From positions 1 to 64,000 of the forward strand of contig JAIXLB010000096.1 in NCBI GenBank assembly GCA_026931905.1: a stretch of DNA of 64,000 bases. Reading direction: 5' to 3'. Positions 1 to 64,000 of this stretch are shown here, one piece after another. Every line of letters begins with the position of its first letter. Positions within the stretch are counted from its first letter, which is position 1. Origin of the DNA: Chitinophagales bacterium. Lineage in GTDB: Bacteria > Bacteroidota > Bacteroidia > Chitinophagales > Chitinophagaceae. The position numbers and the translations under genes are program-made. The notes under the pieces were generated by a model. The model ran no database searches. It was given only the letters and a program-made list of their open reading frames with translations, and was not told the DNA's origin.

Positions 1-440
1 CCTCCTTTTGCATAAGGTTCAATAAGGTCAATTACTTTAATACCTGTAAATAATACTTCTGATGAAGTACTTAAATTTTCAAATGTTGGAGGTGTAGCAT
101 GAATAGGACGACCATTAGATTTATCAACTTGTGGTAAACCATCAATAGCATCGCCTGTTACGTTAAATAAACGACCATTAATTTTTTCGCCAATAGGCAT
201 TCTAATAGCATTGCCTGTATCTACCACTTCCATTCCACGAACTAACCCTTCTGTAGCATCCATTGCAATGGTTCTAACACTATCTTCTCCTAAGTGCTGT
301 TGCACTTCTAAAATTAACTTATCACCATTTTCTCTGGTTAATTCAAGGGCATTATAAATGTCGGGTAAAGCATTTTCGTTTGGAAAATGTACGTCCACCA
401 CAGCACCAATTACTTGTTTTATTTTACCTTTAGAAGCCAT
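1..440 (-). CDS. atpD: F0F1 ATP synthase subunit beta, N-terminal part (cut by left edge)
   Basis: This is the first ~146 residues of the catalytic beta subunit of the F1 ATP synthase, a cytoplasmic-side membrane complex that makes ATP. The reading frame starts at ATG (438-440 on the minus strand) with [17 protein letters not shown], the typical beta-barrel opening of the subunit, and continues through the conserved segment ending in LIEPYAKGG. The window edge falls exactly where the Walker A loop (GGAGVGKT in the family) should follow, so the nucleotide-binding and C-terminal domains lie outside. A perfect TAnnTTTG promoter element sits 30 bases upstream, suggesting a start of transcription just before this gene. 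The frame is open to base 1 and nothing suggests truncation other than the window border. Confidence 0.95.
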
Positions 441-469
441 AATTATGATATTGTTTTTGTATTTGGCGG

Positions 470-477
470 CAAAGGTA
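470..477 (-). promoter_or_regulatory. Bacteroidota -7 promoter element for atpD
   Basis: The minus strand reads TACCTTTG, a perfect TAnnTTTG -7 element, about 30 bases before the atpD start codon. A TTTG (-33-like) lies 15 bases further upstream at 493-496 and another at 501-504. The motif is short and common in AT-rich DNA, so only its placement supports it. Confidence 0.5.
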
Positions 478-636
478 AGGGTAACCATCTTTCAAAAAAC
501 CAAATACAGCAAGTTTTTACAAGTATTTTTAAGGATAAAATTTATAACGACTTTGTGTATTATATATTTATATCCATTTTTACTGTAAATCATTCAAAAA
601 TTACACTAAAAAATACCCGAAAATTAATTCAAAATT

Positions 637-1845
637 CTAATACAACTTTTTAGAAAAGAAATGTTTGAAATTGGGAACTATAAAATAAAAAGTAAGCAAA
701 GCCGATACAAACATGGCTATAAAAATAGGTGTTAATGTACCATTATGAATTATACCTATAGCTGCCGATGCCACTGCACTTGCAGCCATTTTTACAGAGC
801 CGCCTAATGCAGATGCTGATCCTGCCTTTTTAGCAAAAGGCACCAAAGATGCTGCAGTAGCATTTGGAAAAATAAAGCCTAATATAAATAAGGTTATAAA
901 AATGAAAGATACCATCCATTTATACCCAATATGTGGCACAGTTATAACAATTATTAACTCCAACAAAGTAAATAATATGAGTACGAATGTGGCTATTCTG
1001 GCAATTTTAATATAATTATATCGCTTAGTTATCTGCCCATTTATAAAATTACCTATTATTAATCCAGATGCATTAATAGCAAATAATACTGAATAGGTTT
1101 TTATACTTAAAGCATAATGTGTTAAAAAAATAAAGGAAGCAGAACTTATATAAGCAAACAAAATTCCAAAACTTAAACTTGCTGCCATTGTATAAGTAAA
1201 AAAGATTTTATTTTTTAACACTTGATAATAAGACCGTGCAATTTCTCCTACTTGTATTTTATAAGAATGTATGAATTTATTTGTTTCAGGAAGAAAAATA
1301 AAAATAAGTATTATAACAAAACCCGCAAAAGCAGCTAAAAAATAAAAGATTGCTGTCCAATGAAATCTAGTCATAAGAAAACCTCCCATTGAAGGTGCTA
1401 TTAAAGGTGCAATACCCATTACAAGCATGATGTAAGAAAAAACATTTGCTCTTCTTGCAGCTCCAAAAACATCTACCACAATAGAGCTTGATGCAACCAT
1501 ACCTACACAGGCTCCTAATGCTTGTAATACTCTATAAGTAATCATTCCTGGTAATGATGTTGTTAAAGAACAACCTATTGATGCAGCAGTATAAATAAGT
1601 AGCCCTATTAACAAAGGTTTCTTTCTTCCATATCTATCTACTAATGGACCATAAATTAATTGACCAACAGTTATGCCTAAAAAGTATGATGTAAGAGTAA
1701 AGGCAACTTGTTTTTCACTAACATTAAAATCAGTAGCAATTTGCCCAAAACTGGGAATATACATATCTATACTAAAGGGACCTAATGCAGCTAAAATGCC
1801 AAGTAATACTATTAAAAGTTTTGGATGAATTGTCTTTTGCTTCAT
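637..1845 (-). CDS. Bcr/CflA-family multidrug efflux MFS transporter
   Basis: A 402-residue inner-membrane transporter of the drug:H+ antiporter DHA1 group. The first helix carries the SIDMYIPSF segment typical of Bcr/CflA proteins, and the loop between helices 2 and 3 has the major facilitator motif A (GPLVDRYGRKK, about residues 65-75). Twelve hydrophobic segments spread over the full length agree with the usual family size (390-410). It probably exports bicyclomycin-, chloramphenicol- or sulfonamide-like compounds by proton exchange, but the substrate cannot be read from the sequence. It stands alone: its stop lies close to the promoter region of atpD on the same strand, and the next gene upstream is divergent. 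Bicyclomycin targets Rho, which is encoded 41 kb away. Confidence 0.88.
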   Translation of the reverse strand: MKQKTIHPKLLIVLLGILAALGPFSIDMYIPSFGQIATDFNVSEKQVAFTLTSYFLGITVGQLIYGPLVDRYGRKKPLLIGLLIYTAASIGCSLTTSLPGMITYRVLQALGACVGMVASSSIVVDVFGAARRANVFSYIMLVMGIAPLIAPSMGGFLMTRFHWTAIFYFLAAFAGFVIILIFIFLPETNKFIHSYKIQVGEIARSYYQVLKNKIFFTYTMAASLSFGILFAYISSASFIFLTHYALSIKTYSVLFAINASGLIIGNFINGQITKRYNYIKIARIATFVLILFTLLELIIVITVPHIGYKWMVSFIFITLFILGFIFPNATAASLVPFAKKAGSASALGGSVKMAASAVASAAIGIIHNGTLTPIFIAMFVSALLTFYFIVPNFKHFFSKKLY

Positions 1846-1950
1846 GTGCTAAAAAGCGACAAAAGTATAAACTCTCTACACTGTTTATTTTTATTTGTTA
1901 ATAAAGTTTAACAAAAGCAGCATTTATAATAGTGCCATTATCATTAAAAA

Positions 1951-1958
1951 TACTTTTG
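1951..1958 (+). promoter_or_regulatory. Possible -7 promoter element for the 2026 lipoprotein gene
   Basis: TACTTTTG matches TAnnTTTG and lies 67 bases before the start at 2026, between two divergent genes. I see no clear TTTG at the expected -33 distance. Confidence 0.35.
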
Positions 1959-2025
1959 CATCTTTACTTTTCTCATGATATTTGTTTTTAGTTTTGATGT
2001 TATTAATTCATTAGAAATTAATTAA

Positions 2026-3003
2026 ATGAAATTATCTATTCTTAAATATTGCTGTTATATTGCTATTGCTATATTTATTTCATCATGTATTAAAGAAACA
2101 AGCTACGAAAGTGGTGCTAATGTATATGGCACATCAACTGGCACATTAAAAGATAGTCTTGGCGATTGCAAGGGAATTAAAATATTTGGAGTATATAAAA
2201 AAAATGTAGCAACTACCGATAGTAATTATGTTATTGCTGGAGTAAATATTTCTAAACCTGGTAAGTATTTTATTTATTCGGATACGGTAAATGGTTTTTG
2301 GTTTAGCGATAGTGGCTATGTAGCACCAGGCACAACAACTGTAAAAATAAAAGCTCATGGAAAACCCATTATAGCTACAGTTACAAATTTTGTTTTAAAT
2401 TATAATAACTCTGCTTGTTTGTTTTCAGTAAATGTTCTTGGAGATATTATTACTCCGCTTGTTATTTATAGAGATTATTTTCCTACAACTATTGGCAGTA
2501 ATTGGGGTTATGATGTTGTAGGTTTGGATACTGCACATACAGATGCTACCTCTAAAGATACAGTTTTAGGTGGCAATACATACAGAGTTTTTTATGCAAA
2601 AGGCAATATTATAGATACTGCTTTTTACAGAAAATCTGGTAATGATTATTATCGTTGGGATGCCTTAGATGGCAATACTGGCTATATGCCTTTATTGTTT
2701 TTAAAAGATGATAAACCTGTAGGAACACAATGGGAAAGCACTGTTGCTAATACCATTTATAGTGGCATTCCTACACAGGTTAAAATGCGTTATTCAGTTA
2801 TGGAACAAAATGTAACAAGAAACATTAATGGAAATGTTTTTGATAGCGTTATTCATATAAAAAACGAATTGCAATATAAAATAGCAGGTACGTTTCAAAC
2901 CATACAAACAATAGATTCTTATTTTGCTAAAAATGTAGGTTTAGTAGAGTTTAATGCAGCAGGAATTTATCATGAAACCATTAGAAGATGGAAAGTGTAT
3001 TAA
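2026..3003 (+). CDS. Hypothetical lipoprotein, 325 residues
   Basis: I do not recognise a named family. The first 21 residues are a lipoprotein signal peptide: a Lys-containing start, a hydrophobic core and the lipobox I-S-S-C with Cys21 as the expected lipidated residue. After it come Thr/Ser/Gly/Asp-rich segments that look like extracellular beta-sandwich repeats, and a C-terminal half (from about residue 150, YFPTTIGSNWGYDV onward) that resembles the beta-rich repeats found in many Bacteroidota surface lipoproteins. The product is therefore probably anchored in the outer membrane. It is a single-gene unit between a divergent transporter and a convergent nth gene. Function unknown. Confidence 0.75.
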   Translation: MKLSILKYCCYIAIAIFISSCIKETSYESGANVYGTSTGTLKDSLGDCKGIKIFGVYKKNVATTDSNYVIAGVNISKPGKYFIYSDTVNGFWFSDSGYVAPGTTTVKIKAHGKPIIATVTNFVLNYNNSACLFSVNVLGDIITPLVIYRDYFPTTIGSNWGYDVVGLDTAHTDATSKDTVLGGNTYRVFYAKGNIIDTAFYRKSGNDYYRWDALDGNTGYMPLLFLKDDKPVGTQWESTVANTIYSGIPTQVKMRYSVMEQNVTRNINGNVFDSVIHIKNELQYKIAGTFQTIQTIDSYFAKNVGLVEFNAAGIYHETIRRWKVY

Positions 3004-3011
3004 ACTTAGTA

Positions 3012-3662
3012 TTACTTTTTTAAAAACACATTTTTATAATAATTACAAGCCAAAGCAATACCACATTCATCACATTTAGGATTTCTTGCAATACACACAT
3101 AACGACCATGTAATATAAGCCAGTGGTGTGCTTTATGAATTAATGCTTCAGGAAAATTTTTCACTAATTCTTTTTCTACAGCCAAAGGTGTTGTAGCTTT
3201 TTCACTTACCAAACCAACACGTTTGCTTACTCTAAATACATGTGTATCTACAGCCATATTAGGTTGTTTGTCTATTACACTTGTAATAACATTAGCTGTT
3301 TTTCTACCTACACCTGGCAGTTGAATTAATTCATCAATCGTCATTGGAATTTTTCCATCAAATTTTTCCATCAACATATTTGCCATACCAATTAAATGCT
3401 TGGTTTTATTGTTGGGATATGAAATGCTTTTGATGAGAGGAAATAATTCATCAAAACTGGCTTTAGCCAATGAAGCTATGGTAGAATATTTTTTGAAAAT
3501 AAAAGGCGTTGTAAGATTCACTCTTTTATCTGTACACTGAGCAGATAAAATTACAGCCACTAATAATTGATAAGGATTATCGTACACTAATTCAGTTTCT
3601 GCAACAGGCATATTTTCTTCAAAGTAATCTATAAGAAACTGATATTTTTCTTTTTTGGTCAT
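3012..3662 (-). CDS. nth: Endonuclease III (DNA glycosylase/AP lyase)
   Basis: Base-excision repair enzyme that removes oxidised pyrimidines and cleaves abasic sites. The 216-residue length is normal. The helix-hairpin-helix LPGVGRKTAN spans residues 115-124, with the lyase Lys121; the catalytic Asp139 lies in VDTHVFRV. The C-terminal [4Fe-4S] site is complete: Cys190, Cys197, Cys200 and Cys206 in the canonical C-x6-C-x2-C-x5-C spacing. It converges with the 2026 lipoprotein gene, leaving only 8 bases between the stop codons. No operon partner is visible upstream. Confidence 0.97.
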   Translation of the reverse strand: MTKKEKYQFLIDYFEENMPVAETELVYDNPYQLLVAVILSAQCTDKRVNLTTPFIFKKYSTIASLAKASFDELFPLIKSISYPNNKTKHLIGMANMLMEKFDGKIPMTIDELIQLPGVGRKTANVITSVIDKQPNMAVDTHVFRVSKRVGLVSEKATTPLAVEKELVKNFPEALIHKAHHWLILHGRYVCIARNPKCDECGIALACNYYKNVFLKK

Positions 3663-3728
3663 AGCACAAAATACATATCTACAAACGATATTTTAAAAAG
3701 AAAAAATTAAACCACCATAGTTGTACAA

Positions 3729-3977
3729 CTAATTTTTGCAGAAAATAAAAACAAAAGGTTTAGTGTAATACAGGCTTACAACATTGCGTATATAACTTTG
3801 TTGCGTATAAATTTTACAACGATTTATGTCTAAAATTTCACTTGCCAAACAAAAACGATGAAAGGTTTCTCTTTCAAATAAAACTTTATCTAAAAAATCA
3901 GTTTGCCTTTGCAATACAGTTTCATTAAGCGAATTTTTAACTGAAAATAACAACCAATTTTTAGGCACTTTATTCAT
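3729..3977 (-). CDS. Doubtful small open frame, 82 residues
   Basis: An ATG-started frame lies between the tiny lipoprotein gene and nth on the same strand. It has no signal peptide and no motif I know. Its codon choice (TTT, TTA, GAT, AAA, GAA) is like that of neighbouring genes, which is the only reason to list it. The same frame can be extended upstream to a TTG at 4073, but that part overlaps the better-supported lipoprotein frame. It could equally be non-coding. Confidence 0.22.
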   Translation of the reverse strand: MNKVPKNWLLFSVKNSLNETVLQRQTDFLDKVLFERETFHRFCLASEILDINRCKIYTQQSYIRNVVSLYYTKPFVFIFCKN

Positions 3978-3999
3978 TTCTGTACAAATTTTTATTACA

Positions 4000-4125
4000 T
4001 CAATTTCTATAGCTGGGGCACATACAAGATTTATCTTTTCTTCCCTTGCCAAAAATACTGCACGATGTAGCAACTGTACTTACGATAAGTAAAAAAAACA
4101 ATACTTTTATAACTTTTATTTTCAT
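4000..4125 (-). CDS. Tiny lipoprotein, 41 residues
   Basis: The minus strand carries an ATG frame of 41 residues starting MKIKVIKVLFFLLIVSTVAT, followed by Ser-Cys. This is a clean lipoprotein signal: two or three lysines, a strongly hydrophobic stretch, and a lipobox ending at Cys22. The mature part is only about 20 residues, basic (GKGRKDK) and ending in a Cys-Met-Cys-Pro motif. Very short lipoproteins with a basic segment followed by a Cys/Pro-containing tail are common in this phylum and are usually missed by gene finders because of size. It is divergent from the glycosyltransferase at 4177. Function unknown; support rests on the signal peptide alone. Confidence 0.5.
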   Translation of the reverse strand: MKIKVIKVLFFLLIVSTVATSCSIFGKGRKDKSCMCPSYRN

Positions 4126-4176
4126 AATGGAGTGTAAATTAGTATTTATCATTTAAAAAATTACTTTTAATCCTTC

Positions 4177-5280
4177 TTGAATAAAAAATTTAACATACAA
4201 ACAATATTAATTGCTCCCTTAGATTGGGGTTTGGGGCATGCTACAAGATGTATTCCTATAATTCAAGTTTTACTACAAAATAATTTTACAGTTATAATTG
4301 CTGCTTCAGGAAAACAAAAAATATTGTTACAACAAGAATTTCCCTCTCTAACTTTTATAGATCTTAGGGGTTATAATATTAGTTATGCAAAAAATAAATT
4401 TTTATTGCCTTGTAAAATTTTAATGCAAGTTCCTAAAATTTTATTAGCTATTCGTAACGAAAAAAAATGGTTGCAATTTGCAATAGAAAAATATAAAATT
4501 GATGTAGTTATAAGTGATAACAGATATGGCTTACACTCTACCAAAATTCCTTGTGTATTTATAACCCATCAGTTATTAGTAAAAATGCCTTTTAAGTGGT
4601 TGGAAAATTTAGCACAAAAAATAAATTATCATTTCATCAATAAATTTTCTGCCTGTTGGATTCCTGATTTCGAAGGAGATAAAAATATTGCAGGAAAATT
4701 AGCACATCCTTCTAAAATGCCTTCTACTGCTGTATCTTATATAGGCTTGCTCTCAAGATTTTTAAAAATAGAAGAGGTTGTTATGCAATACAATTATTGT
4801 ATTATTCTTTCAGGACCTGAACCTCAACGAACTATTTTAGAAGATATAATTTTTGCGGAAATAAACACTCTTAAAGAAAATATTTTATTGATTAGAGGAA
4901 AACCCGATTGCAACAAAACTTTTAAAACTCCGGATAATATTACCATTAAAAATCACTTACCTGGAAATGAAATAAGTAAAGCAATGCAAGAAAGCAATTT
5001 TATTATTTGCAGAAGTGGTTATACAACAGTTATGGAGTTTTTAAGTTTACATAAAAAGGCAATTTTAATTCCCACACCTGGGCAAACAGAACAAGAATAT
5101 TTGGCTAAGAAACTTATGCAACAGCAATGGTGTTTTAGTATTGAACAAAAAAACTTTCAATTACAAAAAATCTTAGCTGATGTAAAATTATTTCCATTTC
5201 AGCAGCCTCAACTAACAGAAAATAATTTACAAAACAAAATTGTAGAATTACTTCAAAACCTAACAATAGCACAGGATTAA
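4177..5280 (+). CDS. MurG-like glycosyltransferase family protein
   Basis: A 367-residue GT-B fold protein. The N-terminal Rossmann domain opens with ILIAPLDWGLGHATRCIPI, the Gly-His-rich nucleotide-sugar transferase signature seen in MurG/GT28-like and UDP-GlcNAc-LPS transferase-like proteins. The C-terminal domain contains IICRSGYTTVMEFLSLHKKA and PTPGQTEQEYLA, which match the donor-binding region of this family. Acceptor and sugar are not known. The start is TTG at 4177: an in-frame stop lies at 4168 and no upstream ATG exists, and the GLGHATR motif needs the region just after this codon. The EamA transporter gene follows after 9 bases, so the two are probably co-transcribed. Confidence 0.8.
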   Translation: MNKKFNIQTILIAPLDWGLGHATRCIPIIQVLLQNNFTVIIAASGKQKILLQQEFPSLTFIDLRGYNISYAKNKFLLPCKILMQVPKILLAIRNEKKWLQFAIEKYKIDVVISDNRYGLHSTKIPCVFITHQLLVKMPFKWLENLAQKINYHFINKFSACWIPDFEGDKNIAGKLAHPSKMPSTAVSYIGLLSRFLKIEEVVMQYNYCIILSGPEPQRTILEDIIFAEINTLKENILLIRGKPDCNKTFKTPDNITIKNHLPGNEISKAMQESNFIICRSGYTTVMEFLSLHKKAILIPTPGQTEQEYLAKKLMQQQWCFSIEQKNFQLQKILADVKLFPFQQPQLTENNLQNKIVELLQNLTIAQD

Positions 5281-5289
5281 ACATACAGC

Positions 5290-6180
5290 ATGAACACAAA
5301 TAATTTTAAAGCACATGCCATTTTATTAACAGGAAATTTTCTTTTTGGTGTAGCTGTTGTTGCCATTAAGCACATTACTCCTTCTGTAATGCAGCCCATA
5401 GCTCTAAATGTTTTTAGAGCAAGTATTGCATTAATATTATTTTGGACAATGTTTCTTTTCAAACCTTCCAAAGCATCAATAAACAAAAAAGACATTCCTC
5501 TTTTTATAGTATGTGCTGCAACAGGAGTAGCAATCAATCAAATTTTATTTGTACAAGGCACATCGCTTACAAGCCCTATTCATGCAGCTTTATTGCTTTT
5601 AGTAACCCCAATTGTTATTACCATTATTGCTGCTTGGTTATTGAAAGAAAAAATTACAATTAACAAAGCAGCAGGGTTAATTTTAGGAATTGCAGGAGCA
5701 TCTATTTTAATTTTAATTAAAAATTATGCAGATAAAGAAAGCACAATGCTTGGCGATTTTTTAATCATTATCAACGCTATTTCTTATGCTTTTTATTTAG
5801 TACTGGTACGCCCTTTAATGAAAACTTATTCTCCTATTCATGTAACGAGATGGGTGTTTTTATTTGGTGCAATAATGATTATTCCATTAGGTATAAAAGA
5901 TGTTTTACAAATAAATTGGAGTATGCTTATGTGGCATCATTGGGCAGCATTAGCATTTTCGGTTATTGGTGCTACATTTTTGTCTTATTTGTTTGTTATG
6001 TATGGGTTAGAAAAATTAGGTTCTACAGTTACAGGTACTTATATGTACACACAGCCTGTATTTGCAACCATTGCATCAATTATTTTATTTAATGAAAAAC
6101 TTACTTTAACAAAAATCGTTGCAGCAATACTTATTTTTTGTGGCGTTTATTTGGTAAATAAAAAGCGACTAAATAACTAA
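5290..6180 (+). CDS. EamA/DMT-family transporter
   Basis: A 296-residue inner-membrane protein of the drug/metabolite transporter superfamily, with ten hydrophobic segments arranged as two EamA repeats (about residues 8-138 and 150-288). The second repeat has the conserved GTYMYTQPVFATIASIILFNE-like ending that marks EamA proteins (residues ~245-265). Substrate unknown; relatives export amino acids or metabolites. It lies 9 bases after the glycosyltransferase. The stop codon falls inside a short tandem octamer repeat. Confidence 0.88.
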   Translation: MNTNNFKAHAILLTGNFLFGVAVVAIKHITPSVMQPIALNVFRASIALILFWTMFLFKPSKASINKKDIPLFIVCAATGVAINQILFVQGTSLTSPIHAALLLLVTPIVITIIAAWLLKEKITINKAAGLILGIAGASILILIKNYADKESTMLGDFLIIINAISYAFYLVLVRPLMKTYSPIHVTRWVFLFGAIMIIPLGIKDVLQINWSMLMWHHWAALAFSVIGATFLSYLFVMYGLEKLGSTVTGTYMYTQPVFATIASIILFNEKLTLTKIVAAILIFCGVYLVNKKRLNN

Positions 6181-6191
6181 ATAACTAAATA
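6168..6191 (+). repeat. Tandem octamer ACTAAATA, three copies
   Basis: Three exact head-to-tail copies of ACTAAATA cover the last codons and the stop of the EamA gene. Each copy holds a TAA, so slippage would alter only the last residues. Confidence 0.8.
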
Positions 6192-6215
6192 AAATTTCAA
6201 TCAACTTAAATCAAA

Positions 6216-6223
6216 TATTTTTG
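6216..6223 (+). promoter_or_regulatory. Possible -7 promoter element for pgk
   Basis: TATTTTTG matches TAnnTTTG and lies 42 bases before the pgk ATG, in the only gap between the EamA gene and pgk. Confidence 0.4.
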
Positions 6224-6265
6224 TTCAACTATTTTGCATTTTAAAATTATAAATAATCAAAAATC

Positions 6266-7465
6266 ATGAGTAAATTTTCCAACTACAATTTTGCAAATCA
6301 AAAAGCATTAATTCGTGTAGATTTTAATGTACCATTAGATAAAACAACTTTTGCAATTACAGATGATACAAGAATGAAAGCTGCAATTCCCACTATTCAA
6401 AAAGTTTTGAATGATGGAGGAAGTGTAATTTTAATGAGTCATTTAGGAAGACCCAAAGAAGGACCTGAAGAAAAATATTCTTTAAGCCATTTAGTAAAAC
6501 ATTTAAGCGAATTATTAAATGGAAAAACTGTTTTGTTTGCCAATGATTGTATAGGAGAGCAAGCAACACTTACAGCAAGTATGTTAAAAGCTGGCGAAGT
6601 TTTATTGTTAGAAAATTTACGTTTTTATAAAGAAGAAGAAAAAGGCGATGAAGCCTTTGCTGAAAAATTATCTAAGTTGGGCGATGTATGGGTAAACGAT
6701 GCTTTTGGTACTGCACACAGAGCACATGCTTCAACAGCAGTTATTGCAAAATTCTTTTCTAAAGAAAAAAGATTCTTTGGATTATTAATGGAAGCAGAAG
6801 TAAATGCTGCAGAACAAGTTTTACACAAAGCTCAAAAGCCTTTTACTGCTATTATTGGGGGTGCAAAAGTTTCTGACAAAATTTTAATCATAGAAAATTT
6901 ATTAGAAAAAGCAACTGATATAATTATAGGTGGGGGAATGGCTTATACTTTTATGAAAGCACAAGGTGGCAGTATAGGCAACTCACTTTGTGAAGATGAT
7001 AGACTATCTACTGCTTTAGAAATTTTAGAAAAAGCAAAACAAAAAAATGTACAAATTCATTTGCCAGAAGACTCTGTAATTGCTGATAAATTTGCTGCCG
7101 ATGCAAATACAAATACTGCAACCAGCAATGCAATACCTGATGGTTGGATGGGTTTGGATATTGGTTCAAAAGCTGCAGCTCATTTTTCTGAAGTTATTAA
7201 AAAATCAAAAACCATTTTATGGAACGGACCAATGGGCGTTTTTGAAATGGAAAAATTTCAATCTGGCACAAAAGCTATTGCTGTTGCTGTTGCTGCAAGT
7301 ACAGAAAATGGTGCATTTAGTTTAGTAGGAGGAGGCGATAGTGTTGCTGCTGTAAATCAATTTGGATTTAATAATAAAGTAAGTTATATAAGCACAGGTG
7401 GTGGTGCAATGCTTGAATATTTTGAAGGAAAAGTTTTACCAGGTATTGCTGCAGTTAATGAATAA
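6266..7465 (+). CDS. pgk: Phosphoglycerate kinase
   Basis: Glycolytic enzyme that transfers the acyl phosphate of 1,3-bisphosphoglycerate to ADP. The 399-residue length is standard. The N-terminal substrate motif RVDFNVPLD is at about residues 17-25, followed by SHLGRPK. The basic patch around [16 protein letters not shown], the hinge region, the nucleotide-domain GGAKVSDK and [11 protein letters not shown], and the C-terminal GGGDSVAAV are all present. A TAnnTTTG element lies upstream, and nadB follows 21 bases after the stop, so a pgk-nadB transcript is likely. Confidence 0.98.
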
Positions 7466-7486
7466 TATTATTTTGAAAAACAAATT

Positions 7487-9097
7487 ATGCAAACAGATTT
7501 TTTAGTAATTGGTAGTGGCATTGCAGGTTTAACGTATGCACTTAAAGTGGCAAATCATTTTCCCGATAAAAAAGTAACCGTTATTACAAAAACCAATGCA
7601 GATGAAACCAATACCAAGTATGCTCAAGGTGGTGTTGCTGGTGTTGTTGATGAAGAAAAAGATAGCTTTGATAAACACATTGAAGATACTTTAATTGCAG
7701 GTGATGGCTTGTGTAATAAAGACGTTGTAGAAATTGTTGTAAAAGAAGGACCAGAAAGAATAAAAGAAATTATAAGCTATGGAGCACAGTTTGATAAAGA
7801 TGAAAAAGGCGAATACGCATTAGGCAAAGAAGGAGGGCACAGTGAGTTTAGAATTTTACACCATAAAGATGTTACAGGAAAAGAAATTGAACGTGCATTA
7901 TTGCAACAAGTAACTCAAACAAAAAATATTGAAATCATTAACCATTGTTTTGTTATAGATATTATTACACAACATCACTTAGGGTATCTTGTTACAAAAT
8001 CTACTTTAAATATTACTTGTTATGGTGTGTATGTTTTAAATCTCAATACAAACCTTATAGAAAAAATTGTTAGCAATGTTACTTTATTAGCAACAGGAGG
8101 TTGTGGTCAGGCGTATAGAACAACAACCAATCCAAAAATTGCAACAGGCGATGGAATTGCAATGGTATATCGTGCCAAAGGTAGAATTGAAAACATGGAG
8201 TTTATTCAATTTCATCCTACAGCATTATACGAACCAGGCGTATCTCCCTCTTTTTTAATTACTGAAGCAGTACGAGGCGATGGTGGTATTTTAAGAAATA
8301 AAAAAGGCGAAGCATTTATGGAAAAATATGATGCTCGCAAAGATCTTGCCCCTCGTGATATTGTTGCAAGAGCTATAGATAATGAAATGAAAACGGCAGG
8401 AACAGAATATGTTTATTTAGATTGTACACCTATCAAAAAAGAAAAATTCATACATCATTTTCCAAACATTTATGAAAAATGTTTAAGCATTGGTATTAAT
8501 ATTGAAAAAGATTTTATACCTGTTGCACCTGCTGCACATTATAGTTGTGGTGGTGTTAAAACAAATGAGTTTGCACATTCTTCTATTCAAAATTTATATG
8601 CTTGTGGCGAATGTGCAAGTACTGGTTTACATGGAGCAAATCGTTTAGCGAGTAATAGTTTATTAGAGGCTATGGTTTTTGCTCATAGAGCTTATACAGA
8701 TGTTGTAAAAAAAATAAACAACAACGAAATTGTTTTTGAAGAAAAGTATAATAAAATTCCCGATTGGATTACATTAGGAACTACAGAACCCAAAGAAATG
8801 ATTTTAATAACACAAAGTTTAAAAGAGTTGCAACAAATTATGAGTGATTATGTTGGTATTGTAAGAACTGATGTGCGTTTAGCAAGAGCTATGAAACGTT
8901 TGGATTTGTTATTTGAAGAAACAGAACAACTTTATCGTTCTACAAAAGTATCTCCTCAACTCTGCGAATTAAGAAATTTAATTACCACAGGCTATCTTAT
9001 TGTAAAAGGAGCAGAATTTAGAAAAGAAAGCAGGGGCTTACATTTTAATACCAATCATCCTCAAAAAAGTAACTTAATACAAAATACCATTCTTTAA
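7487..9097 (+). CDS. nadB: L-aspartate oxidase
   Basis: FAD enzyme that oxidises L-aspartate to iminoaspartate, the first step of de novo NAD synthesis. The 536-residue protein opens with the dinucleotide fold VIGSGIAGLTYAL. It then has the EGGHSEFRILH and GQAYRTTTNP segments, the substrate-site HPTALYEPG, and the PRDIVARAID region whose arginine binds the substrate carboxylate. The capping FAD motif LHGANRLASNSLLEA and the helical C-terminal domain are complete. No nadA or nadC is in the window. It lies 21 bases after pgk. Confidence 0.97.
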   Translation: MQTDFLVIGSGIAGLTYALKVANHFPDKKVTVITKTNADETNTKYAQGGVAGVVDEEKDSFDKHIEDTLIAGDGLCNKDVVEIVVKEGPERIKEIISYGAQFDKDEKGEYALGKEGGHSEFRILHHKDVTGKEIERALLQQVTQTKNIEIINHCFVIDIITQHHLGYLVTKSTLNITCYGVYVLNLNTNLIEKIVSNVTLLATGGCGQAYRTTTNPKIATGDGIAMVYRAKGRIENMEFIQFHPTALYEPGVSPSFLITEAVRGDGGILRNKKGEAFMEKYDARKDLAPRDIVARAIDNEMKTAGTEYVYLDCTPIKKEKFIHHFPNIYEKCLSIGINIEKDFIPVAPAAHYSCGGVKTNEFAHSSIQNLYACGECASTGLHGANRLASNSLLEAMVFAHRAYTDVVKKINNNEIVFEEKYNKIPDWITLGTTEPKEMILITQSLKELQQIMSDYVGIVRTDVRLARAMKRLDLLFEETEQLYRSTKVSPQLCELRNLITTGYLIVKGAEFRKESRGLHFNTNHPQKSNLIQNTIL

Positions 9098-9193
9098 AAA
9101 AGTTGTTTTCAACAAGTAAGAATAATTTATAAACAAAACAAAACAACTAACAGAAGTTTTGCTATTTCAATTTTTTTACAGCACTGCAATACC

Positions 9194-9201
9194 TACATTT
9201 G
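9194..9201 (+). promoter_or_regulatory. -7 promoter element for purA
   Basis: TACATTTG matches TAnnTTTG and ends 19 bases before the purA ATG, inside the 123-base gap after nadB. No good TTTG -33 partner is visible. Confidence 0.45.
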
Positions 9202-9211
9202 TTCCATATAA

Positions 9212-10483
<1,272 letters not shown>

Positions 10484-10630
10484 TTTTACAAAAATTTAAG
10501 TTGAAACCAAAAGTGTAATTTAGGCATTTTTGCATCTCATTACAGTATAAAAAAGAATTAAAAAATAAAAATTTTGGTTAGTAATTTTACGTTGAAATTT
10601 TACAATACCAATTAAAAACTTATTAGAACT

Positions 10631-11050
10631 ATGGCTGCAAAATCTGATAAGGGTGAAAATAAAAAACCCAAAGCAACAAAAGAAAATAAAGTTGAAAAAA
10701 CATCTTCAAAAAGTAAAAAACAATTAGAAGATGATGATGATGATTTTGAGGACGACTTAGATTCAACCTCAAAGTCAGGCAAACCTTCATCAAAAAAATC
10801 ATCAAAAAAATCAAAAAATGATATTGATGATGAAGACGATGATGATGTAGAAGAAACAGACGAATGGGAACAAGTAGAAGAAGAAGAAAGTTGGGACCCC
10901 GACTTTGATGAATTTGATATTCCTAAAGCCAAAGGGGGTAAAAGTAGAGGTAAAAAAGATGATGATGATTTGGGCTTAGATGAAGAGCTCAAAGAGTTTG
11001 ATGATATGTTTGTTGATGATGAAGACGATAATTACGATGATGATTTTTAA
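10631..11050 (+). CDS. Extremely acidic, low-complexity small protein
   Basis: A 139-residue protein with no cysteine, signal peptide or membrane segment. Residues 1-40 are Lys/Ser/Glu-rich and basic; the rest alternates runs of Asp/Glu with Lys/Ser blocks (KKSSKKSK at about 55-62). Two less repetitive motifs stand out: WDPDFDEFDIPK (about 92-103) and LDEELKEFDDMF near the C-terminus. These motifs and the ATG start in good context argue for a real gene rather than a repeat artefact. I recall similar acidic proteins next to purA in related bacteria, but cannot verify this here. It could be a nucleic-acid mimic or a charged chaperone-like protein; function unknown. pabB begins 11 bases downstream, so they may share a transcript. 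Confidence 0.75.
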   Translation: MAAKSDKGENKKPKATKENKVEKTSSKSKKQLEDDDDDFEDDLDSTSKSGKPSSKKSSKKSKNDIDDEDDDDVEETDEWEQVEEEESWDPDFDEFDIPKAKGGKSRGKKDDDDLGLDEELKEFDDMFVDDEDDNYDDDF

Positions 11051-11061
11051 TTTCATACATC

Positions 11062-12351
11062 GTGTTTTACCATCAAGCCTCTTTTTTAATCAATAACATT
11101 ACCGAATTTAAGCAACAGATATTAAGTTGGGCAAACCAATTTAATATCTGTTGCTTTTTAGACAATAATCAATACAATTTACCACACAGCAACATTGAGT
11201 GTTTGGTAGCAGTTAATCCTATTCATCAACTAAAGGTTGAAAACAATTCTCTTCAACAGTTACAGAAATTCATAACTCAACATCAAAAGAAATGGATTTT
11301 TGGTCATGTATCTTTTGAAGTAAAAGATGAAATTTTTAACACTACATCAAAACATGAAAACAAAGTAAATTTTCCTCCTCTCTATTTTTTTGTTCCACAA
11401 ATTGTAATAGAATTAAAAAATAATCAAGCAAATTTTTATTCTACAAAAAACAATATAGAAACCCTTTTTACTGCAATAAAAAACAGCACTACAACAACCT
11501 CTATACAATTCAAAAAAGAAAATCTTACTATCCAATCAAAAATTTCAAAGCAAACATATCTTGCAGCTATTGAGCAATTACAACAACATATTAAACATGG
11601 CGATTGTTATGAAATAAATTTTTGTCAAGAATTTTTTGCCGAAAATGCAAACATTAACCCAATAGAAGTTTATCAACAACTGAGCAAAGTTTCTCCTAAT
11701 CCTTTTGCTTGTTTTTATAAATTAAATAAAAATTATTTATTGTGTGCAAGCCCAGAAAGATTTATAAAAAAGCAAGATAGTACAATAATTTCTCAGCCCA
11801 TAAAAGGAACAATAAAACGAAATACAGCAAATGAAAAAGAAGATAAACTTCTTAAACAACAATTATTAAACAGTAAAAAAGATTGTAGCGAAAACGTAAT
11901 GATTGTTGATTTAGTAAGAAACGATTTAAGTAAAATTTGTAAAGAAGGTTCTGTAAAAGTAGATGAGCTATTTGGCATTTATACTTTTCCTCAAGTGCAT
12001 CAAATGATTTCTACCATAAGTGGTGAAGTTGAAAAAGACATAAATTTTGCATCTATTTTGCAAGCAACTTTTCCTATGGGCAGCATGACTGGTGCTCCTA
12101 AAAAACGAGTTTTAGAATTAACAGAGCAATACGAAAAAAGTAAAAGAGGTATTTATAGTGGTACAGTTGGCTACATTTCTCCAGAAAATAATTTTGACTT
12201 TAATGTTGTAATAAGAAGCATTATGTACAATGCTGTTGAACAATATTTAAGCTACCAAGTAGGCGGTGGCATTACATTTTACAGCAATGCACAGGAAGAA
12301 TATGAAGAGTGTTTATTAAAAGCACAAGCAATAAAAAAGGTTTTATCTTAA
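11062..12351 (+). CDS. pabB: Aminodeoxychorismate synthase component I (PabB-like)
   Basis: Converts chorismate to 4-amino-4-deoxychorismate for p-aminobenzoate and folate synthesis. It belongs to the anthranilate synthase component I/chorismate-utilising family: SPNPFACFYK (211-220), ASPERFIK (229-236), DLVRNDLSKIC (283-293) and GSMTGAPKKR (340-349). The key position reads PIKGT (246-250) with Lys248, the residue that distinguishes PabB from TrpE (PIAGT). Length 429 is normal for a component without a fused glutaminase. The start is GTG at 11062; the first in-frame ATG lies well inside the protein. No glutaminase partner (pabA) or lyase (pabC) is adjacent. The homocysteine methyltransferase gene follows. 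Confidence 0.9.
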   Translation: MFYHQASFLINNITEFKQQILSWANQFNICCFLDNNQYNLPHSNIECLVAVNPIHQLKVENNSLQQLQKFITQHQKKWIFGHVSFEVKDEIFNTTSKHENKVNFPPLYFFVPQIVIELKNNQANFYSTKNNIETLFTAIKNSTTTTSIQFKKENLTIQSKISKQTYLAAIEQLQQHIKHGDCYEINFCQEFFAENANINPIEVYQQLSKVSPNPFACFYKLNKNYLLCASPERFIKKQDSTIISQPIKGTIKRNTANEKEDKLLKQQLLNSKKDCSENVMIVDLVRNDLSKICKEGSVKVDELFGIYTFPQVHQMISTISGEVEKDINFASILQATFPMGSMTGAPKKRVLELTEQYEKSKRGIYSGTVGYISPENNFDFNVVIRSIMYNAVEQYLSYQVGGGITFYSNAQEEYEECLLKAQAIKKVLS

Positions 12352-12390
12352 TCGTAAAAACTATACCATCTATTTTTATTACTTTTGTTG

Positions 12391-12447
12391 CAGTAGGCAG
12401 ATTTGTTTATTGTTCAGCCTGCTTGAAAAAACTGAACTAATAAACGA
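12391..12447 (+). promoter_or_regulatory. SAM-II-like riboswitch (H-type pseudoknot)
   Basis: Two interlocked helices can form. P1 pairs AGTAGGC (12392-12398) with GCCTGCT (12417-12423), including one G-T pair. P2 pairs GTTCAG (12412-12417) with CTGAAC (12432-12437), so the 5' strand of P2 lies at the 3' end of the P1 loop: a classical H-type pseudoknot. Sequence features fit the SAM-II aptamer as I remember it: GATTTG at the start of the P1 loop, a TTG-CAG-CC-like end of the loop, an A-rich linker, and CTAATAAA after P2 where SAM-II has GCTAAAAA. The P2 bases differ from the known sequences but keep pairing. It precedes a homocysteine methyltransferase gene, a fitting target for S-adenosylmethionine control. 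Confidence 0.68.
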
Positions 12448-12488
12448 AAATCATTTCTGAAAAACTTCACAAATTATTTTTTCGTTTA
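12441..12488 (+). promoter_or_regulatory. Inverted repeat after the SAM-II-like element
   Basis: TAAACGAAAA (12441-12450) is perfectly complementary to TTTTCGTTTA (12479-12488), with a 28-base loop. The left arm overlaps the 3' end of the predicted aptamer, so the hairpin could compete with ligand binding and act as the expression platform. No T-run follows it, which argues against a simple terminator. Confidence 0.4.
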
Positions 12489-12538
12489 CAAGTTTTAGAA
12501 CAAATTTTTTAATAACCAAAGGTTAAACAATTCCTTAT

Positions 12539-13552
12539 ATGGCAAGCATTAGAGAAGAACTTGAAAAAAGAATTTTAATTATTGATGGTGCAATGGGCAC
12601 TATGATTCAAAGATATAAATTGGAAGAAAAAGACTTTAGAGGAGAGCGTTTTAAAGACTTTCATAAAGATGTTAAAGGCAATAACGATTTATTGAGCATT
12701 ACACAGCCACAAATTATTACAAGTATTCATAAAGAATATTTAGAAGCAGGTGCCGATATTATTGAAACAAATACATTTAGTAGTACAAGTATTGCTCAAG
12801 CAGATTATGATATGCAGTCTTTAGCCTATGAACTAAATGTTGCATCAGCTACATGTGCTAAAAATGCAATTAAAGAATTTGCTGCATCAACCAAAAACAA
12901 TACACCAAAATTTATTGCTGGTGCAATAGGACCATTGAACAAAACTTTAAGCCTTTCACCAGATGTAAATAACCCAGGCTTTCGTGCAGTAACTTTTGAT
13001 GAAGTAGTAGCAGCTTATACTGAACAAATTAATGGTTTATTAGATGGTGGTGTAGATATTCTTTTAATAGAAACTATTTTTGATACACTCAATGCCAAAG
13101 CAGCCATTTTTGCAGCTAAAAAATTATTCAGAGAAAGAAATATGGAAGTGCCAATAATGATTAGTGGTACAATAACTGATGCAAGTGGAAGAACTTTAAG
13201 TGGACAAACCTTAGAGGCTTTTTATGTTTCAGTACAACATGCAAACCCTTTGAGCGTAGGCTTAAATTGTGCCTTAGGGGCTAAAGAAATGCGTGGTCAT
13301 ATTGAAGAGTTGTCGAACATTGCAACCTGTTATGTTTCATCTTATCCCAATGCAGGCTTACCAAATGCTATGGGCGAATATGATGAAGCTCCAGAAGATA
13401 CTGCTCACTTTTTAGAAGAATGGGCAGCTAATGGTTGGGTAAATATTGTTGGGGGTTGTTGTGGTACAACACCAGATCATATTAAACATATTGCAGAACA
13501 TGTAAAAAATATTTCGCCAAGAAAACTACCAGTATTAGAAAATAGTTTATAA
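12539..13552 (+). CDS. Homocysteine S-methyltransferase domain protein (MetH N-terminal module)
   Basis: A 337-residue stand-alone copy of the homocysteine-binding barrel of cobalamin-dependent methionine synthase. The start [15 protein letters not shown] and [11 protein letters not shown] match MetH rather than BHMT-type enzymes. The zinc ligands are present: Cys244 in GLNCALG and Cys307-Cys308 in VGGCCGTTP. In E. coli MetH this module is the first ~325 residues of a single long chain. Here the frame ends at residue 337 and the pterin, B12 and activation domains are not in the window; the next gene is on the opposite strand. Split MetH proteins are known in Bacteroidota, so the remainder is probably elsewhere. 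A SAM-II-like pseudoknot lies about 90 bases upstream, implying repression by S-adenosylmethionine. Confidence 0.9.
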
Positions 13553-13555
13553 AAC

Positions 13556-14191
13556 TTAATCAAAATTATATTCGTAATAAGAGTTTAAATGTGTATTGGG
13601 TTTCATTTCTATAATGGGTTTTATAATTCCATCATGTAAACTATAAACCCAGCCATGCAAACTTGGAGAATTTTTTTCTTTCCATGACTTTTGAACGATA
13701 GATGTTTTAGCTAAATTTTTAATTTGCTCCATCACATTCAACTCTATCAATCTATCATAACGCTGCTTATCATCTTTTATGTTTTGCAATTCATCATTAT
13801 GTATGCGTTGAATATCTTTTATATTCGAAAGCCACATATTTAGTATGTGATTCAAATCTGTTTTTTCCATTGCAGCTTTTACTCCTCCACAGCCATAATG
13901 CCCACAAACAATAACATGTTTTACTTTTAAACTATTTACTGCATAATCCAAAACTGCTAATAAATTAACATCAGTGTTTACTACTAAATTGGCAATATTT
14001 CTATGAACGAAAATTTCACCTGGTTGTGTACCTGTAACTAAATCTGCAGGCATTCTACTATCGCTACAACCTATCCATAAAAAATCTGGAGTTTGAATAT
14101 TTACTAATGCTTCAAAATAAGTTGGATTTTTTTTTATTTTTTTAGCCGCCCAATTTTTATTTCCTTCCAATAATTTTAAAAAAGAATCCAT
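13556..14191 (-). CDS. Beta-class carbonic anhydrase
   Basis: Cytoplasmic zinc enzyme that interconverts CO2 and bicarbonate. The 211 residues include the full beta-class site: Cys42, Asp44 and Arg46 in CSDSRMP, and His98 plus Cys101 in CGHYGCGGV. Zinc would be held by Cys42, His98 and Cys101, with the Asp44-Arg46 dyad nearby. Length and motif spacing match clade B bacterial enzymes such as Can. It converges with the homocysteine methyltransferase gene with 3 bases between stop codons and is otherwise alone. Confidence 0.95.
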   Translation of the reverse strand: MDSFLKLLEGNKNWAAKKIKKNPTYFEALVNIQTPDFLWIGCSDSRMPADLVTGTQPGEIFVHRNIANLVVNTDVNLLAVLDYAVNSLKVKHVIVCGHYGCGGVKAAMEKTDLNHILNMWLSNIKDIQRIHNDELQNIKDDKQRYDRLIELNVMEQIKNLAKTSIVQKSWKEKNSPSLHGWVYSLHDGIIKPIIEMKPNTHLNSYYEYNFD

Positions 14192-14352
14192 AAAAGTAAT
14201 TTTAGCAGTTATTAAAAAAGATATTCAAAATTAGTAGAATTTTAAATGTTAAGCTAAGATAGCACTACAAATTTCAACTATACCAAATTCGTTTTCAATT
14301 TAGTAAAATTATTCGCAAATTTTTAAGCAACTTTGCTGTTCATAATTTAACC

Positions 14353-16380
14353 ATGAGTTTATATTGTAATTCGCTTACTCAATACAGTCGTTTAAAAACC
14401 AAAGAAGTAAAAGTTGGCAATTTATTATTAGGAAATTTTCATCCTATAAGAGTGCAAACAATGACTACAACAGATACAATGAATACCATTGCAACAGTTG
14501 AGCAAACTATACGTTGTATTGAAGCAGGTGCAGAGCTTGTGCGTATTACAGCACCCAGTAAAAAAGAAGCAGAAAATTTATTACATATAAAAAACGAATT
14601 ACAAAAACGTGGTTATTCAACTCCTTTAGTTGCTGATATTCATTTTACACCCAATGCTGCTGAAATTGCTGCAAGAATTATAGAAAAAGTACGAATTAAC
14701 CCTGGCAATTATGTAGATAAAAAAAAGTTTGAACAAATAGATTACAACGATGTTGAATATGCAGAAGAAATAGATAGAATAAGAGAACGATTTACGCCAT
14801 TAATTAAAATTTGCAAAGAATATGGAACAGCCATGCGTATTGGTACAAACCATGGTTCGCTGAGTGATAGAATTATGAGCCGTTATGGAGATACTGCAAA
14901 AGGAATGGTTGAAAGTGCAATGGAGTTTTTACGAATTGCAAGAGATGAAAATTACCACAACATTATATTAAGCATGAAATCGAGTAACCCTCAGGTAATG
15001 GTGCAAGCCTATAGATGGCTTATACAACAAATGGATAAAGAATTTGGCGAATGTTATCCATTGCATTTAGGCGTTACAGAAGCAGGTGATGGAGAAGATG
15101 GAAGAGTAAAAAGTGCTGCTGGTATTGGTACTTTGTTAGAAGATGGAATTGGCGATACTATTAGAGTTTCACTTACTGAAGATCCTGAACTCGAAATTCC
15201 AGTTTGTAAAGATTTGGTAAAACGTTATAATTTTTCTTCCAACGAAAAAAATAATATTCCCGCTGTAAACAAAATTTCTTACTCACCATTAGAATATACA
15301 AGAAGAGCAACTTTTGAAGTTGCCAATACTGGCAAAACGCATGTTCCTATTGTGATTGCAGATTTAAGGCATATAGAAAATATTACTCCAAAAACACTGC
15401 AAAGTATTGGCTACACTTATTTTAAAATGTCTGATAAATGGCGTATTAGCGATTCGGCAGCAGATTATATTTTAACAGGAAAACCAGAATTAGATTTTGC
15501 ATTGCCTGGTACTTTAAAAGTAATTACCTGGCAAAATCATGTACAGCAAGCAAAAGAGAAAGACAAGTATTTTCCTATGTTTGATGCTAAAGGATATTTA
15601 GAAAATGAAAATAAAAACAACACTCTCAATTTCGTAATGATAGATTGTTTTAGTGATGAAACAACTATTAATGATTTTACTTTTTTAGATGAATTAGCAA
15701 ACGATGCTTCTGTTGTATTTTGTCTTTCTTCCAACAACAAAAATGAAATGCAAGCTATAAGAAGAATGTTTATAGAGCTAATGAATAGAGGAATAAAAAA
15801 TCCTGTAGTTATTTTTTCAAAAAGTAATTGGCATACAACTGATGAGCATTTAATTCATTTTGCAACCAATGCAGGAGCCTTGTTTTTAGATGGTTTTGGC
15901 GATGGAATTTGTTTAAACATGGCACACGAAAGTTATGATGAATTAGTAGCACAACACCAACAATCTACACAAGGCAGAAATTATAGCAGCAACAAAACAG
16001 TTGAGCAATTTATTAATAATACAGCCTTCTCAATTTTACAAGCAACAAGAACAAGAATTTCTAAAACCGAATATATTAGTTGTCCAAGTTGTGGAAGAAC
16101 ATTGTTTGATTTACAAGAAACAACAGCAAAAATTCGTAACAGAACCAATCATTTAAAAGGAGTTAAAATTGCTATTATGGGTTGCATTGTAAATGGACCA
16201 GGTGAAATGGCTGATGCAGATTTTGGTTATGTAGGCAGTGGTCCAGGAAAAATAACTTTATACAAAGGAAAAGAAATTGTAAAAAGAAATATTGATAGCA
16301 ATGTTGCAGTTGATGAACTCATTAACTTATTAAAAGAAAACAATGCTTGGATAGAACCAGAAGAAGTGGAAACAAAATAA
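14353..16380 (+). CDS. ispG: 4-hydroxy-3-methylbut-2-en-1-yl diphosphate synthase, long form
   Basis: Penultimate enzyme of the MEP isoprenoid pathway, reducing MEcPP to HMBPP with a [4Fe-4S] cluster. The N-terminal TIM-barrel region begins with VKVGNLLLGNFHPIRVQTM and contains VADIHFTP and RINPGNY. The C-terminal cluster domain has CPSCGRTLFDL and IMGCIVNGPGEMADADFGYVG, supplying the cysteines and the conserved Asn-Gly-Pro. At 675 residues this is the long version seen in Bacteroidota, Chlamydiae and plants, with an extra domain (about residues 265-540) between barrel and cluster domains. It is a monocistronic gene followed by a hairpin and a convergent gene. Confidence 0.97.
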   Translation: MSLYCNSLTQYSRLKTKEVKVGNLLLGNFHPIRVQTMTTTDTMNTIATVEQTIRCIEAGAELVRITAPSKKEAENLLHIKNELQKRGYSTPLVADIHFTPNAAEIAARIIEKVRINPGNYVDKKKFEQIDYNDVEYAEEIDRIRERFTPLIKICKEYGTAMRIGTNHGSLSDRIMSRYGDTAKGMVESAMEFLRIARDENYHNIILSMKSSNPQVMVQAYRWLIQQMDKEFGECYPLHLGVTEAGDGEDGRVKSAAGIGTLLEDGIGDTIRVSLTEDPELEIPVCKDLVKRYNFSSNEKNNIPAVNKISYSPLEYTRRATFEVANTGKTHVPIVIADLRHIENITPKTLQSIGYTYFKMSDKWRISDSAADYILTGKPELDFALPGTLKVITWQNHVQQAKEKDKYFPMFDAKGYLENENKNNTLNFVMIDCFSDETTINDFTFLDELANDASVVFCLSSNNKNEMQAIRRMFIELMNRGIKNPVVIFSKSNWHTTDEHLIHFATNAGALFLDGFGDGICLNMAHESYDELVAQHQQSTQGRNYSSNKTVEQFINNTAFSILQATRTRISKTEYISCPSCGRTLFDLQETTAKIRNRTNHLKGVKIAIMGCIVNGPGEMADADFGYVGSGPGKITLYKGKEIVKRNIDSNVAVDELINLLKENNAWIEPEEVETK

Positions 16381-16411
16381 TTAATGCAAGAAAATAATTC
16401 TCTTGCATTAA
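16381..16411. terminator. Hairpin between convergent genes (possible terminator)
   Basis: TTAATGCAAGA (16381-16391) and TCTTGCATTAA (16401-16411) form a perfect 11-bp stem with a 9-base loop directly after the ispG stop. There is no strong T-run on either strand, so termination would be weak or Rho-assisted. Confidence 0.45.
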
Positions 16412-16440
16412 CCATAAAAATTACCCACATCAATTATTCA

Positions 16441-16881
16441 TTAAAATTTATACACGCCGCCATTAGGTGTAATTTTTAAAATAATTATTTTTTGAGTTAG
16501 TTTTTCATTAAAGGAAATATAATAATTCACTTCTCCATTTTCATTGGTTACAGCAATACATTCTTTTATATTATACAATGGAAAAGAGTAGTTTTTTGTA
16601 AATTCACGAATGGCATTTTGTGGCAATTCATTTAAAGCAATGGATTTTGTTAGCCCTAAAAATGTTCCATCATACAAATAAAAGGCAGAAACTTTTTCTC
16701 CATTTAATTCAAAGGTTGCTTTCGTAAATCTGCTATCCGATTGCCATTCTACATTTTCAGCATTATTAAAATCGCTGTAAAATGAATTTAAAATAACATT
16801 AGAAATTTTGCTTCTGTCATTTGCTGAAGCATTAAATGCAAGAGCTATAATGGTGAGCACTGCGAAAATTATCTTTTTCAT
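16441..16881 (-). CDS. Secreted small protein, PepSY-like
   Basis: A 146-residue protein with a signal peptide (MKKIIFAVLTIIALAFNASA, cleavage expected after Ala20). The mature part has the alternating pattern of a small alpha/beta domain: an N-terminal helix (SDFNNAENVEWQSD), then strands around FTKATFELNGEKVSAFYLYDG and FLGLTKSIALNELPQ. This arrangement (asking whether residues after NV-W match a node like KVSAFYDADGTLLGT) is typical of the PepSY-like/DUF2874-type periplasmic proteins of Bacteroidota, but the assignment is by resemblance only. It probably acts in the periplasm. It converges with ispG. Confidence 0.7.
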   Translation of the reverse strand: MKKIIFAVLTIIALAFNASANDRSKISNVILNSFYSDFNNAENVEWQSDSRFTKATFELNGEKVSAFYLYDGTFLGLTKSIALNELPQNAIREFTKNYSFPLYNIKECIAVTNENGEVNYYISFNEKLTQKIIILKITPNGGVYKF

Positions 16882-17179
16882 AATAAATTGTTTTAGAGTT
16901 AAAGTTGTAATGTTTGTTTTTAAAAATATTTCGTTTGACGATGTAAAAGTACTTTGGGTTTAAAAGGCTAATAAAGCATTATGTTTAAAATAAGCTAATT
17001 ATTATTTTTTAGGATGAATGGTAAAATATAGAAATTTCAAAAAGCCATCTTATCTTTTAAAAGGCTTTACTACAAAGCATTTAAAAGAATTTCTTAATAA
17101 AATGCAAATGCGTGTTGTAATTTGGTTAAATTATAGTTTTGGTATGATTAACTTTGTGCAATAAATAATTTTTTACAAA
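16882..17179. other. Intergenic region between divergent secreted-protein genes
   Basis: No open frame of note. It holds a weak AAAGCC/GGCTTT inverted repeat (17041-17046 and 17063-17068) and a promoter-like motif near the right end, listed separately. Both flanking genes point outward, so it should contain two promoters. Confidence 0.5.
17149..17156 (+). promoter_or_regulatory. -7 promoter element for the 17180 hydrolase gene
   Basis: TAACTTTG matches TAnnTTTG, 23 bases before the ATG at 17180. A TTTG lies at 17121-17124, slightly further than usual. Confidence 0.5.
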
Positions 17180-18121
17180 ATGAAAAAGTTCAAACTGATA
17201 TTTTTTTTAATTTTTATTTTAAGTTATCAAATACAGGCACAACAAAATATTGAAAATAATTTTAGCATTACAATTAAAGAAGGAAAATTGGCAGGTTCTT
17301 TTATTGCATCAAATAATAAAGAAAATATAGTTATCATTATTGCAGGTTCAGGACCTACTGACAGAAATGGAAATAATCCTTTAGGTGTTGCAGCTTCTTC
17401 ATATAAAATGTTGGCAAACGAATTGAGCAAAAATAATATAGCATCTTTACGTTATGATAAAAGAGGTGTTGCCGAAAGCAAAGTAAATAACTTTAAAGAA
17501 AAGGAATTGCGTTTTGAAAATTATATTGATGATGCTGTTTTAATGTACCAGTATGCAAAAGATAGTTTAGGCTACAAAAACATTTATTTTATTGGTCATA
17601 GCGAAGGTTCTTTAATTGGAATAATTGCCTCTCAAAACACAAAAGTAAAGGGCTTTATTTCTTTAAGTGGTGCAGGCAAACCAATAGATGAAGTTATTTT
17701 GAACCAATTAGAATCGCAGCCAGAAAATATTTATCAGGAATCTGCTAATATTTTAAAATTATTAAAAGAAGGAAAAGAAACAGACGATGTACCACAATAT
17801 TTATACTCCTTGTTTCGCCCTTCTGTACAGCCTTACATGATTTCTTGGATAAAATACAACCCTGTTAATGAAATAAAAAAACTTTCTGTTCCCGTATTAA
17901 TTATCAATGGCTCTTGCGATGTACAAGTAAAACCAGAAGAAGCACAATTACTGTATATGGCAAATACAAAAAACAAAGTCGTAATCATCAAAAACATGAC
18001 GCATACTTTAAAAAACACTTCTGATGATTGTGATGATTCAAGCATGGAAACCTATACTAATGAGAGCTTACCACTCAATAAAGAATTGGTTGATGAAGTT
18101 GTAAAATTTATTAATCATTAA
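17180..18121 (+). CDS. Secreted alpha/beta hydrolase
   Basis: A 313-residue exported hydrolase. Residues 1-21 are a signal peptide ending in QIQAQ. The mature part has an oxyanion-loop segment (IIAGSGPTDRNGNNP, about 51-65), the nucleophile elbow GHSEGS with the catalytic Ser, and a late Asp/His region (NGSCDVQVKPEEA and NMTHTLK) completing the triad. The motif set resembles the YpfH/BAAT or S9-like hydrolases that Bacteroidota place in the periplasm. Substrate unknown. The next gene starts 12 bases after the stop, suggesting a shared transcript. Confidence 0.85.
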   Translation: MKKFKLIFFLIFILSYQIQAQQNIENNFSITIKEGKLAGSFIASNNKENIVIIIAGSGPTDRNGNNPLGVAASSYKMLANELSKNNIASLRYDKRGVAESKVNNFKEKELRFENYIDDAVLMYQYAKDSLGYKNIYFIGHSEGSLIGIIASQNTKVKGFISLSGAGKPIDEVILNQLESQPENIYQESANILKLLKEGKETDDVPQYLYSLFRPSVQPYMISWIKYNPVNEIKKLSVPVLIINGSCDVQVKPEEAQLLYMANTKNKVVIIKNMTHTLKNTSDDCDDSSMETYTNESLPLNKELVDEVVKFINH

Positions 18122-18133
18122 TTACATACTGCC

Positions 18134-18736
18134 TTGAATTATTTAGCCCATGCTTACTTTTCTTTTCAAAATGAAGATGTTTTAACGGGCAATATGATTA
18201 GCGATTTTGTAAAGGGTAAAAAGAAATTTGATTATCCTTTAGTTATTCAAAAAGGAATAGAGCTACATAGAAGTATTGATAATTTTACTGATAATCATAC
18301 AGCAACTAAAGAAGCAAAGCAATACTTCAAACCCTTTGTTGGCTTGTATGCTGGTGCTTTTGTTGATGTTGTTTATGACCATTTTTTAGCTATTGATAAA
18401 AATCAATTTACAACAGAAAAAAGCCTAAACACTTTTACACAAAGCACTTACATAGCTTTAGAAAGCAACAAAATATTTTTACCAGAAATTTTTAAAAACA
18501 TGTTGCTCAACATGAAAACTCAAAACTGGTTGTACAATTATCAATTTTTATGGGGTATGGAAAAAAGTTTTGAAGGAGTTGTTCATAGAGCAAGTTATTT
18601 AGATAGTTCTACAGAGGCTTTTAGTGCTTTTAAAAATAATTATATAGCATTACAACATTGCTACAATGCTTTTATTAATGATGTAAAAAGTTTTGCCTTT
18701 AAAGAGTTCAGTATTTTAATTACCCAAGAGAATTAG
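18134..18736 (+). CDS. Acyl carrier protein phosphodiesterase-like protein (AcpH family)
   Basis: A 200-residue protein that starts MNYLAHAYFSFQNEDVLTGN, the typical AcpH opening, followed by MISDFVKGK and the metal-site pattern GIELHRSIDNFTDNH and VYDHFLA. AcpH removes the 4'-phosphopantetheine group from acyl carrier protein. The helical, HD-like fold and length match. The start is TTG at 18134; the family signature begins at this very codon, so no other start fits. It lies 12 bases after the hydrolase gene and 25 bases before the oxidoreductase gene, so the three may be one operon. Confidence 0.88.
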   Translation: MNYLAHAYFSFQNEDVLTGNMISDFVKGKKKFDYPLVIQKGIELHRSIDNFTDNHTATKEAKQYFKPFVGLYAGAFVDVVYDHFLAIDKNQFTTEKSLNTFTQSTYIALESNKIFLPEIFKNMLLNMKTQNWLYNYQFLWGMEKSFEGVVHRASYLDSSTEAFSAFKNNYIALQHCYNAFINDVKSFAFKEFSILITQEN

Positions 18737-18761
18737 CGATACAACTTTTATTTTTGCTTCC

Positions 18762-19793
18762 ATGTCTGCTCCAAAAGAAATTATAATTATTGGTCAAGGA
18801 TTAAGTGGCACATTTTTATCCTTCTTTCTTCATCAAGCCAATATAAAATTTTTGGTGTACGATACACTAAATAAAAGCAGTGCAAGTCAAATAACAAGTG
18901 GAGTAATCAATCCTGTAACAGGAAGAAGAATTGTAAGAACTTGGATGATTGAAGAGGTAATGCCTTTTGCTGTACAAGCTTATAAGCAAATTGAAAAACT
19001 GCTGAATATTTCAGCAATAAAACAATGTAATATTTTAGACTTTCATGCTACAGCTCAAATGCAGCAAGCATTTGATGAAAGAGTGCAAGAAGAAACCTAT
19101 TTAAAAATTCCTGAAAATAAAATAGAGTGGAAAAATTTTTTCAATTATTCTTTTAACGTAGGAGAAACAAATCCTTGTTGGCTTATCAATGTTAAGTTGC
19201 TACTTAAAAAATGGAGGGCTTATTTATTGGCAAATAATTTATTGATTGAAGAAAATTTTTCTGTTGATCAAATAAAAGATTACAAAGAACAAACAATTAT
19301 TTTTTGTGATGGAATTGCAAATGCAGCCAATCCTTATTTTAATGCACTGCCTTATTCTGCCAATAAAGGAGAAGCCCTAATTGTTGAAATAAATGATTTA
19401 CCGAATAATAATATTTATAAAAAAGGTTGCAGCATTGTGCCTTGGCAAAATAATTTATGGTGGATTGGATCTACTTACAACTGGAATTTTGAAAACGATT
19501 TACCTACAGAAAGTTTTAGAATAGATATGGAAAATAAATTGAAAGATTTTTTAAAATTCCCTTACAAAATTGTACATCATTTTGCTGCAATTCGTCCTGC
19601 CAATTTAGAACGAAGACCTTTTGTTGGCTTACATCCTGTTCATAAAAATATTGGTATTTTAAATGGTATGGGTACAAAAGGTTGTTCTTTATCGCCCTAT
19701 TTTGCACACGAACTTACAGAGCATTTAATTAAACAAAAACCAATTAGTCCAAATGCAGATGTACAAAGGTTTTCAAAAATTTTATCTAAATAA
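18762..19793 (+). CDS. FAD-dependent oxidoreductase (DAO family)
   Basis: A 343-residue flavoprotein. The N-terminal Rossmann motif IIIGQGLSGTFLSFFL (residues ~6-21) binds FAD, and SGVINPVTGRR follows, as in the oxidase domain of the MnmC-like group of D-amino-acid-oxidase-type proteins. A late segment, AAIRPANLERRPFVGLHP, then LNGMGTKGCSLSPYFA, forms the flavin cap. The true substrate is unknown; a tRNA wobble-modifying activity such as MnmC-C is one possibility, but no methyltransferase domain is fused or adjacent. Cytoplasmic. Confidence 0.82.
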   Translation: MSAPKEIIIIGQGLSGTFLSFFLHQANIKFLVYDTLNKSSASQITSGVINPVTGRRIVRTWMIEEVMPFAVQAYKQIEKLLNISAIKQCNILDFHATAQMQQAFDERVQEETYLKIPENKIEWKNFFNYSFNVGETNPCWLINVKLLLKKWRAYLLANNLLIEENFSVDQIKDYKEQTIIFCDGIANAANPYFNALPYSANKGEALIVEINDLPNNNIYKKGCSIVPWQNNLWWIGSTYNWNFENDLPTESFRIDMENKLKDFLKFPYKIVHHFAAIRPANLERRPFVGLHPVHKNIGILNGMGTKGCSLSPYFAHELTEHLIKQKPISPNADVQRFSKILSK

Positions 19794-19909
19794 TAATTAC
19801 AAATGCAAAAGAATAATTAAATAAAGCATTATTGTTTTATAACACAAGCTACACTTGCTTAAAAAACTTTTTCTTTGCAGCTTATCATTTATCAATAATC
19901 AAATATAAC

Positions 19910-22240
19910 ATGTGGTATAAGCTGGGTCAATTTATTATAAGATACAGAATTTCGCTTCTTATTTTATTATTAGTAACAACGGGAGTAATGGGTTTCTTCG
20001 CTTCTAAAGTTACTTTAAGTTATGAGTTTACAAGAGCTATTCCTACAGATAATATAAAGTATATAGAGTATCAAAAATTTAGAGAAAAATTTGGCGATGA
20101 TGGTAATACTTTGGTTTTTGGAATAGAAAGTAAAGATTTTTTCACAACAAAAATTTTTAATGAAGCAGAAGCACTACACCAAAATTTAAAAAAAATAAAA
20201 GGTGTTGTTGCAGTATTAAGCATTCCTGAAACTGTAAACTTGTTGAAAGATTCTTCTGGCGAAAAATTAATTACTCAAAAAATATTTCATGCACCCTACA
20301 ATAATCAACAAAGTTTAGACGAAGACAAAGCAACATTTTTTTCTTTGCCTTTTTATAATTCTCTTTTATACAATTCTTCTACAAATGCTTATTTATTAGG
20401 TGTTCAGCTCAATAAAGACAGCATTAATAGTAAAAGCAGAACAAGATTAATCAACGATATTTTAGCACAAGCCAATCAGTTTGAAAAAAACACCAACATT
20501 AGTTTGCATACCAGTGGTTTGCCTTTTATTAGAACAGTTGTGAGCAACAGAATTAAAAACGAAATGAACTGGTTTTTAATTGGCTCATTGTTATTATCGG
20601 CAGTTACACTTTTATTATTTTTTAGAAGCATTAGTGCAATGCTAATGAGCTTAACAGTTGTATTAATTGGTGTTGTTTGGAGTTTAGGAACAATGGTTCT
20701 GTTGGGTTATAAAATTACTTTACTTACAGCTTTAGTGCCTCCATTAATTGTTGTTATTGGTATTCCTAATTGCATTTATTTCTTAAATAAATTTCACGAA
20801 TCTTTTAAAAAAACCAACGACAAGCAAAGTGCTTTAATTACAATGGTTGGGAGAATGGGCATTGTAACTTTGTTTTGTAATATAGCTGCAGCTATTGGTT
20901 TTGCTGTATTTTCTTTTACAAGAAGTAATTTATTAAAAGAGTTTGGTGTAGTTGCAGGTATAAATATTATGGCATTGTTTTTAATCTCATTAATTCTTAT
21001 TCCTGCTGTATTAAGCTTTTTACCAGAACCCAAACAAAAGCACATAAAATATTTAGAAAATAAAATTTTAGAAAAAATTTTAATAAAAATAGAACGCTGG
21101 ACTTTAAATAATGCCAAGTGGATTTATGCCACAACTATTGTGTGTTGCGTATTAGCAATTATTGGGTTTTTTAAATTAAAAAGCGAAGGCTTTATTGTTG
21201 ATGATTTACCTAAGACAGATAAAATTTATACCGACTTAAAATGGTTTGAACAAAATTTTAAAGGAGTAATGCCATTGGAAATAATGGTTGATACCAAAAA
21301 GAAAAATGGTTTGCTGAGAAATATGAATCCTATTAATAAAATAGCAGAGTTATCAGATTATATTTCTAAAAGTAAGGATGCTGCACGACCTCTTAGTTTT
21401 GTAGAAGGATTGAAGTTTGCTAAACAAGCTTATTATGATGGAGATAGTTTAAGTTATGCTGTTCCTTACGAAGGCGATATGCCTTTTCTTACACCTTATT
21501 TAAAAAGAAATAATACAAATTCCGATAATAAAGAAAGCCACAATAATTTATTAGATGGCTTTATGGATAGCACAAAACAAGTTGCTCGTATAAGTGTAAA
21601 TATGAAAGATGTAGGCAATGTACAACTTCCTTTACTGCTAAAAGATTTTGAAAAAGAAGCAACAAAAATTTTTGATACGGCTAATTACAAAATAACATTT
21701 ACTGGCACAAGTGTTACCTTTTTAGAAGGGAGTAGTTTTATAATAGCAGGTTTAAAAGAAAGTATATTGTATGCCTTTTTATTAATAGCACTTTGTATGT
21801 TGTACCTCTTTCGTTCAATAAGAATTTTGTTTTGCTCTTTAATTCCAAACATGGTTCCTTTATTATTAACTGCAGGTTTAATGGGTTGGGTTGGTATAAG
21901 ATTAACACCAGCATCTGTATTAATTTTTAGTGTAGCATTGGGTATAGTTATTGATGTTACGATACGGTTTTTAGTAAATTACAAACAAGAGTTACCACAA
22001 TTTAATTTTCAAACAGTGCCCACTTTGGTGCAAACAATAAGGCATACAGGCATTAGTATTATTTATACATCATTGGTGTTAATTGCAGGATTTATTATTT
22101 TTTGTTTCAGCGATTTTGGTGGTACAAAATCTTTAGGATGGCTTACTTCATTTACTTTAATAGCAGGTACTGTTACCAATTTATTATTGTTGCCAGTATT
22201 ATTAAATTCTTTAAAAAAGGACAAACAGAAAAAACAATAA
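19910..22240 (+). CDS. MMPL/RND-family transporter
   Basis: A 776-residue inner-membrane transporter with the duplicated RND layout: a helix, a large periplasmic loop (about residues 40-200), five clustered helices, a short cytosolic linker, then a second copy of the same arrangement. Relatives export lipids such as hopanoids or act in envelope lipid trafficking; no membrane-fusion or outer-membrane partner is nearby. I placed the start at the ATG at 19910 (MWYKLGQFIIRYRI), because the longer frame beginning at a TTG at 19832 adds 26 residues that do not look like part of the family. hemW follows 28 bases after the stop. Confidence 0.88.
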   Translation: MWYKLGQFIIRYRISLLILLLVTTGVMGFFASKVTLSYEFTRAIPTDNIKYIEYQKFREKFGDDGNTLVFGIESKDFFTTKIFNEAEALHQNLKKIKGVVAVLSIPETVNLLKDSSGEKLITQKIFHAPYNNQQSLDEDKATFFSLPFYNSLLYNSSTNAYLLGVQLNKDSINSKSRTRLINDILAQANQFEKNTNISLHTSGLPFIRTVVSNRIKNEMNWFLIGSLLLSAVTLLLFFRSISAMLMSLTVVLIGVVWSLGTMVLLGYKITLLTALVPPLIVVIGIPNCIYFLNKFHESFKKTNDKQSALITMVGRMGIVTLFCNIAAAIGFAVFSFTRSNLLKEFGVVAGINIMALFLISLILIPAVLSFLPEPKQKHIKYLENKILEKILIKIERWTLNNAKWIYATTIVCCVLAIIGFFKLKSEGFIVDDLPKTDKIYTDLKWFEQNFKGVMPLEIMVDTKKKNGLLRNMNPINKIAELSDYISKSKDAARPLSFVEGLKFAKQAYYDGDSLSYAVPYEGDMPFLTPYLKRNNTNSDNKESHNNLLDGFMDSTKQVARISVNMKDVGNVQLPLLLKDFEKEATKIFDTANYKITFTGTSVTFLEGSSFIIAGLKESILYAFLLIALCMLYLFRSIRILFCSLIPNMVPLLLTAGLMGWVGIRLTPASVLIFSVALGIVIDVTIRFLVNYKQELPQFNFQTVPTLVQTIRHTGISIIYTSLVLIAGFIIFCFSDFGGTKSLGWLTSFTLIAGTVTNLLLLPVLLNSLKKDKQKKQ

Positions 22241-22268
22241 TGCTTTATAAAAAAACAAATTAAATTCA

Positions 22269-23393
22269 ATGGCAGGCATTTATATACATATTCCTTTTTG
22301 TAAACAAGCCTGTTATTACTGCAATTTTCATTTTAGTACATTACACAACAATATGCCTGAAATGCTTGATGCTATTACAAAAGAGGCATCATTGCAAAAA
22401 AATTATCTTCAGGAAGCTATTGAAACAATTTATTTTGGAGGTGGCACACCAAGTATTTACAAACCCTCTGATATTGAAAAAATAATTAGACACTTACAAC
22501 AAATTTTTACAGTATTACCTAATAGTGAAATAACCTTAGAAGCAAATCCTGATGATATTTCAGAAGAAAAATTAGTACAATGGAAAAGCATTGGTATAAA
22601 CAGATTAAGTATAGGTATTCAAAGTTTTGTAGAAAAAGATTTAAAATGGATGAACAGAGCACACAACAGTTTTCAAGCACTAAACTGTTTACAATTAGCC
22701 ACAAAATATTTCAACAATATTACTGTTGATTTAATTTATGGAACACCTTATTTAACCCATGAACAATGGAAAAAAAACATGGATACTGTTGTGCAATTAA
22801 ATATTCCACATATTTCTTGTTATGCACTTACAGTAGAGCCTAAAACAGTTTTACATACCTTAGTTCAAAAAAATAAATTACCCAATATTGATGTAGAAAA
22901 GCAAGCACAACATTTTGAAATATTGACCAACACTTTAGCTAAAGCAAATTACGAGCACTACGAAATAAGCAATTTTGCAAAAACTGGTTTTAGAAGCAAG
23001 CACAACAGCAGTTATTGGCAAGGAAAACATTACTTAGGATTAGGACCCTCTGCACATTCATTTAATGGTATTTCAAGGCAATGGAATAATAGCAACAATG
23101 CTTTATACTTAAAAAGTATAGCTCAAAATAAAGTTCCTTACGAGATAGAAATACTAACAACACAGCAACAGTTGAACGAATATATTATGACTTCGTTAAG
23201 AACAATAGAAGGCATTTCGTTGCAACACATAAAAGAAAATTTTAGCGAAGTAGAAAAAGAAAAATTATTAAGCAGGAGTAAAAAATTAATTACCCAACAG
23301 TTATTAAGTATAGAAAATAATTTTTTAAAACTTACCTCTCAAGCAAAGTTTTTAGCAGATGGTATTGCTGCAGATTTGTTTGCAGATTGCTAA
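22269..23393 (+). CDS. hemW: Heme chaperone HemW (radical SAM)
   Basis: A 374-residue radical SAM protein. The start IYIHIPFCKQACYYCNFHF has the cluster triad Cys11, Cys15 and Cys18. FGGGTPS, EANPDD and RLSIGIQSF are hallmark HemW motifs, and the C-terminal HemN-like domain (LGLGPSAHSF, then EYIMTSLRTIEGI) is complete. HemW proteins deliver heme rather than oxidise coproporphyrinogen; the cysteine that follows the triad in true HemN is missing here (CYYCNF instead of CxxCxC). Cytoplasmic or membrane-associated. Confidence 0.95.
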   Translation: MAGIYIHIPFCKQACYYCNFHFSTLHNNMPEMLDAITKEASLQKNYLQEAIETIYFGGGTPSIYKPSDIEKIIRHLQQIFTVLPNSEITLEANPDDISEEKLVQWKSIGINRLSIGIQSFVEKDLKWMNRAHNSFQALNCLQLATKYFNNITVDLIYGTPYLTHEQWKKNMDTVVQLNIPHISCYALTVEPKTVLHTLVQKNKLPNIDVEKQAQHFEILTNTLAKANYEHYEISNFAKTGFRSKHNSSYWQGKHYLGLGPSAHSFNGISRQWNNSNNALYLKSIAQNKVPYEIEILTTQQQLNEYIMTSLRTIEGISLQHIKENFSEVEKEKLLSRSKKLITQQLLSIENNFLKLTSQAKFLADGIAADLFADC

Positions 23394-23584
23394 TTAAAGT
23401 AGGGCTAAAAATAATTTACTAAATGCTCATAATTTTTATCCTTTTATAAAATTAGTTGGTTTTTTATTGTGCAATTTGATTGCAATTTTGTTATAACCTT
23501 GAAATCGCTTTCGTTGTAATAAATATCATAATAGCCATCATTATAATATGGTAGTAAATTATTTCTCTTTTTGAAATTTCCTTA
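23394..23584. other. Intergenic region after hemW
   Basis: No open frame above noise and no motif. It is the left part of a ~530-base gap that also holds a possible 35-residue frame, an insertion-sequence-like end and a terminator, listed separately. Confidence 0.5.
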
Positions 23585-23692
23585 CTAAAAAAAGTGTTTT
23601 TGCAACCATACAGGTTTAAACAGCAAGGCTATTGTTCTTAAAAAGTAAATAATAAAACCTACTGCACCAATTACAATATACACAGTATTCAT
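23585..23692 (-). CDS. Possible small membrane protein, 35 residues
   Basis: An ATG frame encodes 35 residues: a hydrophobic helix (MNTVYIVIGAVGFIIYFL), one Arg, a second hydrophobic piece (TIALLF) and a basic/aromatic end (KPVWLQKHFF). The pattern is that of a single-pass small membrane protein. It lies alone in a long gap, with no conserved neighbour. Function unknown. Confidence 0.35.
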   Translation of the reverse strand: MNTVYIVIGAVGFIIYFLRTIALLFKPVWLQKHFF

Positions 23693-23804
23693 ATTTATAT
23701 TGTTTAAAATAATTAAGACTCAAGGCATCATTAAAAGGTAAATTCTTTAACAAAGTTATAAACACACTTCTAATAAAATCATTGGTCATTAAGTCAATAG
23801 TTAT

Positions 23805-23829
23805 TGTCTTGCCCTAAAATAGATTAACA
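23805..23829 (+). repeat. IS3/IS150-type terminal repeat (solo end, copy A)
   Basis: A 25-base segment beginning TGTCTTGCCCTAAAATAG and ending in CA is identical at 24 of 25 positions to the minus strand at 41990-42014. The likeness weakens but continues for about 20 bases further inward. The TG...CA frame and CCC-x-AAAA core resemble ends of IS150-group IS3 elements. No transposase is attached. Reading direction is to the right. Confidence 0.6.
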
Positions 23830-23864
23830 ATTATCGTTACTTAAATTCAGAACGAGGCAAATTA

Positions 23865-23901
23865 AAAAAGAGGCTGCCTTGATAAAAGACAGCCTCTTTT
23901 T
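23865..23901. terminator. Intrinsic terminator of the ArsR-type gene
   Basis: AAAAAGAGGCTG (23865-23876) and CAGCCTCTTTTT (23890-23901) form a perfect 12-bp stem with a 13-base loop, ending 22 bases before the stop of the minus-strand ArsR-type gene. On the minus strand a T-run follows the stem, giving a standard terminator; the plus strand also has a short T-run. Confidence 0.9.
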
Positions 23902-23922
23902 ATTAATAAATTAATTTTTCAA

Positions 23923-24252
23923 TTAGTTTATTATTTCGTCTGCAACTTTAACTAATTGTTGAGAGCGTGAATAATTGACAGAATAATGAATTTTCTTTCC
24001 GTCTCTTTTTGTATTCACAACATTTGCTCTTCTTAAAATAGCTAAGTGTTGAGATGCTACTGATTGCTCTATTCTTAGAGTTACATACAATTCAGTAACA
24101 GTAATGCTTTTTCTTTCGTCGATTAATTTTAAAATTTGCAGACGAAGTTTGTGATTAAGGGCTCTAATTACAAGAGCTGCTTTTTTCACTTTTAGTGGGT
24201 CAATTGTTACGAGAGTCTCACCATTTGATAGTACAATGTTTGTGTGATTCAT
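23923..24252 (-). CDS. ArsR-family winged-helix transcriptional regulator
   Basis: A 109-residue DNA-binding protein with a winged-helix domain: LNHKLRLQILKLIDERKSI, then the recognition helix in RIEQSVASQHLAILRRANVV and the wing TKRDGKKIHYSV. The metal-binding CxC or ELCVCDL motif of the classical ArsR sensors is not present (the equivalent region reads ITVTELYVTLR), so it probably senses something other than arsenic, or acts through dimer contacts. Start at ATG 24252. It is followed by a strong terminator and stands alone; no target gene is obvious. Confidence 0.9.
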   Translation of the reverse strand: MNHTNIVLSNGETLVTIDPLKVKKAALVIRALNHKLRLQILKLIDERKSITVTELYVTLRIEQSVASQHLAILRRANVVNTKRDGKKIHYSVNYSRSQQLVKVADEIIN

Positions 24253-24343
24253 AAAATGATCTTCTTTTGGGGGTTAAAGAAAACGTAAATTTACGGAAAA
24301 GTTTCTTACTTACATTAATTTTTTTATAAATTATGAAAATAGG

Positions 24344-25081
24344 CTATTTTTTATGATGATCGGTAGAATAAAACTCTTTTATATAAAAGGGTTCGCTATA
24401 AGCAATATCTGCAAAGTTAGATTGGGTATATTTATTTTCTGCTGCTGTAATGATGGTTGAATAATTGTAATTGACTGAAGTAAAAATTGCATTTATATTG
24501 TTTAAAACTTGCTTCAATTTAAGATATCCATTGCCATTAAAAATAATGGTATTATTTTTTAATTCTGCTTCAAAACTTTGTTCGTTTAAAACCATAGCTG
24601 TTGGTGGTATTAATGCTTGTAAGTTTACATTATACAAAGCAGTAAACACTTCCATTCGTCTAGCATCTATCAAAGGGCAAAATAAAATAGGTAGATTATT
24701 TTCATTATTAGCTACAATTTTATTTGAATTATTTATTAAAGACAAAGCCATTAATTCTAATGTGTTTAGTGTAATTAATGGTTTATTTATAGCATAACAA
24801 ATTCCTTTTGCAGTAGCAAGCCCTACTCTTAAGCCTGTGTAGCTACCAGGTCCATTTACAACAGAAATAGCATTTATATTTTGTAAAGTTTCTTTGGCTT
24901 CTGCTAATAATTCTTTAATGGCAACTTGTATAAACGAGGCATGATTTTTTTGCTCTGTACTTTGTTTTAAAGTAATAATTTCTCCATCATAAGATAAAAA
25001 AACAGATGCTTGCTCTAAAGCTGTGTCTATATGTAATAAAAGTGCCAATTCTAATTCATTAAAATTGGCACAAAGTAGCAT
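24344..25081 (-). CDS. tsaB: tRNA threonylcarbamoyladenosine biosynthesis protein TsaB
   Basis: An ASKHA-fold partner of TsaD in making the t6A37 modification of tRNA. Hallmark segments are LHIDTALEQASVFLSYDGE near the start, NGPGSYTGLRVGLATAKGICYAI and LCPLIDARRMEVFTALY-like (positions ~140-155). The 245-residue frame uses an ATG at 25081; an in-frame TTG at 25048 would begin MALLLHIDTA, closer to the usual TsaB start, so the true start may be 11 residues later. It lies 25 bases after the large outer-membrane protein gene on the same strand. A TsaC-type gene of the same pathway is 6 kb away. Confidence 0.93.
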   Translation of the reverse strand: MLLCANFNELELALLLHIDTALEQASVFLSYDGEIITLKQSTEQKNHASFIQVAIKELLAEAKETLQNINAISVVNGPGSYTGLRVGLATAKGICYAINKPLITLNTLELMALSLINNSNKIVANNENNLPILFCPLIDARRMEVFTALYNVNLQALIPPTAMVLNEQSFEAELKNNTIIFNGNGYLKLKQVLNNINAIFTSVNYNYSTIITAAENKYTQSNFADIAYSEPFYIKEFYSTDHHKK

Positions 25082-25106
25082 ATAATAATCGCAATCGCCA
25101 AATACT

Positions 25107-27974
25107 TTAACCCATTCTCATCATTCTTGGTTGTCCATTTCCTCTAAACATTCCTTTCATAAATGGTGGCATTTGTTGTTGTCCTTTTCCTGCAAATTTT
25201 CTTAGATTGTAAGTAAAGGTAAGCATTACATAACGTGTAAGAACTTGTGTACGAGTGTCTTGAATATAATTTTGTTGTACAGTTCGTGTAATGCTTTTGT
25301 TTTGATTTAATAAATCGAATACACTTAGTTTAATTTCTCCAGATTTATCTTTAAAAATAGTTTTTGCAATAGATGCATTCCATAAAGGAATGGTTTGATT
25401 ATAACCTGCTGCTTGACCTTTATTAATGGTTAAATCAAAATCGCTACCAAATATCCATCCAGATTTTGTAGAATAGGTGGGTTCTATTGAAAAGTTTTGA
25501 GTAAAGTAATCGCCGTTTTGCCCATTATCTAAAGTATATCTTGCAAAAGTGTAGGTAGATGAGCTTGAAAAAACTAAATCAAATGCTTCTTTTATGTTCA
25601 TATTGTAACTTATTCTTTCGCCTAAAACATAATTGTTGGTATAGTTTTTTACACTGTTGTACATATTTACATCTCTGTTGTATGCAAGTGTTGTTGTAAA
25701 GTTTAGATTAGATTTTGGTTTTTTTATTGGGAATCCGTAGTTCACAAAACCACTAATATTTATACCACCATTTATATTTATGGGTTTTGAATATTGAGCA
25801 CCAGGAATTAAAACAATGCCATCTACGGTTATGGGTGTATTGCCTGTATTTTGTGTAACACTATTGCCTATTTTATCTTGTGTAAAACTTCCATTTAAAC
25901 TAACAAAAAAGTTTTTAAAAGTTACAACATCAAAGTTGGTATAAAACAAATTGAAACTGTGTTGAAACTCTTGTTTTAATGCAGCATTACCATTTCTTAT
26001 ATTTAATTGATTGCTGTTGTCAATTACATCTTGCAACTGTGTTATAGATGGTGCATTGGTTTGTCCTCTATAATTAAAACGTAAATTTTTTGTTCTGTTT
26101 TTACTGTACTGTAATTGAAAACTTGGAAAATAGTTGGTGTAATTATTGCTAAGTTTGGTTCCTTTAGTATCGTTGTTGCTAATAAGATCTGCAAATTGAA
26201 CACCCATTCCTAATGTGTAACTCCATGCTTTATTTATTTGCTCACGATAGTTTGCATTAAACCTATTAGATGTATTAGTATTATCAAATTTATTGGTAAG
26301 GTTGGGCACTACAATATCATAATTTCCTGTTGTTTTATTAAACATATAGGTTTTTTGGTCAGAGTTATTTTTATTGTAATTATATATGTAGCTTAATTCT
26401 ATTTGCCCACGTTTTCCTACAGGTTCTGTGTAAGATAAATTGCTACTAAATGTTTTTCCTGTTCTGTCATTACTGTTTATTTGATTGATTGTATCTTTTA
26501 CAAAACTACCTCCCATGAAAATATTGTTATAAGAGGTATTAGTACCATCTGATTCGTTTTCACTTAACCCTGGTGTAAGATTTAATGAAATAGTGCGTCC
26601 ACGTTTTTTAAATTTATGACGTAATAAAATACTTGTACTAAAATTATAACCACTGCTTCTACTACTTGTTATTTGTTCTACATCACTGAGGCTAATAGAT
26701 TTTCCTTTGGTTAATGTAGAAATTGTTTGTTGGTCATTATCTCCTAATTGGTAACTAAAATTGGGGCGAATTAAAATAGAGTTTAAAGAATCGAACTTAT
26801 GATTGATTTCAAAATTTACTCTATGGTTTTGATTTATATTGTTTGAAAAAGTTTGGTTTTTATTAAATTGAGAAGAGTCGTTTTTTACAAAAGTTTCTGT
26901 ATAATTTTCATTGTCGTTGTTTCGCTTCATATTATTGTAAAAATAACTTCCGCTAAAGGTTGTTTTTGAGCCCCAATCGTCATTGTAATTTAAGCCACCA
27001 GCCCAAGTAGTTGCAATGCCTGGCTGAGTGCCTGATAAAAAATTATTTAAACCTCCCATTCCTCTACCTCCACCTCCTCCAAACATACCTCCACCACCAC
27101 CACTATTCATCATTCCAAATAAATCCTGAACAGAAAAGTTTTGTTGATTTATATTATTGCCTTGTCCAATAAATGAAATTTGCTGACTACCATTGAACCT
27201 ATTAAAGTTGGCATTAGTTGCATATCTTTCATTGGTACCTGCCCCAACACCTATTTTTCCAAAATAGCCTTTTCGTTTATCTTTTTTAGTAATAATATTT
27301 ATTGTTTTATCTCTGTTGCCATCATCAAAACCACTAAAAGCACTTTGGTCGCTTTGGGCATCATACACTTGAACTTTATCTATTACATCGGTAGGTAAAT
27401 TTCTTGTTGCAGTAGTTGGGTCATCGCCAAAAAATCTTTTACCATCTACCAATACACGTTTTACAGTTTGCCCTTGTGCTTTTACAGAACCATCTTTTTC
27501 TACTTGCACACCAGGTAATTTTTTTAATAAATCTTCGGCGGTAGCATTAGGTTTTGTTTTAAAACTTCCTGCATTAAATTCAGTAGTATCGCCTTTTATT
27601 TGAACTGGAGAGGCAACAACAGAAACGCCCTCTAATTCACTTGCCTGAGGCAATAAATAAACTGTTCCTAAATCTACAACAGGCGATTGTTTATTGAATG
27701 TAATTGTTTTAAAAAATGAACCATAACCATTGAAACTAACTTGTACTAAATAAGTGCCTAACGAAAAACCTTTTACTTCAAAACTTCCATCGGCTTTAGC
27801 TAAAGCAAACGATTCTACAGTAGAGTCTTTAGGGCTTAATACACTTATAGCTGCATCTTTTAAATTTTGCTTTGCAGTAGAGTCTATTACTTTTCCTTTT
27901 AATGAAGGATTGTTTTGTGAAAAACTAACTTGTACAATTATTAATAAACAAAATAGAGTAAAAATGTGTTTCAT
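25107..27974 (-). CDS. TonB-receptor-like outer membrane beta-barrel protein
   Basis: A large exported protein of about 955 residues. Residues 1-20 are a signal peptide ending in SFSQ; I chose the ATG at 27974 rather than the one 11 codons earlier because the signal peptide begins there. Next comes a carboxypeptidase-regulatory-like beta-sandwich (about 25-100), a plug-like region (LKKLPGVQVEKDG, VLVDGKRFFGDDP and LPTDVIDKVQVYDA), and a long outer-membrane barrel. The overall build is that of the OMP_b-brl_3/SusC-like group that takes up or displays ligands at the surface. Two odd features are a Gly/Met-rich loop (about 285-310) and a Gly/Met/Pro-rich tail after the last barrel strand. It is upstream of tsaB in the same transcript direction. 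Confidence 0.88.
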   Translation of the reverse strand: MKHIFTLFCLLIIVQVSFSQNNPSLKGKVIDSTAKQNLKDAAISVLSPKDSTVESFALAKADGSFEVKGFSLGTYLVQVSFNGYGSFFKTITFNKQSPVVDLGTVYLLPQASELEGVSVVASPVQIKGDTTEFNAGSFKTKPNATAEDLLKKLPGVQVEKDGSVKAQGQTVKRVLVDGKRFFGDDPTTATRNLPTDVIDKVQVYDAQSDQSAFSGFDDGNRDKTINIITKKDKRKGYFGKIGVGAGTNERYATNANFNRFNGSQQISFIGQGNNINQQNFSVQDLFGMMNSGGGGGMFGGGGGRGMGGLNNFLSGTQPGIATTWAGGLNYNDDWGSKTTFSGSYFYNNMKRNNDNENYTETFVKNDSSQFNKNQTFSNNINQNHRVNFEINHKFDSLNSILIRPNFSYQLGDNDQQTISTLTKGKSISLSDVEQITSSRSSGYNFSTSILLRHKFKKRGRTISLNLTPGLSENESDGTNTSYNNIFMGGSFVKDTINQINSNDRTGKTFSSNLSYTEPVGKRGQIELSYIYNYNKNNSDQKTYMFNKTTGNYDIVVPNLTNKFDNTNTSNRFNANYREQINKAWSYTLGMGVQFADLISNNDTKGTKLSNNYTNYFPSFQLQYSKNRTKNLRFNYRGQTNAPSITQLQDVIDNSNQLNIRNGNAALKQEFQHSFNLFYTNFDVVTFKNFFVSLNGSFTQDKIGNSVTQNTGNTPITVDGIVLIPGAQYSKPININGGINISGFVNYGFPIKKPKSNLNFTTTLAYNRDVNMYNSVKNYTNNYVLGERISYNMNIKEAFDLVFSSSSTYTFARYTLDNGQNGDYFTQNFSIEPTYSTKSGWIFGSDFDLTINKGQAAGYNQTIPLWNASIAKTIFKDKSGEIKLSVFDLLNQNKSITRTVQQNYIQDTRTQVLTRYVMLTFTYNLRKFAGKGQQQMPPFMKGMFRGNGQPRMMRMG

Positions 27975-28191
27975 ATACAACAATATTTTAGCTTTTTTTG
28001 AACGCATTTACGAAAATAATCGTTTATGTGTTGCTCAAAAGTTAATAATTTAATAAAGGGTAAACAAATGTTATGAGTGGCAAAATTTTGATGATGAGAT
28101 AATTATATCATTCTACAAATGAGTAAAAAGTATAACTACCTTTTTATTTAATTAAAATTCTTACTGAATTAAATAAATTCAATGAGGTTAT

Positions 28192-29244
28192 TTATACAAA
28201 TAATTTTAGAAGATGATAATAACCTATAGCCATTAATGCAGAAATAGGAATGGTAAGAAGCCAAGCCCAAAGCAAATTTACTGTAACGCCCCAACGAACT
28301 GCACTTAAACGTTTAGTGGCACCAACGCCTATTATGGATCCTGAAATAGTATGTGTAGTAGAAACAGGAATGCCTAAATGTTCTGATAAATACAAGGTAA
28401 AAGCACCAGCAGTTTCTGCACTTACGCCTTCTAAGGGTGTAACTTTAGTGATGCGAGTTCCCATTGTTTTTACAATTTTCCAGCCACCACTTAATGTTCC
28501 TAACCCAATAGCTAAAAAGCTACAAAATGGTACCCAGCTATATTTGGATACAAATTCATCGAAAGATAAATTAATGCCAATGCTTGCTTCATAATAAATA
28601 ATAGCAGCACCTATAATTCCCATTACTTTTTGAGCATCGTTGCCTCCATGTCCTAAACTAAAGGCAGCACTTGATGCAAGTTGCAATTTCTTAAACCAAC
28701 TTTCCGCTTTGGAATGGTTACTTCGTTTAAAAATATGTACGATTAAAATTGTAATTACAAAAGCGATAAACATGCCTATTAAAGGAGCCGCAAAAATAAA
28801 AAGTATAGTAGGCAAAACTTTTGCATAGTTTACAACATCAATACCATCTTTACTAAATGCACCAGCATAAGCCAATGCACCACCAATAAAACCACCTAAT
28901 AATGTATGTGATGAGGAGGAAGGTATGCCAAACCACCAGGTAATTAAATTCCATGTTATAGCAGCCATTAAGCCTGCAAAAATTACTTCTAATGTTATAA
29001 AGTTTTCATTAACGCTTTTGGCAATTGTGTTACCTATTTTAAATTCTCCAATTAAATATTTTGAAATAAAAAATGCTGCAAAGTTAAAAACTGCAGCCCA
29101 TAATACTGCTTGAAATGGCGTTAATACTTTTGTTGAAACTATTGTAGCTATTGAATTTGCTGCATCATGAAAGCCATTAATATAATCAAAAATAAATGCA
29201 AGTACAATGATAAGTATAAGCAATGGAGGGAAATGTATTTCCAT
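28192..29244 (-). CDS. PiT-family inorganic phosphate transporter
   Basis: A 350-residue inner-membrane transporter. It carries both PiT repeats: GFHDAANSIATIVSTKVL in the first and GHGGNDAQKVMGIIGAAI in the second, each with the GxNDxxN-like core that binds phosphate and cation. The rest is a set of about ten helices. Low-affinity phosphate (or metal-phosphate) import driven by protons or sodium is expected. The DUF47 gene lies 48 bases upstream on the same strand, the standard pairing for this transporter type. Confidence 0.95.
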   Translation of the reverse strand: MEIHFPPLLILIIVLAFIFDYINGFHDAANSIATIVSTKVLTPFQAVLWAAVFNFAAFFISKYLIGEFKIGNTIAKSVNENFITLEVIFAGLMAAITWNLITWWFGIPSSSSHTLLGGFIGGALAYAGAFSKDGIDVVNYAKVLPTILFIFAAPLIGMFIAFVITILIVHIFKRSNHSKAESWFKKLQLASSAAFSLGHGGNDAQKVMGIIGAAIIYYEASIGINLSFDEFVSKYSWVPFCSFLAIGLGTLSGGWKIVKTMGTRITKVTPLEGVSAETAGAFTLYLSEHLGIPVSTTHTISGSIIGVGATKRLSAVRWGVTVNLLWAWLLTIPISALMAIGYYHLLKLFV

Positions 29245-29292
29245 ATTAAATTTGGTTAAAAATGGGGAGTAAATTCTTTTTGTTAATTATTA

Positions 29293-29940
29293 TTAAGAGT
29301 ATTTAATAATGATACTTTCAATAACGTTAGCAGCGTCTTCACATTTATCTGTTGCAGTTTCAAGTGCTTGATAAATTTCCCTTTTCTTAATTACTTCTTT
29401 AAAATCATCTTCATTATTAAACAACATCTCAATACTCATATCAAAAACATCATCAGCTTGATTTTCTATACTATTTACCCTTACCAAAGATTCTGTCATG
29501 GCTCTTAAATGTTTCATATCTCTCAAACCCCTTACAGATTTAGTAATTTCCTGTGCACTTTGATATACTAATTCAGCTAATTTTTGAATGCCACTATCAT
29601 TTGGGTTTACTTTATAAAAACTTATTTTTTTTGATGATGCATAAATATAATCGGCAATATCGTCTAATGCAGTAGCTAAATAATGAATATCTTCTCTATC
29701 AAAAGGGGTAATAAAATTTCTTCCAAGTTCGGTAAAAATTAAATGTGTAGTATCATCATTTTTATGTTCAAGGTCTTCAATTAGAGCCAAAATACTTGCT
29801 CTTTTATCTGCATTTGGCTCATTCACTAACTCTTTTAACTTTAAGCCCATTTCGCTTACTCTTGCAGCCACTTCTTCAAATAACTCGTAGAAGATTTTAT
29901 TTTTTGGCATGAATAGTTTTCCAATATTATTAAATCCCAT
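29293..29940 (-). CDS. DUF47 family protein (PhoU-like partner of PiT)
   Basis: A 215-residue, mostly helical protein. Its order of motifs (FEEVAARVSEMGLKLKELVN, EDLEHKNDDTTHLIFTELGRNFITPFDREDIHYLATALDDI and ENQADDVFDMSIEMLFNNE) is that of DUF47, which folds like PhoU with E/D-rich metal-binding helices. It probably regulates or stabilises the PiT permease encoded downstream at 48 bases. Cytoplasmic. Opposite-strand asd begins 200 bases away. Confidence 0.93.
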   Translation of the reverse strand: MGFNNIGKLFMPKNKIFYELFEEVAARVSEMGLKLKELVNEPNADKRASILALIEDLEHKNDDTTHLIFTELGRNFITPFDREDIHYLATALDDIADYIYASSKKISFYKVNPNDSGIQKLAELVYQSAQEITKSVRGLRDMKHLRAMTESLVRVNSIENQADDVFDMSIEMLFNNEDDFKEVIKKREIYQALETATDKCEDAANVIESIIIKYS

Positions 29941-30062
29941 AGCATTATTTTTTCTATCGCAAAGGTTAATAAAAATTAATGAATGTGAGCCTTGAAATAA
30001 AATGGTAATAATTACTTAACATTGAAAATATACATTTCATTAAGTATCAGTTACACTATACG

Positions 30063-30070
30063 TAATTTTG
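30063..30070 (+). promoter_or_regulatory. Possible -7 promoter element for asd
   Basis: TAATTTTG matches TAnnTTTG, 71 bases before the asd ATG in the divergent gap. The long leader that would result makes it uncertain. Confidence 0.4.
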
Positions 30071-30141
30071 CGAATTAATCATTCGGTTTATTTTAATTAT
30101 TTGTATAAGTGTTACAATTAAAATTATAAAATAGATAGTAC

Positions 30142-31134
30142 ATGAAAGTATCAGTAGTAGGAGCAACAGGTTTGGTAGGCAATAAAATATTACAAGTTTT
30201 AGCAGAAAGAAATTTTCCTGTTACAGAATTAATTCCTGTAGCAAGTGAAAAAAGTGTGGGCAAAGAAATTGATTTTAAAGAAAAAAAATATAAAGTAATA
30301 AGCATGGAAAATGCTATTGCTGCAAAACCTGCCTTAGCTATTTTTAGTGCAGGAGGAAATACAAGTTTGCAATGGGCTCCTTTATTTGCTGAAGCAGGCA
30401 CAACAGTTATAGATAATAGCAGTGCATGGCGAATGGATAAAACTAAAAAATTAATTGTACCCGAAATCAATGCAAATATTTTAACTGCAGATGATAAAAT
30501 TATTGCTAATCCTAATTGCTCCACTATTCAAATGGTTGTAGCCTTAAATCCTTTGCACAAAAAATATACAATAAAAAGAGTTGTAGTTTCAACTTATCAA
30601 AGCGTTACAGGCACAGGAAAAGCTGCTGTAGATCAGCTTTTCAACGAAAGAAATGGAATGGAGGGGGCAATGGCTTACAAACATAAAATTGATTTGAATG
30701 TTATACCACAAATAGATGTTTTTTTAGACAATGGATATACTAAGGAAGAAATGAAAATGGTAAACGAAACGTGTAAAATTTTGCAAAACAAATCTATAAA
30801 AGTTACTGCAACCACAGTTCGTATTCCTGTAATTGGAGGACATAGTGAAAGCATAAATGTTGAGTTTGAAAATGAATTTGACTTGAATGAAGTAAAAGAA
30901 ATTTTATCTAATACCCCAGGTATAATAGTACAAAATGATGATGCTGCACAACTGTATCCTATGCCATTAAACGCTCATGAAAAAGATGAAGTTTTTGTAG
31001 GTAGAATTAGAAGAGATGAATCGCAACCAAAAACTTTAAACCTTTGGATAGTAAGTGATAATTTAAGAAAAGGAGCAGCTACCAATGCTATTCAAATTGC
31101 AGAATATTTATTAAGTAAAGGATTGTTGAAATAA
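30142..31134 (+). CDS. asd: Aspartate-semialdehyde dehydrogenase
   Basis: Reduces aspartyl phosphate to aspartate semialdehyde with NADPH, feeding lysine/diaminopimelate, threonine and methionine synthesis. The 330-residue protein starts KVSVVGATGLVGNKIL (Rossmann glycine loop). The catalytic Cys126 is in NPNCSTIQ, and His234 in IGGHSES is the general acid/base. SAGGNTS and VVVSTYQSVTGTGK complete the family pattern. The TsaC-type gene starts 8 bases after the stop, so the pair is probably co-transcribed. Confidence 0.97.
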   Translation: MKVSVVGATGLVGNKILQVLAERNFPVTELIPVASEKSVGKEIDFKEKKYKVISMENAIAAKPALAIFSAGGNTSLQWAPLFAEAGTTVIDNSSAWRMDKTKKLIVPEINANILTADDKIIANPNCSTIQMVVALNPLHKKYTIKRVVVSTYQSVTGTGKAAVDQLFNERNGMEGAMAYKHKIDLNVIPQIDVFLDNGYTKEEMKMVNETCKILQNKSIKVTATTVRIPVIGGHSESINVEFENEFDLNEVKEILSNTPGIIVQNDDAAQLYPMPLNAHEKDEVFVGRIRRDESQPKTLNLWIVSDNLRKGAATNAIQIAEYLLSKGLLK

Positions 31135-31142
31135 TTTTTATT

Positions 31143-31751
31143 ATGCTATTACATATTCATCCAGATAACCCCAACCCAAGAAATATAAAAACAGTGGTAG
31201 AATGTTTGCTGGATGGAGGTGTAATTATTTATCCTACAGATACTATTTATGGTTTAGGATGTAGCATTTTTCAGCATAAAGCTATTGAAAAAATTGCACG
31301 CATTAAACATATTGAACCTACCAAAGCACAATTAAGTTTTGTGTGTTATGATTTGAGTGATTTAAGCAATTACACAAAATCTATTTCAACACCTTTGTAC
31401 AGAATTTTAAAAAATCATTTACCAGGTGCATACACTTTTATTTTGCCAGCAAGCAAAGAAGTTCCTAAAATTTTGCATAGCAAGAAAAAAACAATTGGCT
31501 TACGCGTACCTGATAACAATATTGCAAGAACCATTGTAAAAGAATTAGGAAGCCCTATTTTATCTGCATCTTTACCTGGCGAAATGGTAGAAGAATATAC
31601 CGACCCCGAATTAATGTATGAAAATTTTAAACATCAGGTAGATATTGTAATAGATGGCGGTATTGGAGAAATGATTCCCTCTACTGTTGTAGATTGTACT
31701 ACAGAGCCTTATCAAGTTTTAAGAAAAGGTGCAGCAGTTTGGGATGAATAA
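31143..31751 (+). CDS. L-threonylcarbamoyladenylate synthase (TsaC/Sua5-type)
   Basis: Makes threonylcarbamoyl-AMP from threonine, bicarbonate and ATP, the first step of tRNA t6A37 synthesis. The 202-residue YrdC-like domain contains IYPTDTIYGLGC near residues 31-42, LPGAYTFILPA, and IGLRVPDN, then STVVDCTTEPYQVLRKGA at the end. It has no Sua5 C-terminal extension. The role is inferred from YrdC fold and from tsaB in the same region; some YrdC proteins have other roles. It is 8 bases downstream of asd. Confidence 0.9.
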   Translation: MLLHIHPDNPNPRNIKTVVECLLDGGVIIYPTDTIYGLGCSIFQHKAIEKIARIKHIEPTKAQLSFVCYDLSDLSNYTKSISTPLYRILKNHLPGAYTFILPASKEVPKILHSKKKTIGLRVPDNNIARTIVKELGSPILSASLPGEMVEEYTDPELMYENFKHQVDIVIDGGIGEMIPSTVVDCTTEPYQVLRKGAAVWDE

Positions 31752-31755
31752 TTTA

Positions 31756-32499
31756 CTACAAACCACTAATGGTAAGCCCAATAGAAAATGGTCTTATTTC
31801 AGCACCAGTTCCTTCTTTTAAAGCCTGTGTAATTTGATAAGCAAAATGTACTCCAAAAATTCCATAACCTGCACGAGCTGTAAGCGATAACCTTGTGCCA
31901 TTAAAATAATTTCTGTCGTATTGTTTTTCAATAAATTTATCGCCATAAATAGATTGCCCTGTTTTACTTCTCAAATCTTTGCCCTTAGTATAGGCTTTTA
32001 AAATGGTACCTACTTTTACGCCAATAGCAGCTTTAAATGATTTGTTGCTGTTTTCTGGGTCAGAAAAAAATCTTAATTCTACAGGAGCTTCTACAAAAAT
32101 GCTTGTTAATTTGAATTTATTAAAATAGGCAGAATCTGTTCCAGGGTAACTTGTTCTAAATGGTAATTGTACTGCAGAAGATTTTATATCGGCATATTTT
32201 TTATCAAAGAAAATATTACTACTACTAATTCCTAAACCATAAGCAACACTAAACTTGGGGCTGTTTTTAAAAGGCTTATCCAGCATAAAATAAAAATTAA
32301 AATGTCTACTACTTCCTTTTACATTTAAACTATCAGGAGCTCCACTCCATCTGTCCATACCATATTGCAACATAATATGATCGCCCACACGATTGCTTAA
32401 ATCGTACTTTTTAGACTTCGTTTTTTTCTCATTATCCTGAGCAAATAAGCTATTTACTAATCCAGCAGTAGCTAACAATAAAATAAATATTTTCTTCAT
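31756..32499 (-). CDS. Outer membrane beta-barrel protein
   Basis: A 247-residue exported protein with a signal peptide (MKKIFILLLATAGLVNSLFAQ). After a short charged linker (DNEKKTKSKKYDLSN) come alternating hydrophobic strands typical of an 8- to 10-strand outer membrane barrel (DHIMLQYGMDRW, FNFYFMLDKPF, FSVAYGLGIS, FKAAIGVKVGTIL, LSLTARAGYGIFGVHFAYQ) and a closing strand RPFSIGLTISGL. It belongs to the general Bacteroidota OmpW/PorT-like barrel superfamily; I cannot say which. Convergent with the TsaC-type gene, divergent from the receiver gene. A -7 element lies upstream. Confidence 0.8.
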   Translation of the reverse strand: MKKIFILLLATAGLVNSLFAQDNEKKTKSKKYDLSNRVGDHIMLQYGMDRWSGAPDSLNVKGSSRHFNFYFMLDKPFKNSPKFSVAYGLGISSSNIFFDKKYADIKSSAVQLPFRTSYPGTDSAYFNKFKLTSIFVEAPVELRFFSDPENSNKSFKAAIGVKVGTILKAYTKGKDLRSKTGQSIYGDKFIEKQYDRNYFNGTRLSLTARAGYGIFGVHFAYQITQALKEGTGAEIRPFSIGLTISGL

Positions 32500-32541
32500 A
32501 ATTGGTATTAAACTTAATGCTTGGCAAAAGCACTAAAGCAG

Positions 32542-32549
32542 CAAAAGTA
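32542..32549 (-). promoter_or_regulatory. -7 promoter element for the 31756-32499 gene
   Basis: The minus strand reads TACTTTTG, a TAnnTTTG match 42 bases before the ATG at 32499. No clear -33 TTTG. Confidence 0.45.
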
Positions 32550-32690
32550 ATAGAAATGCTATCACATAAGTGGTTAAAAATTAGTAAAAAACAAAAAATA
32601 TTTAAACTTTTTGGAGCAATAAACTGTCTTTTTTAAACGTTATACATGTAATATTCAATATTTCTTTGTAAATTAAATTAGAGTGTGATT

Positions 32691-33089
32691 ATGATTGAAA
32701 ATATATTCTCTGGAAAAAATATTTTAATAGTAGAAGATAATGCCATTAACCAAATGTTAGTAAAATATGCGTTTGCAAATACAGGGGTAAATACTGCTAT
32801 TGCAGACAATGGAATTAAAGCTTTAGAACTAATGAAATCCAATACTTACGATGTTATTTTAATGGATATTTATATGCCAGAATTAGATGGTTATCAAACT
32901 ACAGAAATTATACGCAACGAATTACATTCTACTATTCCTATCATAGCAATGACAGCCTTATCTATGAAAAGCGAAGAAGAAAAATGTATTGCTATTGGTA
33001 TGAATGGCTATATACCCAAACCATTTACAACAGATATTTTATTCAACGAATTAAAAAGAGTGTTAGATTTTTCCGAATCTTTAGTATAA
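32691..33089 (+). CDS. Single-domain response regulator receiver
   Basis: A 132-residue CheY-like domain without an output domain. The acidic pair Glu15-Asp16 (LIVEDN), the phospho-acceptor Asp59 (ILMDIYMP), the Thr of IAMTALS and the Lys of IPKPF are all present, so it should accept phosphate. EDNAINQMLV is the wording usual for receivers of hybrid histidine kinases. The longest frame starts at GTG 32685 but ATG 32691 is the better start. No kinase gene is near. Confidence 0.9.
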   Translation: MIENIFSGKNILIVEDNAINQMLVKYAFANTGVNTAIADNGIKALELMKSNTYDVILMDIYMPELDGYQTTEIIRNELHSTIPIIAMTALSMKSEEEKCIAIGMNGYIPKPFTTDILFNELKRVLDFSESLV

Positions 33090-33267
33090 TCAATTTTTTC
33101 GTTTTTCCTTTTAGTTGTGTTTATTGCAATTTGTAATAAAATATTGCCGTTCACAATATTCTTCTCTACCATTTTTTTTTACAAACTATATTGCTTACTC
33201 ATTATAAGCCAAAACACTGTTTGTAATTTATTTTCTTTGGCTAATTGAAAAACAAAAATCATACACC

Positions 33268-34794
33268 ATGAAAAAAATTGTTTTAATTGTTTGTGTTTTA
33301 ACAACAGTTACAGTATTTGCCCAAAAAGGAAATGATGCAGCAAAATTTGCATCAACCATTACACAAAAAGATTTAAAAGAGCAGTTATCTATTATTGCAA
33401 GTGCAGAATTTGAAGGAAGAGAAACGGCAACCGAAGGTCAAAAAAAAGCAGCGGCTTATATAGAATCTCAGTTTAAAAAATTTGGCTTGCTGCCAGGCAA
33501 TGGCAATAGCTATCAACAAGTGTATCCTGTATATCAAGATGAATTAAAATCGGCTTCGCTGAAAATTTACAATGCAAATTTTGCATTCAATAACCATTTT
33601 TCACTTATGCTAAACAATGCAATTAATGGTAATGTAAATATTAATGAAGTAGTATTTGTAAGCTATGGAATTAGTGATAAAGAAAGAGATGATTATAAAG
33701 GAATAGATGTAAAAGGAAAATGGGTTTTAATTATAGAAAGCGATCCTGCAGATATTGATAAAGATTCGCTTTCATCTAATTTCAGAAAAACTTTTACTAA
33801 AATAGGAACTGCAACAAGTAAAGGTGCAGCAGGTATTTTAATTATTTCAAGACAATTTGAAAATACAAAACGCTTTATGCCTCCCTCTATTGGAAATATG
33901 TACATGAAAAAACAAGGAGGTAATAATTCTTCTGCACCCATTATTAGCGTTTCTTACCAAGCTGCTTCATCTATTTTAACCAAGCCTATTAATAAATATG
34001 CAGATCTTAAAAACATCTCAATAGGCAAATATGCCACTCAATTAAATATAGATGTACACAAAACAACTAAAACTTTAGAAAGTTCTAACGTTGTAGGAAT
34101 TATTGAAGGCACAGATAAAAAAGAGGAGTATGTAGTACTTACAGCACATTACGACCATCTTGGGAAAAGAGACGATGGCACTATTTATTATGGAGCAGAT
34201 GATGATGGCAGCGGTACTGTAACAATAATTGAAATGGCAGAAGCATTTGCAAAAGCAAAACAAAAAGGTTACGCACCAAGAAGAACTATTGTATTTATGA
34301 CTGTAAGTGGAGAAGAAAAAGGTTTATGGGGTAGCGATTATTATACACAACACCCTATTTATCCTTTAAATAAAACCTCTGTAAACCTTAATACAGATAT
34401 GATTGGAAGAATTGACCCCAAATACAAGGGAGATTCTTTGAACTATATTTACTCTATAGGAGAAGATAAATTAAGTAGCGATTTAATGCCAATAAGCGAT
34501 AGCATTAATCAAACTTTTAAAATAGAAATAGACAGAAAGTTTAATGATTTAAAAGACCCTAATCGTTTTTACTACAGAAGCGACCATTTTAATTTTGCAA
34601 AAAATGGAGTGCCTATAATTTTTTATTTTAATGGTGTACATAAAGATTATCACAGACCAAGCGATACGATTGAAAAAATAAATTTTGATGTAATGGAAAA
34701 AAGAGCAAGATTTATTTTTACTACTGCTTGGGTAATGGCAAACAGAAATGATATGCTCAAAAGAGATATTCCTTTGGTTATTCCTGAAAGATAA
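33268..34794 (+). CDS. M28-family zinc metallopeptidase (secreted)
   Basis: A 508-residue exported aminopeptidase-type enzyme. Residues 1-20 form a signal peptide. After an N-terminal PA-like region (about 90-250) the M28 catalytic domain shows, in order, the metal ligands of TAHYDHLG, GADDDGSGT, SGEEKGLWGS, NTDMIGR and the final His in YHRPSDT. The catalytic Glu is in GEEKG. It probably acts in the periplasm or at the surface as an aminopeptidase, or as a glutaminyl-cyclase-like enzyme. Monocistronic, with the HAD phosphatase 50 bases downstream. Confidence 0.93.
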   Translation: MKKIVLIVCVLTTVTVFAQKGNDAAKFASTITQKDLKEQLSIIASAEFEGRETATEGQKKAAAYIESQFKKFGLLPGNGNSYQQVYPVYQDELKSASLKIYNANFAFNNHFSLMLNNAINGNVNINEVVFVSYGISDKERDDYKGIDVKGKWVLIIESDPADIDKDSLSSNFRKTFTKIGTATSKGAAGILIISRQFENTKRFMPPSIGNMYMKKQGGNNSSAPIISVSYQAASSILTKPINKYADLKNISIGKYATQLNIDVHKTTKTLESSNVVGIIEGTDKKEEYVVLTAHYDHLGKRDDGTIYYGADDDGSGTVTIIEMAEAFAKAKQKGYAPRRTIVFMTVSGEEKGLWGSDYYTQHPIYPLNKTSVNLNTDMIGRIDPKYKGDSLNYIYSIGEDKLSSDLMPISDSINQTFKIEIDRKFNDLKDPNRFYYRSDHFNFAKNGVPIIFYFNGVHKDYHRPSDTIEKINFDVMEKRARFIFTTAWVMANRNDMLKRDIPLVIPER

Positions 34795-34844
34795 AAAAAA
34801 CATTTATCATTGTATAGTAAGGTTTAAAAAATACTATGTAATGT

Positions 34845-35456
34845 ATGGGAATTAAAAATATAATTTTTGATTTTGGTGGCGTATTGTTGAATATTGATTA
34901 TATGCTTACAGAAAAAGCATTTATTAATTTAGGCGTTAGCAATTTTGCTACATTATACAACCAACACAAAGCCTCAGATTTATTTGAACAATTAGAAACA
35001 GGAAAAATTAGCCCTGATGATTTTTATAATCATTTCAGAGCTATTTCAAAAACCAATGTAACCAATGAGCAAATAAAAGACGCATGGAATGCAATGCTAT
35101 TAGATTTGCCAATAGAAAGAATAGAATGGTTGCAAAAAATAAAAAACAAGTACAATATTTTTCTTTATTCCAACACCAATCAAATACACTATGATTGTTT
35201 TATAAACACCCTAAATAAAAATTTACCCAACAATTTTTTTGAAACTTTATTTATCAAAACCTATTACTCACATAGCTGTGGATTTAGAAAACCTTATCCC
35301 GAAAGTTATTTAAAAATAATAGAAGAACAACAATTAAATAAAGCAGAAACAGTATTTATAGATGATACATTAATAAATATTGAAGGAGCAAAAATTGCAG
35401 GCTTACAAACAATCCATCTACAAACACCTACAACAGTTTTAAACTTAGGGTTATAA
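34845..35456 (+). CDS. HAD-superfamily phosphatase (subfamily IA)
   Basis: A 203-residue haloacid-dehalogenase fold protein. It starts IIFDFGGVLLNID (motif I, where the second Asp is Gly as in the epoxide-hydrolase/acid-phosphatase-like subgroup), then YSNTNQIH (motif II) and FRKPYPESYLKIIEEQ, VFIDDTLINIEGAKIAGL (motifs III and IV). A phosphatase acting on a small phosphorylated metabolite is likely; the substrate is unknown. Cytoplasmic. A strong hairpin follows. Confidence 0.88.
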   Translation: MGIKNIIFDFGGVLLNIDYMLTEKAFINLGVSNFATLYNQHKASDLFEQLETGKISPDDFYNHFRAISKTNVTNEQIKDAWNAMLLDLPIERIEWLQKIKNKYNIFLYSNTNQIHYDCFINTLNKNLPNNFFETLFIKTYYSHSCGFRKPYPESYLKIIEEQQLNKAETVFIDDTLINIEGAKIAGLQTIHLQTPTTVLNLGL

Positions 35457-35460
35457 AAAA

Positions 35461-35497
35461 AGCATAATTGTATTGCAATTTAAAATACAATTATGCT
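35461..35497. terminator. Intrinsic terminator between convergent genes
   Basis: AGCATAATTGTATT (35461-35474) pairs perfectly with AATACAATTATGCT (35484-35497) over 14 bp with a 9-base loop. On the minus strand seven Ts follow the stem, so it ends the 35557-35763 transcript; it may also stop the HAD gene transcript. Confidence 0.8.
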
Positions 35498-35556
35498 CAT
35501 TTAAAAGAAATAGATAACAAGCTAAAAACTATTGCAATTATCAACCTCTTAATTTT

Positions 35557-35763
35557 CTAATATCCCTTTTTAGCAACACCATCTTTAATAGCTTGCATTG
35601 CATTGGCTTCACTTAGCATAGCAGCCATTTTGTTGCCTTTGCCATCATTACCAGTTGCCATGTAACCACCTCTTGCTGTTTTAGTAATTACTGCATCGTG
35701 CATAGGAACATTCTTTTCCTTTGTTTTCATGCAATAGGCTTTAATCATTTTACTTTTGTCCAT
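35557..35763 (-). CDS. Small hypothetical protein, 68 residues
   Basis: The protein starts MDKSKMIKAYCMKTKEKNVP. The layout, AYCMKTKEK-x-VPM-x-DAVITKTARGGYMATG followed by DGKGNKMAAML, recalls DUF5679-type mini zinc-ribbon proteins (AYCMKCKKKVEM...). Here the usual second and later cysteines are replaced (Thr in CMK-T-K, Asp/Lys further on), so a zinc site would be lost. The ATG start and terminator at the 3' end support a real gene. Function unknown. Confidence 0.7.
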   Translation of the reverse strand: MDKSKMIKAYCMKTKEKNVPMHDAVITKTARGGYMATGNDGKGNKMAAMLSEANAMQAIKDGVAKKGY

Positions 35764-35953
35764 AAGTGTTATTTTTTTTAGTTATAAAACTTGTTAGTTA
35801 AGCACAATGTACAGTTTTCATTTCATTTGAAAACAATAATTAAATTAAACTTTTTCACATAATGTTGGTATTATTTTTAAAGTATAAAAAAAAGTAGAAA
35901 TAATTCTTGTAAAACTTAGGGTAATTAATGAAAATATTTACAACAAATACCCT

Positions 35954-35961
35954 TACTTTTG
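35954..35961 (+). promoter_or_regulatory. -7 promoter element for tRNA-Leu
   Basis: TACTTTTG matches TAnnTTTG and ends 21 bases before the tRNA 5' end, the distance expected for a short 5' leader. Confidence 0.55.
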
Positions 35962-35982
35962 CCACCCTAAAATTAAATACCT

Positions 35983-36064
35983 GCGGGTGTGGTGAAATTG
36001 GTAGACACGCCAGACTTAGGATCTGGTGTCGTGAGACATGGGGGTTCGAGTCCCTCCACCCGCA
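35983..36064 (+). tRNA. tRNA-Leu (anticodon UAG)
   Basis: An 82-base class II tRNA. The acceptor arms GCGGGTG and CACCCGC pair perfectly, with discriminator A at 36064. The D-loop has TTGGTAGA, the anticodon loop is CTTAGGA between CCAGA and TCTGG (anticodon TAG), the long variable arm is TGTC-GTGA-GACA, and the T-arm has GGTTCGAGTCC. The CCA end is not encoded. It reads CUA codons and by wobble other CUN codons. Confidence 0.98.
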
Positions 36065-36072
36065 CAAAAGTA

Positions 36073-36127
36073 AAGTTGATAAAAGAAGGGGTTGTAGTTG
36101 CTCTTCAACATCTTTTCTTATCAACTT
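36073..36127 (+). terminator. Long hairpin between tRNA-Leu and tig
   Basis: The outer stem AAGTTGATAA (36073-36082) and TTATCAACTT (36118-36127) is perfect; an inner, imperfect continuation ends in GTTG/CAAC around an 11-base loop. An AT-rich stretch with a TTTATTTTAA run follows. It could end the tRNA transcript or lie in the leader of tig. Confidence 0.5.
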
Positions 36128-36160
36128 ATTTATTTTAATAACACACAATTTGCTCTTATA

Positions 36161-37528
36161 ATGGCAACAATAACCAGAGAAAATATTGGTACACTTACCG
36201 ATAAACTTACAGTAAATTTATCTAAAGAAGATTATTACAACAATTTTGAAACGAGCTTAAAAAAATACGCAAAATCTGCCAATATACCTGGATTTAGAAA
36301 AGGTATGACACCAACTGGTGTAGTAAAAAAAATGTATGGGCAGCCTATTTTTCAGGAAGAAGTTTCTAATGCTTTGGATAAACAGTTGAGAGATTATTTA
36401 ATTAACGAAAAAGTTGAAATTTTTGGTCAGCCTTTACCTTTAAACAATCTTAATCATCATTTTGATATGAATAATCCTACTGATTATTCTTTTGATTTTG
36501 AAATTGGTTTGCAACCTTCATTTTCCGTTAATTCCAACATCAATGTTACACGTTATAAAATAAATGTAACCGATGAAATGATTAATAACGAAATTGATCA
36601 ATTACAAAACAGACATGGAAAAATGACTGAACCAGAAACTGCAACTTCTGAAGAAACCATGTTGAATGTAACTTTTACTGAAGTAGATAAGGAAGGTAAT
36701 GTAGTAGAAAATGGTATTAACAAAGCCAATAGCCTTTTAATAAAATATTTTGCTCCTGCATTTCGTAGCAATGTTTTAGGTAAAAAGAAAGATGATATTA
36801 TAGACGTGCATTTGGCTACTGCATTTGAAGATAAAGAATTGGATTTTATTTTAGAAGATTTAGGATTGGATAAAAATGAAGTAGGTGCAGCAGATAAATA
36901 TTTTAAATTAACCATTACCAAAATTGGCTTTGTAGAAAAAGCACCTATAAACGAAGATCTATTTATAGCAGCTTATCCCAACAAAGAAATTAAAACAGAA
37001 GAAGAATTTCGTAATACAGTAAAAGAAGCTATTGTAACTTACTTTGATGCACAAAGCAACAATCAAATACACGACCAAATTTATCATCATTTATTAGACC
37101 ATACAACTATTGATTTTCCTGAAGATTTTTTAAAACGCTTAATACAAGTTACAAACGAAAAACCTAAAACAACTGAAGAAGTTGAGGCAGAATTTCCATC
37201 ATTTAAAAGTAGTTTAAAATGGAGTTTAATAACTTCTAAACTTGCAGAAGAAAATAAAATTGAAGTTTTACCTGATGACATCAAAAATTTTGCTAAACAA
37301 CAGTTGTTTCAATACATGGGCAATCAATTAGGCATTGCAGATGAGCAACAACAATGGCTCGATGATTACGCCAACAAAATGATGGCAGATAAAAAATTTG
37401 TAGAAGAAAGTTATCATAGAATTAGTACTGAAAAACTCTTTAATGTTTTAGCTGAAAAAGCTATAGTAAAAGAAGAAGGTATAAGTGCAGAAGATTTTGC
37501 AAGCAAAGTACATCACCATCATCATTAA
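36161..37528 (+). CDS. tig: Trigger factor with penta-His C-terminus
   Basis: Ribosome-associated folding chaperone and peptidyl-prolyl isomerase. The N-terminal ribosome-binding domain has the signature GFRKGMTP (family GFRxGxxP) near residues 44-51. A divergent FKBP-like middle (about 150-250) and helical C-terminal arms follow. The start is the ATG at 36161 (MATITRENIG); a longer frame from 36098 has 21 residues that do not belong. The 455-residue length is normal. The last residues are Val-His-His-His-His-His, encoded by CAT and CAC codons, a natural histidine tail. In many bacteria tig adjoins clpP-clpX; here those genes are 17 kb away. A terminator follows the stop. Confidence 0.95.
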   Translation: MATITRENIGTLTDKLTVNLSKEDYYNNFETSLKKYAKSANIPGFRKGMTPTGVVKKMYGQPIFQEEVSNALDKQLRDYLINEKVEIFGQPLPLNNLNHHFDMNNPTDYSFDFEIGLQPSFSVNSNINVTRYKINVTDEMINNEIDQLQNRHGKMTEPETATSEETMLNVTFTEVDKEGNVVENGINKANSLLIKYFAPAFRSNVLGKKKDDIIDVHLATAFEDKELDFILEDLGLDKNEVGAADKYFKLTITKIGFVEKAPINEDLFIAAYPNKEIKTEEEFRNTVKEAIVTYFDAQSNNQIHDQIYHHLLDHTTIDFPEDFLKRLIQVTNEKPKTTEEVEAEFPSFKSSLKWSLITSKLAEENKIEVLPDDIKNFAKQQLFQYMGNQLGIADEQQQWLDDYANKMMADKKFVEESYHRISTEKLFNVLAEKAIVKEEGISAEDFASKVHHHHH

Positions 37529-37547
37529 TTAAATTTTTATAAAAAGT

Positions 37548-37584
37548 AAAAAATCCTTGCTTCCAAAAAAGTAGGGATTTTTTT
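37548..37584 (+). terminator. Intrinsic terminator after tig
   Basis: An 11-bp stem, AAAAAATCCTT (37548-37558) against AGGGATTTTTT (37573-37583), one G-T pair, with a 14-base loop and a run of Ts, lies 20 bases after the tig stop. Confidence 0.8.
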
Positions 37585-37688
37585 ATGTTTTTATTACCAT
37601 TATTAGCAATTACTTTTAAGCAATAAATCAATTAAACCAACCATACAATTTATATTTACTTTTTTCACTCAGTTTAAAATAAAAAAAT

Positions 37689-39245
37689 ATGTCGTTAGCA
37701 AAAATTATTTGGGTTGATGATGAGATGGAAAGCCTGCAAAGCCAAAAGCTTTTTTTAGAAAATAAAGGCTACGAAGTAACTACGTTTAGCAATGGTTTTG
37801 ATGCTATTGAATATGTAAAAGATAATATTACAGATGTAGTATTGCTTGACGAAAGTATGCCTGGCATTTCTGGCTTAGAAACACTTGCCAAAATAAAAGA
37901 AATTAACCAGCAATTGCCAATAGTAATGATAACCAAAAATGAAACTGAAACATTGATGGATGAAGCAATAGGAAGCCAAATAGCAGATTATTTATTAAAG
38001 CCTGTAAACCCTAATCAGGTGTTATTGAGTCTTAAAAAAATTATTGATAATAAAAGATTAGTTGCAGAAAAAACAACATCCAGTTACCAACAACAGTTTA
38101 GCGAATTATTTATGGCTTTAAACGACAATCCTGATTATAATAAATGGATGGAAATTTATAAAAAATTAGTGTATTGGGAACTTGAAATGGAAAAAAGCGA
38201 TAGTCCCGAAATGCAAGAAGTTTTTGCTACACAAAAGCAAGAAGCCAACAAAGAGTTTTTTAAATACGTTAGTAAAAATTATACAAAATGGGTAAGCCCA
38301 AAAGCATCTGATGCACCTATAATGAGTCATAAATTATTTCAGTTTAAAGTGTTGCCACATGTAGAAAAGGATATACCTACTTTTTTTATTTTAATAGATA
38401 ACCTTCGTTACGATCAATGGAAAGCAATACAGCCCATATTTGCAGAAAGTTTTAGAATTTTAGAAGAAGATACTTTTTATTCCATTTTGCCAACTGCTAC
38501 ACAATACAGTCGTAACGCTATTTTCAGCGGATTATTGCCAATTGATATTGAAAAAAAATTTCCTATTGAATGGAAAAACGATGATGAAGAAGGAGGCAAA
38601 AATTTATATGAAGAAGTGTTCTTTAAACAACAACTAAAACAATTAAAAAAAGATGATTTAAAAACATCTTACACCAAAGTTTTGCATTACCACGATGGGC
38701 AGCAATTAGTAAATAATATTCATAATTTATTGAACAACGACTTAAATATTATTGTGTACAATTTTGTAGATATGCTAAGCCATGCACGTACAGAAATGGA
38801 AGTTTTAAAAGAATTAGCTGGCGATGAAAAAAGTTACAGAAGCGTTACAAAAAGTTGGTTTGAGCATAGTGCATTAAATCAAGCATTAAAAAAAATAGCT
38901 GATAAAAAGATAAACCTTATTCTTGCAACTGACCATGGTACTGTAAGGGTAAAAACGCCTTCCAAAGTTTTGGGAGATAAACAAACATCTACCAACTTGC
39001 GTTACAAGCTTGGAAGAAGTTTACAATACGAAGCTAAAGATGTACTTGCTTTTAGAGATCCCAGAGATGCAGGGCTTCCTGCACCTAATGTAAATTCGTC
39101 TTTTATTTTTGCCAAAGAAGATGGTTATTTATGCTATCCCAACAACTACAATCATTTTGTAAATTATTATAAAAACACCTTTCAACATGGAGGGGTAAGT
39201 TTAGAAGAAATGATAATACCTGTTGTAAAAATGACAAGCAAGTAA
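37689..39245 (+). CDS. porX: PorX: type IX secretion two-component response regulator (receiver-PglZ)
   Basis: A 518-residue protein with a CheY receiver at the N-terminus (residues 1-120; Asp10, Asp11, phospho-acceptor Asp54 and Lys in LLKPVNP) joined to a PglZ-type alkaline-phosphatase-like domain. The latter has DNLRYDQWKAI, the nucleophile region LPTATQYSRNAIFSG, YNFVDMLSHART and the metal-site ATDHGTVRV. This build is that of PorX, which with the kinase PorY activates type IX secretion genes in Porphyromonas and Flavobacterium, with phosphodiesterase activity in its PglZ domain. No porY or sigma factor is nearby. The next gene, 60 bases downstream, encodes a secreted nuclease with a type IX sorting domain. 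Confidence 0.94.
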   Translation: MSLAKIIWVDDEMESLQSQKLFLENKGYEVTTFSNGFDAIEYVKDNITDVVLLDESMPGISGLETLAKIKEINQQLPIVMITKNETETLMDEAIGSQIADYLLKPVNPNQVLLSLKKIIDNKRLVAEKTTSSYQQQFSELFMALNDNPDYNKWMEIYKKLVYWELEMEKSDSPEMQEVFATQKQEANKEFFKYVSKNYTKWVSPKASDAPIMSHKLFQFKVLPHVEKDIPTFFILIDNLRYDQWKAIQPIFAESFRILEEDTFYSILPTATQYSRNAIFSGLLPIDIEKKFPIEWKNDDEEGGKNLYEEVFFKQQLKQLKKDDLKTSYTKVLHYHDGQQLVNNIHNLLNNDLNIIVYNFVDMLSHARTEMEVLKELAGDEKSYRSVTKSWFEHSALNQALKKIADKKINLILATDHGTVRVKTPSKVLGDKQTSTNLRYKLGRSLQYEAKDVLAFRDPRDAGLPAPNVNSSFIFAKEDGYLCYPNNYNHFVNYYKNTFQHGGVSLEEMIIPVVKMTSK

Positions 39246-39305
39246 GAAAAATAATACACTATATTTCTTTTTGCTTTTTTATCTTTACTAACTTAATTTT
39301 TTAAA

Positions 39306-40697
39306 ATGAAGAGAGTTTTATTTTTTGTCTTAATTTTTCTTTTTGCAAAATATTCTTATGCTCAACCCCCTTCAGGATATTACAATGCAGCAGTAGGAAA
39401 AGAATGTAGTGCTTTAAAAACAGCTTTGTTTAATATTATTTCTAATAACTATAATGCACAAAGTTATAATGCACTGTGGAGTCAATATTTATTAACCGAT
39501 ACCGTAAAAAGGCAAGGCGTAAATAGTTATGTAATTTGGGATATTTATTCTTTTAAAGCCAATGGAACGGCTAACTATTATTTTACGCCAAGCACCAACC
39601 AGTGTGGCTCTTATAGTGCAGAAGGTGATTGTTATAATAGAGAACATAGTTTTCCTCAAAGTTGGTTTAATAGCGAAACTACACCAAGCTCTGATTATAT
39701 TCATATTTTTCCTACAGATGGCTGGGTAAATAATAAAAGAAGCAACTATCGTTATGGCGAAGTAGCTTCTCCAACTTATACCAGTAGCAATGGAAGTAAA
39801 TTAGGAAGCTCAGCTACAGCAGGCATTTCTGGTACTGTGTTTGAACCTATTGATGAATACAAAGGCGATGTTGCAAGAGCTTATTTATACATGGTTACAA
39901 GGTATCAAGATAGAGTTTCTACATGGAGTGGTTACTCTACAGATGGTGCATTAACTTTAAGCAATAATACTTTTCCAAGTGTAAATATTAATTATTTAAA
40001 ACTAATGCTTAAATGGCACAATCAAGATCCTGTAAGTGAAAAAGAAAAAAGAAGAAACAATGGAGCATATAGTTTTCAAAACAATAGAAACCCTTTTGTA
40101 GATAGCCCTCAATATGTAAATAAAGTTTGGAATAGCAACTGCCCAGGTTTAGCTGCATTGCCTGTGCATATTGTTTTATTTTCTGGCAAATTAAAAGAAG
40201 GAAAAATATTTTTAACATGGGAGGCTGATAACGAAATTAACTTCAACAGATTTGAAATTGAAAGAAGTTTTAATGGAAAAGATTTTGAGCAAATAGGAAT
40301 AGTTCAAGCATCAAACAGTAAAAATTATAGCTTTACAGATGTGGCAGAAAATAATAGAGGAAGAAGAGTTTATTACAGATTAAAACAAATAGATAATGAT
40401 GGAAGTTTTGAGTATAGCGAAATATTTTCTGTGCATATTCCTTTGAATATTAAGTATAGCATTTATCCTAATCCAGTAACTAATTTTATTGTTATAAATA
40501 AAGTTGGCAATAACAATAATTTGCCACATCAAATTCAGCTTACAGATATGGCTGGTAGAGTTTTAATAAATACAAAATTAGAAACTATAAATAGTCAAAT
40601 TATTTTGCCTATACAACAAATTCCTGCAGGTACTTATGTTGTAAGAATTACAGTAGCTAATGAAACTTTTATTCAAAAAATTGTGAAAAATAATTAG
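39306..40697 (+). CDS. Type IX-secreted endonuclease I family protein
   Basis: A 463-residue secreted protein. Residues 1-19 are a signal peptide (MKRVLFFVLIFLFAKYSYA). The body (about 20-285) is of the endonuclease I/NucM type: DCYNREHSFPQSWF contains the beta-beta-alpha metal His motif, and IFPTDGWVNNKRSNYRYGEV follows. A beta-sandwich (about 290-375) links to a type A C-terminal sorting domain beginning YSIYPNPVTNFIVIN and ending in PAGTYVVRITVANETFIQKIVK, used for export by the type IX system and surface anchoring. Likely roles are extracellular DNA degradation for nutrients. PorX is directly upstream. Confidence 0.93.
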   Translation: MKRVLFFVLIFLFAKYSYAQPPSGYYNAAVGKECSALKTALFNIISNNYNAQSYNALWSQYLLTDTVKRQGVNSYVIWDIYSFKANGTANYYFTPSTNQCGSYSAEGDCYNREHSFPQSWFNSETTPSSDYIHIFPTDGWVNNKRSNYRYGEVASPTYTSSNGSKLGSSATAGISGTVFEPIDEYKGDVARAYLYMVTRYQDRVSTWSGYSTDGALTLSNNTFPSVNINYLKLMLKWHNQDPVSEKEKRRNNGAYSFQNNRNPFVDSPQYVNKVWNSNCPGLAALPVHIVLFSGKLKEGKIFLTWEADNEINFNRFEIERSFNGKDFEQIGIVQASNSKNYSFTDVAENNRGRRVYYRLKQIDNDGSFEYSEIFSVHIPLNIKYSIYPNPVTNFIVINKVGNNNNLPHQIQLTDMAGRVLINTKLETINSQIILPIQQIPAGTYVVRITVANETFIQKIVKNN

Positions 40698-40712
40698 TTC
40701 TAACTGCTACAT

Positions 40713-41753
40713 TTATACTGAGCATTTTTCGTGGTAATTGATAAGCTCAATGGGTGCTTGAGCAAACTCAAATCCTTTGTAATAGTTGTACAACTCATCT
40801 AACGTTGCAATAATTTCAGCTACTTCAATTAGGGTAACTAATTTGCTTCTAAATTCTTTTATGTTGGGTAAACCACGTAAATAATTGGTGTAATGCCTTC
40901 TCATTTCAAAAACACCTACTTTATTACCTTTCCATTCTACTGATTTTAGCAAATGCTTTTTACACACATCCACCCTTTCTAATAGTGTTGGAGGAGGCAA
41001 TTCTTTTCCAGTTGTTAAATAATGTTTTATTTCTCTAAAAATCCAAGGGTAACCAATAGCTGCTCTACCAATCATTATTCCATCTACTCCATATTTTTCC
41101 TTATACAACTTTGCTTTTGCAGGACTTTCTATATCACCATTACCAAATATTGGAATTGTAATTTTTGGATTGTTTTTTACTTTTCCTATCAGTTCCCAAC
41201 TGGCTTCACCTTTATACATTTGGCATCTTGTTCTACCATGAATGGCTAAAGCTTTTATGCCAACATCTTGTAAACGTTCTGCAACTTCTTCTATGTTTTT
41301 TGAATTATCATCCCACCCCAATCTTGTTTTTACAGTTACAGGAAGTTTGGTGCTTTTTACTACTGCTTCAGTTAAGCGAATCATTAAATCTATATCTTTC
41401 AACACGCCAGCACCAGCACCTTTTGTTACTACTTTTTTTACAGGGCAACCAAAATTTATATCAACCAAATCGGGATTTACAGTATCTACAATTTTGGCAC
41501 TTAAAGACATAGCATCTTCATCGCCACCAAAAATTTGAATGCCAATAGGGCGTTCGTAATCAAAAATGTCTAATTTTTTTCTGCTTTTAATAGCATCTCT
41601 TATTAAGCCTTCACTACTTATAAACTCAGTGTACATAAGGTCTGCACCATTGTCTTTACATAATGCACGAAAGGGAGGATCACTTACATCTTCCATAGGA
41701 GCAAGCAATAAAGGAAAGCCTTGCAGTACAATATTTTCGCCAATCTTCACCAT
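40713..41753 (-). CDS. dusB: tRNA-dihydrouridine synthase (DusB type)
   Basis: FMN enzyme that reduces uridines in the tRNA D-loop. The 346-residue barrel has LLAPMEDVSDPPFR near the start, the catalytic Cys in INFGCPVKKV, VKTRLGW, the AIHGRTRCQMYKG region and FGNGDIESPAKA, IGRAAIGYPWIF near the end of the barrel; the C-terminal helical domain follows. The pattern fits the DusB subgroup. Start ATG at 41753, with a TAnnTTTG element 36 bases upstream. It converges with the porX-nuclease pair. Confidence 0.95.
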   Translation of the reverse strand: MVKIGENIVLQGFPLLLAPMEDVSDPPFRALCKDNGADLMYTEFISSEGLIRDAIKSRKKLDIFDYERPIGIQIFGGDEDAMSLSAKIVDTVNPDLVDINFGCPVKKVVTKGAGAGVLKDIDLMIRLTEAVVKSTKLPVTVKTRLGWDDNSKNIEEVAERLQDVGIKALAIHGRTRCQMYKGEASWELIGKVKNNPKITIPIFGNGDIESPAKAKLYKEKYGVDGIMIGRAAIGYPWIFREIKHYLTTGKELPPPTLLERVDVCKKHLLKSVEWKGNKVGVFEMRRHYTNYLRGLPNIKEFRSKLVTLIEVAEIIATLDELYNYYKGFEFAQAPIELINYHEKCSV

Positions 41754-41788
41754 TGCATCAAATATTTTCTTTAAATAAAAAGAGTTGG

Positions 41789-41796
41789 CAAAGTTA
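41789..41796 (-). promoter_or_regulatory. -7 promoter element for dusB
   Basis: The minus strand reads TAACTTTG (TAnnTTTG), 36 bases before the dusB ATG. Confidence 0.45.
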
Positions 41797-41989
41797 ATGG
41801 CAAATTTTTTGAAGTGAAGTTTAAATAAATCATGTTATTGTAGAGAAGAAAAACCAATAGCATCCAAAACGTTTATAAAAAGAGAAAGTGTTTTGTAACC
41901 CAAATTTATTTTTGGGGTTGCACAACAAACTAAATTACTTAAGATGTTAAAATTAACATTGTTTATCCTTAATTTAGATACATATAATT

Positions 41990-42014
41990 TGTTAACCTAT
42001 TTTAGGGCAAGACA
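41990..42014 (-). repeat. IS3/IS150-type terminal repeat (solo end, copy B)
   Basis: On the minus strand this segment begins TGTCTTGCCCTAAAATAG and ends in CA, identical at 24 of 25 positions to the segment at 23805-23829 but reading the other way. Likeness continues inward for about 20 bases (TTAT, GTA, CTAAATT blocks). There is no transposase gene beside it and no obvious matching target duplication with copy A. Confidence 0.6.
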
Positions 42015-42043
42015 CAAATGAAAGAGAAAAAATCATTAACCCT

Positions 42044-43084
42044 TTATGCTCTTTCTTTTTTACTCAAAGAAAAAAGGGTAATAAACAAACTAATCAATAA
42101 TAACATACCAACAAATTGATGAGTAATGCTTAAAATTAATTTGTATGTTGATGTGTATTTTAAAATGGTAAAAATGCCTAAAACAACTTGTACAATAACC
42201 AAATACAAGGACCAGTAACGTGTTGTATGGAAAAATTTATTCCCTTTTATTTTCTTTAATTGAAAAGTAAATACAATAATTAATATCAATAAAATATAAG
42301 CCAATCCTCTATGAATAAATTGTATGGCTAATAAATTATTAATAATATCCGACCAAAAGTTTTCTTTAGTAATCATTAATGGTGGAGCAAAATATCCATT
42401 AATAGAGGGCCATGTTACAGCAGCATAAGCAGCTCTTGAGCCTGCCATAAATGCTCCATAAATTAATTGAAATGTTAGCACAACAATAATAATAATGTTC
42501 ATGCTTTTTGCAGTAGGTGCATATACTAATTCATTAACAGGAATAATTAATTTTAATACAAACCAAATAACATAAATTAATAAAATTAAAGCTGCAATAA
42601 AGTGTATAGCTAATCTAGTATGATCTACAAAAATTAAATCTGTACCTACGCCACTTTTTACCATAAACCAACCTACAAAACCTTGTAATCCTCCCAATAA
42701 AAAAAGAATAATCATAGGTGTAAGCATTGTTTTATTAATCCATTTTTTATATATAAAATATACAAAAGGAATAACAAATACAACGCCCATAAGCCTTGCC
42801 CAAATTCTATGAAACCACTCCCATAAATAAATAAATTTAAAATCGCTTAGGGTAAAATAACTGTGAATAGATTTAAACTGAGCAAGCTCTTTATACTTAT
42901 CAAATGCTTCTTGCCATTGAGTATTATTTAATGGTGGTATAGAACCTAATAAAGGTTGCCATTCAGTAATAGATAAGCCGGAGTCTGTTAATCTTGTTAA
43001 GCCTCCTAATAAAACTTGAATAACAATCATTACAGCACCAACCAACAACCATGTTGCTACTGCTTTATTATTTTGCTGTTGCAT
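42044..43084 (-). CDS. ctaA: Heme A synthase (COX15/CtaA family)
   Basis: Inner-membrane enzyme that oxidises heme O to heme A for cytochrome oxidase. The 346-residue protein has about eight helices and the family features GGLTRLTDSGLSITEWQP near the start, WEWFHRIWAR (first heme His), VDHTRLAIHFIAALI, AGSRAAYAAVTWPSINGYF, FIHRGLAYI and SITHQFVGMLLLI, giving the paired histidines. The COX15-like (long) form is usual in Bacteroidota. No ctaB or oxidase gene is adjacent. The stop lies only ~30 bases from an insertion-like end. Confidence 0.95.
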   Translation of the reverse strand: MQQQNNKAVATWLLVGAVMIVIQVLLGGLTRLTDSGLSITEWQPLLGSIPPLNNTQWQEAFDKYKELAQFKSIHSYFTLSDFKFIYLWEWFHRIWARLMGVVFVIPFVYFIYKKWINKTMLTPMIILFLLGGLQGFVGWFMVKSGVGTDLIFVDHTRLAIHFIAALILLIYVIWFVLKLIIPVNELVYAPTAKSMNIIIIVVLTFQLIYGAFMAGSRAAYAAVTWPSINGYFAPPLMITKENFWSDIINNLLAIQFIHRGLAYILLILIIVFTFQLKKIKGNKFFHTTRYWSLYLVIVQVVLGIFTILKYTSTYKLILSITHQFVGMLLLISLFITLFSLSKKERA

Positions 43085-43103
43085 AAAAAATTTATAAGGA
43101 AGG

Positions 43104-43111
43104 CAAAAGTA
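43104..43111 (-). promoter_or_regulatory. -7 promoter element for ctaA
   Basis: The minus strand reads TACTTTTG, 19 bases before the ctaA ATG. A TTTG lies 15 bases upstream (43127-43130). Confidence 0.5.
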
Positions 43112-43178
43112 TCATTAACGCTTAAACAAAGAAGTGTTTATTGTTTTAATTTTTTAATCCAATTTATTCAAAACACAA

Positions 43179-44810
43179 CTACCTATTCATACTTGCTAAA
43201 AATTCTTCATTATCTTTCGTTCCTCTCATTCTTTTCAATAATTCACTCATAGCCTCTTCAGTATTCATATCATTAATGTATAAACGTAAAATATTCATAC
43301 GTTGCAATACATCTGGTTGAAGCAATAAGTCATCTCTACGAGTAGATGATGAAACCAAGTCTATTGCAGGGTAAATGCGTTTATTGGCAAGTCTTCTATC
43401 TAATTGCAATTCCATATTACCAGTGCCTTTAAATTCTTCAAAAATTACTTCATCCATTTTACTTCCTGTTTCAATTAAGGCAGTTGCTAAAATGGTTAAA
43501 GAGCCACCGTTTTCAATTTTTCTTGCAGCACCAAAAAACTGTTTTGGTTTTTGCATTGCATTGGCTTCTACACCACCACTTAAAACTTTACCACTACTTG
43601 GTGCAACTGTGTTGTGAGCTCTTGCTAAACGAGTAATACTATCCAACAAAATCACAACATCATGCCCACACTCTACCAAACGTTTTGCTTTTTGTAAAGC
43701 TATTGTAGAAACTTTTACATGCTTTTCTGCTGGCTCATCAAAAGTAGAAGCAATTACTTCTGCTTTTACGCTACGCTCCATATCTGTTACCTCTTCTGGT
43801 CTTTCATCAATTAACACAACCATTAAATAACACTCAGGATGATTGGCTGCAATAGCATTAGCTACTTCTTTCAATAATACAGTTTTACCCACTTTGGGTT
43901 GAGCAACAATTAAACCACGTTGCCCTTTACCAATAGGTGTAAACAAATCCATTATTCTTGTGCTGTAGCTGGTTGGATTAATAAATAAATTTAATTTCTC
44001 GTAAGGAAATAAAGGAGTTAAATAATCAAAAGGTATTCTATCTCTTACTTCATCGGGTTTTTTATTATTAATTGTATCAACCTTTAATAATGCAAAATAT
44101 TTTTCACCTTCTTTAGGAGGGCGTATAAAGCCAAAAACGGTATCGCCTGTTTTTAAACCAAATAATTTTATTTGAGATGGAGAAACATAAACATCGTCTG
44201 GCGATGATAAATAATTATAATCGCTGCTACGCAAAAAACCATAACCATCAGGCATCATTTCTAATACTCCTTCGCCAGAAATTACACCATCAAATTCAAC
44301 ATTAAATGCTGGTTCTTTTTTATGTGGCTGATGTTTGTGATGAGGTTTATTTTTTTCTTCTTCTAAGGTATCTATTTCAGACTCATCTTCATTACTTTTT
44401 GTTGAACTTAATATTTGTTCTGCAAGTTTATCAATAGAGGAAGTAGTATCTTTTTTTTCTTCTGCTACTTCAGAAGGTGCATTTTTTTGCATTGTACTAT
44501 GCTCTTCGGGCAAATCAGTTTTTATTTTTTTAGGTTTAATCAACTTTTTTTCTGGAACTTTTGGTGCTTCTTTTACTATTTCTGCCTCTTCTGTAATATT
44601 GGCTGTTGTGGTTGTTTTTACTGCTTTTCTTGCTTTTGGTTTTTTAGAAGCCGCTTCTTTGTTTTCGCTTTCTTTTACAGCTTGGCTGTCCAATATTTTA
44701 TAAATAAGTTCTTGTTTATCTAATTTTTTAGCATTGCTAATTTTTAAATCTTCAGCTATATCTAATAGCTCTGGCAACAGCATGTCGGTTAATTGCAAAA
44801 TGTCGTACAT
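43179..44810 (-). CDS. rho: Transcription termination factor Rho with extended linker
   Basis: Hexameric RNA helicase for factor-dependent termination. The N-terminal helical domain (1-45) is followed by a low-complexity Lys/Glu/Ala/Ser-rich insertion (about 46-170) that ends in HHKHQPHKK, then the cold-shock RNA-binding domain ([15 protein letters not shown], 180-194), the Walker [10 protein letters not shown] (302-310), Walker [14 protein letters not shown], and LSGGVEANA (Q/R loop region). At 543 residues it is about 120 longer than E. coli Rho, all from the insertion. The insertion is probably disordered. Divergent from asnS; the shared gap is unusually long at 360 bases. Confidence 0.97.
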
Positions 44811-45170
44811 AGATTGACGTTAGAGGGGAATAAATGATTTTTTGAGTACAAAATATTCGTTTAAAAACGAAAAAAAATAATTAATTAAAAAAATGGTTTA
44901 AAACTAATGTGATGATTTTTTTGAAAAGAAATACAACTGATTTGTTTGGAGATTATTTGTCTTAAAAAACCTATCAGCTTTGTTTCTGCTGCAATGTTAG
45001 GAAAGGTTTTTGTAAAAAAAATATTTTTTTTGTGATTTGGATTATTGAGACTGTTTCATTAAACATTACTGGTCTTATATTTGCTTCTTAAAATAGTAAT
45101 AAAATAAGCAATTTTTAAGAAAGAAAATGAGTATTAAATCTTTCTAAATTAACATTTCAATTTTACATTC
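44811..45170. other. Intergenic region between rho and asnS
   Basis: A 360-base divergent gap, very AT-rich. It contains a TTCGTTT/AAACGAA hairpin (44856-44871) in the rho leader and a TAnnTTTG element for asnS (separate entry). No coding frame. Room for a long rho leader, which in other bacteria is used for autoregulation. Confidence 0.5.
45076..45083 (+). promoter_or_regulatory. -7 promoter element for asnS
   Basis: TATATTTG matches TAnnTTTG; it would give an asnS leader of about 80 bases. Confidence 0.4.
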
Positions 45171-46622
45171 ATGTTTAACAAGCGTATTAAAGTAAAAGAA
45201 TTATTACAAACAGAAATTACAGGTCAAGAAGTTATTGTAATGGGCTGGGTAAGAACTTTTAGAAACAACCAATTTATAGCATTGAACGATGGTAGTACTA
45301 ATAATAATTTACAAGTAGTTGTTGCATTAGGTTTATTAAACGAAGACACTTTAAAACGCATTACTACTGGTGCATCTATTAAAGTAAAAGGAGAAGTTGT
45401 ACCAAGTTTAGGCAAAGGACAAAAAATTGAATTAAAAGCAATTGCAATAGAAATTTTGGGCGATAGCGATGCAGAAAAATATCCTTTACAACCCAAAAAA
45501 CACAGCTTAGAATTTTTAAGAGAAATAGCACATTTGCGTTTTAGAACAAACACTTTTGGAGCAGTATTTCGTGTAAGACATGCTTTGGCTTTTGCTATTC
45601 ATAAATTTTTCAACGAAAAAGAATTTGTGTATTTACACACTCCTATTATAACTGCAAGTGATGCAGAAGGTGCAGGAGAAATGTTTAGAGTAACCACACT
45701 ACCTATTGATGGCACTGCTCCAAAAAAGGAAGATGGTAGTATTGATTTTAATGAAGATTTTTTTGGGAAAAGCACTAATCTTACAGTTAGTGGACAATTA
45801 GAAGCCGAGCTTGGAGCAATGGCTTTTAGTGAGGTTTATACTTTTGGACCAACGTTTAGAGCAGAAAACAGCAATACTACAAGACACTTAGCAGAGTTTT
45901 GGATGATTGAACCAGAAGTTGCTTTTGCTGACATTGAAGATAATATGAATTTAGCAGAAGCATTTATTCAATACATTATTAGTTATGTAATGGAGCATAA
46001 CAAAGAAGACCTTGAGTTTTTAGATGCACGCTTAGCAGAAGAAGAAAAGCAAAAACCTCAAAACGAAAGACAAGAATTTGGATTAATTGAAAAATTAAAA
46101 TTTGTAGTAGATAATAAATTTGAAAGAATTACTTACACCGAAGCTATAGAAATTTTACTCAATAGTCCTGCATATAAGAAAAAGAAATTTAAGTATGATG
46201 TTCAATGGGGTATTGATATGCAAAGTGAACATGAAAGATATTTGGTAGAAAAACATTTTAAAAAACCGGTAATAGTTATCAATTATCCAGCAGCTATAAA
46301 AGCATTTTATATGCGTTTAAATGAAGGCTGTGAAACAGGAAGAGAAACTGTAGCAGCAATGGATATTTTGGCTCCAGGAATTGGTGAAATTGTTGGAGGA
46401 AGCCAAAGAGAAGAAAGGTATGATGTATTACTAAATAAAATGAAACAATTTAACATTCCTGAAAAAGAAATGTTTTGGTATTTAGATACCAGAAAATTTG
46501 GAACTGTACCTCATGCAGGTTTTGGTTTAGGTTTTGAACGCATGGTGCAATTTGTTACAGGCATGACCAATATTAGAGATGTAATACCTTTTGCAAGAAC
46601 ACCTAAAAACTGTGAGTTTTAA
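45171..46622 (+). CDS. asnS: Asparaginyl-tRNA synthetase
   Basis: Class IIb aminoacyl-tRNA synthetase. The 483-residue protein starts with an OB-fold anticodon-binding domain ([20 protein letters not shown], about 20-45), then motif 2-type [21 protein letters not shown] and motif 3 [25 protein letters not shown] with the final arginine. The [12 protein letters not shown] wording, and the Asn-type C-terminal end [10 protein letters not shown], separate it from AspRS. A middle insertion (about 270-330) is typical of bacterial AsnRS. Monocistronic. Confidence 0.96.
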
Positions 46623-46672
46623 AAGTTTGGTTGAAAAGTAAAAAATTACCCTATACAATATAAGTTTCATTT

Positions 46673-47233
46673 TTACATTCTTTTCTCCAACCAGCCCAAA
46701 GCAAGGTAAGCAGCATAAATAGCACCTATTTGTACGCCATGGATAATTTCACTTCGTTCAATCATTTGTAAAACTTCTTTTTTATCAAGTAGAAGTACAT
46801 CTAATTCTTCAAAAGGATCAGTGTTTTGAGCAACAATTTGTTTGGTTGCTTTTGCAATAAAAAAATGTGCTGTATTATTATTAATTGCAGGATTGGGAGA
46901 TGTTGTATATAAAAGTTGAAGATTAGTAATGGCATAACCCGTTTCTTCCAATACTTCTCGAGTTGCTGCTTGTACAGGTGTTTCATTTTTATCTATTATA
47001 CCACCAGGTAGTTCAATAGTTGTTTTACCAACTGCATGACGATATTGACGAACCATAATAATTTTTTCGTCATCAGTTACTACCACTACATTGCACCAAT
47101 CAGGAAATTCTAAAACATAGTAAGGTTCTACAATTCTTTTGTCTGGCATTTCACAACTATCTGCACGAGCTATAAACCATTGGTCTTTATAAACGTATTT
47201 TGATGATATAGTTTTCCAGTTTAAATCTCTCAA
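46673..47233 (-). CDS. NUDIX hydrolase
   Basis: A 186-residue pyrophosphohydrolase. The Nudix box GGIIDKNETPVQAATREVLE, then ETGY (about 96-119), has all conserved Glu/Arg residues. The preceding WCNVVVVTDDEKIIMVRQYRH and E-L-PGG context is that of ADP-ribose or nucleoside-diphosphate-sugar pyrophosphatases. Exact substrate unknown. It lies 34 bases downstream of the PafA-like gene on the same strand, so the two may be co-transcribed. Confidence 0.9.
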   Translation of the reverse strand: MRDLNWKTISSKYVYKDQWFIARADSCEMPDKRIVEPYYVLEFPDWCNVVVVTDDEKIIMVRQYRHAVGKTTIELPGGIIDKNETPVQAATREVLEETGYAITNLQLLYTTSPNPAINNNTAHFFIAKATKQIVAQNTDPFEELDVLLLDKKEVLQMIERSEIIHGVQIGAIYAAYLALGWLEKRM

Positions 47234-47267
47234 AGTATAAAATTTTAAAAATTAAAACACAACACAA

Positions 47268-48923
47268 TTACTCCAATACTTCACTAATTACTTTTCCTAC
47301 ACAACCATTAGGCATTTGTATTTTTAATAAAGCTGCTACTGTTGCAGCAATATCTGTCATATAAGTTTCACGATGTGTAGCCCCTTTTTTAATTCCCCAA
47401 CCATACCAAAGTAATGGAATGTGTGAGTCGTAAGGATTCCAAGAACCATGTGTAGTGCCTGTTTTAGAGTAACCTTCTAAATAACCAGGTTTGGGAATAA
47501 TCTGTATATCGCCACTTCTATTTGCAAAATAGCCATTAATAGCTCTTTCTTTTATAGTGCTGTTGAGCGTAGTGTTGGCGGCATTTTTTAATTCAAAAAC
47601 ATTAGCTACGCCTTCTATATTTGATGTAATTTCTATAATTCTGTTTATGATTTTTTGTCTGTTGGGATTGTTTTCCTGAAAGGTTGCTTTGTTAAATGTA
47701 AGCTGATAATTTAATGCAGCAATTAAAACGCTATCAATACCAAATTCTTCTTTTATAGCTGTATTAATTTCTCTAATAAGTACAGAGTCTTTAGGAGTTC
47801 TTCCACCAGGAATTTTGTTTTCAACTAAAAACTCTGGTACATGAGCAACAGCATGATCTGCAGTTAAAAATATGGTGTAATTTCCTTTACCTACTTGTTT
47901 ATCCAGTGCATCTAATAAATGCCCTAACTCTATATCCAATCTTACATAATCATCTACCATTTCCCAACTATTTGGTCCAAAAGCATGACCTATATAATCT
48001 GTGCTTGAGTAACTTACTGTAAGAAAATCTGTATAAATACCTTTCCCTAATTTTTCATTAACTAAAACAGCTTTTGCCATTTCTGTTGTTAAAGTATTGC
48101 CTTGAGGTGTAGTTAAAATTTTCTTATAATCTTTTCCTATAAATTCAGAAAAGTTGTAAGGAAATCCTTTTTGATTTTTACCAAATGGTTTTGATTCGTA
48201 TTCTTTAATATCGTCAGAGGCATACAAAGTATAATTTTCTTTTGGTAATAAAATATTCCAATTTAGTTTGTATAAACTATCTACTAATTTTCTGTTGTTA
48301 AAAGCTGTAACCCAGTTAGGTAAAGTATTCATGTAATAAGTACTGGTAATAAAATTTCCATTTTTACTATCATACCAATAGGCTGCATTAGCACTGTGTC
48401 CTGCAGGTAAAATGGCACCTCTGTCTTTTAATGCAATACCAATTGCTTTGCTTTTAAAATTGGTTGAAAGTCTTAACTCATCGCAAATAGAAGTAACCAA
48501 CATATTTTTTGGACTCATTTTTCCTGCAACCGAATCTTTTCCTCCTATTCCTTCTACAGATTTATCTTCACTACAATACACTACACGATTGAGGTTTTTA
48601 TCCCACCAATTATTTCCTGTTATTCCATGAATTGCTGGCACACTACCTGTATATACACAAGTATGACCACAGGCTGTAAATGTTGGTAAATAAGGCACAA
48701 AAGTATTATCGCAACTAAAACCATTATTCATTAATCTTTTAAAACCGCCATTGCTGCTGTATAAATCATAAAAACGATACAAATAATCCCAACGCATTTG
48801 GTCAATAACAACACCAACTACTAATTTAGGTTTAGCAGGAGTTTGCTTTGTTTTGTTAATTGGTTTTTGAGCAAAAGAATAAATGCTTATGAATGGTAGA
48901 ACTAATAAAATAATTTTTTTCAT
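47268..48923 (-). CDS. Alkaline phosphatase PafA-like
   Basis: A 551-residue secreted phosphatase of the alkaline phosphatase superfamily. Residues 1-18 are a signal peptide. VIDQMRWDYLYRFY begins the core, and PTFTACGHTCVYTGSVPAIHGI (79-101) contains the Thr nucleophile typical of PafA. LKDRGAILPAGHSANAAYWY carries the Lys and Arg that bind phosphate in PafA. Zinc ligands occur in DYIGHAFGPNSWEM, FLTADHAVAHVP and TGTTHGSWNPYD. PafA is a phosphate-irrepressible monoesterase of Bacteroidota that frees phosphate at the periplasm or surface. Followed by a NUDIX gene. Confidence 0.93.
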   Translation of the reverse strand: MKKIILLVLPFISIYSFAQKPINKTKQTPAKPKLVVGVVIDQMRWDYLYRFYDLYSSNGGFKRLMNNGFSCDNTFVPYLPTFTACGHTCVYTGSVPAIHGITGNNWWDKNLNRVVYCSEDKSVEGIGGKDSVAGKMSPKNMLVTSICDELRLSTNFKSKAIGIALKDRGAILPAGHSANAAYWYDSKNGNFITSTYYMNTLPNWVTAFNNRKLVDSLYKLNWNILLPKENYTLYASDDIKEYESKPFGKNQKGFPYNFSEFIGKDYKKILTTPQGNTLTTEMAKAVLVNEKLGKGIYTDFLTVSYSSTDYIGHAFGPNSWEMVDDYVRLDIELGHLLDALDKQVGKGNYTIFLTADHAVAHVPEFLVENKIPGGRTPKDSVLIREINTAIKEEFGIDSVLIAALNYQLTFNKATFQENNPNRQKIINRIIEITSNIEGVANVFELKNAANTTLNSTIKERAINGYFANRSGDIQIIPKPGYLEGYSKTGTTHGSWNPYDSHIPLLWYGWGIKKGATHRETYMTDIAATVAALLKIQMPNGCVGKVISEVLE

Positions 48924-49038
48924 AGTACAAAGTAATTAAAGCATCAAATGTACAATTTGAAACGATGTGTTGGTGAATAATTGGCTATGAGCAAGTAGTG
49001 CATTGATGTATTTTGTTTTCAATTTATTGGTAAATAGT

Positions 49039-49046
49039 TACCTTTG
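49039..49046 (+). promoter_or_regulatory. -7 promoter element for the 49168 gene
   Basis: TACCTTTG matches TAnnTTTG; a TTTG lies at 49012-49015. Transcription from here would give a ~115-base leader for the alpha-oxoamine synthase. Confidence 0.5.
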
Positions 49047-49061
49047 CGACAATTTTTTATT

Positions 49062-49131
49062 TTGTACAGTAATGAGTAAAACGTACAAGTGTGCGACGCA
49101 ACGGATGTTTCCTATTTATTCTATTGTTTAG
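49062..49131 (+). promoter_or_regulatory. Structured leader with 19-codon frame before the alpha-oxoamine synthase gene
   Basis: TTGTAC (49062-49067) and GTACAA (49083-49088) form a small stem. An ATG at 49072 opens a 19-codon frame ending at TAG 49129-49131 (MSKTYKCATQRMFPIYSIV). The block GTGCGACGCAACGG inside it is much more GC-rich than its surroundings, which suggests a conserved RNA or peptide element. No known riboswitch consensus fits. Confidence 0.35.
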
Positions 49132-49167
49132 TACATACAAATTATTTAATCTAAAATAAACTTATCA

Positions 49168-50427
49168 ATGGCAGACATTTTTGAAAAATTAGTTAAGAAT
49201 TATGGACCTATTGGTCAGCATAGAGATAGAGCTCATGGGTATTTTGCTTTTCCTAAATTAGAAGGACCTATTAGCAGTAGAATGAAATTTAGAGGCAAAG
49301 ATGTAATTGTGTGGAGTTTGAATAATTATTTGGGTTTGGCAAATCATCCTGATATTAGAAAAATAGATGCTGAAGCTTCTGCAGAATGGGGACTTGCTTA
49401 CCCAATGGGTGCAAGAATGATGAGTGGTAATAGTAATTTGCATGAACAATTGGAAGCAGAATTGGCTGCTTTTGAACATAAAGAAGATGCTATTTTAATG
49501 AACTATGGCTATCAAGGAATCATGAGTGCTATAGATGCAATTTGTGGCAGACATGATGTGATTGTGTATGATGCTGAAAGTCATGCTTGTATTATTGATG
49601 GATTGCGTTTGCATCCAGGTCATAGGTTTGTTTTTAAACATAATGATTTGGCAGATTGTGAAAAGCAGTTGGAACGTGCTACTGCTTTAATTGAAAAACA
49701 AAAATCTGGTGGCATATTAGTTATTACAGAAGGAGTATTTGGTATGGCAGGCGATCAAGGAAAACTAAAAGAAATTATAGATTTTAAAAAGAAATATGAT
49801 TTTCGTTTGTTGGTAGATGATGCTCATGGGTTTGGCACTTTAGGCAAAACAGGAGCTGGTGCTGGTGAAGAACAAGGCTGTCAAGATGGGATAGATTTAT
49901 ACTTTAGCACATTTGCAAAAAGTATGGCAAGCATTGGTGCTTTTATGGCAGGCGATAGAATTATTATAGATTATATTCGTTACAATATTCGTAGTCAAAT
50001 TTTTGCAAAGAGTTTACCCATGCCTATTGTTGTTGGTAATTTAAAACGCTTACACATGTTGCAAACAATGCCAGAGTTAAAAGAAAAATTATGGTATAAT
50101 GCTTTAAAACTTCAAGCAGGATTGAAAGAAAGAGGTTTTGATATTGGTAATACAGATACACCTGTAACTCCTGTATATATGAAAGGTGGTGTAGAAGAAG
50201 CCACTGCTATGGTTATGGATTTAAGAGAAAATTATGGTGTGTTTGCAAGTATTGTTGTATATCCTGTAATACCTAAAGGACATATTATTTATCGCCTTAT
50301 TCCAAGTGCTGCACATACTGATGAAGATATTGAAATTACACTAAAAGCCTTTAGTGAAACAAAACAAAAATTAGATGCAGGTGTTTATAAAGTAGAAGTA
50401 ATACCAGATATGGCAGAAAAGAATTAA
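49168..50427 (+). CDS. Alpha-oxoamine synthase family PLP enzyme
   Basis: A 419-residue PLP enzyme that condenses an amino acid with an acyl-CoA. Conserved points: LNNYLGLANHP (51-61), GNSNLHEQLE, His139 in DAESHACIIDG, Asp218 and His220 in LVDDAHGFGTLG, and the PLP Lys251 in FSTFAKSMASIG. The family includes 2-amino-3-ketobutyrate CoA ligase, 8-amino-7-oxononanoate synthase and serine palmitoyltransferase. The FSTFAKS wording and the 40-residue N-terminal extension lean to the serine-palmitoyltransferase or cysteate-acyltransferase side (sphingolipid or sulfonolipid synthesis in Bacteroidota), but the substrate cannot be settled by reading. A promoter and structured leader lie upstream, a terminator downstream. 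Confidence 0.88.
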   Translation: MADIFEKLVKNYGPIGQHRDRAHGYFAFPKLEGPISSRMKFRGKDVIVWSLNNYLGLANHPDIRKIDAEASAEWGLAYPMGARMMSGNSNLHEQLEAELAAFEHKEDAILMNYGYQGIMSAIDAICGRHDVIVYDAESHACIIDGLRLHPGHRFVFKHNDLADCEKQLERATALIEKQKSGGILVITEGVFGMAGDQGKLKEIIDFKKKYDFRLLVDDAHGFGTLGKTGAGAGEEQGCQDGIDLYFSTFAKSMASIGAFMAGDRIIIDYIRYNIRSQIFAKSLPMPIVVGNLKRLHMLQTMPELKEKLWYNALKLQAGLKERGFDIGNTDTPVTPVYMKGGVEEATAMVMDLRENYGVFASIVVYPVIPKGHIIYRLIPSAAHTDEDIEITLKAFSETKQKLDAGVYKVEVIPDMAEKN

Positions 50428-50452
50428 GAAATTTGTTGAGAAATATTTATTT

Positions 50453-50488
50453 ACAGCGATAAAATAATGTATAAAATTTTATCGCTGT
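50453..50488 (+). terminator. Intrinsic terminator after the alpha-oxoamine synthase gene
   Basis: ACAGCGATAAAAT (50453-50465) and ATTTTATCGCTGT (50476-50488) form a perfect 13-bp stem with a 10-base loop, followed by TTTATTTT. Confidence 0.88.
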
Positions 50489-50528
50489 TTTATTTTAATT
50501 ATCTTCATTACTCAATTATCAATCATAG

Positions 50529-52106
50529 ATGAAGAAAATTTTGTTTGTACTGCTGTTTGTTCAGCTAAAAAGTATTGCTCAAAAAGCAGATTATTGGCAA
50601 CAGTATTTACATTATAGTATTGAAGTTTCTTTAAACGATAAAGAAAAATCTATTACAGGATTTGAAAAAATTGTTTACACCAACAACTCCCCTGAAACAC
50701 TTGATTTTATTTGGTTTCACATTTACCCCAATGCGTATAAGAATAAAAATACTGCATTATTTCAGCAATTAGAAAACGATAAGGAAAGAAAAAAAGAAAG
50801 TGTAAAATATGGTTATATAGATGGACTTTCATTTTCAGTAGATGGAAAAGCGGCGAAAACAAAACCACATAAAGACCATATTGATATCATAAAATTAATT
50901 TTACCCGAACCATTAATGCCTGGCAAATCAATAACTATTGCAACGCCTTTTAAAGTTTATTTGCCTTCTTATTTTTCACGTTCTGGTTATGCAGATAATG
51001 AATTTATGATTTGCCAATGGTATCCCAAACCTGCAGTATATGATAAAGATGGATGGCACGAAATGCCTTATTTAGATATGGGTGAGTTTTATAGTGAATA
51101 TGCAACCTATAATGTAAGTATTACTGTACCTGCTGACTATATTGTTGCAGCAACTGGAAATATGCTTACCACCCATGAAAAAGAAATGTATAAAAAATTG
51201 GGCACTGCTAATGTTGCCAATAAATTAGAGAGTCCTCAATTATATAAACCATTAAATAATAATGCTACAAAAACCTTAGTTTATCATCAAGATAGTGTGC
51301 CAGATTTTGCATGGTTTGCTGATAAAGATTTTGTAATTCAGTACGACACGTTGCAATTAAATTCAGGAAAAATAATTGATGTATTTACCTACTATCACAA
51401 CAAAAGAAAAACTGTTTGGAATAATAGTATTGATTTTGTAAAAGATGCTACAAAGGCTTATAGTAATTGGATTGGGGAATATGCTTATTCAATAGTACAA
51501 GCTGTAGAAGGTCCAAAAAATAATGCAAGTGGTGGAATGGAATATCCTACAATAACTTTAATTACAAGCCCCGATGCTGATAGTAAAATTTTAGATGCTG
51601 TTATTGCACATGAAGTGGGACATAATTGGTTTATGAGCATGTTGGGCAGTAATGAAAGAAAACATGCTTGGCTTGATGAGGGCTTAAACTCCTATTATGA
51701 ATTTAGATATGAGGCAGAAAAATACAGAGCCAATTTTATGTTGGGAAATTTTATTCCAAAAAAATATAAAGAACTCTCTGCTGATGAATTTTTAGATAAT
51801 GTTTACAAAGTGTTTCAAAACTTTTTTCCCTTGAATGAAATAATTGATAAACCTTCTGATGAATTTGCAACAAGTACGGCTTATGGCATTACCTCTTATA
51901 TAAAAGCAGCTATATGGATGCATGCAATAGAAAAAGCCATTGGTAAAGAAATGGTAGATAAAGCCTTTCAACTGTATTTTAGTAAATGGAAATTTAAACA
52001 CCCACAACCCAACGATTTACAAGCAGCTTTTGAGCAAGTAACAGGAAAAAAATTCAATAAAACTTTTTTATTGCTAAAACAAGAAGGAGCTATAAATTTT
52101 AGATAG
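50529..52106 (+). CDS. M1-family zinc aminopeptidase-like protein (secreted)
   Basis: A 525-residue exported peptidase. A signal peptide (residues 1-18) is followed by the N-terminal beta-saddle, the exopeptidase-like GGMEYP (335-340), and the zinc site HEVGH (361-365) with the third ligand Glu384 in WLDEGLNSYYE. A short helical end completes it. It lacks the large C-terminal domain of classical aminopeptidase N, as many Bacteroidota M1 proteins do. It probably acts in the periplasm or outside the cell. The next gene is convergent with only 5 bases between stops. Confidence 0.93.
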   Translation: MKKILFVLLFVQLKSIAQKADYWQQYLHYSIEVSLNDKEKSITGFEKIVYTNNSPETLDFIWFHIYPNAYKNKNTALFQQLENDKERKKESVKYGYIDGLSFSVDGKAAKTKPHKDHIDIIKLILPEPLMPGKSITIATPFKVYLPSYFSRSGYADNEFMICQWYPKPAVYDKDGWHEMPYLDMGEFYSEYATYNVSITVPADYIVAATGNMLTTHEKEMYKKLGTANVANKLESPQLYKPLNNNATKTLVYHQDSVPDFAWFADKDFVIQYDTLQLNSGKIIDVFTYYHNKRKTVWNNSIDFVKDATKAYSNWIGEYAYSIVQAVEGPKNNASGGMEYPTITLITSPDADSKILDAVIAHEVGHNWFMSMLGSNERKHAWLDEGLNSYYEFRYEAEKYRANFMLGNFIPKKYKELSADEFLDNVYKVFQNFFPLNEIIDKPSDEFATSTAYGITSYIKAAIWMHAIEKAIGKEMVDKAFQLYFSKWKFKHPQPNDLQAAFEQVTGKKFNKTFLLLKQEGAINFR

Positions 52107-52111
52107 ATGGT

Positions 52112-53263
52112 TTAATTTTTACTAAGCGTTACAATCGTATCACACAATGTTTGCCAACTGTATTTCTTTTTTTCTTCTACTAAATGAGGTATAAAAAAGT
52201 TTTCACCCAACTCATAAAGTTCTACAATTTTTTCAGCTATAGAGTTTGCATTGGGTTCGGCTACTAAACCAACTTTTTTATCAGGCACCATATCTGGCAA
52301 GCCACCAACATTTGTTACCAACATGGGTTTGTTAAAATGATAAGCCAATGGCGTAACACCACTTTGTGTTGCATTTTTATAAGGCTGAATAACAAAATCG
52401 GCTGCACTTAAAAAATAACGCACTTCAGTATCAGGAATAAAATCTGTTTTTAAAATAAGTTGAGAAGAAATATTGAGTTGTGCAATTTGTTCTTCATACA
52501 ATTTTTTATCATCATAAAATTCGCCTGCAACTAATAATTTAATGTTGAGATTGGTGTGTTGTTGCTGCAAAATTTTCATGGCATTCAATAAAATATCGAG
52601 CCCTTTATATTTTCTTATAAAGCCAAAAAATAAAATAATTTTATCGTCCTTATTCAAGTTTAAAAATGCTCTTGCTTCACTTTTATTTAAGGCTTCACCA
52701 AAATTATCGTACAAAGGATGCACCATTTGTAAAGCAGGTTTTGAAGAAAAAGTTTTTAAATCGCACATTACTTTTTTACTCATGGTTACAAAAGCATCAA
52801 CAGGCTTTACAAAATATTTGGTTAGTTGGTTGTCGCCTAAGCGTTTTTCATGAGGAATAATATTATCGGCAATACAAATAATTTTGGTTTTCTTATTTCG
52901 TTTTGCAATTCTTAAAATGGTTCCTAAACAAGCTCCCATAAAAGGCAACCAATAACGTACAACAATAATGGCTGCTTGTTCGTTTTTTAATTGCCAACCT
53001 ATTTTAATCCAATTAAAAGGATTGATAGAGTTAATACAAACCTTTATCGCCATGTTTTTTGGTGCAGATTCAGTAGAATATTGAGTAGTGCCAGGAAAAA
53101 GAAAATTAGGATATTGTAAAGAAAAAGTATAAATACATGTATCAAAACCTTGCTGTAAAAATTGTTTTGCCAATCGTTCATTAAAAGATGCTAAGCCACC
53201 ACGCAATGGATGGGCAGGTCCTATAATAATTACTTTTTTATCCGAAGAAGAATTAAATTGCAC
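52112..53263 (-). CDS. GT4-type glycosyltransferase
   Basis: A 383-residue GT-B glycosyltransferase. The N-terminal half begins VIIIGPAHPLRGGLASFNERLA, with the Gly-rich acceptor-domain loop, and the C-terminal half has ILFFGFIRKYKGLDILLNAM and the donor-site series QPYKNATQSGVTPLAYHFNKP and VGGLPDMV (GT4 E-x7-E region, with the first acidic position altered). It probably adds a sugar to a cell-envelope glycan or lipid. No polysaccharide cluster is near. Convergent with the M1 gene. Confidence 0.87.
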   Translation of the reverse strand: MQFNSSSDKKVIIIGPAHPLRGGLASFNERLAKQFLQQGFDTCIYTFSLQYPNFLFPGTTQYSTESAPKNMAIKVCINSINPFNWIKIGWQLKNEQAAIIVVRYWLPFMGACLGTILRIAKRNKKTKIICIADNIIPHEKRLGDNQLTKYFVKPVDAFVTMSKKVMCDLKTFSSKPALQMVHPLYDNFGEALNKSEARAFLNLNKDDKIILFFGFIRKYKGLDILLNAMKILQQQHTNLNIKLLVAGEFYDDKKLYEEQIAQLNISSQLILKTDFIPDTEVRYFLSAADFVIQPYKNATQSGVTPLAYHFNKPMLVTNVGGLPDMVPDKKVGLVAEPNANSIAEKIVELYELGENFFIPHLVEEKKKYSWQTLCDTIVTLSKN

Positions 53264-53439
53264 TACTTATTTACTGTTTAAAATCAAAGTTATACGAATT
53301 GTAATAGAGTGCTTAATCCATCAACTAAATAAATCATAAAAAATTAGTTTGTGCTTTATTTTTAAATTTTTACTCTCAAATTTGATGTTTGATTTAACAA
53401 AAGTTCAAAACACTTATCTTCAACCCCAAAATTTAAAGC

Positions 53440-54129
53440 ATGAATATAGAAAAGGAATTTAAAAAGTTTGCCATAAAAAACCAAGGCATTAGTAGTGCTG
53501 TTTTACATAATTACCAAACAGTTTTTAACCCTACCAATCTTACTCCATATATCATTGAAGAACGTCCATTGAATATTGCACAAATGGATGTGTTTAGTAG
53601 GTTGATGATGGATAGAATTATTTTTTTAGGCGAAGGTATTAATGATTATGTAGCCAATATTATTACAGCACAATTATTATTTTTAGAAAGTGTAGATAGA
53701 AGCAGGGATATTCAAATGTATATCAATAGTCCAGGAGGTAGTGTTTATGCAGGTTTGGGCGTTTATGATACAATGCAATTTATTAATCCAGATGTAAGCA
53801 CTATTTGTACAGGAATTGCAGCAAGTATGGGTGCAGTTTTATTATGTGCAGGTGTAAAAGGAAAAAGAACAGCATTAAAACATAGTCGTATCATGTTGCA
53901 TCAACCAAGTGGAGCTATTGGAGGTCAAGCTACAGACATAGGCATTACAGCAAAAGAAATTAAAATATTAAAACAAGAATTGTACGAAGTAATTGCACAT
54001 CATACCGAAAAAGAAGTAGCCCAAATTGCCAAAGATTGTGATAGAGATTTTTGGATGAAAGCCTTAGAAGCAAAAGAGTATGGTATTGTAGATGAAGTTT
54101 TATTAACCAATTTAAAAAAACAAGAATAA
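53440..54129 (+). CDS. clpP: ATP-dependent Clp protease proteolytic subunit, paralogue 1
   Basis: A 229-residue ClpP. The catalytic triad is intact: Ser129 in GIAASMGAVLL, His154 in IMLHQPSG and Asp203 in DCDRDFWM. YINSPGGSVYAGLGVYD (94-110) is the oligomer/substrate-binding segment. An N-terminal region of about 30 residues precedes the core, as in propeptide-bearing ClpPs. A second, clearly different clpP begins 30 bases after the stop and clpX follows, so they form one cluster. The product would be the main peptidase barrel used by ClpX. Confidence 0.95.
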   Translation: MNIEKEFKKFAIKNQGISSAVLHNYQTVFNPTNLTPYIIEERPLNIAQMDVFSRLMMDRIIFLGEGINDYVANIITAQLLFLESVDRSRDIQMYINSPGGSVYAGLGVYDTMQFINPDVSTICTGIAASMGAVLLCAGVKGKRTALKHSRIMLHQPSGAIGGQATDIGITAKEIKILKQELYEVIAHHTEKEVAQIAKDCDRDFWMKALEAKEYGIVDEVLLTNLKKQE

Positions 54130-54159
54130 TTTTTTATCCTCAAGAAAATTAAACAAACT

Positions 54160-54801
54160 ATGTTACACAATAAATATATACTTACCCCATTTAGAATGGA
54201 TGATGAAGAAGATGATGACAACAAAAAAGAAGAAAGCAAAGAACAATTAAGCCCTGGTATGATTAAAAAAATGGAACAACTTTTTTTTGAAAAAAGAGCT
54301 GTGTATTTATGGGGTGTTGTAGAAGATAAAAGTATTAGAGAAATTGTAAGTAAAATAATGCTTTTAGAAGCCGATAAACCCGGTGAAGAAATAAAACTAT
54401 ACATCAACAGCCCAGGAGGAGTTGTTACAAGTGGTATGGTTTTATACGATACCATAAAAATGATAAGTAGCCCTGTAAGTACAATATGTATGGGGCTTGC
54501 AGCAAGTATGGGCTCCATTTTATTGAGTGTAGGAGCAAAAGGGAAAAGGTTTATTTATCCTCATGGTGAGGTTATGATTCATCAACCAAGTTTAAGTGGA
54601 TATTATCAAGCAACCAGTGCAGATATTGAAATTCAAGCCATTCAAATGGAAAAAACAAAACAGTTGGGAGCAAAAATATTAGCTGAAAACTGTGGCAAAA
54701 CTATTAAGCAAGTTTTAAAAGATTTTGACCGTGATTATTGGATGGATGCCAAAGAAGCTGTAGATTATGGTATTGTAGATGATATACTAAAAAAACTGTA
54801 A
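54160..54801 (+). CDS. ATP-dependent Clp protease proteolytic subunit, paralogue 2
   Basis: A 213-residue second ClpP, quite different in sequence from the one just upstream. The triad is complete: Ser116 in GLAASMGSILL, His141 in VMIHQPSL and Asp192 in DFDRDYWM. Its N-terminus (about 1-35) is acidic (DDEEDDDNKKEE) and has no match in paralogue 1, replacing the usual axial-loop start. It may form mixed rings with paralogue 1 or a separate barrel. Both genes are in one direction with clpX, 86 bases apart. Confidence 0.93.
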   Translation: MLHNKYILTPFRMDDEEDDDNKKEESKEQLSPGMIKKMEQLFFEKRAVYLWGVVEDKSIREIVSKIMLLEADKPGEEIKLYINSPGGVVTSGMVLYDTIKMISSPVSTICMGLAASMGSILLSVGAKGKRFIYPHGEVMIHQPSLSGYYQATSADIEIQAIQMEKTKQLGAKILAENCGKTIKQVLKDFDRDYWMDAKEAVDYGIVDDILKKL

Positions 54802-54846
54802 AAACGTTTTATTAATTATTTAAGATAATACATTCATTAATTAGCG

Positions 54847-54854
54847 TAGCTTTG
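54847..54854 (+). promoter_or_regulatory. Possible -7 promoter element for clpX
   Basis: TAGCTTTG matches TAnnTTTG, 33 bases before the clpX ATG, in the gap after paralogue 2. It suggests clpX may also be transcribed alone. Confidence 0.4.
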
Positions 54855-54887
54855 AAAAAAGTTTAAAAACATTAATTAAAAATTATA

Positions 54888-56138
54888 ATGGCAAAGCAAA
54901 CACATTTACATTGCTCATTTTGTGGAAGAAACAGAGATGAAGTGCAAATACTTATTGCAGGGCAAGAAGGACATATATGTGAAAGCTGTGTAGAACATGC
55001 CCAGGAAATTATTGGTCAAGAATTAAACATATTATCAAACAAAGAAGGAAAATCCAATACACAAAATTCAAAACTCACTATTCGCAATCCTAAAGAAATT
55101 AAGCAATTTTTAGATGAATATGTAATAGGACAAGATGAAGCAAAAAAAGTATTAGCAGTAGCGGTATATAATCATTTCAAAAGAATAGTACAAAAACAAA
55201 AAACACAAGATGATGTTGAAATTGAAAAGAGCAACATTATAATGGTAGGAGAAACTGGTACAGGAAAAACATTATTGGCAAAAAGTATTGCCAGAATGTT
55301 AAATGTACCTTTTGCAATTGTAGATGCTACTGTATTTACAGAAGCAGGTTATGTAGGAGAAGATGTTGAAAGCATGCTTACAAGATTATTACAAAATTGC
55401 AATTACGATGTAGAAGCTGCAGAAAGAGGTATTGTGTATGTAGATGAATTGGATAAAATAGCCAGAAAAGGCGATAACCCTTCTATTACAAGAGATGTAA
55501 GTGGCGAAGGAGTACAACAAGGACTTTTGAAAATGCTGGAAGGAACAGAAGTTTTAGTACCACCTCAAGGTGGCAGAAAACATCCTGAACAAAAAATGAT
55601 TAAGGTAGATACAAAAAATATTTTATTCATTTGTGGAGGTGCATTCGATGGTATTGATAAAGTAATAGCAAGAAGAATAAATACCAATGCTATTGGCTTT
55701 AATGTAAATAAAGCAGAACAAGAATTTCAACGTAAAAATTTATTGCAATTTGTAAATGCACAAGATTTAAAAAAGTTTGGTTTAATTCCAGAATTATTAG
55801 GGCGTTTACCAGTTGTTACTTACTTAAATCCTTTAGATGCAAAAGTGTTGAGAAATATTCTTACCGAACCTAAAAATTCTATCATAAAACAGTTTACCAA
55901 ATTATTTGAATTAGAAGGCATAAAACTAATGATAGATGATGATGTATATGATTTTATGGTAAATAAAGCATTAGAATATAAATTAGGAGCAAGAGGCTTG
56001 CGTAGCATTTGCGAAAGTATTTTAACCGACTCTATGTTTGAACTTCCTGGTACTAACCAAAAAGAACTTAGAATAACATTAAAATATGCTGAAAATATGT
56101 TTAATAAAAGCAAAATTAATTTGCTAAAAGTTGCATAA
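54888..56138 (+). CDS. clpX: ATP-dependent Clp protease ATPase subunit ClpX
   Basis: AAA+ unfoldase that feeds tagged proteins into ClpP. The N-terminal zinc-binding domain has Cys9, Cys12, Cys31 and Cys34 (HCSFCGRN, then ICESC). IVQKQ and [25 protein letters not shown] follow, with Walker A GETGTGKT; Walker B is [10 protein letters not shown], and the pore loop GYVGEDVE and ClpP-binding IGF loop (NTNAIGFNV) are present. The 416-residue length is normal. It follows the two clpP genes and ends in a strong terminator. Confidence 0.97.
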
Positions 56139-56171
56139 ATATTTTTCATACACAAACTTTTTATAAAGTAT

Positions 56172-56212
56172 AATAAGCTGATAACAAAACAAGTTCATCA
56201 GCTTATTTTTTT
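56172..56212 (+). terminator. Intrinsic terminator after clpX
   Basis: AATAAGCTGAT (56172-56182) and ATCAGCTTATT (56197-56207) form a perfect 11-bp stem with a 14-base loop and a T-run to 56212. Confidence 0.88.
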
Positions 56213-56263
56213 GTGTAAAAAAAATCCCCCTTATAAAATTTTATTTTGAAAACCGATAATCCC

Positions 56264-56271
56264 TACTTTTG
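56264..56271 (+). promoter_or_regulatory. -7 promoter element for pckA
   Basis: TACTTTTG matches TAnnTTTG, with TTTG 15 bases before it (56245-56248). The predicted start of transcription is only 5 bases before the first ATG (56283) and 17 before the second (56295). Confidence 0.55.
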
Positions 56272-56282
56272 CAAACTAACAA

Positions 56283-57899
56283 ATGTTCGTTTATATGTCA
56301 ATTCCAACAATTAATATTCCAACTGAAAAATTATTACAGTTAGGAATTTCCGAAGCAACAAAAGTTCACTATCAATTAAATCCATCAGAATTAGTACAAC
56401 AAGCTTTAGACAGAAAACAAGGTGTATTAAACAACACAGGAGCCTTATGTATTAATACAGGAGAATTTACAGGTCGTAGCCCACAGGATAAGTTTATAGT
56501 TAAAGATGATATAACCACAAACTCTGTAAATTGGAATAATATCAATATTGCAATAGATGATAAATATTATCAACAATTAAAAAGAAAAGTATTAAACTAT
56601 TTAGGACAACAAGGAGAAATTTGGGTTCGTGATGCTTATGCTTGTGCAAGCCCAGATTATAGATTAAACATTAGAGTTTTAAACGAAAATCCTTGGAGCA
56701 ATTTATTTGCTTACAACATGTTTCTTCGTCCTAATGAAGCAGAGTTATCAGCATATAAAGTTGATTGGCACATTATACAAGCACCAGGCTTTAAAGCAGA
56801 TGCTGCTATTGATGGTACACGCCAACACAATTTTGCTATTGTATCTTTCACAGAAAAAACAATTATCATAGGTGGTACAGGCTATACAGGCGAAATTAAA
56901 AAAGGAATTTTTACTATTCTAAATTATATATTACCACACGATAAGAATGTATTAAGCATGCACTGTAGTGCAAATATGGGTAACGATGGCGATGTTGCTG
57001 TTTTCTTTGGATTAAGTGGAACAGGAAAAACAACTTTAAGTGCCGATCCTAATCGTAAATTAATTGGTGATGATGAACATGGCTGGACAAACAAAGAAGT
57101 ATTTAATTTTGAAGGAGGTTGCTATGCCAAATTAATTGATTTGAGTTCAGAAAAAGAACCAGAAATTTACAATGCCATTCGTCCAGGGGCATTGGTAGAA
57201 AACGTAACATTTTTAGATGGCACTAATGAAATAGATTTTGCAAGCAAAAAAATTACAGAAAATACAAGAATTAGTTATCCTTTAAGTTTTATTTCAAATG
57301 CTTTAGAGCCCAGCATTGGCGGATTACCTAAAAATATTTTCTTCTTAACCTGCGATGCTTATGGTGTTTTACCTCCTATAAGTAAACTTACTCCAGGACA
57401 AGCCATGTATCAATTTATTAGTGGTTATACAGCAAAAGTTGCAGGAACTGAAGCAGGAATTACAGAACCAAAAAGCACATTTAGTGCATGTTTTGGAGCT
57501 CCATTTTTACCATTGCACCCAGGTTTTTATGCAGAAATGTTGGGTAAAAAAATGAAAGAAAATAAAGTAAATGTTTGGTTAGTGAATACAGGTTGGAGTG
57601 GTGGTGGTTATGGTGTAGGACAAAGAATGAAATTGCCATACACAAGAGCTACCATTACAGCAGCTTTAAATGGTGAGTTAGATAATGTAGAATATGAAGA
57701 GCATACAGTATTTGGTGTACAAATGCCAAAAACTTGTCCTAATGTGCCTTCAGAAATTTTAAGACCAAGAAATGCTTGGGCAGATAAAGATGCTTACGAT
57801 GCTGCTGCAAAAAATTTAGCAGTTCAGTTTGTAAAAAACTTTGAAAAATATGCATCAGGAGTTACTCAGGAAATTTTAGATGCTGCACCAAAAGCGTAA
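56283..57899 (+). CDS. pckA: Phosphoenolpyruvate carboxykinase (ATP)
   Basis: Gluconeogenic enzyme that makes phosphoenolpyruvate from oxaloacetate and ATP. The 538-residue protein contains the kinase loop GLSGTGKTTLSADPNRKLIGDD, the metal/substrate GCYAKLIDLS, RNNTG-like GALCINTGEFTGRSPQDKF near the start and NTGWSGGGYGVG near the end. It is the ATP-dependent (not GTP) type. An ATG at 56283 gives MFVY before MSIPTIN; the ATG at 56295 may be the real start, since the promoter lies very close to the first. Terminator downstream. Confidence 0.96.
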   Translation: MFVYMSIPTINIPTEKLLQLGISEATKVHYQLNPSELVQQALDRKQGVLNNTGALCINTGEFTGRSPQDKFIVKDDITTNSVNWNNINIAIDDKYYQQLKRKVLNYLGQQGEIWVRDAYACASPDYRLNIRVLNENPWSNLFAYNMFLRPNEAELSAYKVDWHIIQAPGFKADAAIDGTRQHNFAIVSFTEKTIIIGGTGYTGEIKKGIFTILNYILPHDKNVLSMHCSANMGNDGDVAVFFGLSGTGKTTLSADPNRKLIGDDEHGWTNKEVFNFEGGCYAKLIDLSSEKEPEIYNAIRPGALVENVTFLDGTNEIDFASKKITENTRISYPLSFISNALEPSIGGLPKNIFFLTCDAYGVLPPISKLTPGQAMYQFISGYTAKVAGTEAGITEPKSTFSACFGAPFLPLHPGFYAEMLGKKMKENKVNVWLVNTGWSGGGYGVGQRMKLPYTRATITAALNGELDNVEYEEHTVFGVQMPKTCPNVPSEILRPRNAWADKDAYDAAAKNLAVQFVKNFEKYASGVTQEILDAAPKA

Positions 57900-57920
57900 T
57901 AGAATACAATTATAATTTTC

Positions 57921-57958
57921 AAATCCCACTCGAATACAAGTAAGAGTGGGATTTTTTT
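57921..57958 (+). terminator. Intrinsic terminator after pckA
   Basis: AAATCCCACTC (57921-57931) and GAGTGGGATTT (57944-57954) form a perfect 11-bp stem with a 12-base loop and a run of seven Ts. Confidence 0.92.
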
Positions 57959-57978
57959 ATTATGATGCTAAAAACCTT

Positions 57979-59283
57979 CTACACTCTTCTAATATCAGCT
58001 CCCAAAGCTCTAAGGCGTTCATCAATAAACTGATACCCTCTGTCTATTTGTTCAATATTTTGAATAGTACTTTTTCCCTCAGCACTTAAAGCTGCTATTA
58101 ACAAAGCCTGACCTGCACGAATATCAGGACTACTCATGGTTATACCACGCAATTTATTTTTTCTTTCTAAGCCAATTACTGTTGCACGATGTGGATCGCA
58201 TAAAATAATTTTTGCTCCCATATCAATTAATTTATCTACAAAAAACAAACGGCTTTCAAACATTTTTTGATGAATTAACACACTACCTGTTGCTTGAGTT
58301 GCAACCACTAAAACAATGCTTATCAAATCTGGCGTAAAGCCAGGCCAAGGGTGATCGTAGATGGTTAATATTCCTCCATCTAAATGTGTAATAATTTCGT
58401 AACTATCTTGAGCAGGTATAAAAATATCGTCTTCTTTTATTTCAAATTTTATTCCTAATTGTTCAAACTTTTCTGGAATTACTCCTAAATGTTGTACGCC
58501 AGCATTTTTAATAGTTATTTCGCTTTGCGTCATAGCTGCAAGCCCAATAAAACTGCCTGTTTCAATCATGTCTGGCAAAATAGTATGCTCAGTTCCGTTT
58601 AAATTTTTTACGCCATAAATGTGTAATAAATTACTGCCAATGCCTTCAATTTTTGCTCCCATATTATTCAGCATTTTACAAAGCTGTTGTATATAAGGTT
58701 CGCAGGCAGCATTATATATTTCAGTTTTTCCTTCTGCTAAAACAGCAGCCATTATAATATTGGCTGTGCCAGTAACACTTGGCTCATCTAACATCATTTT
58801 GGTTGCTATAAGTTTTTCTGCAGTTAATTGAAAGCAACTATTTTCAAAATTATATTCAACCTTAGCCCCCAGTTTTTCAAAACCTGTAATATGTGTATCC
58901 AATCTTCTTCTGCCTATTTTATCTCCACCAGGTTTAGGAATAAAGGCTTTATTAAAACGTGCAAGCATAGGTCCTGCAAGCATTACACTACCTCTTAGCT
59001 TTCCTCCTTTTTTTCTAAACTCCTCACTTGCTAAATAATTTTCATGTACATTTTTTGCAGTAAAAGAATAACTGTGTCTGCTCAATTTATTTACTTGCAC
59101 ATTCATATCATGCAGCAACTCTATTAATAAATTTACATCAAGTATATCTGGAATATTATGTATAGTAACAGTTTCATTGGATAATAATACTGCACTTATA
59201 ACTTGTAATGCTTCGTTTTTTGCACCTTGTGGTGTAATGCTGCCCAATAATTTTTTGCCTCCTATTACTTCAAATGCACTCAT
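57979..59283 (-). CDS. murA: UDP-N-acetylglucosamine 1-carboxyvinyltransferase, Asp-variant
   Basis: First committed enzyme of peptidoglycan synthesis, transferring enolpyruvate to UDP-GlcNAc. The 434-residue protein has Lys22 and Asn23 in GAKNEAL, MLAGPMLARF and the active-site loop PKPGGDKIGRRRLDTH. In E. coli MurA this loop holds the catalytic Cys115 (PGGCTIG); here the equivalent residue is Asp121, the change that makes MurA insensitive to fosfomycin in other bacteria. The rest, including the late segment SPDIRAGQALLIAALSAEG, is ordinary. Divergent from the GHL10 gene and convergent with pckA. Confidence 0.96.
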   Translation of the reverse strand: MSAFEVIGGKKLLGSITPQGAKNEALQVISAVLLSNETVTIHNIPDILDVNLLIELLHDMNVQVNKLSRHSYSFTAKNVHENYLASEEFRKKGGKLRGSVMLAGPMLARFNKAFIPKPGGDKIGRRRLDTHITGFEKLGAKVEYNFENSCFQLTAEKLIATKMMLDEPSVTGTANIIMAAVLAEGKTEIYNAACEPYIQQLCKMLNNMGAKIEGIGSNLLHIYGVKNLNGTEHTILPDMIETGSFIGLAAMTQSEITIKNAGVQHLGVIPEKFEQLGIKFEIKEDDIFIPAQDSYEIITHLDGGILTIYDHPWPGFTPDLISIVLVVATQATGSVLIHQKMFESRLFFVDKLIDMGAKIILCDPHRATVIGLERKNKLRGITMSSPDIRAGQALLIAALSAEGKSTIQNIEQIDRGYQFIDERLRALGADIRRV

Positions 59284-59479
59284 TGTTATTGAATAATTGC
59301 TTTTATAAAATGTTTAGTAAAAGTATTGAGTTAGTTGCACAAAATTCATCTTTTATTTAAAAAAATGGGTACTTTGTTTTTAATACAATGAACTTGAACT
59401 TTTCTTTTTTGTTAAAATAAACAGGAATATTTTTTTAAAAATTATAGTAATTATCTTCGGCTAAATTTATTTCAATTTC

Positions 59480-60952
59480 ATGAAAAATATTGTTCTTGTT
59501 TTTTTTTCGCTTTATACCTTTTTTATTCATTATGCAAAAGCACAACCTGTATATGAATTTAGAGGTGTATGGGTTGCAAGTGTTGTAAATATTGATTGGC
59601 CAAGCTCTGCTAAACTTTCTAACGAGCAGCAAAAAGAAGAGTTTATAAAGCTTTTGAATATGCACCAACGCAATGGCATGAATACAATAATTGTACAAAT
59701 CCGTCCTGTTGCAGATGCTTTGTATCCTTCGCCTTACGAACCTTGGAGTGAATTTTTAACAGGTAAACAAGGAGTTGCCCCAAATCCTTTATACGACCCC
59801 TTGGAATTTATGATTATAGAAACACATAAAAGAGGAATGGAGTTTCATGCTTGGATAAATCCTTACAGGGCTGTATTTAATAATGCAACTTCTTCTATTG
59901 CTGCTAATCATATTACTAAAACAAATCCTCAATGGTTTGTAAACTATAACAACCAAAAAATATTTAATCCAGGGTTGCCCGAAGTGAGAAATTATGTAGC
60001 TAAAATAGTAGAAGATATTGTTGCTCGTTATGATATTGATGGCTTACACATGGACGATTATTTTTATCCTTATCCAGATAAAAATAATTCAGAATTTCAT
60101 GATAAAAAAGCGTATGAAAAGTATGGAAATAATTTATCAAAAGCAGATTGGAGAAGAAGTAATTGCGATAGTATTATTAAGCAAATTCATGAAGCAATCA
60201 TTGCTATAAAACCTTATGTAAAATTTGGTATAAGCCCTTTTGGTGTTTGGCGAAACAGCAGTAAAGACTCAATGGGAAGTAACACAAAAGCTGGTATTAC
60301 TAACTACGATGATTTATATGCAGATGTTTTATTGTGGTTAAAAGAAGGCTGGATAGATTATGTAACACCTCAGTTGTATTGGGAGCGTAGTCATAAACTT
60401 TGCGATTATGATACATTGCTGAATTGGTGGAATAAATATACTTATGGCAAACATTTATACATTGGTCATGGCATTTACAGAGCAGGAACAACTGCTGCCT
60501 GGAAAGATAAAAATGAACTTCCTGAACAAATAAAACATTTGAGAGAGTTTTCTACCACTCAAGGGAGTGTTTTTTTTAGCAGTAAAAATTTTGAAACAAA
60601 TCCCAATGGTTGGTGCGATAGTTTAAGAAATAATTATTACTCTTTTTTTGCTTTACCTCCTCCAATGCCTTGGATAGACAGCATTATGCCTGAGCAACCT
60701 GTTGTTGAAAAAACAAGAAATAAAGATTTTTTTGTTACAGTTAAAAATACTGAAAACATAAAAGGCTTTGCTGTATTTAGTATAGATAAATCGAGTGAGC
60801 CTTATTTAGAAAATGCAAGAATTGAACAGTATATTGTTATAGGCGATTCTAATAGAATTGATGCAAGTACATGGCTTAAAAATAAAAGGCGTGTTTTTGT
60901 AAGTACTGTAAGCAGAGGAAATAATATTAGCGAATGGATTGAGTTGAAATAG
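59480..60952 (+). CDS. GHL10/DUF187 family glycoside-hydrolase-like protein
   Basis: A 490-residue exported protein. Residues 1-21 are a signal peptide. EFRGVWVASVVNIDWPSS at the start of the mature part, then VQIRPVADALYPSPYEPWSEFLTGKQG, GMEFHAWINPYRA and FNPGLPEVRNYV are hallmark segments of the GHL10 (DUF187) family, with a TIM-barrel fold; DIDGLHMDDYFYPYPD is the catalytic-type strand end. A C-terminal beta-sandwich follows. The family is linked to glycan turnover, but the substrate is not known. It is convergent with the SUI1 gene. Confidence 0.9.
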   Translation: MKNIVLVFFSLYTFFIHYAKAQPVYEFRGVWVASVVNIDWPSSAKLSNEQQKEEFIKLLNMHQRNGMNTIIVQIRPVADALYPSPYEPWSEFLTGKQGVAPNPLYDPLEFMIIETHKRGMEFHAWINPYRAVFNNATSSIAANHITKTNPQWFVNYNNQKIFNPGLPEVRNYVAKIVEDIVARYDIDGLHMDDYFYPYPDKNNSEFHDKKAYEKYGNNLSKADWRRSNCDSIIKQIHEAIIAIKPYVKFGISPFGVWRNSSKDSMGSNTKAGITNYDDLYADVLLWLKEGWIDYVTPQLYWERSHKLCDYDTLLNWWNKYTYGKHLYIGHGIYRAGTTAAWKDKNELPEQIKHLREFSTTQGSVFFSSKNFETNPNGWCDSLRNNYYSFFALPPPMPWIDSIMPEQPVVEKTRNKDFFVTVKNTENIKGFAVFSIDKSSEPYLENARIEQYIVIGDSNRIDASTWLKNKRRVFVSTVSRGNNISEWIELK

Positions 60953-60972
60953 AAATTTATCAATAAGAAATA

Positions 60973-61323
60973 TTAACCCCCTGCTTTTTTGCTATTGTTG
61001 TATCCGTTTTTTAGCAACCATTGCAATACTTTTTCTCTTTGGTCGCCTTGAATAATTATTTCATTATTTTTTACATTACCTCCTGTACCACAATAATTTT
61101 TTAATTGTTTTCCAAGCAATTCTATATCACTGTCGTTGCCTACAAAACCTGTAATAAGTGTAACTGCTTTTCCTGCACGTTGTTTGGCATCTAACCAAAT
61201 TCTTAGTGGTTGCTTATTGGGAGGCAAAGTAATGTTTGTTTCCTCTTCTTCGTTATTGAAACTAAAGTTTGGATTAGTGCTGTAAACAAATCCATTTTTA
61301 TCTGGTTTATTTTTTTTTCTCAT
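60973..61323 (-). CDS. SUI1/YciH-type translation factor
   Basis: A 116-residue protein with an SUI1 domain: LRIWLDAKQRAGKAVTLITGFVGNDSDIELLGKQLKNYCGTGGNVKNNEIIIQGDQREKV-like pattern from about residue 40 to 105. SUI1 in eukaryotes (eIF1) polices start-codon selection; bacterial YciH proteins have a modest role in initiation fidelity. The first 35 residues are a charged, flexible tail. Cytoplasmic. Its stop is 21 bases from that of the GHL10 gene (convergent). Confidence 0.92.
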   Translation of the reverse strand: MRKKNKPDKNGFVYSTNPNFSFNNEEEETNITLPPNKQPLRIWLDAKQRAGKAVTLITGFVGNDSDIELLGKQLKNYCGTGGNVKNNEIIIQGDQREKVLQWLLKNGYNNSKKAGG

Positions 61324-61426
61324 AAGGTTTAAAAATAAAAAAGCATTCTTATAAAATAGGAATGCTTCAATAATTTTTTATAAAGTATTTATATAATAAT
61401 TTTCAAGAAAAAGATTGAAAAAATAG

Positions 61427-61588
61427 TTACTCAATTAAATCCAAAGAGTAAGCTAAATAAGTACAAGTACCTGGTAGTGCAAGCCAAAACCATTGTCTGA
61501 ATGCTGGCGTTGCAAGAAGAAAAATAATAACTGCCAACCAAAAAATAAACAACATATAATACTTGCCTTTTGATTTTGCTTTTTCCAT
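61427..61588 (-). CDS. Small membrane protein, 53 residues
   Basis: An ATG frame encodes 53 residues: a basic start (MEKAKSKGK), a hydrophobic helix (YYMLFIFWLAVIIFLLA), then PAFRQWFWLALPGTCTYLAYSLDLIE, probably a second helix. The pattern is a convincing two-pass small membrane protein, and codon use resembles that of neighbours. It lies between the SUI1 and TauE-like genes on the same strand. Function unknown. Confidence 0.55.
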   Translation of the reverse strand: MEKAKSKGKYYMLFIFWLAVIIFLLATPAFRQWFWLALPGTCTYLAYSLDLIE

Positions 61589-61640
61589 ATACAATTAAAT
61601 TTTGACAAAGATAAGGGGAGGAATAATTGCTACCAACGAT

Positions 61641-62060
61641 TTAATTTTTTTCAACATGAGTGATAGATTCTTTGCCAGAAATTTTACTTTTCTTATCAAA
61701 GAACATCATTTTTACAGCTACTACTATCATTAGTATTGCAAATATTTTTTTAACCATTTCGTCGGGTAATGATAAAGCTAATTTGCTTCCAAAATATCCA
61801 CCTATTAAAAATCCAATAGCTAAAAATGGTATTGCTTTTAAATTAACCTCTCCTGCTTTATAATAATAATAAAGCGAAACAATAAAAACAGGTAATAATA
61901 ATAAGCCCAACGAAGTGCCTTGTGCATTTTTTTGAGAATAACCTAAAATATATACCAATGCTGGTACAATAATTATTCCACCACCTACACCAACTAATCC
62001 ACTAAGCATACCTGCTGCAACTCCTATAATTACTAAAATTATAATTGTATTTACTGTCAT
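61641..62060 (-). CDS. Half-size TauE/SafE (TSUP) family membrane protein
   Basis: A 139-residue protein with one TSUP repeat: GMLSGLVGVGGGIIIVPALVYILG (about 16-39), KNAQGTSLGLLLLP, then FLAIGFLIGGYFGSKLALSLP and a final helix. Full TauE/SafE permeases have two such repeats (about 250 residues). The frame ends normally and no second half is adjacent, so it is probably a natural half-size protein that works as a dimer, exporting a sulfur-containing or other organic anion. crcB is 29 bases upstream on the same strand. Confidence 0.85.
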   Translation of the reverse strand: MTVNTIIILVIIGVAAGMLSGLVGVGGGIIIVPALVYILGYSQKNAQGTSLGLLLLPVFIVSLYYYYKAGEVNLKAIPFLAIGFLIGGYFGSKLALSLPDEMVKKIFAILMIVVAVKMMFFDKKSKISGKESITHVEKN

Positions 62061-62089
62061 AGGTTTAATTGTTTATTTTTTGTAAAATT

Positions 62090-62452
62090 TTATTTTAATA
62101 TTAAGTAACCAACAAATACTGCTACAAAGGTTAATATAAACGTGCTTACAATATAAATGAATGCCGTACTGAATTGTTGCTGGTGTATTAATTGTAAGCT
62201 ATTCCAACTGAAAGCAGAAAATGTTGTAAAGCCTCCTAAAAATCCTGTAACAAGTATTAAATACCAATGTTCAACTGTTTGAGTTTGTTTGGAAATGATT
62301 GCCATGGCAACACCAATAAAAAATGAGCCAACAACATTTACTGTTAGTGTAGCATAAGGAAAATGTTTGTAAGAAATAAGCAATCCAATTAGGTATCTAA
62401 AAATAGATCCTAAGCCGCCCCCAACACCTACTAATAAAATATTTTTCAGCAT
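62090..62452 (-). CDS. crcB: Fluoride exporter CrcB/Fluc
   Basis: A 120-residue four-helix membrane protein. GGGLGSIFRYLIGLL near the start, the pore segment GFLGGFTTFSAFSWN (about 74-88) with the fluoride-lining Phe residues, and VNVVGSFFIGV are diagnostic. Fluc proteins form dual-topology dimers that export fluoride. Its ATG overlaps the stop of the upstream lipoprotein gene by one base (TAATG), so translation is probably coupled. No fluoride riboswitch is seen. Confidence 0.94.
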   Translation of the reverse strand: MLKNILLVGVGGGLGSIFRYLIGLLISYKHFPYATLTVNVVGSFFIGVAMAIISKQTQTVEHWYLILVTGFLGGFTTFSAFSWNSLQLIHQQQFSTAFIYIVSTFILTFVAVFVGYLILK

Positions 62453-62850
62453 TATAAATTAGGATTGAAAGTGTATTTATAATCAATAAGCCAAGTATTG
62501 TTGGTGTTTACTGCTTTTACTTTTCTTCTTTGTTTATCAAAAGAGTTGTTGTAATACACAATTACTTCTGTAGGCGAAATATTTTCGATAGTAATATTTT
62601 GTAAAGAGGCATCTAAAAGTTGCTTTTTATCTTTATTGCTAAAGCTATAATATTTTTCTTTTGATTGTTTTAATAACTTACTGTTTTCATCATCTTGCAG
62701 CATATAGAAAGAGGCTTTTTCAAACTTACCAGCTTTGCTTGCTTCTAAAAATTCTCTTGCAGCTTCTAAGGCTGTTGAGGCAGGTAATGAATCATGAACA
62801 CTATTGCATGCCAAACATAAAGAAGCAAAAAGAATAAGGGCTATTTTCAT
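62452..62850 (-). CDS. Small lipoprotein, DUF4878-like
   Basis: A 132-residue lipoprotein. Residues 1-15 form the signal with Cys15 in the lipobox LACNS. The mature domain has STALEAAREFLEASKAGKFEKASFYM, then DASLQNITIENISPTEVIVYYN and NTWLIDYKYTF, the order of helix and strands of DUF4878/lumazine-binding-like small domains; assigned by resemblance only. It overlaps crcB by one base and is the first gene of that pair. Confidence 0.75.
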   Translation of the reverse strand: MKIALILFASLCLACNSVHDSLPASTALEAAREFLEASKAGKFEKASFYMLQDDENSKLLKQSKEKYYSFSNKDKKQLLDASLQNITIENISPTEVIVYYNNSFDKQRRKVKAVNTNNTWLIDYKYTFNPNL

Positions 62851-63069
62851 TGAAAATTTATTTTAATTATTGCTAAGCAAAGTTAAGGTAGTACAAAGTT
62901 ATGCCATCAAAAGCGGCAGTTATAAAAACTGCCATTTTTGATAATTCATTTAATAAATAATTCAAGCTATTGATTTTTTTACTTCTCGTTTTGCTTTATA
63001 CAAAAGTAAAAATAGCCTATTATAAAAATTATTTTCTATTATTCTTCTCTCAACACACAACACAAGTTA

Positions 63070-64000
63070 CTACAGTTTTTGTATCCTAAATGTTTGTGTT
63101 TGCTTACCATCAAATACTTGAAGCATATACATACCAGCAGCGTATTTACTCATATCAATTTGTGTATTGGCTGTAAAAGTTATGTTGGTTAAAAGTTGCC
63201 CATAACTTGTATAAAGTGTAGCTCTTGCTTCTCTGCTATCATTGTTACTTACAGTAATATTTAATTGATGTTTTACAGGATTGGGATATACATTTACCAC
63301 AATACCTCTACCAAAATTTACTAATCTTATGCTTGAATAACTATAGCTTCCATCGGTATTTAAAACCTTTAATCTGTAATAATTTTTACCTATTGTAGGG
63401 TTGCTGTGGTAGAATAAATAATTGGTATTTCCTTTGGCTTCAACAGTACCTATTTGTTTAAAATCTATTGCATTGGTGCTATACTCTATTGCATAATTTG
63501 AAACATTTATTTCATCTGTAACCTCCCAAGTAATATCTGCTCCTGTGCCATTGGCTTTTGCAGTAAAGTTTAATAAACGTACTGGTACAATAATGCTTGT
63601 TTTAAAATAAATGTATTTGTACAAATAATTATTGAATAAATATTGTTCTTTCTGAGCACCATTTTCATTTACTACTAAATAAAAATTATATTCATCTTGT
63701 GGCATTAATGAGGCATCAATAGCAAAAGAAATATGTGCTGTATCGCCTGCTAATAAAGGTTTTGTTTTGTGCAAGTTATAAGTTGTTACAGTACCTAATC
63801 GTAAATTGGTTAATACAATTTTTACTGTTAAGCTGTCAAAATTTTCTTTACTAACATTTTTAAATGCAACGCTTCCTTTTAAAGTATCACTGGCATAAGA
63901 AGTAGTTAAACCAATGGTGTCTGGAATATTAAAATGCAAATTAGGTGCAATAGCTCCTTCTGGAGCTCCTACATATTCTACACTCCAATTGCTTAATTGA
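63070..64000 (-). CDS. C-terminal part of a type IX-secreted protein (cut by right edge)
   Basis: The frame is open to the right edge of the window (the in-frame sequence upstream of 63939 has no stop), so only the last ~310 residues are seen. The visible part has beta-sandwich segments, including FNNYLYKYIYFKT, similar to wording I recall from C25/PorU-like Bacteroidota proteins, then a linker domain (VRLLNFTAKANGTGADITWEV) and a type A sorting domain (VNVYPNPVKHQLNITVS, ending AAGMYMLQVFDGKQTQTFRIQKL). It is exported by the type IX system. The nature of the catalytic or binding part is unknown; a C25-type peptidase is a guess. Confidence 0.85.
   Translation of the reverse strand, partial: QLSNWSVEYVGAPEGAIAPNLHFNIPDTIGLTTSYASDTLKGSVAFKNVSKENFDSLTVKIVLTNLRLGTVTTYNLHKTKPLLAGDTAHISFAIDASLMPQDEYNFYLVVNENGAQKEQYLFNNYLYKYIYFKTSIIVPVRLLNFTAKANGTGADITWEVTDEINVSNYAIEYSTNAIDFKQIGTVEAKGNTNYLFYHSNPTIGKNYYRLKVLNTDGSYSYSSIRLVNFGRGIVVNVYPNPVKHQLNITVSNNDSREARATLYTSYGQLLTNITFTANTQIDMSKYAAGMYMLQVFDGKQTQTFRIQKL

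Follow-up and report, generated by a model that had tools for sequence, protein, structure and literature searches.

The SAM-II and SAM-V riboswitches are the closest described counterparts of the RNA element considered here. In the crystal structure of SAM-V, U47 pairs with the adenine of S-adenosylmethionine (SAM), the sulfonium lies opposite the U20:A48.U9 triple, and A50, itself paired to A18, hydrogen-bonds the amino-acid end of the ligand (PMC6061858). The presence of inosine at A50 severely weakens binding, and in the absence of SAM, U47 is proposed to form a single-nucleotide bulge in P2 (PMC6061858). The equivalent eight contacts have been listed for SAM-II (PMC11508383). These RNAs are modelled in the Rfam database as RF00521 (SAM-II, or the metA element, of Alphaproteobacteria), RF01726 (SAM-II with long loops, of Bacteroidota) and RF01826 (SAM-V, of 'Candidatus Pelagibacter'), whereas SAM-I (RF00162) has an unrelated fold built on a four-way junction.

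The element described below lies at positions 12391-12447 of a 64,000-nucleotide stretch of DNA from a Chitinophagaceae bacterium, which was analysed as a whole and is referred to as the window. All of its parts are on the + strand. P1 is formed by AGUAGGC (12392..12398) and GCCUGCU (12417..12423), that is, seven base pairs including one G-U. The first strand of P1 is followed by a third strand, RGAUUUG (12399..12405), which corresponds to SAM-V positions 5-11 and is predicted, by analogy with SAM-V, to sit in the major groove of P2; its GAUUU is invariant in 73/73 covariance-model copies. The final letter of the third strand, G12405, also opens the 5' strand of P2a (GUUUAUU, 12405..12411), which contains the equivalents of A18, U19 and U20 and is continued by the 5' strand of P2b (GUUCA, 12412..12416). 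Downstream of P1, the A-rich linker L3 (12424..12432) leads to the 3' strand of P2b (UGAAC, 12433..12437), a single bulged U (12438) equivalent to SAM-V U47, and the 3' strand of P2a (AAUAAAC, 12439..12445). The linker varies from 5 to 78 nt in relatives, and the 7 nt of it that precede the P2 3' strand are 55% A. When 12385-12450 is folded alone without pseudoknots, the long P2 hairpin is preferred (-15.6 kcal/mol), and none of 200 shuffles is as good; a nested-fold program cannot show P1 and P2 together because the two helices interlock. An earlier note on this site, made from sequence alone, had proposed a 7-bp P1, which held, and a 6-bp P2, which held only in part: the G12417 of its sixth pair is shared with P1, and P2 continues past the bulged U. 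Its remark that P2 departs from textbook SAM-II while remaining complementary also held, with GUUC/GAAC at this locus and GUUU/AAAC or GUUA/UAAC elsewhere.

The pocket was compared with that of SAM-V by a residue-by-residue mapping made by hand from the published numbering. The equivalents of U8, U9, U10, A18, U19, U20, G21, C46, U47, A48 and A49 are invariant among the 73 covariance-model copies, so both the sulfonium triple (U9, U20 and A48) and the adenine-reading bulged U47 with U8 are kept in 73/73. Overall, seven of the eight published contact equivalents are identical and invariant. The eighth, the adenine at position 50 (49 in Pelagibacter SAM-II numbering), is not kept: it is a U in every one of the 73 copies, U12441 at this locus, whereas position 50 is an A in 20/20 Bacteroidota RF01726 RNAs. 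With U in place of A50, the RNA may bind SAM more weakly, contact it in a rebuilt way or recognise another ligand, each of which remains possible.

The Rfam 15 scan at 12391-12447 returned no family at its gathering cut-off, and up to E 10 only chance matches to unrelated families. RF01726 and RF00521 were not found in stretches of 181-501 nt at E<=10, RF01726 at its gathering cut-off of 44 bits had no match at the site either in the window or in 16 relatives, and RF00521 and RF01826 were not found in whole-Rfam scans, even at E<=10 on short stretches. A search of the whole source genome with RF00162 gave no match. Finally, a covariance model built from 32 sequences of relatives (R1) found nothing above chance among RF01726 members, and the two models fail to cross-match in both directions; for this reason, membership of the RF01726 sequence family was dropped. 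The earlier note had counted the lack of a SAM-II covariance-model hit as a refutation; this outcome did occur, but it is owing to missing library coverage. The element shares the architecture and, on the hand-made mapping, nearly the same pocket, yet it falls outside RF00521, RF01726 and RF01826 as they are now modelled. Elsewhere in the window, a tRNA gene (35983-36064) is the sole Rfam match.

Among the known riboswitches, SAM-V shares with the element the H-type pseudoknot, a seven-letter third strand between P1 and P2, a four-pair P2b of the form GNNC/GNNC, the single bulged U, the U-A-U triples around the sulfonium and translational control by hiding the start region, the last being inferred for the element. 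Unlike SAM-V, the element has no Rfam match, no P3 and a U at position 50, belongs to another phylum, has an extended P2a (UUU/AAA) and, in most members, stands in a long leader with a competing hairpin. RF01726 RNAs resemble it in the RGAUUUG third strand, the UUG and CUAA motifs, the A-rich linker, the phylum and the association with a methionine-cycle gene; however, they precede metK in all 18 members whose gene was readable, their P2b is GCA/UGC rather than GUUC/GAAC, and their P1 is typically GUGG/CCAC. RF00521 has the same P1-L1-P2-L3-P2 layout with P2a above the pocket, a promoter just before P1, methionine genes as targets and OFF regulation (again only inferred for the element), whereas the pocket adenine 49/50, the P2b sequence, the taxonomic range and the expression platform differ.

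Conservation and covariation of the element

A metH homologue was located in 56/61 relatives, and 30 of these leaders were read. The core RGAUUUGUUUAUUGUUCR, followed by the 3' strand of P1, the linker and GAACUAAUAAACG, precedes metH in almost every genome of the family, and the pattern search gives one near-perfect match per family genome as a rule; the fragmented assembly G004 (520 contigs) has two, unlike the usual one. The pattern search found no element in 5/37 family genomes. R1 detected one copy per genome in 99/110 Chitinophagaceae genomes of an order-wide sample, a single copy in the source genome, and the element in 11 further genomes, which belong to two families of the same order designated f13 and f17. 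Within a phylum-wide sample of 395 genomes, only one genome outside Chitinophagaceae was matched, weakly and not before metH; this match (G737/L259) was discarded, as no metH gene follows it. The pattern scan of a named collection yielded at least 119 loci; almost all bear the label Chitinophagaceae, Chitinophagales or Bacteroidota, with genera including Segetibacter, Puia, Niabella, Terrimonas, Ferruginibacter, Flavihumibacter and Sediminibacterium, among others. No match to the element was found in the viral contigs searched. Two loci, L168 and L218, are on contigs labelled Sphingobacterium thalpophilum and Beijerinckiaceae, which are probably mislabelled or derived from mixed metagenome bins. 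It should be noted that copy counts ignore relatedness, and related copies are not independent events.

The element is a conserved RNA structure in which P1 covaries and P2 covaries between families. In a plain MAFFT alignment of 32 copies, both-side changes occur in 6/7 pairs of P1 (with covariation in 6/6 pairs in a second comparison), and its covariation score of 0.143, compared with 0.061 +/- 0.008 for shuffled alignments, beats 500/500 shuffles and every slid register. The earlier note had proposed comparing the leaders of relatives, and this check bore it out, as the element is kept in 32 relatives and P1 covariation was found. Within Chitinophagaceae, the pairing of P2 rests on complementarity because the helix is almost invariant there, the only change on both sides being GUUA/UAAC in L012. 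With f13 and f17 included, 97.1% of cells pair, the covariation score rises to 0.374 versus 0.129 in shuffles, and both-side changes appear at two P2 pairs. Specifically, across families the P2b pairing GUUC/GAAC is replaced by GUUU/AAAC and the P2a pairing UUU/AAA by CUU/AAG, the latter being a U-A to C-G replacement on both sides in f13; for P2b, replacements of C-G by U-A and A-U are recorded, likewise on both sides. The minimum length of L3 tends to rise with the length of P1, as expected of a pseudoknot in which L3 must span P1: the smallest L3 is 5 nt for P1 of 3-5 bp, 9 nt for 6-7 bp, 12 nt for 8 bp and 15 nt for 9 bp, although a P1 of 10 bp, with a smallest L3 of 11 nt, is an exception to this trend. 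At one f13 locus, L256, P1 is exceptionally long (CCCCAAAAAGC/GCUUUUGGGG), and L3 is interrupted by a long hairpin.

Genomic context and candidate expression platform

The gene downstream of the element (12539..13552, +) encodes a stand-alone homocysteine S-methyltransferase module of MetH (PF02574, E 3.5e-102) and is the only copy in the source genome, where the second module (pterin/B12/activation) is encoded elsewhere, on contig C33. Out of 157 distinct copies of the element, 153 directly precede the homocysteine module of metH on the same strand, and the other four are cut by contig ends. Among the f13 genomes, copies are also found ahead of the separate pterin/B12/activation module (L250, L255 and L257), and in both f13 and f17 the element directly adjoins the start codon of one of the two MetH modules. 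Upstream of the core there is a sequence TAnnTTTG (TACTTTTG, 12380..12387, +), which we take to be the -7 promoter box of the Bacteroidota type. In 134/157 copies it occurs in the 20 nt that lie 8-28 nt upstream of the core, versus 0.5% at random places. Since this box stands just before P1, the transcript probably begins with the aptamer, and transcription is likely to start near the 5' end of P1, as inferred from the position of the box. In two of the genomes that lack the element (L266 and L268, from G020 and G035), the metH start codon closely follows a possible promoter box, as in leaderless messages, and it is possible that the switch was lost together with the leader. Elsewhere in the window, an ORF at 10631-11050, upstream of a chorismate-binding (pabB-like) gene, encodes a low-complexity protein that is lysine/serine-rich and then strongly acidic.

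SAM-I riboswitches were found about 50-200 nt before the same metH gene in ten further families of the order, each represented by one genome (G038, G042, G044, G045, G046, G047, G050, G055, G056 and G057). SAM-I was not found at metH in the Chitinophagaceae genomes compared, where it stands elsewhere: in the five cases examined (L260-L262, L264 and L265), it precedes genes resembling cystathionine gamma-synthase or O-acetylhomoserine sulfhydrylase, named from sequence resemblance without a family-library test. Among 37 genomes of the family, 32 carry the element, 28 carry SAM-I and 25 carry both. Since the same gene has SAM-I ahead of it in sister families, the element appears to stand in for SAM-I.

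In the usual Chitinophagaceae leader, the median distance from P2 to the AUG is 117 nt. A downstream competitor (CGUUUACAAGUUUU, 12483..12496, +), complementary to GAACUAAUAAACG (12434-12446), is the probable expression platform, and the minimum-energy fold of 12390-12545 consists of the P1 hairpin and an alternative hairpin that uses this competitor. The motif CGTTTA is present in 84/150 leaders versus 5% of shuffled leaders, mostly 25-38 nt after P2, and the pairing of the P2 3' strand with the downstream leader averages -8.0 kcal/mol versus -4.5 kcal/mol in shuffles. The alternative hairpin is predicted to be more stable than the P2 hairpin in 74/83 leaders. Because the downstream element can capture it, the P2 3' strand has two exclusive partners, and these model-predicted folds likely reflect the arrangement commonly seen in riboswitch expression platforms. 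The downstream hairpin was not read as an intrinsic terminator, as TTTT soon follows it in only 30/83 leaders. The stretch between the P2 3' strand and the competitor is 30% C and 12% G, a composition that could suit Rho loading, although this is no more than a guess. In f13, f17, L037 and L068, the distance from the end of the P2 3' strand to the AUG is between a few and a few tens of nucleotides (e.g., AACUAAUAAACAUG), so that formation of P2 would cover the ribosome landing site.

Ligand assignment and alternative explanations

The most plausible interpretation, to which we assign a probability of about 0.7, is that the element is a SAM-sensing OFF switch upstream of metH and a variant of the SAM-II/SAM-V family; both the ligand and the sign of regulation are inferred, and there are no binding data. 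According to this model, the metH leader RNA would fold into an H-type pseudoknot like those of SAM-II and SAM-V and act as an aptamer for SAM, which would hold together P1, P2 and the GAUUU third strand. Plentiful SAM would thus switch off the homocysteine-methylating module of MetH. In f13, f17 and some Chitinophagaceae, the SAM-held fold would directly cover the nucleotides immediately preceding the start codon. In the leader typical of Chitinophagaceae, it would instead prevent the downstream hairpin and leave the C-rich, G-poor stretch exposed, which may lower expression by a route that is not established, Rho-type termination being one guess. SAM is favoured as the ligand because sister families place SAM-I before the same metH gene. 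Several points speak against this interpretation, besides the near-invariance of P2 within the family and the uncorrected relatedness of the copies counted: the adenine at the amino-acid end of the ligand (A50) is replaced by U in every copy, with no binding data available; the models of the element and RF01726 do not recognise each other; and 25/37 family genomes also hold SAM-I and would not need a second SAM sensor. The earlier note had proposed a SAM-II-like H-type pseudoknot ahead of metH in a Bacteroidota genome, which is supported by conservation, covariation, the transcript-start position and gene context, whereas its claim of SAM-dependent repression remains an inference; it had missed the position of the element outside the Rfam SAM-II families, the U at the key SAM-contacting adenine and the competing hairpin in the leader.

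A bolder version, which we hold with less confidence and would not bet on at even odds, is that the anchor has been rebuilt (A50 to U, giving an A-U pair) and that the RNA senses either a non-SAM ligand or SAM by a new contact, SAM-I having been displaced at metH family-wide while remaining at other methionine genes in the majority of those genomes. Less probable still is a strictly altered specificity, in which a SAM-II-derived aptamer has kept its adenine and sulfonium sites, rejects SAM through the A50-to-U change and binds another methionine-cycle compound or a SAM derivative without the normal amino-acid end. In favour of this scenario, the sole changed pocket position is the amino-acid anchor, and it is invariant; most element-bearing family genomes also have SAM-I, before transsulfuration-type genes in the cases examined, which would make a second signal sensible; and SAM-I variants that reject SAM and sense spermidine provide a precedent (PMC10853860). 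However, the use of SAM-I for the same gene in sister families and the retention of the sulfonium-reading U-A-U triple and the adenine-reading U favour SAM, and we consider this alternative unlikely.

The remaining explanations fare worse. A ligand-free structured leader, that is, a hairpin switch read by a protein or by temperature and similar to SAM-II only by convergence, would agree with the stability of the nested folds (the P2 hairpin and the alternative hairpin) on their own and with the lack of ligand data, but the invariant unpaired GAUUU, the bulged U and the interlock of P1 and P2 with its L3-length relation are aptamer-like, and the near-exclusive link to metH and the replacement of SAM-I also argue against it, so that we regard it as very improbable. 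There is even less support for a DNA operator next to the promoter, in which the inverted repeat GTTTATTGTTC...GAACTAATAAAC is bound by a methionine repressor: the half-sites do form an inverted repeat that hardly varies and lies immediately after the -7 box, but their spacing differs widely among relatives (from little over 10 nt to several tens), P1 shows base-pair covariation, and the box puts the repeat inside the transcript. Finally, an ordinary RF01726 or RF00521 member narrowly missed by its model, as suggested by the shared GAUUUG third strand, UUG and CUAA, A-rich linker and gene class, is all but excluded and, as a sequence-family claim, largely refuted by the absence of any match at E<=10 (181-501 nt), the failure of the reverse search, the invariant A50-to-U change and a P2b of GUUC/GAAC instead of GCA/UGC.

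Rfam now annotates nothing at the metH leader in Chitinophagaceae, and in the open-licence literature searched there is no report of a Chitinophagaceae or Bacteroidota SAM riboswitch before metH, although an earlier description in closed or supplementary material is possible. The invariant change of a single base, at a contact whose structural role is understood, opens ligand specificity to direct testing. If the preferred reading of a SAM-sensing switch is true, the order holds a natural exchange of two unrelated RNA sensors, SAM-I and a SAM-II-like RNA, at one orthologous gene, and the element would represent an overlooked SAM-II/SAM-V subclass in a large family that is common in soil and freshwater.
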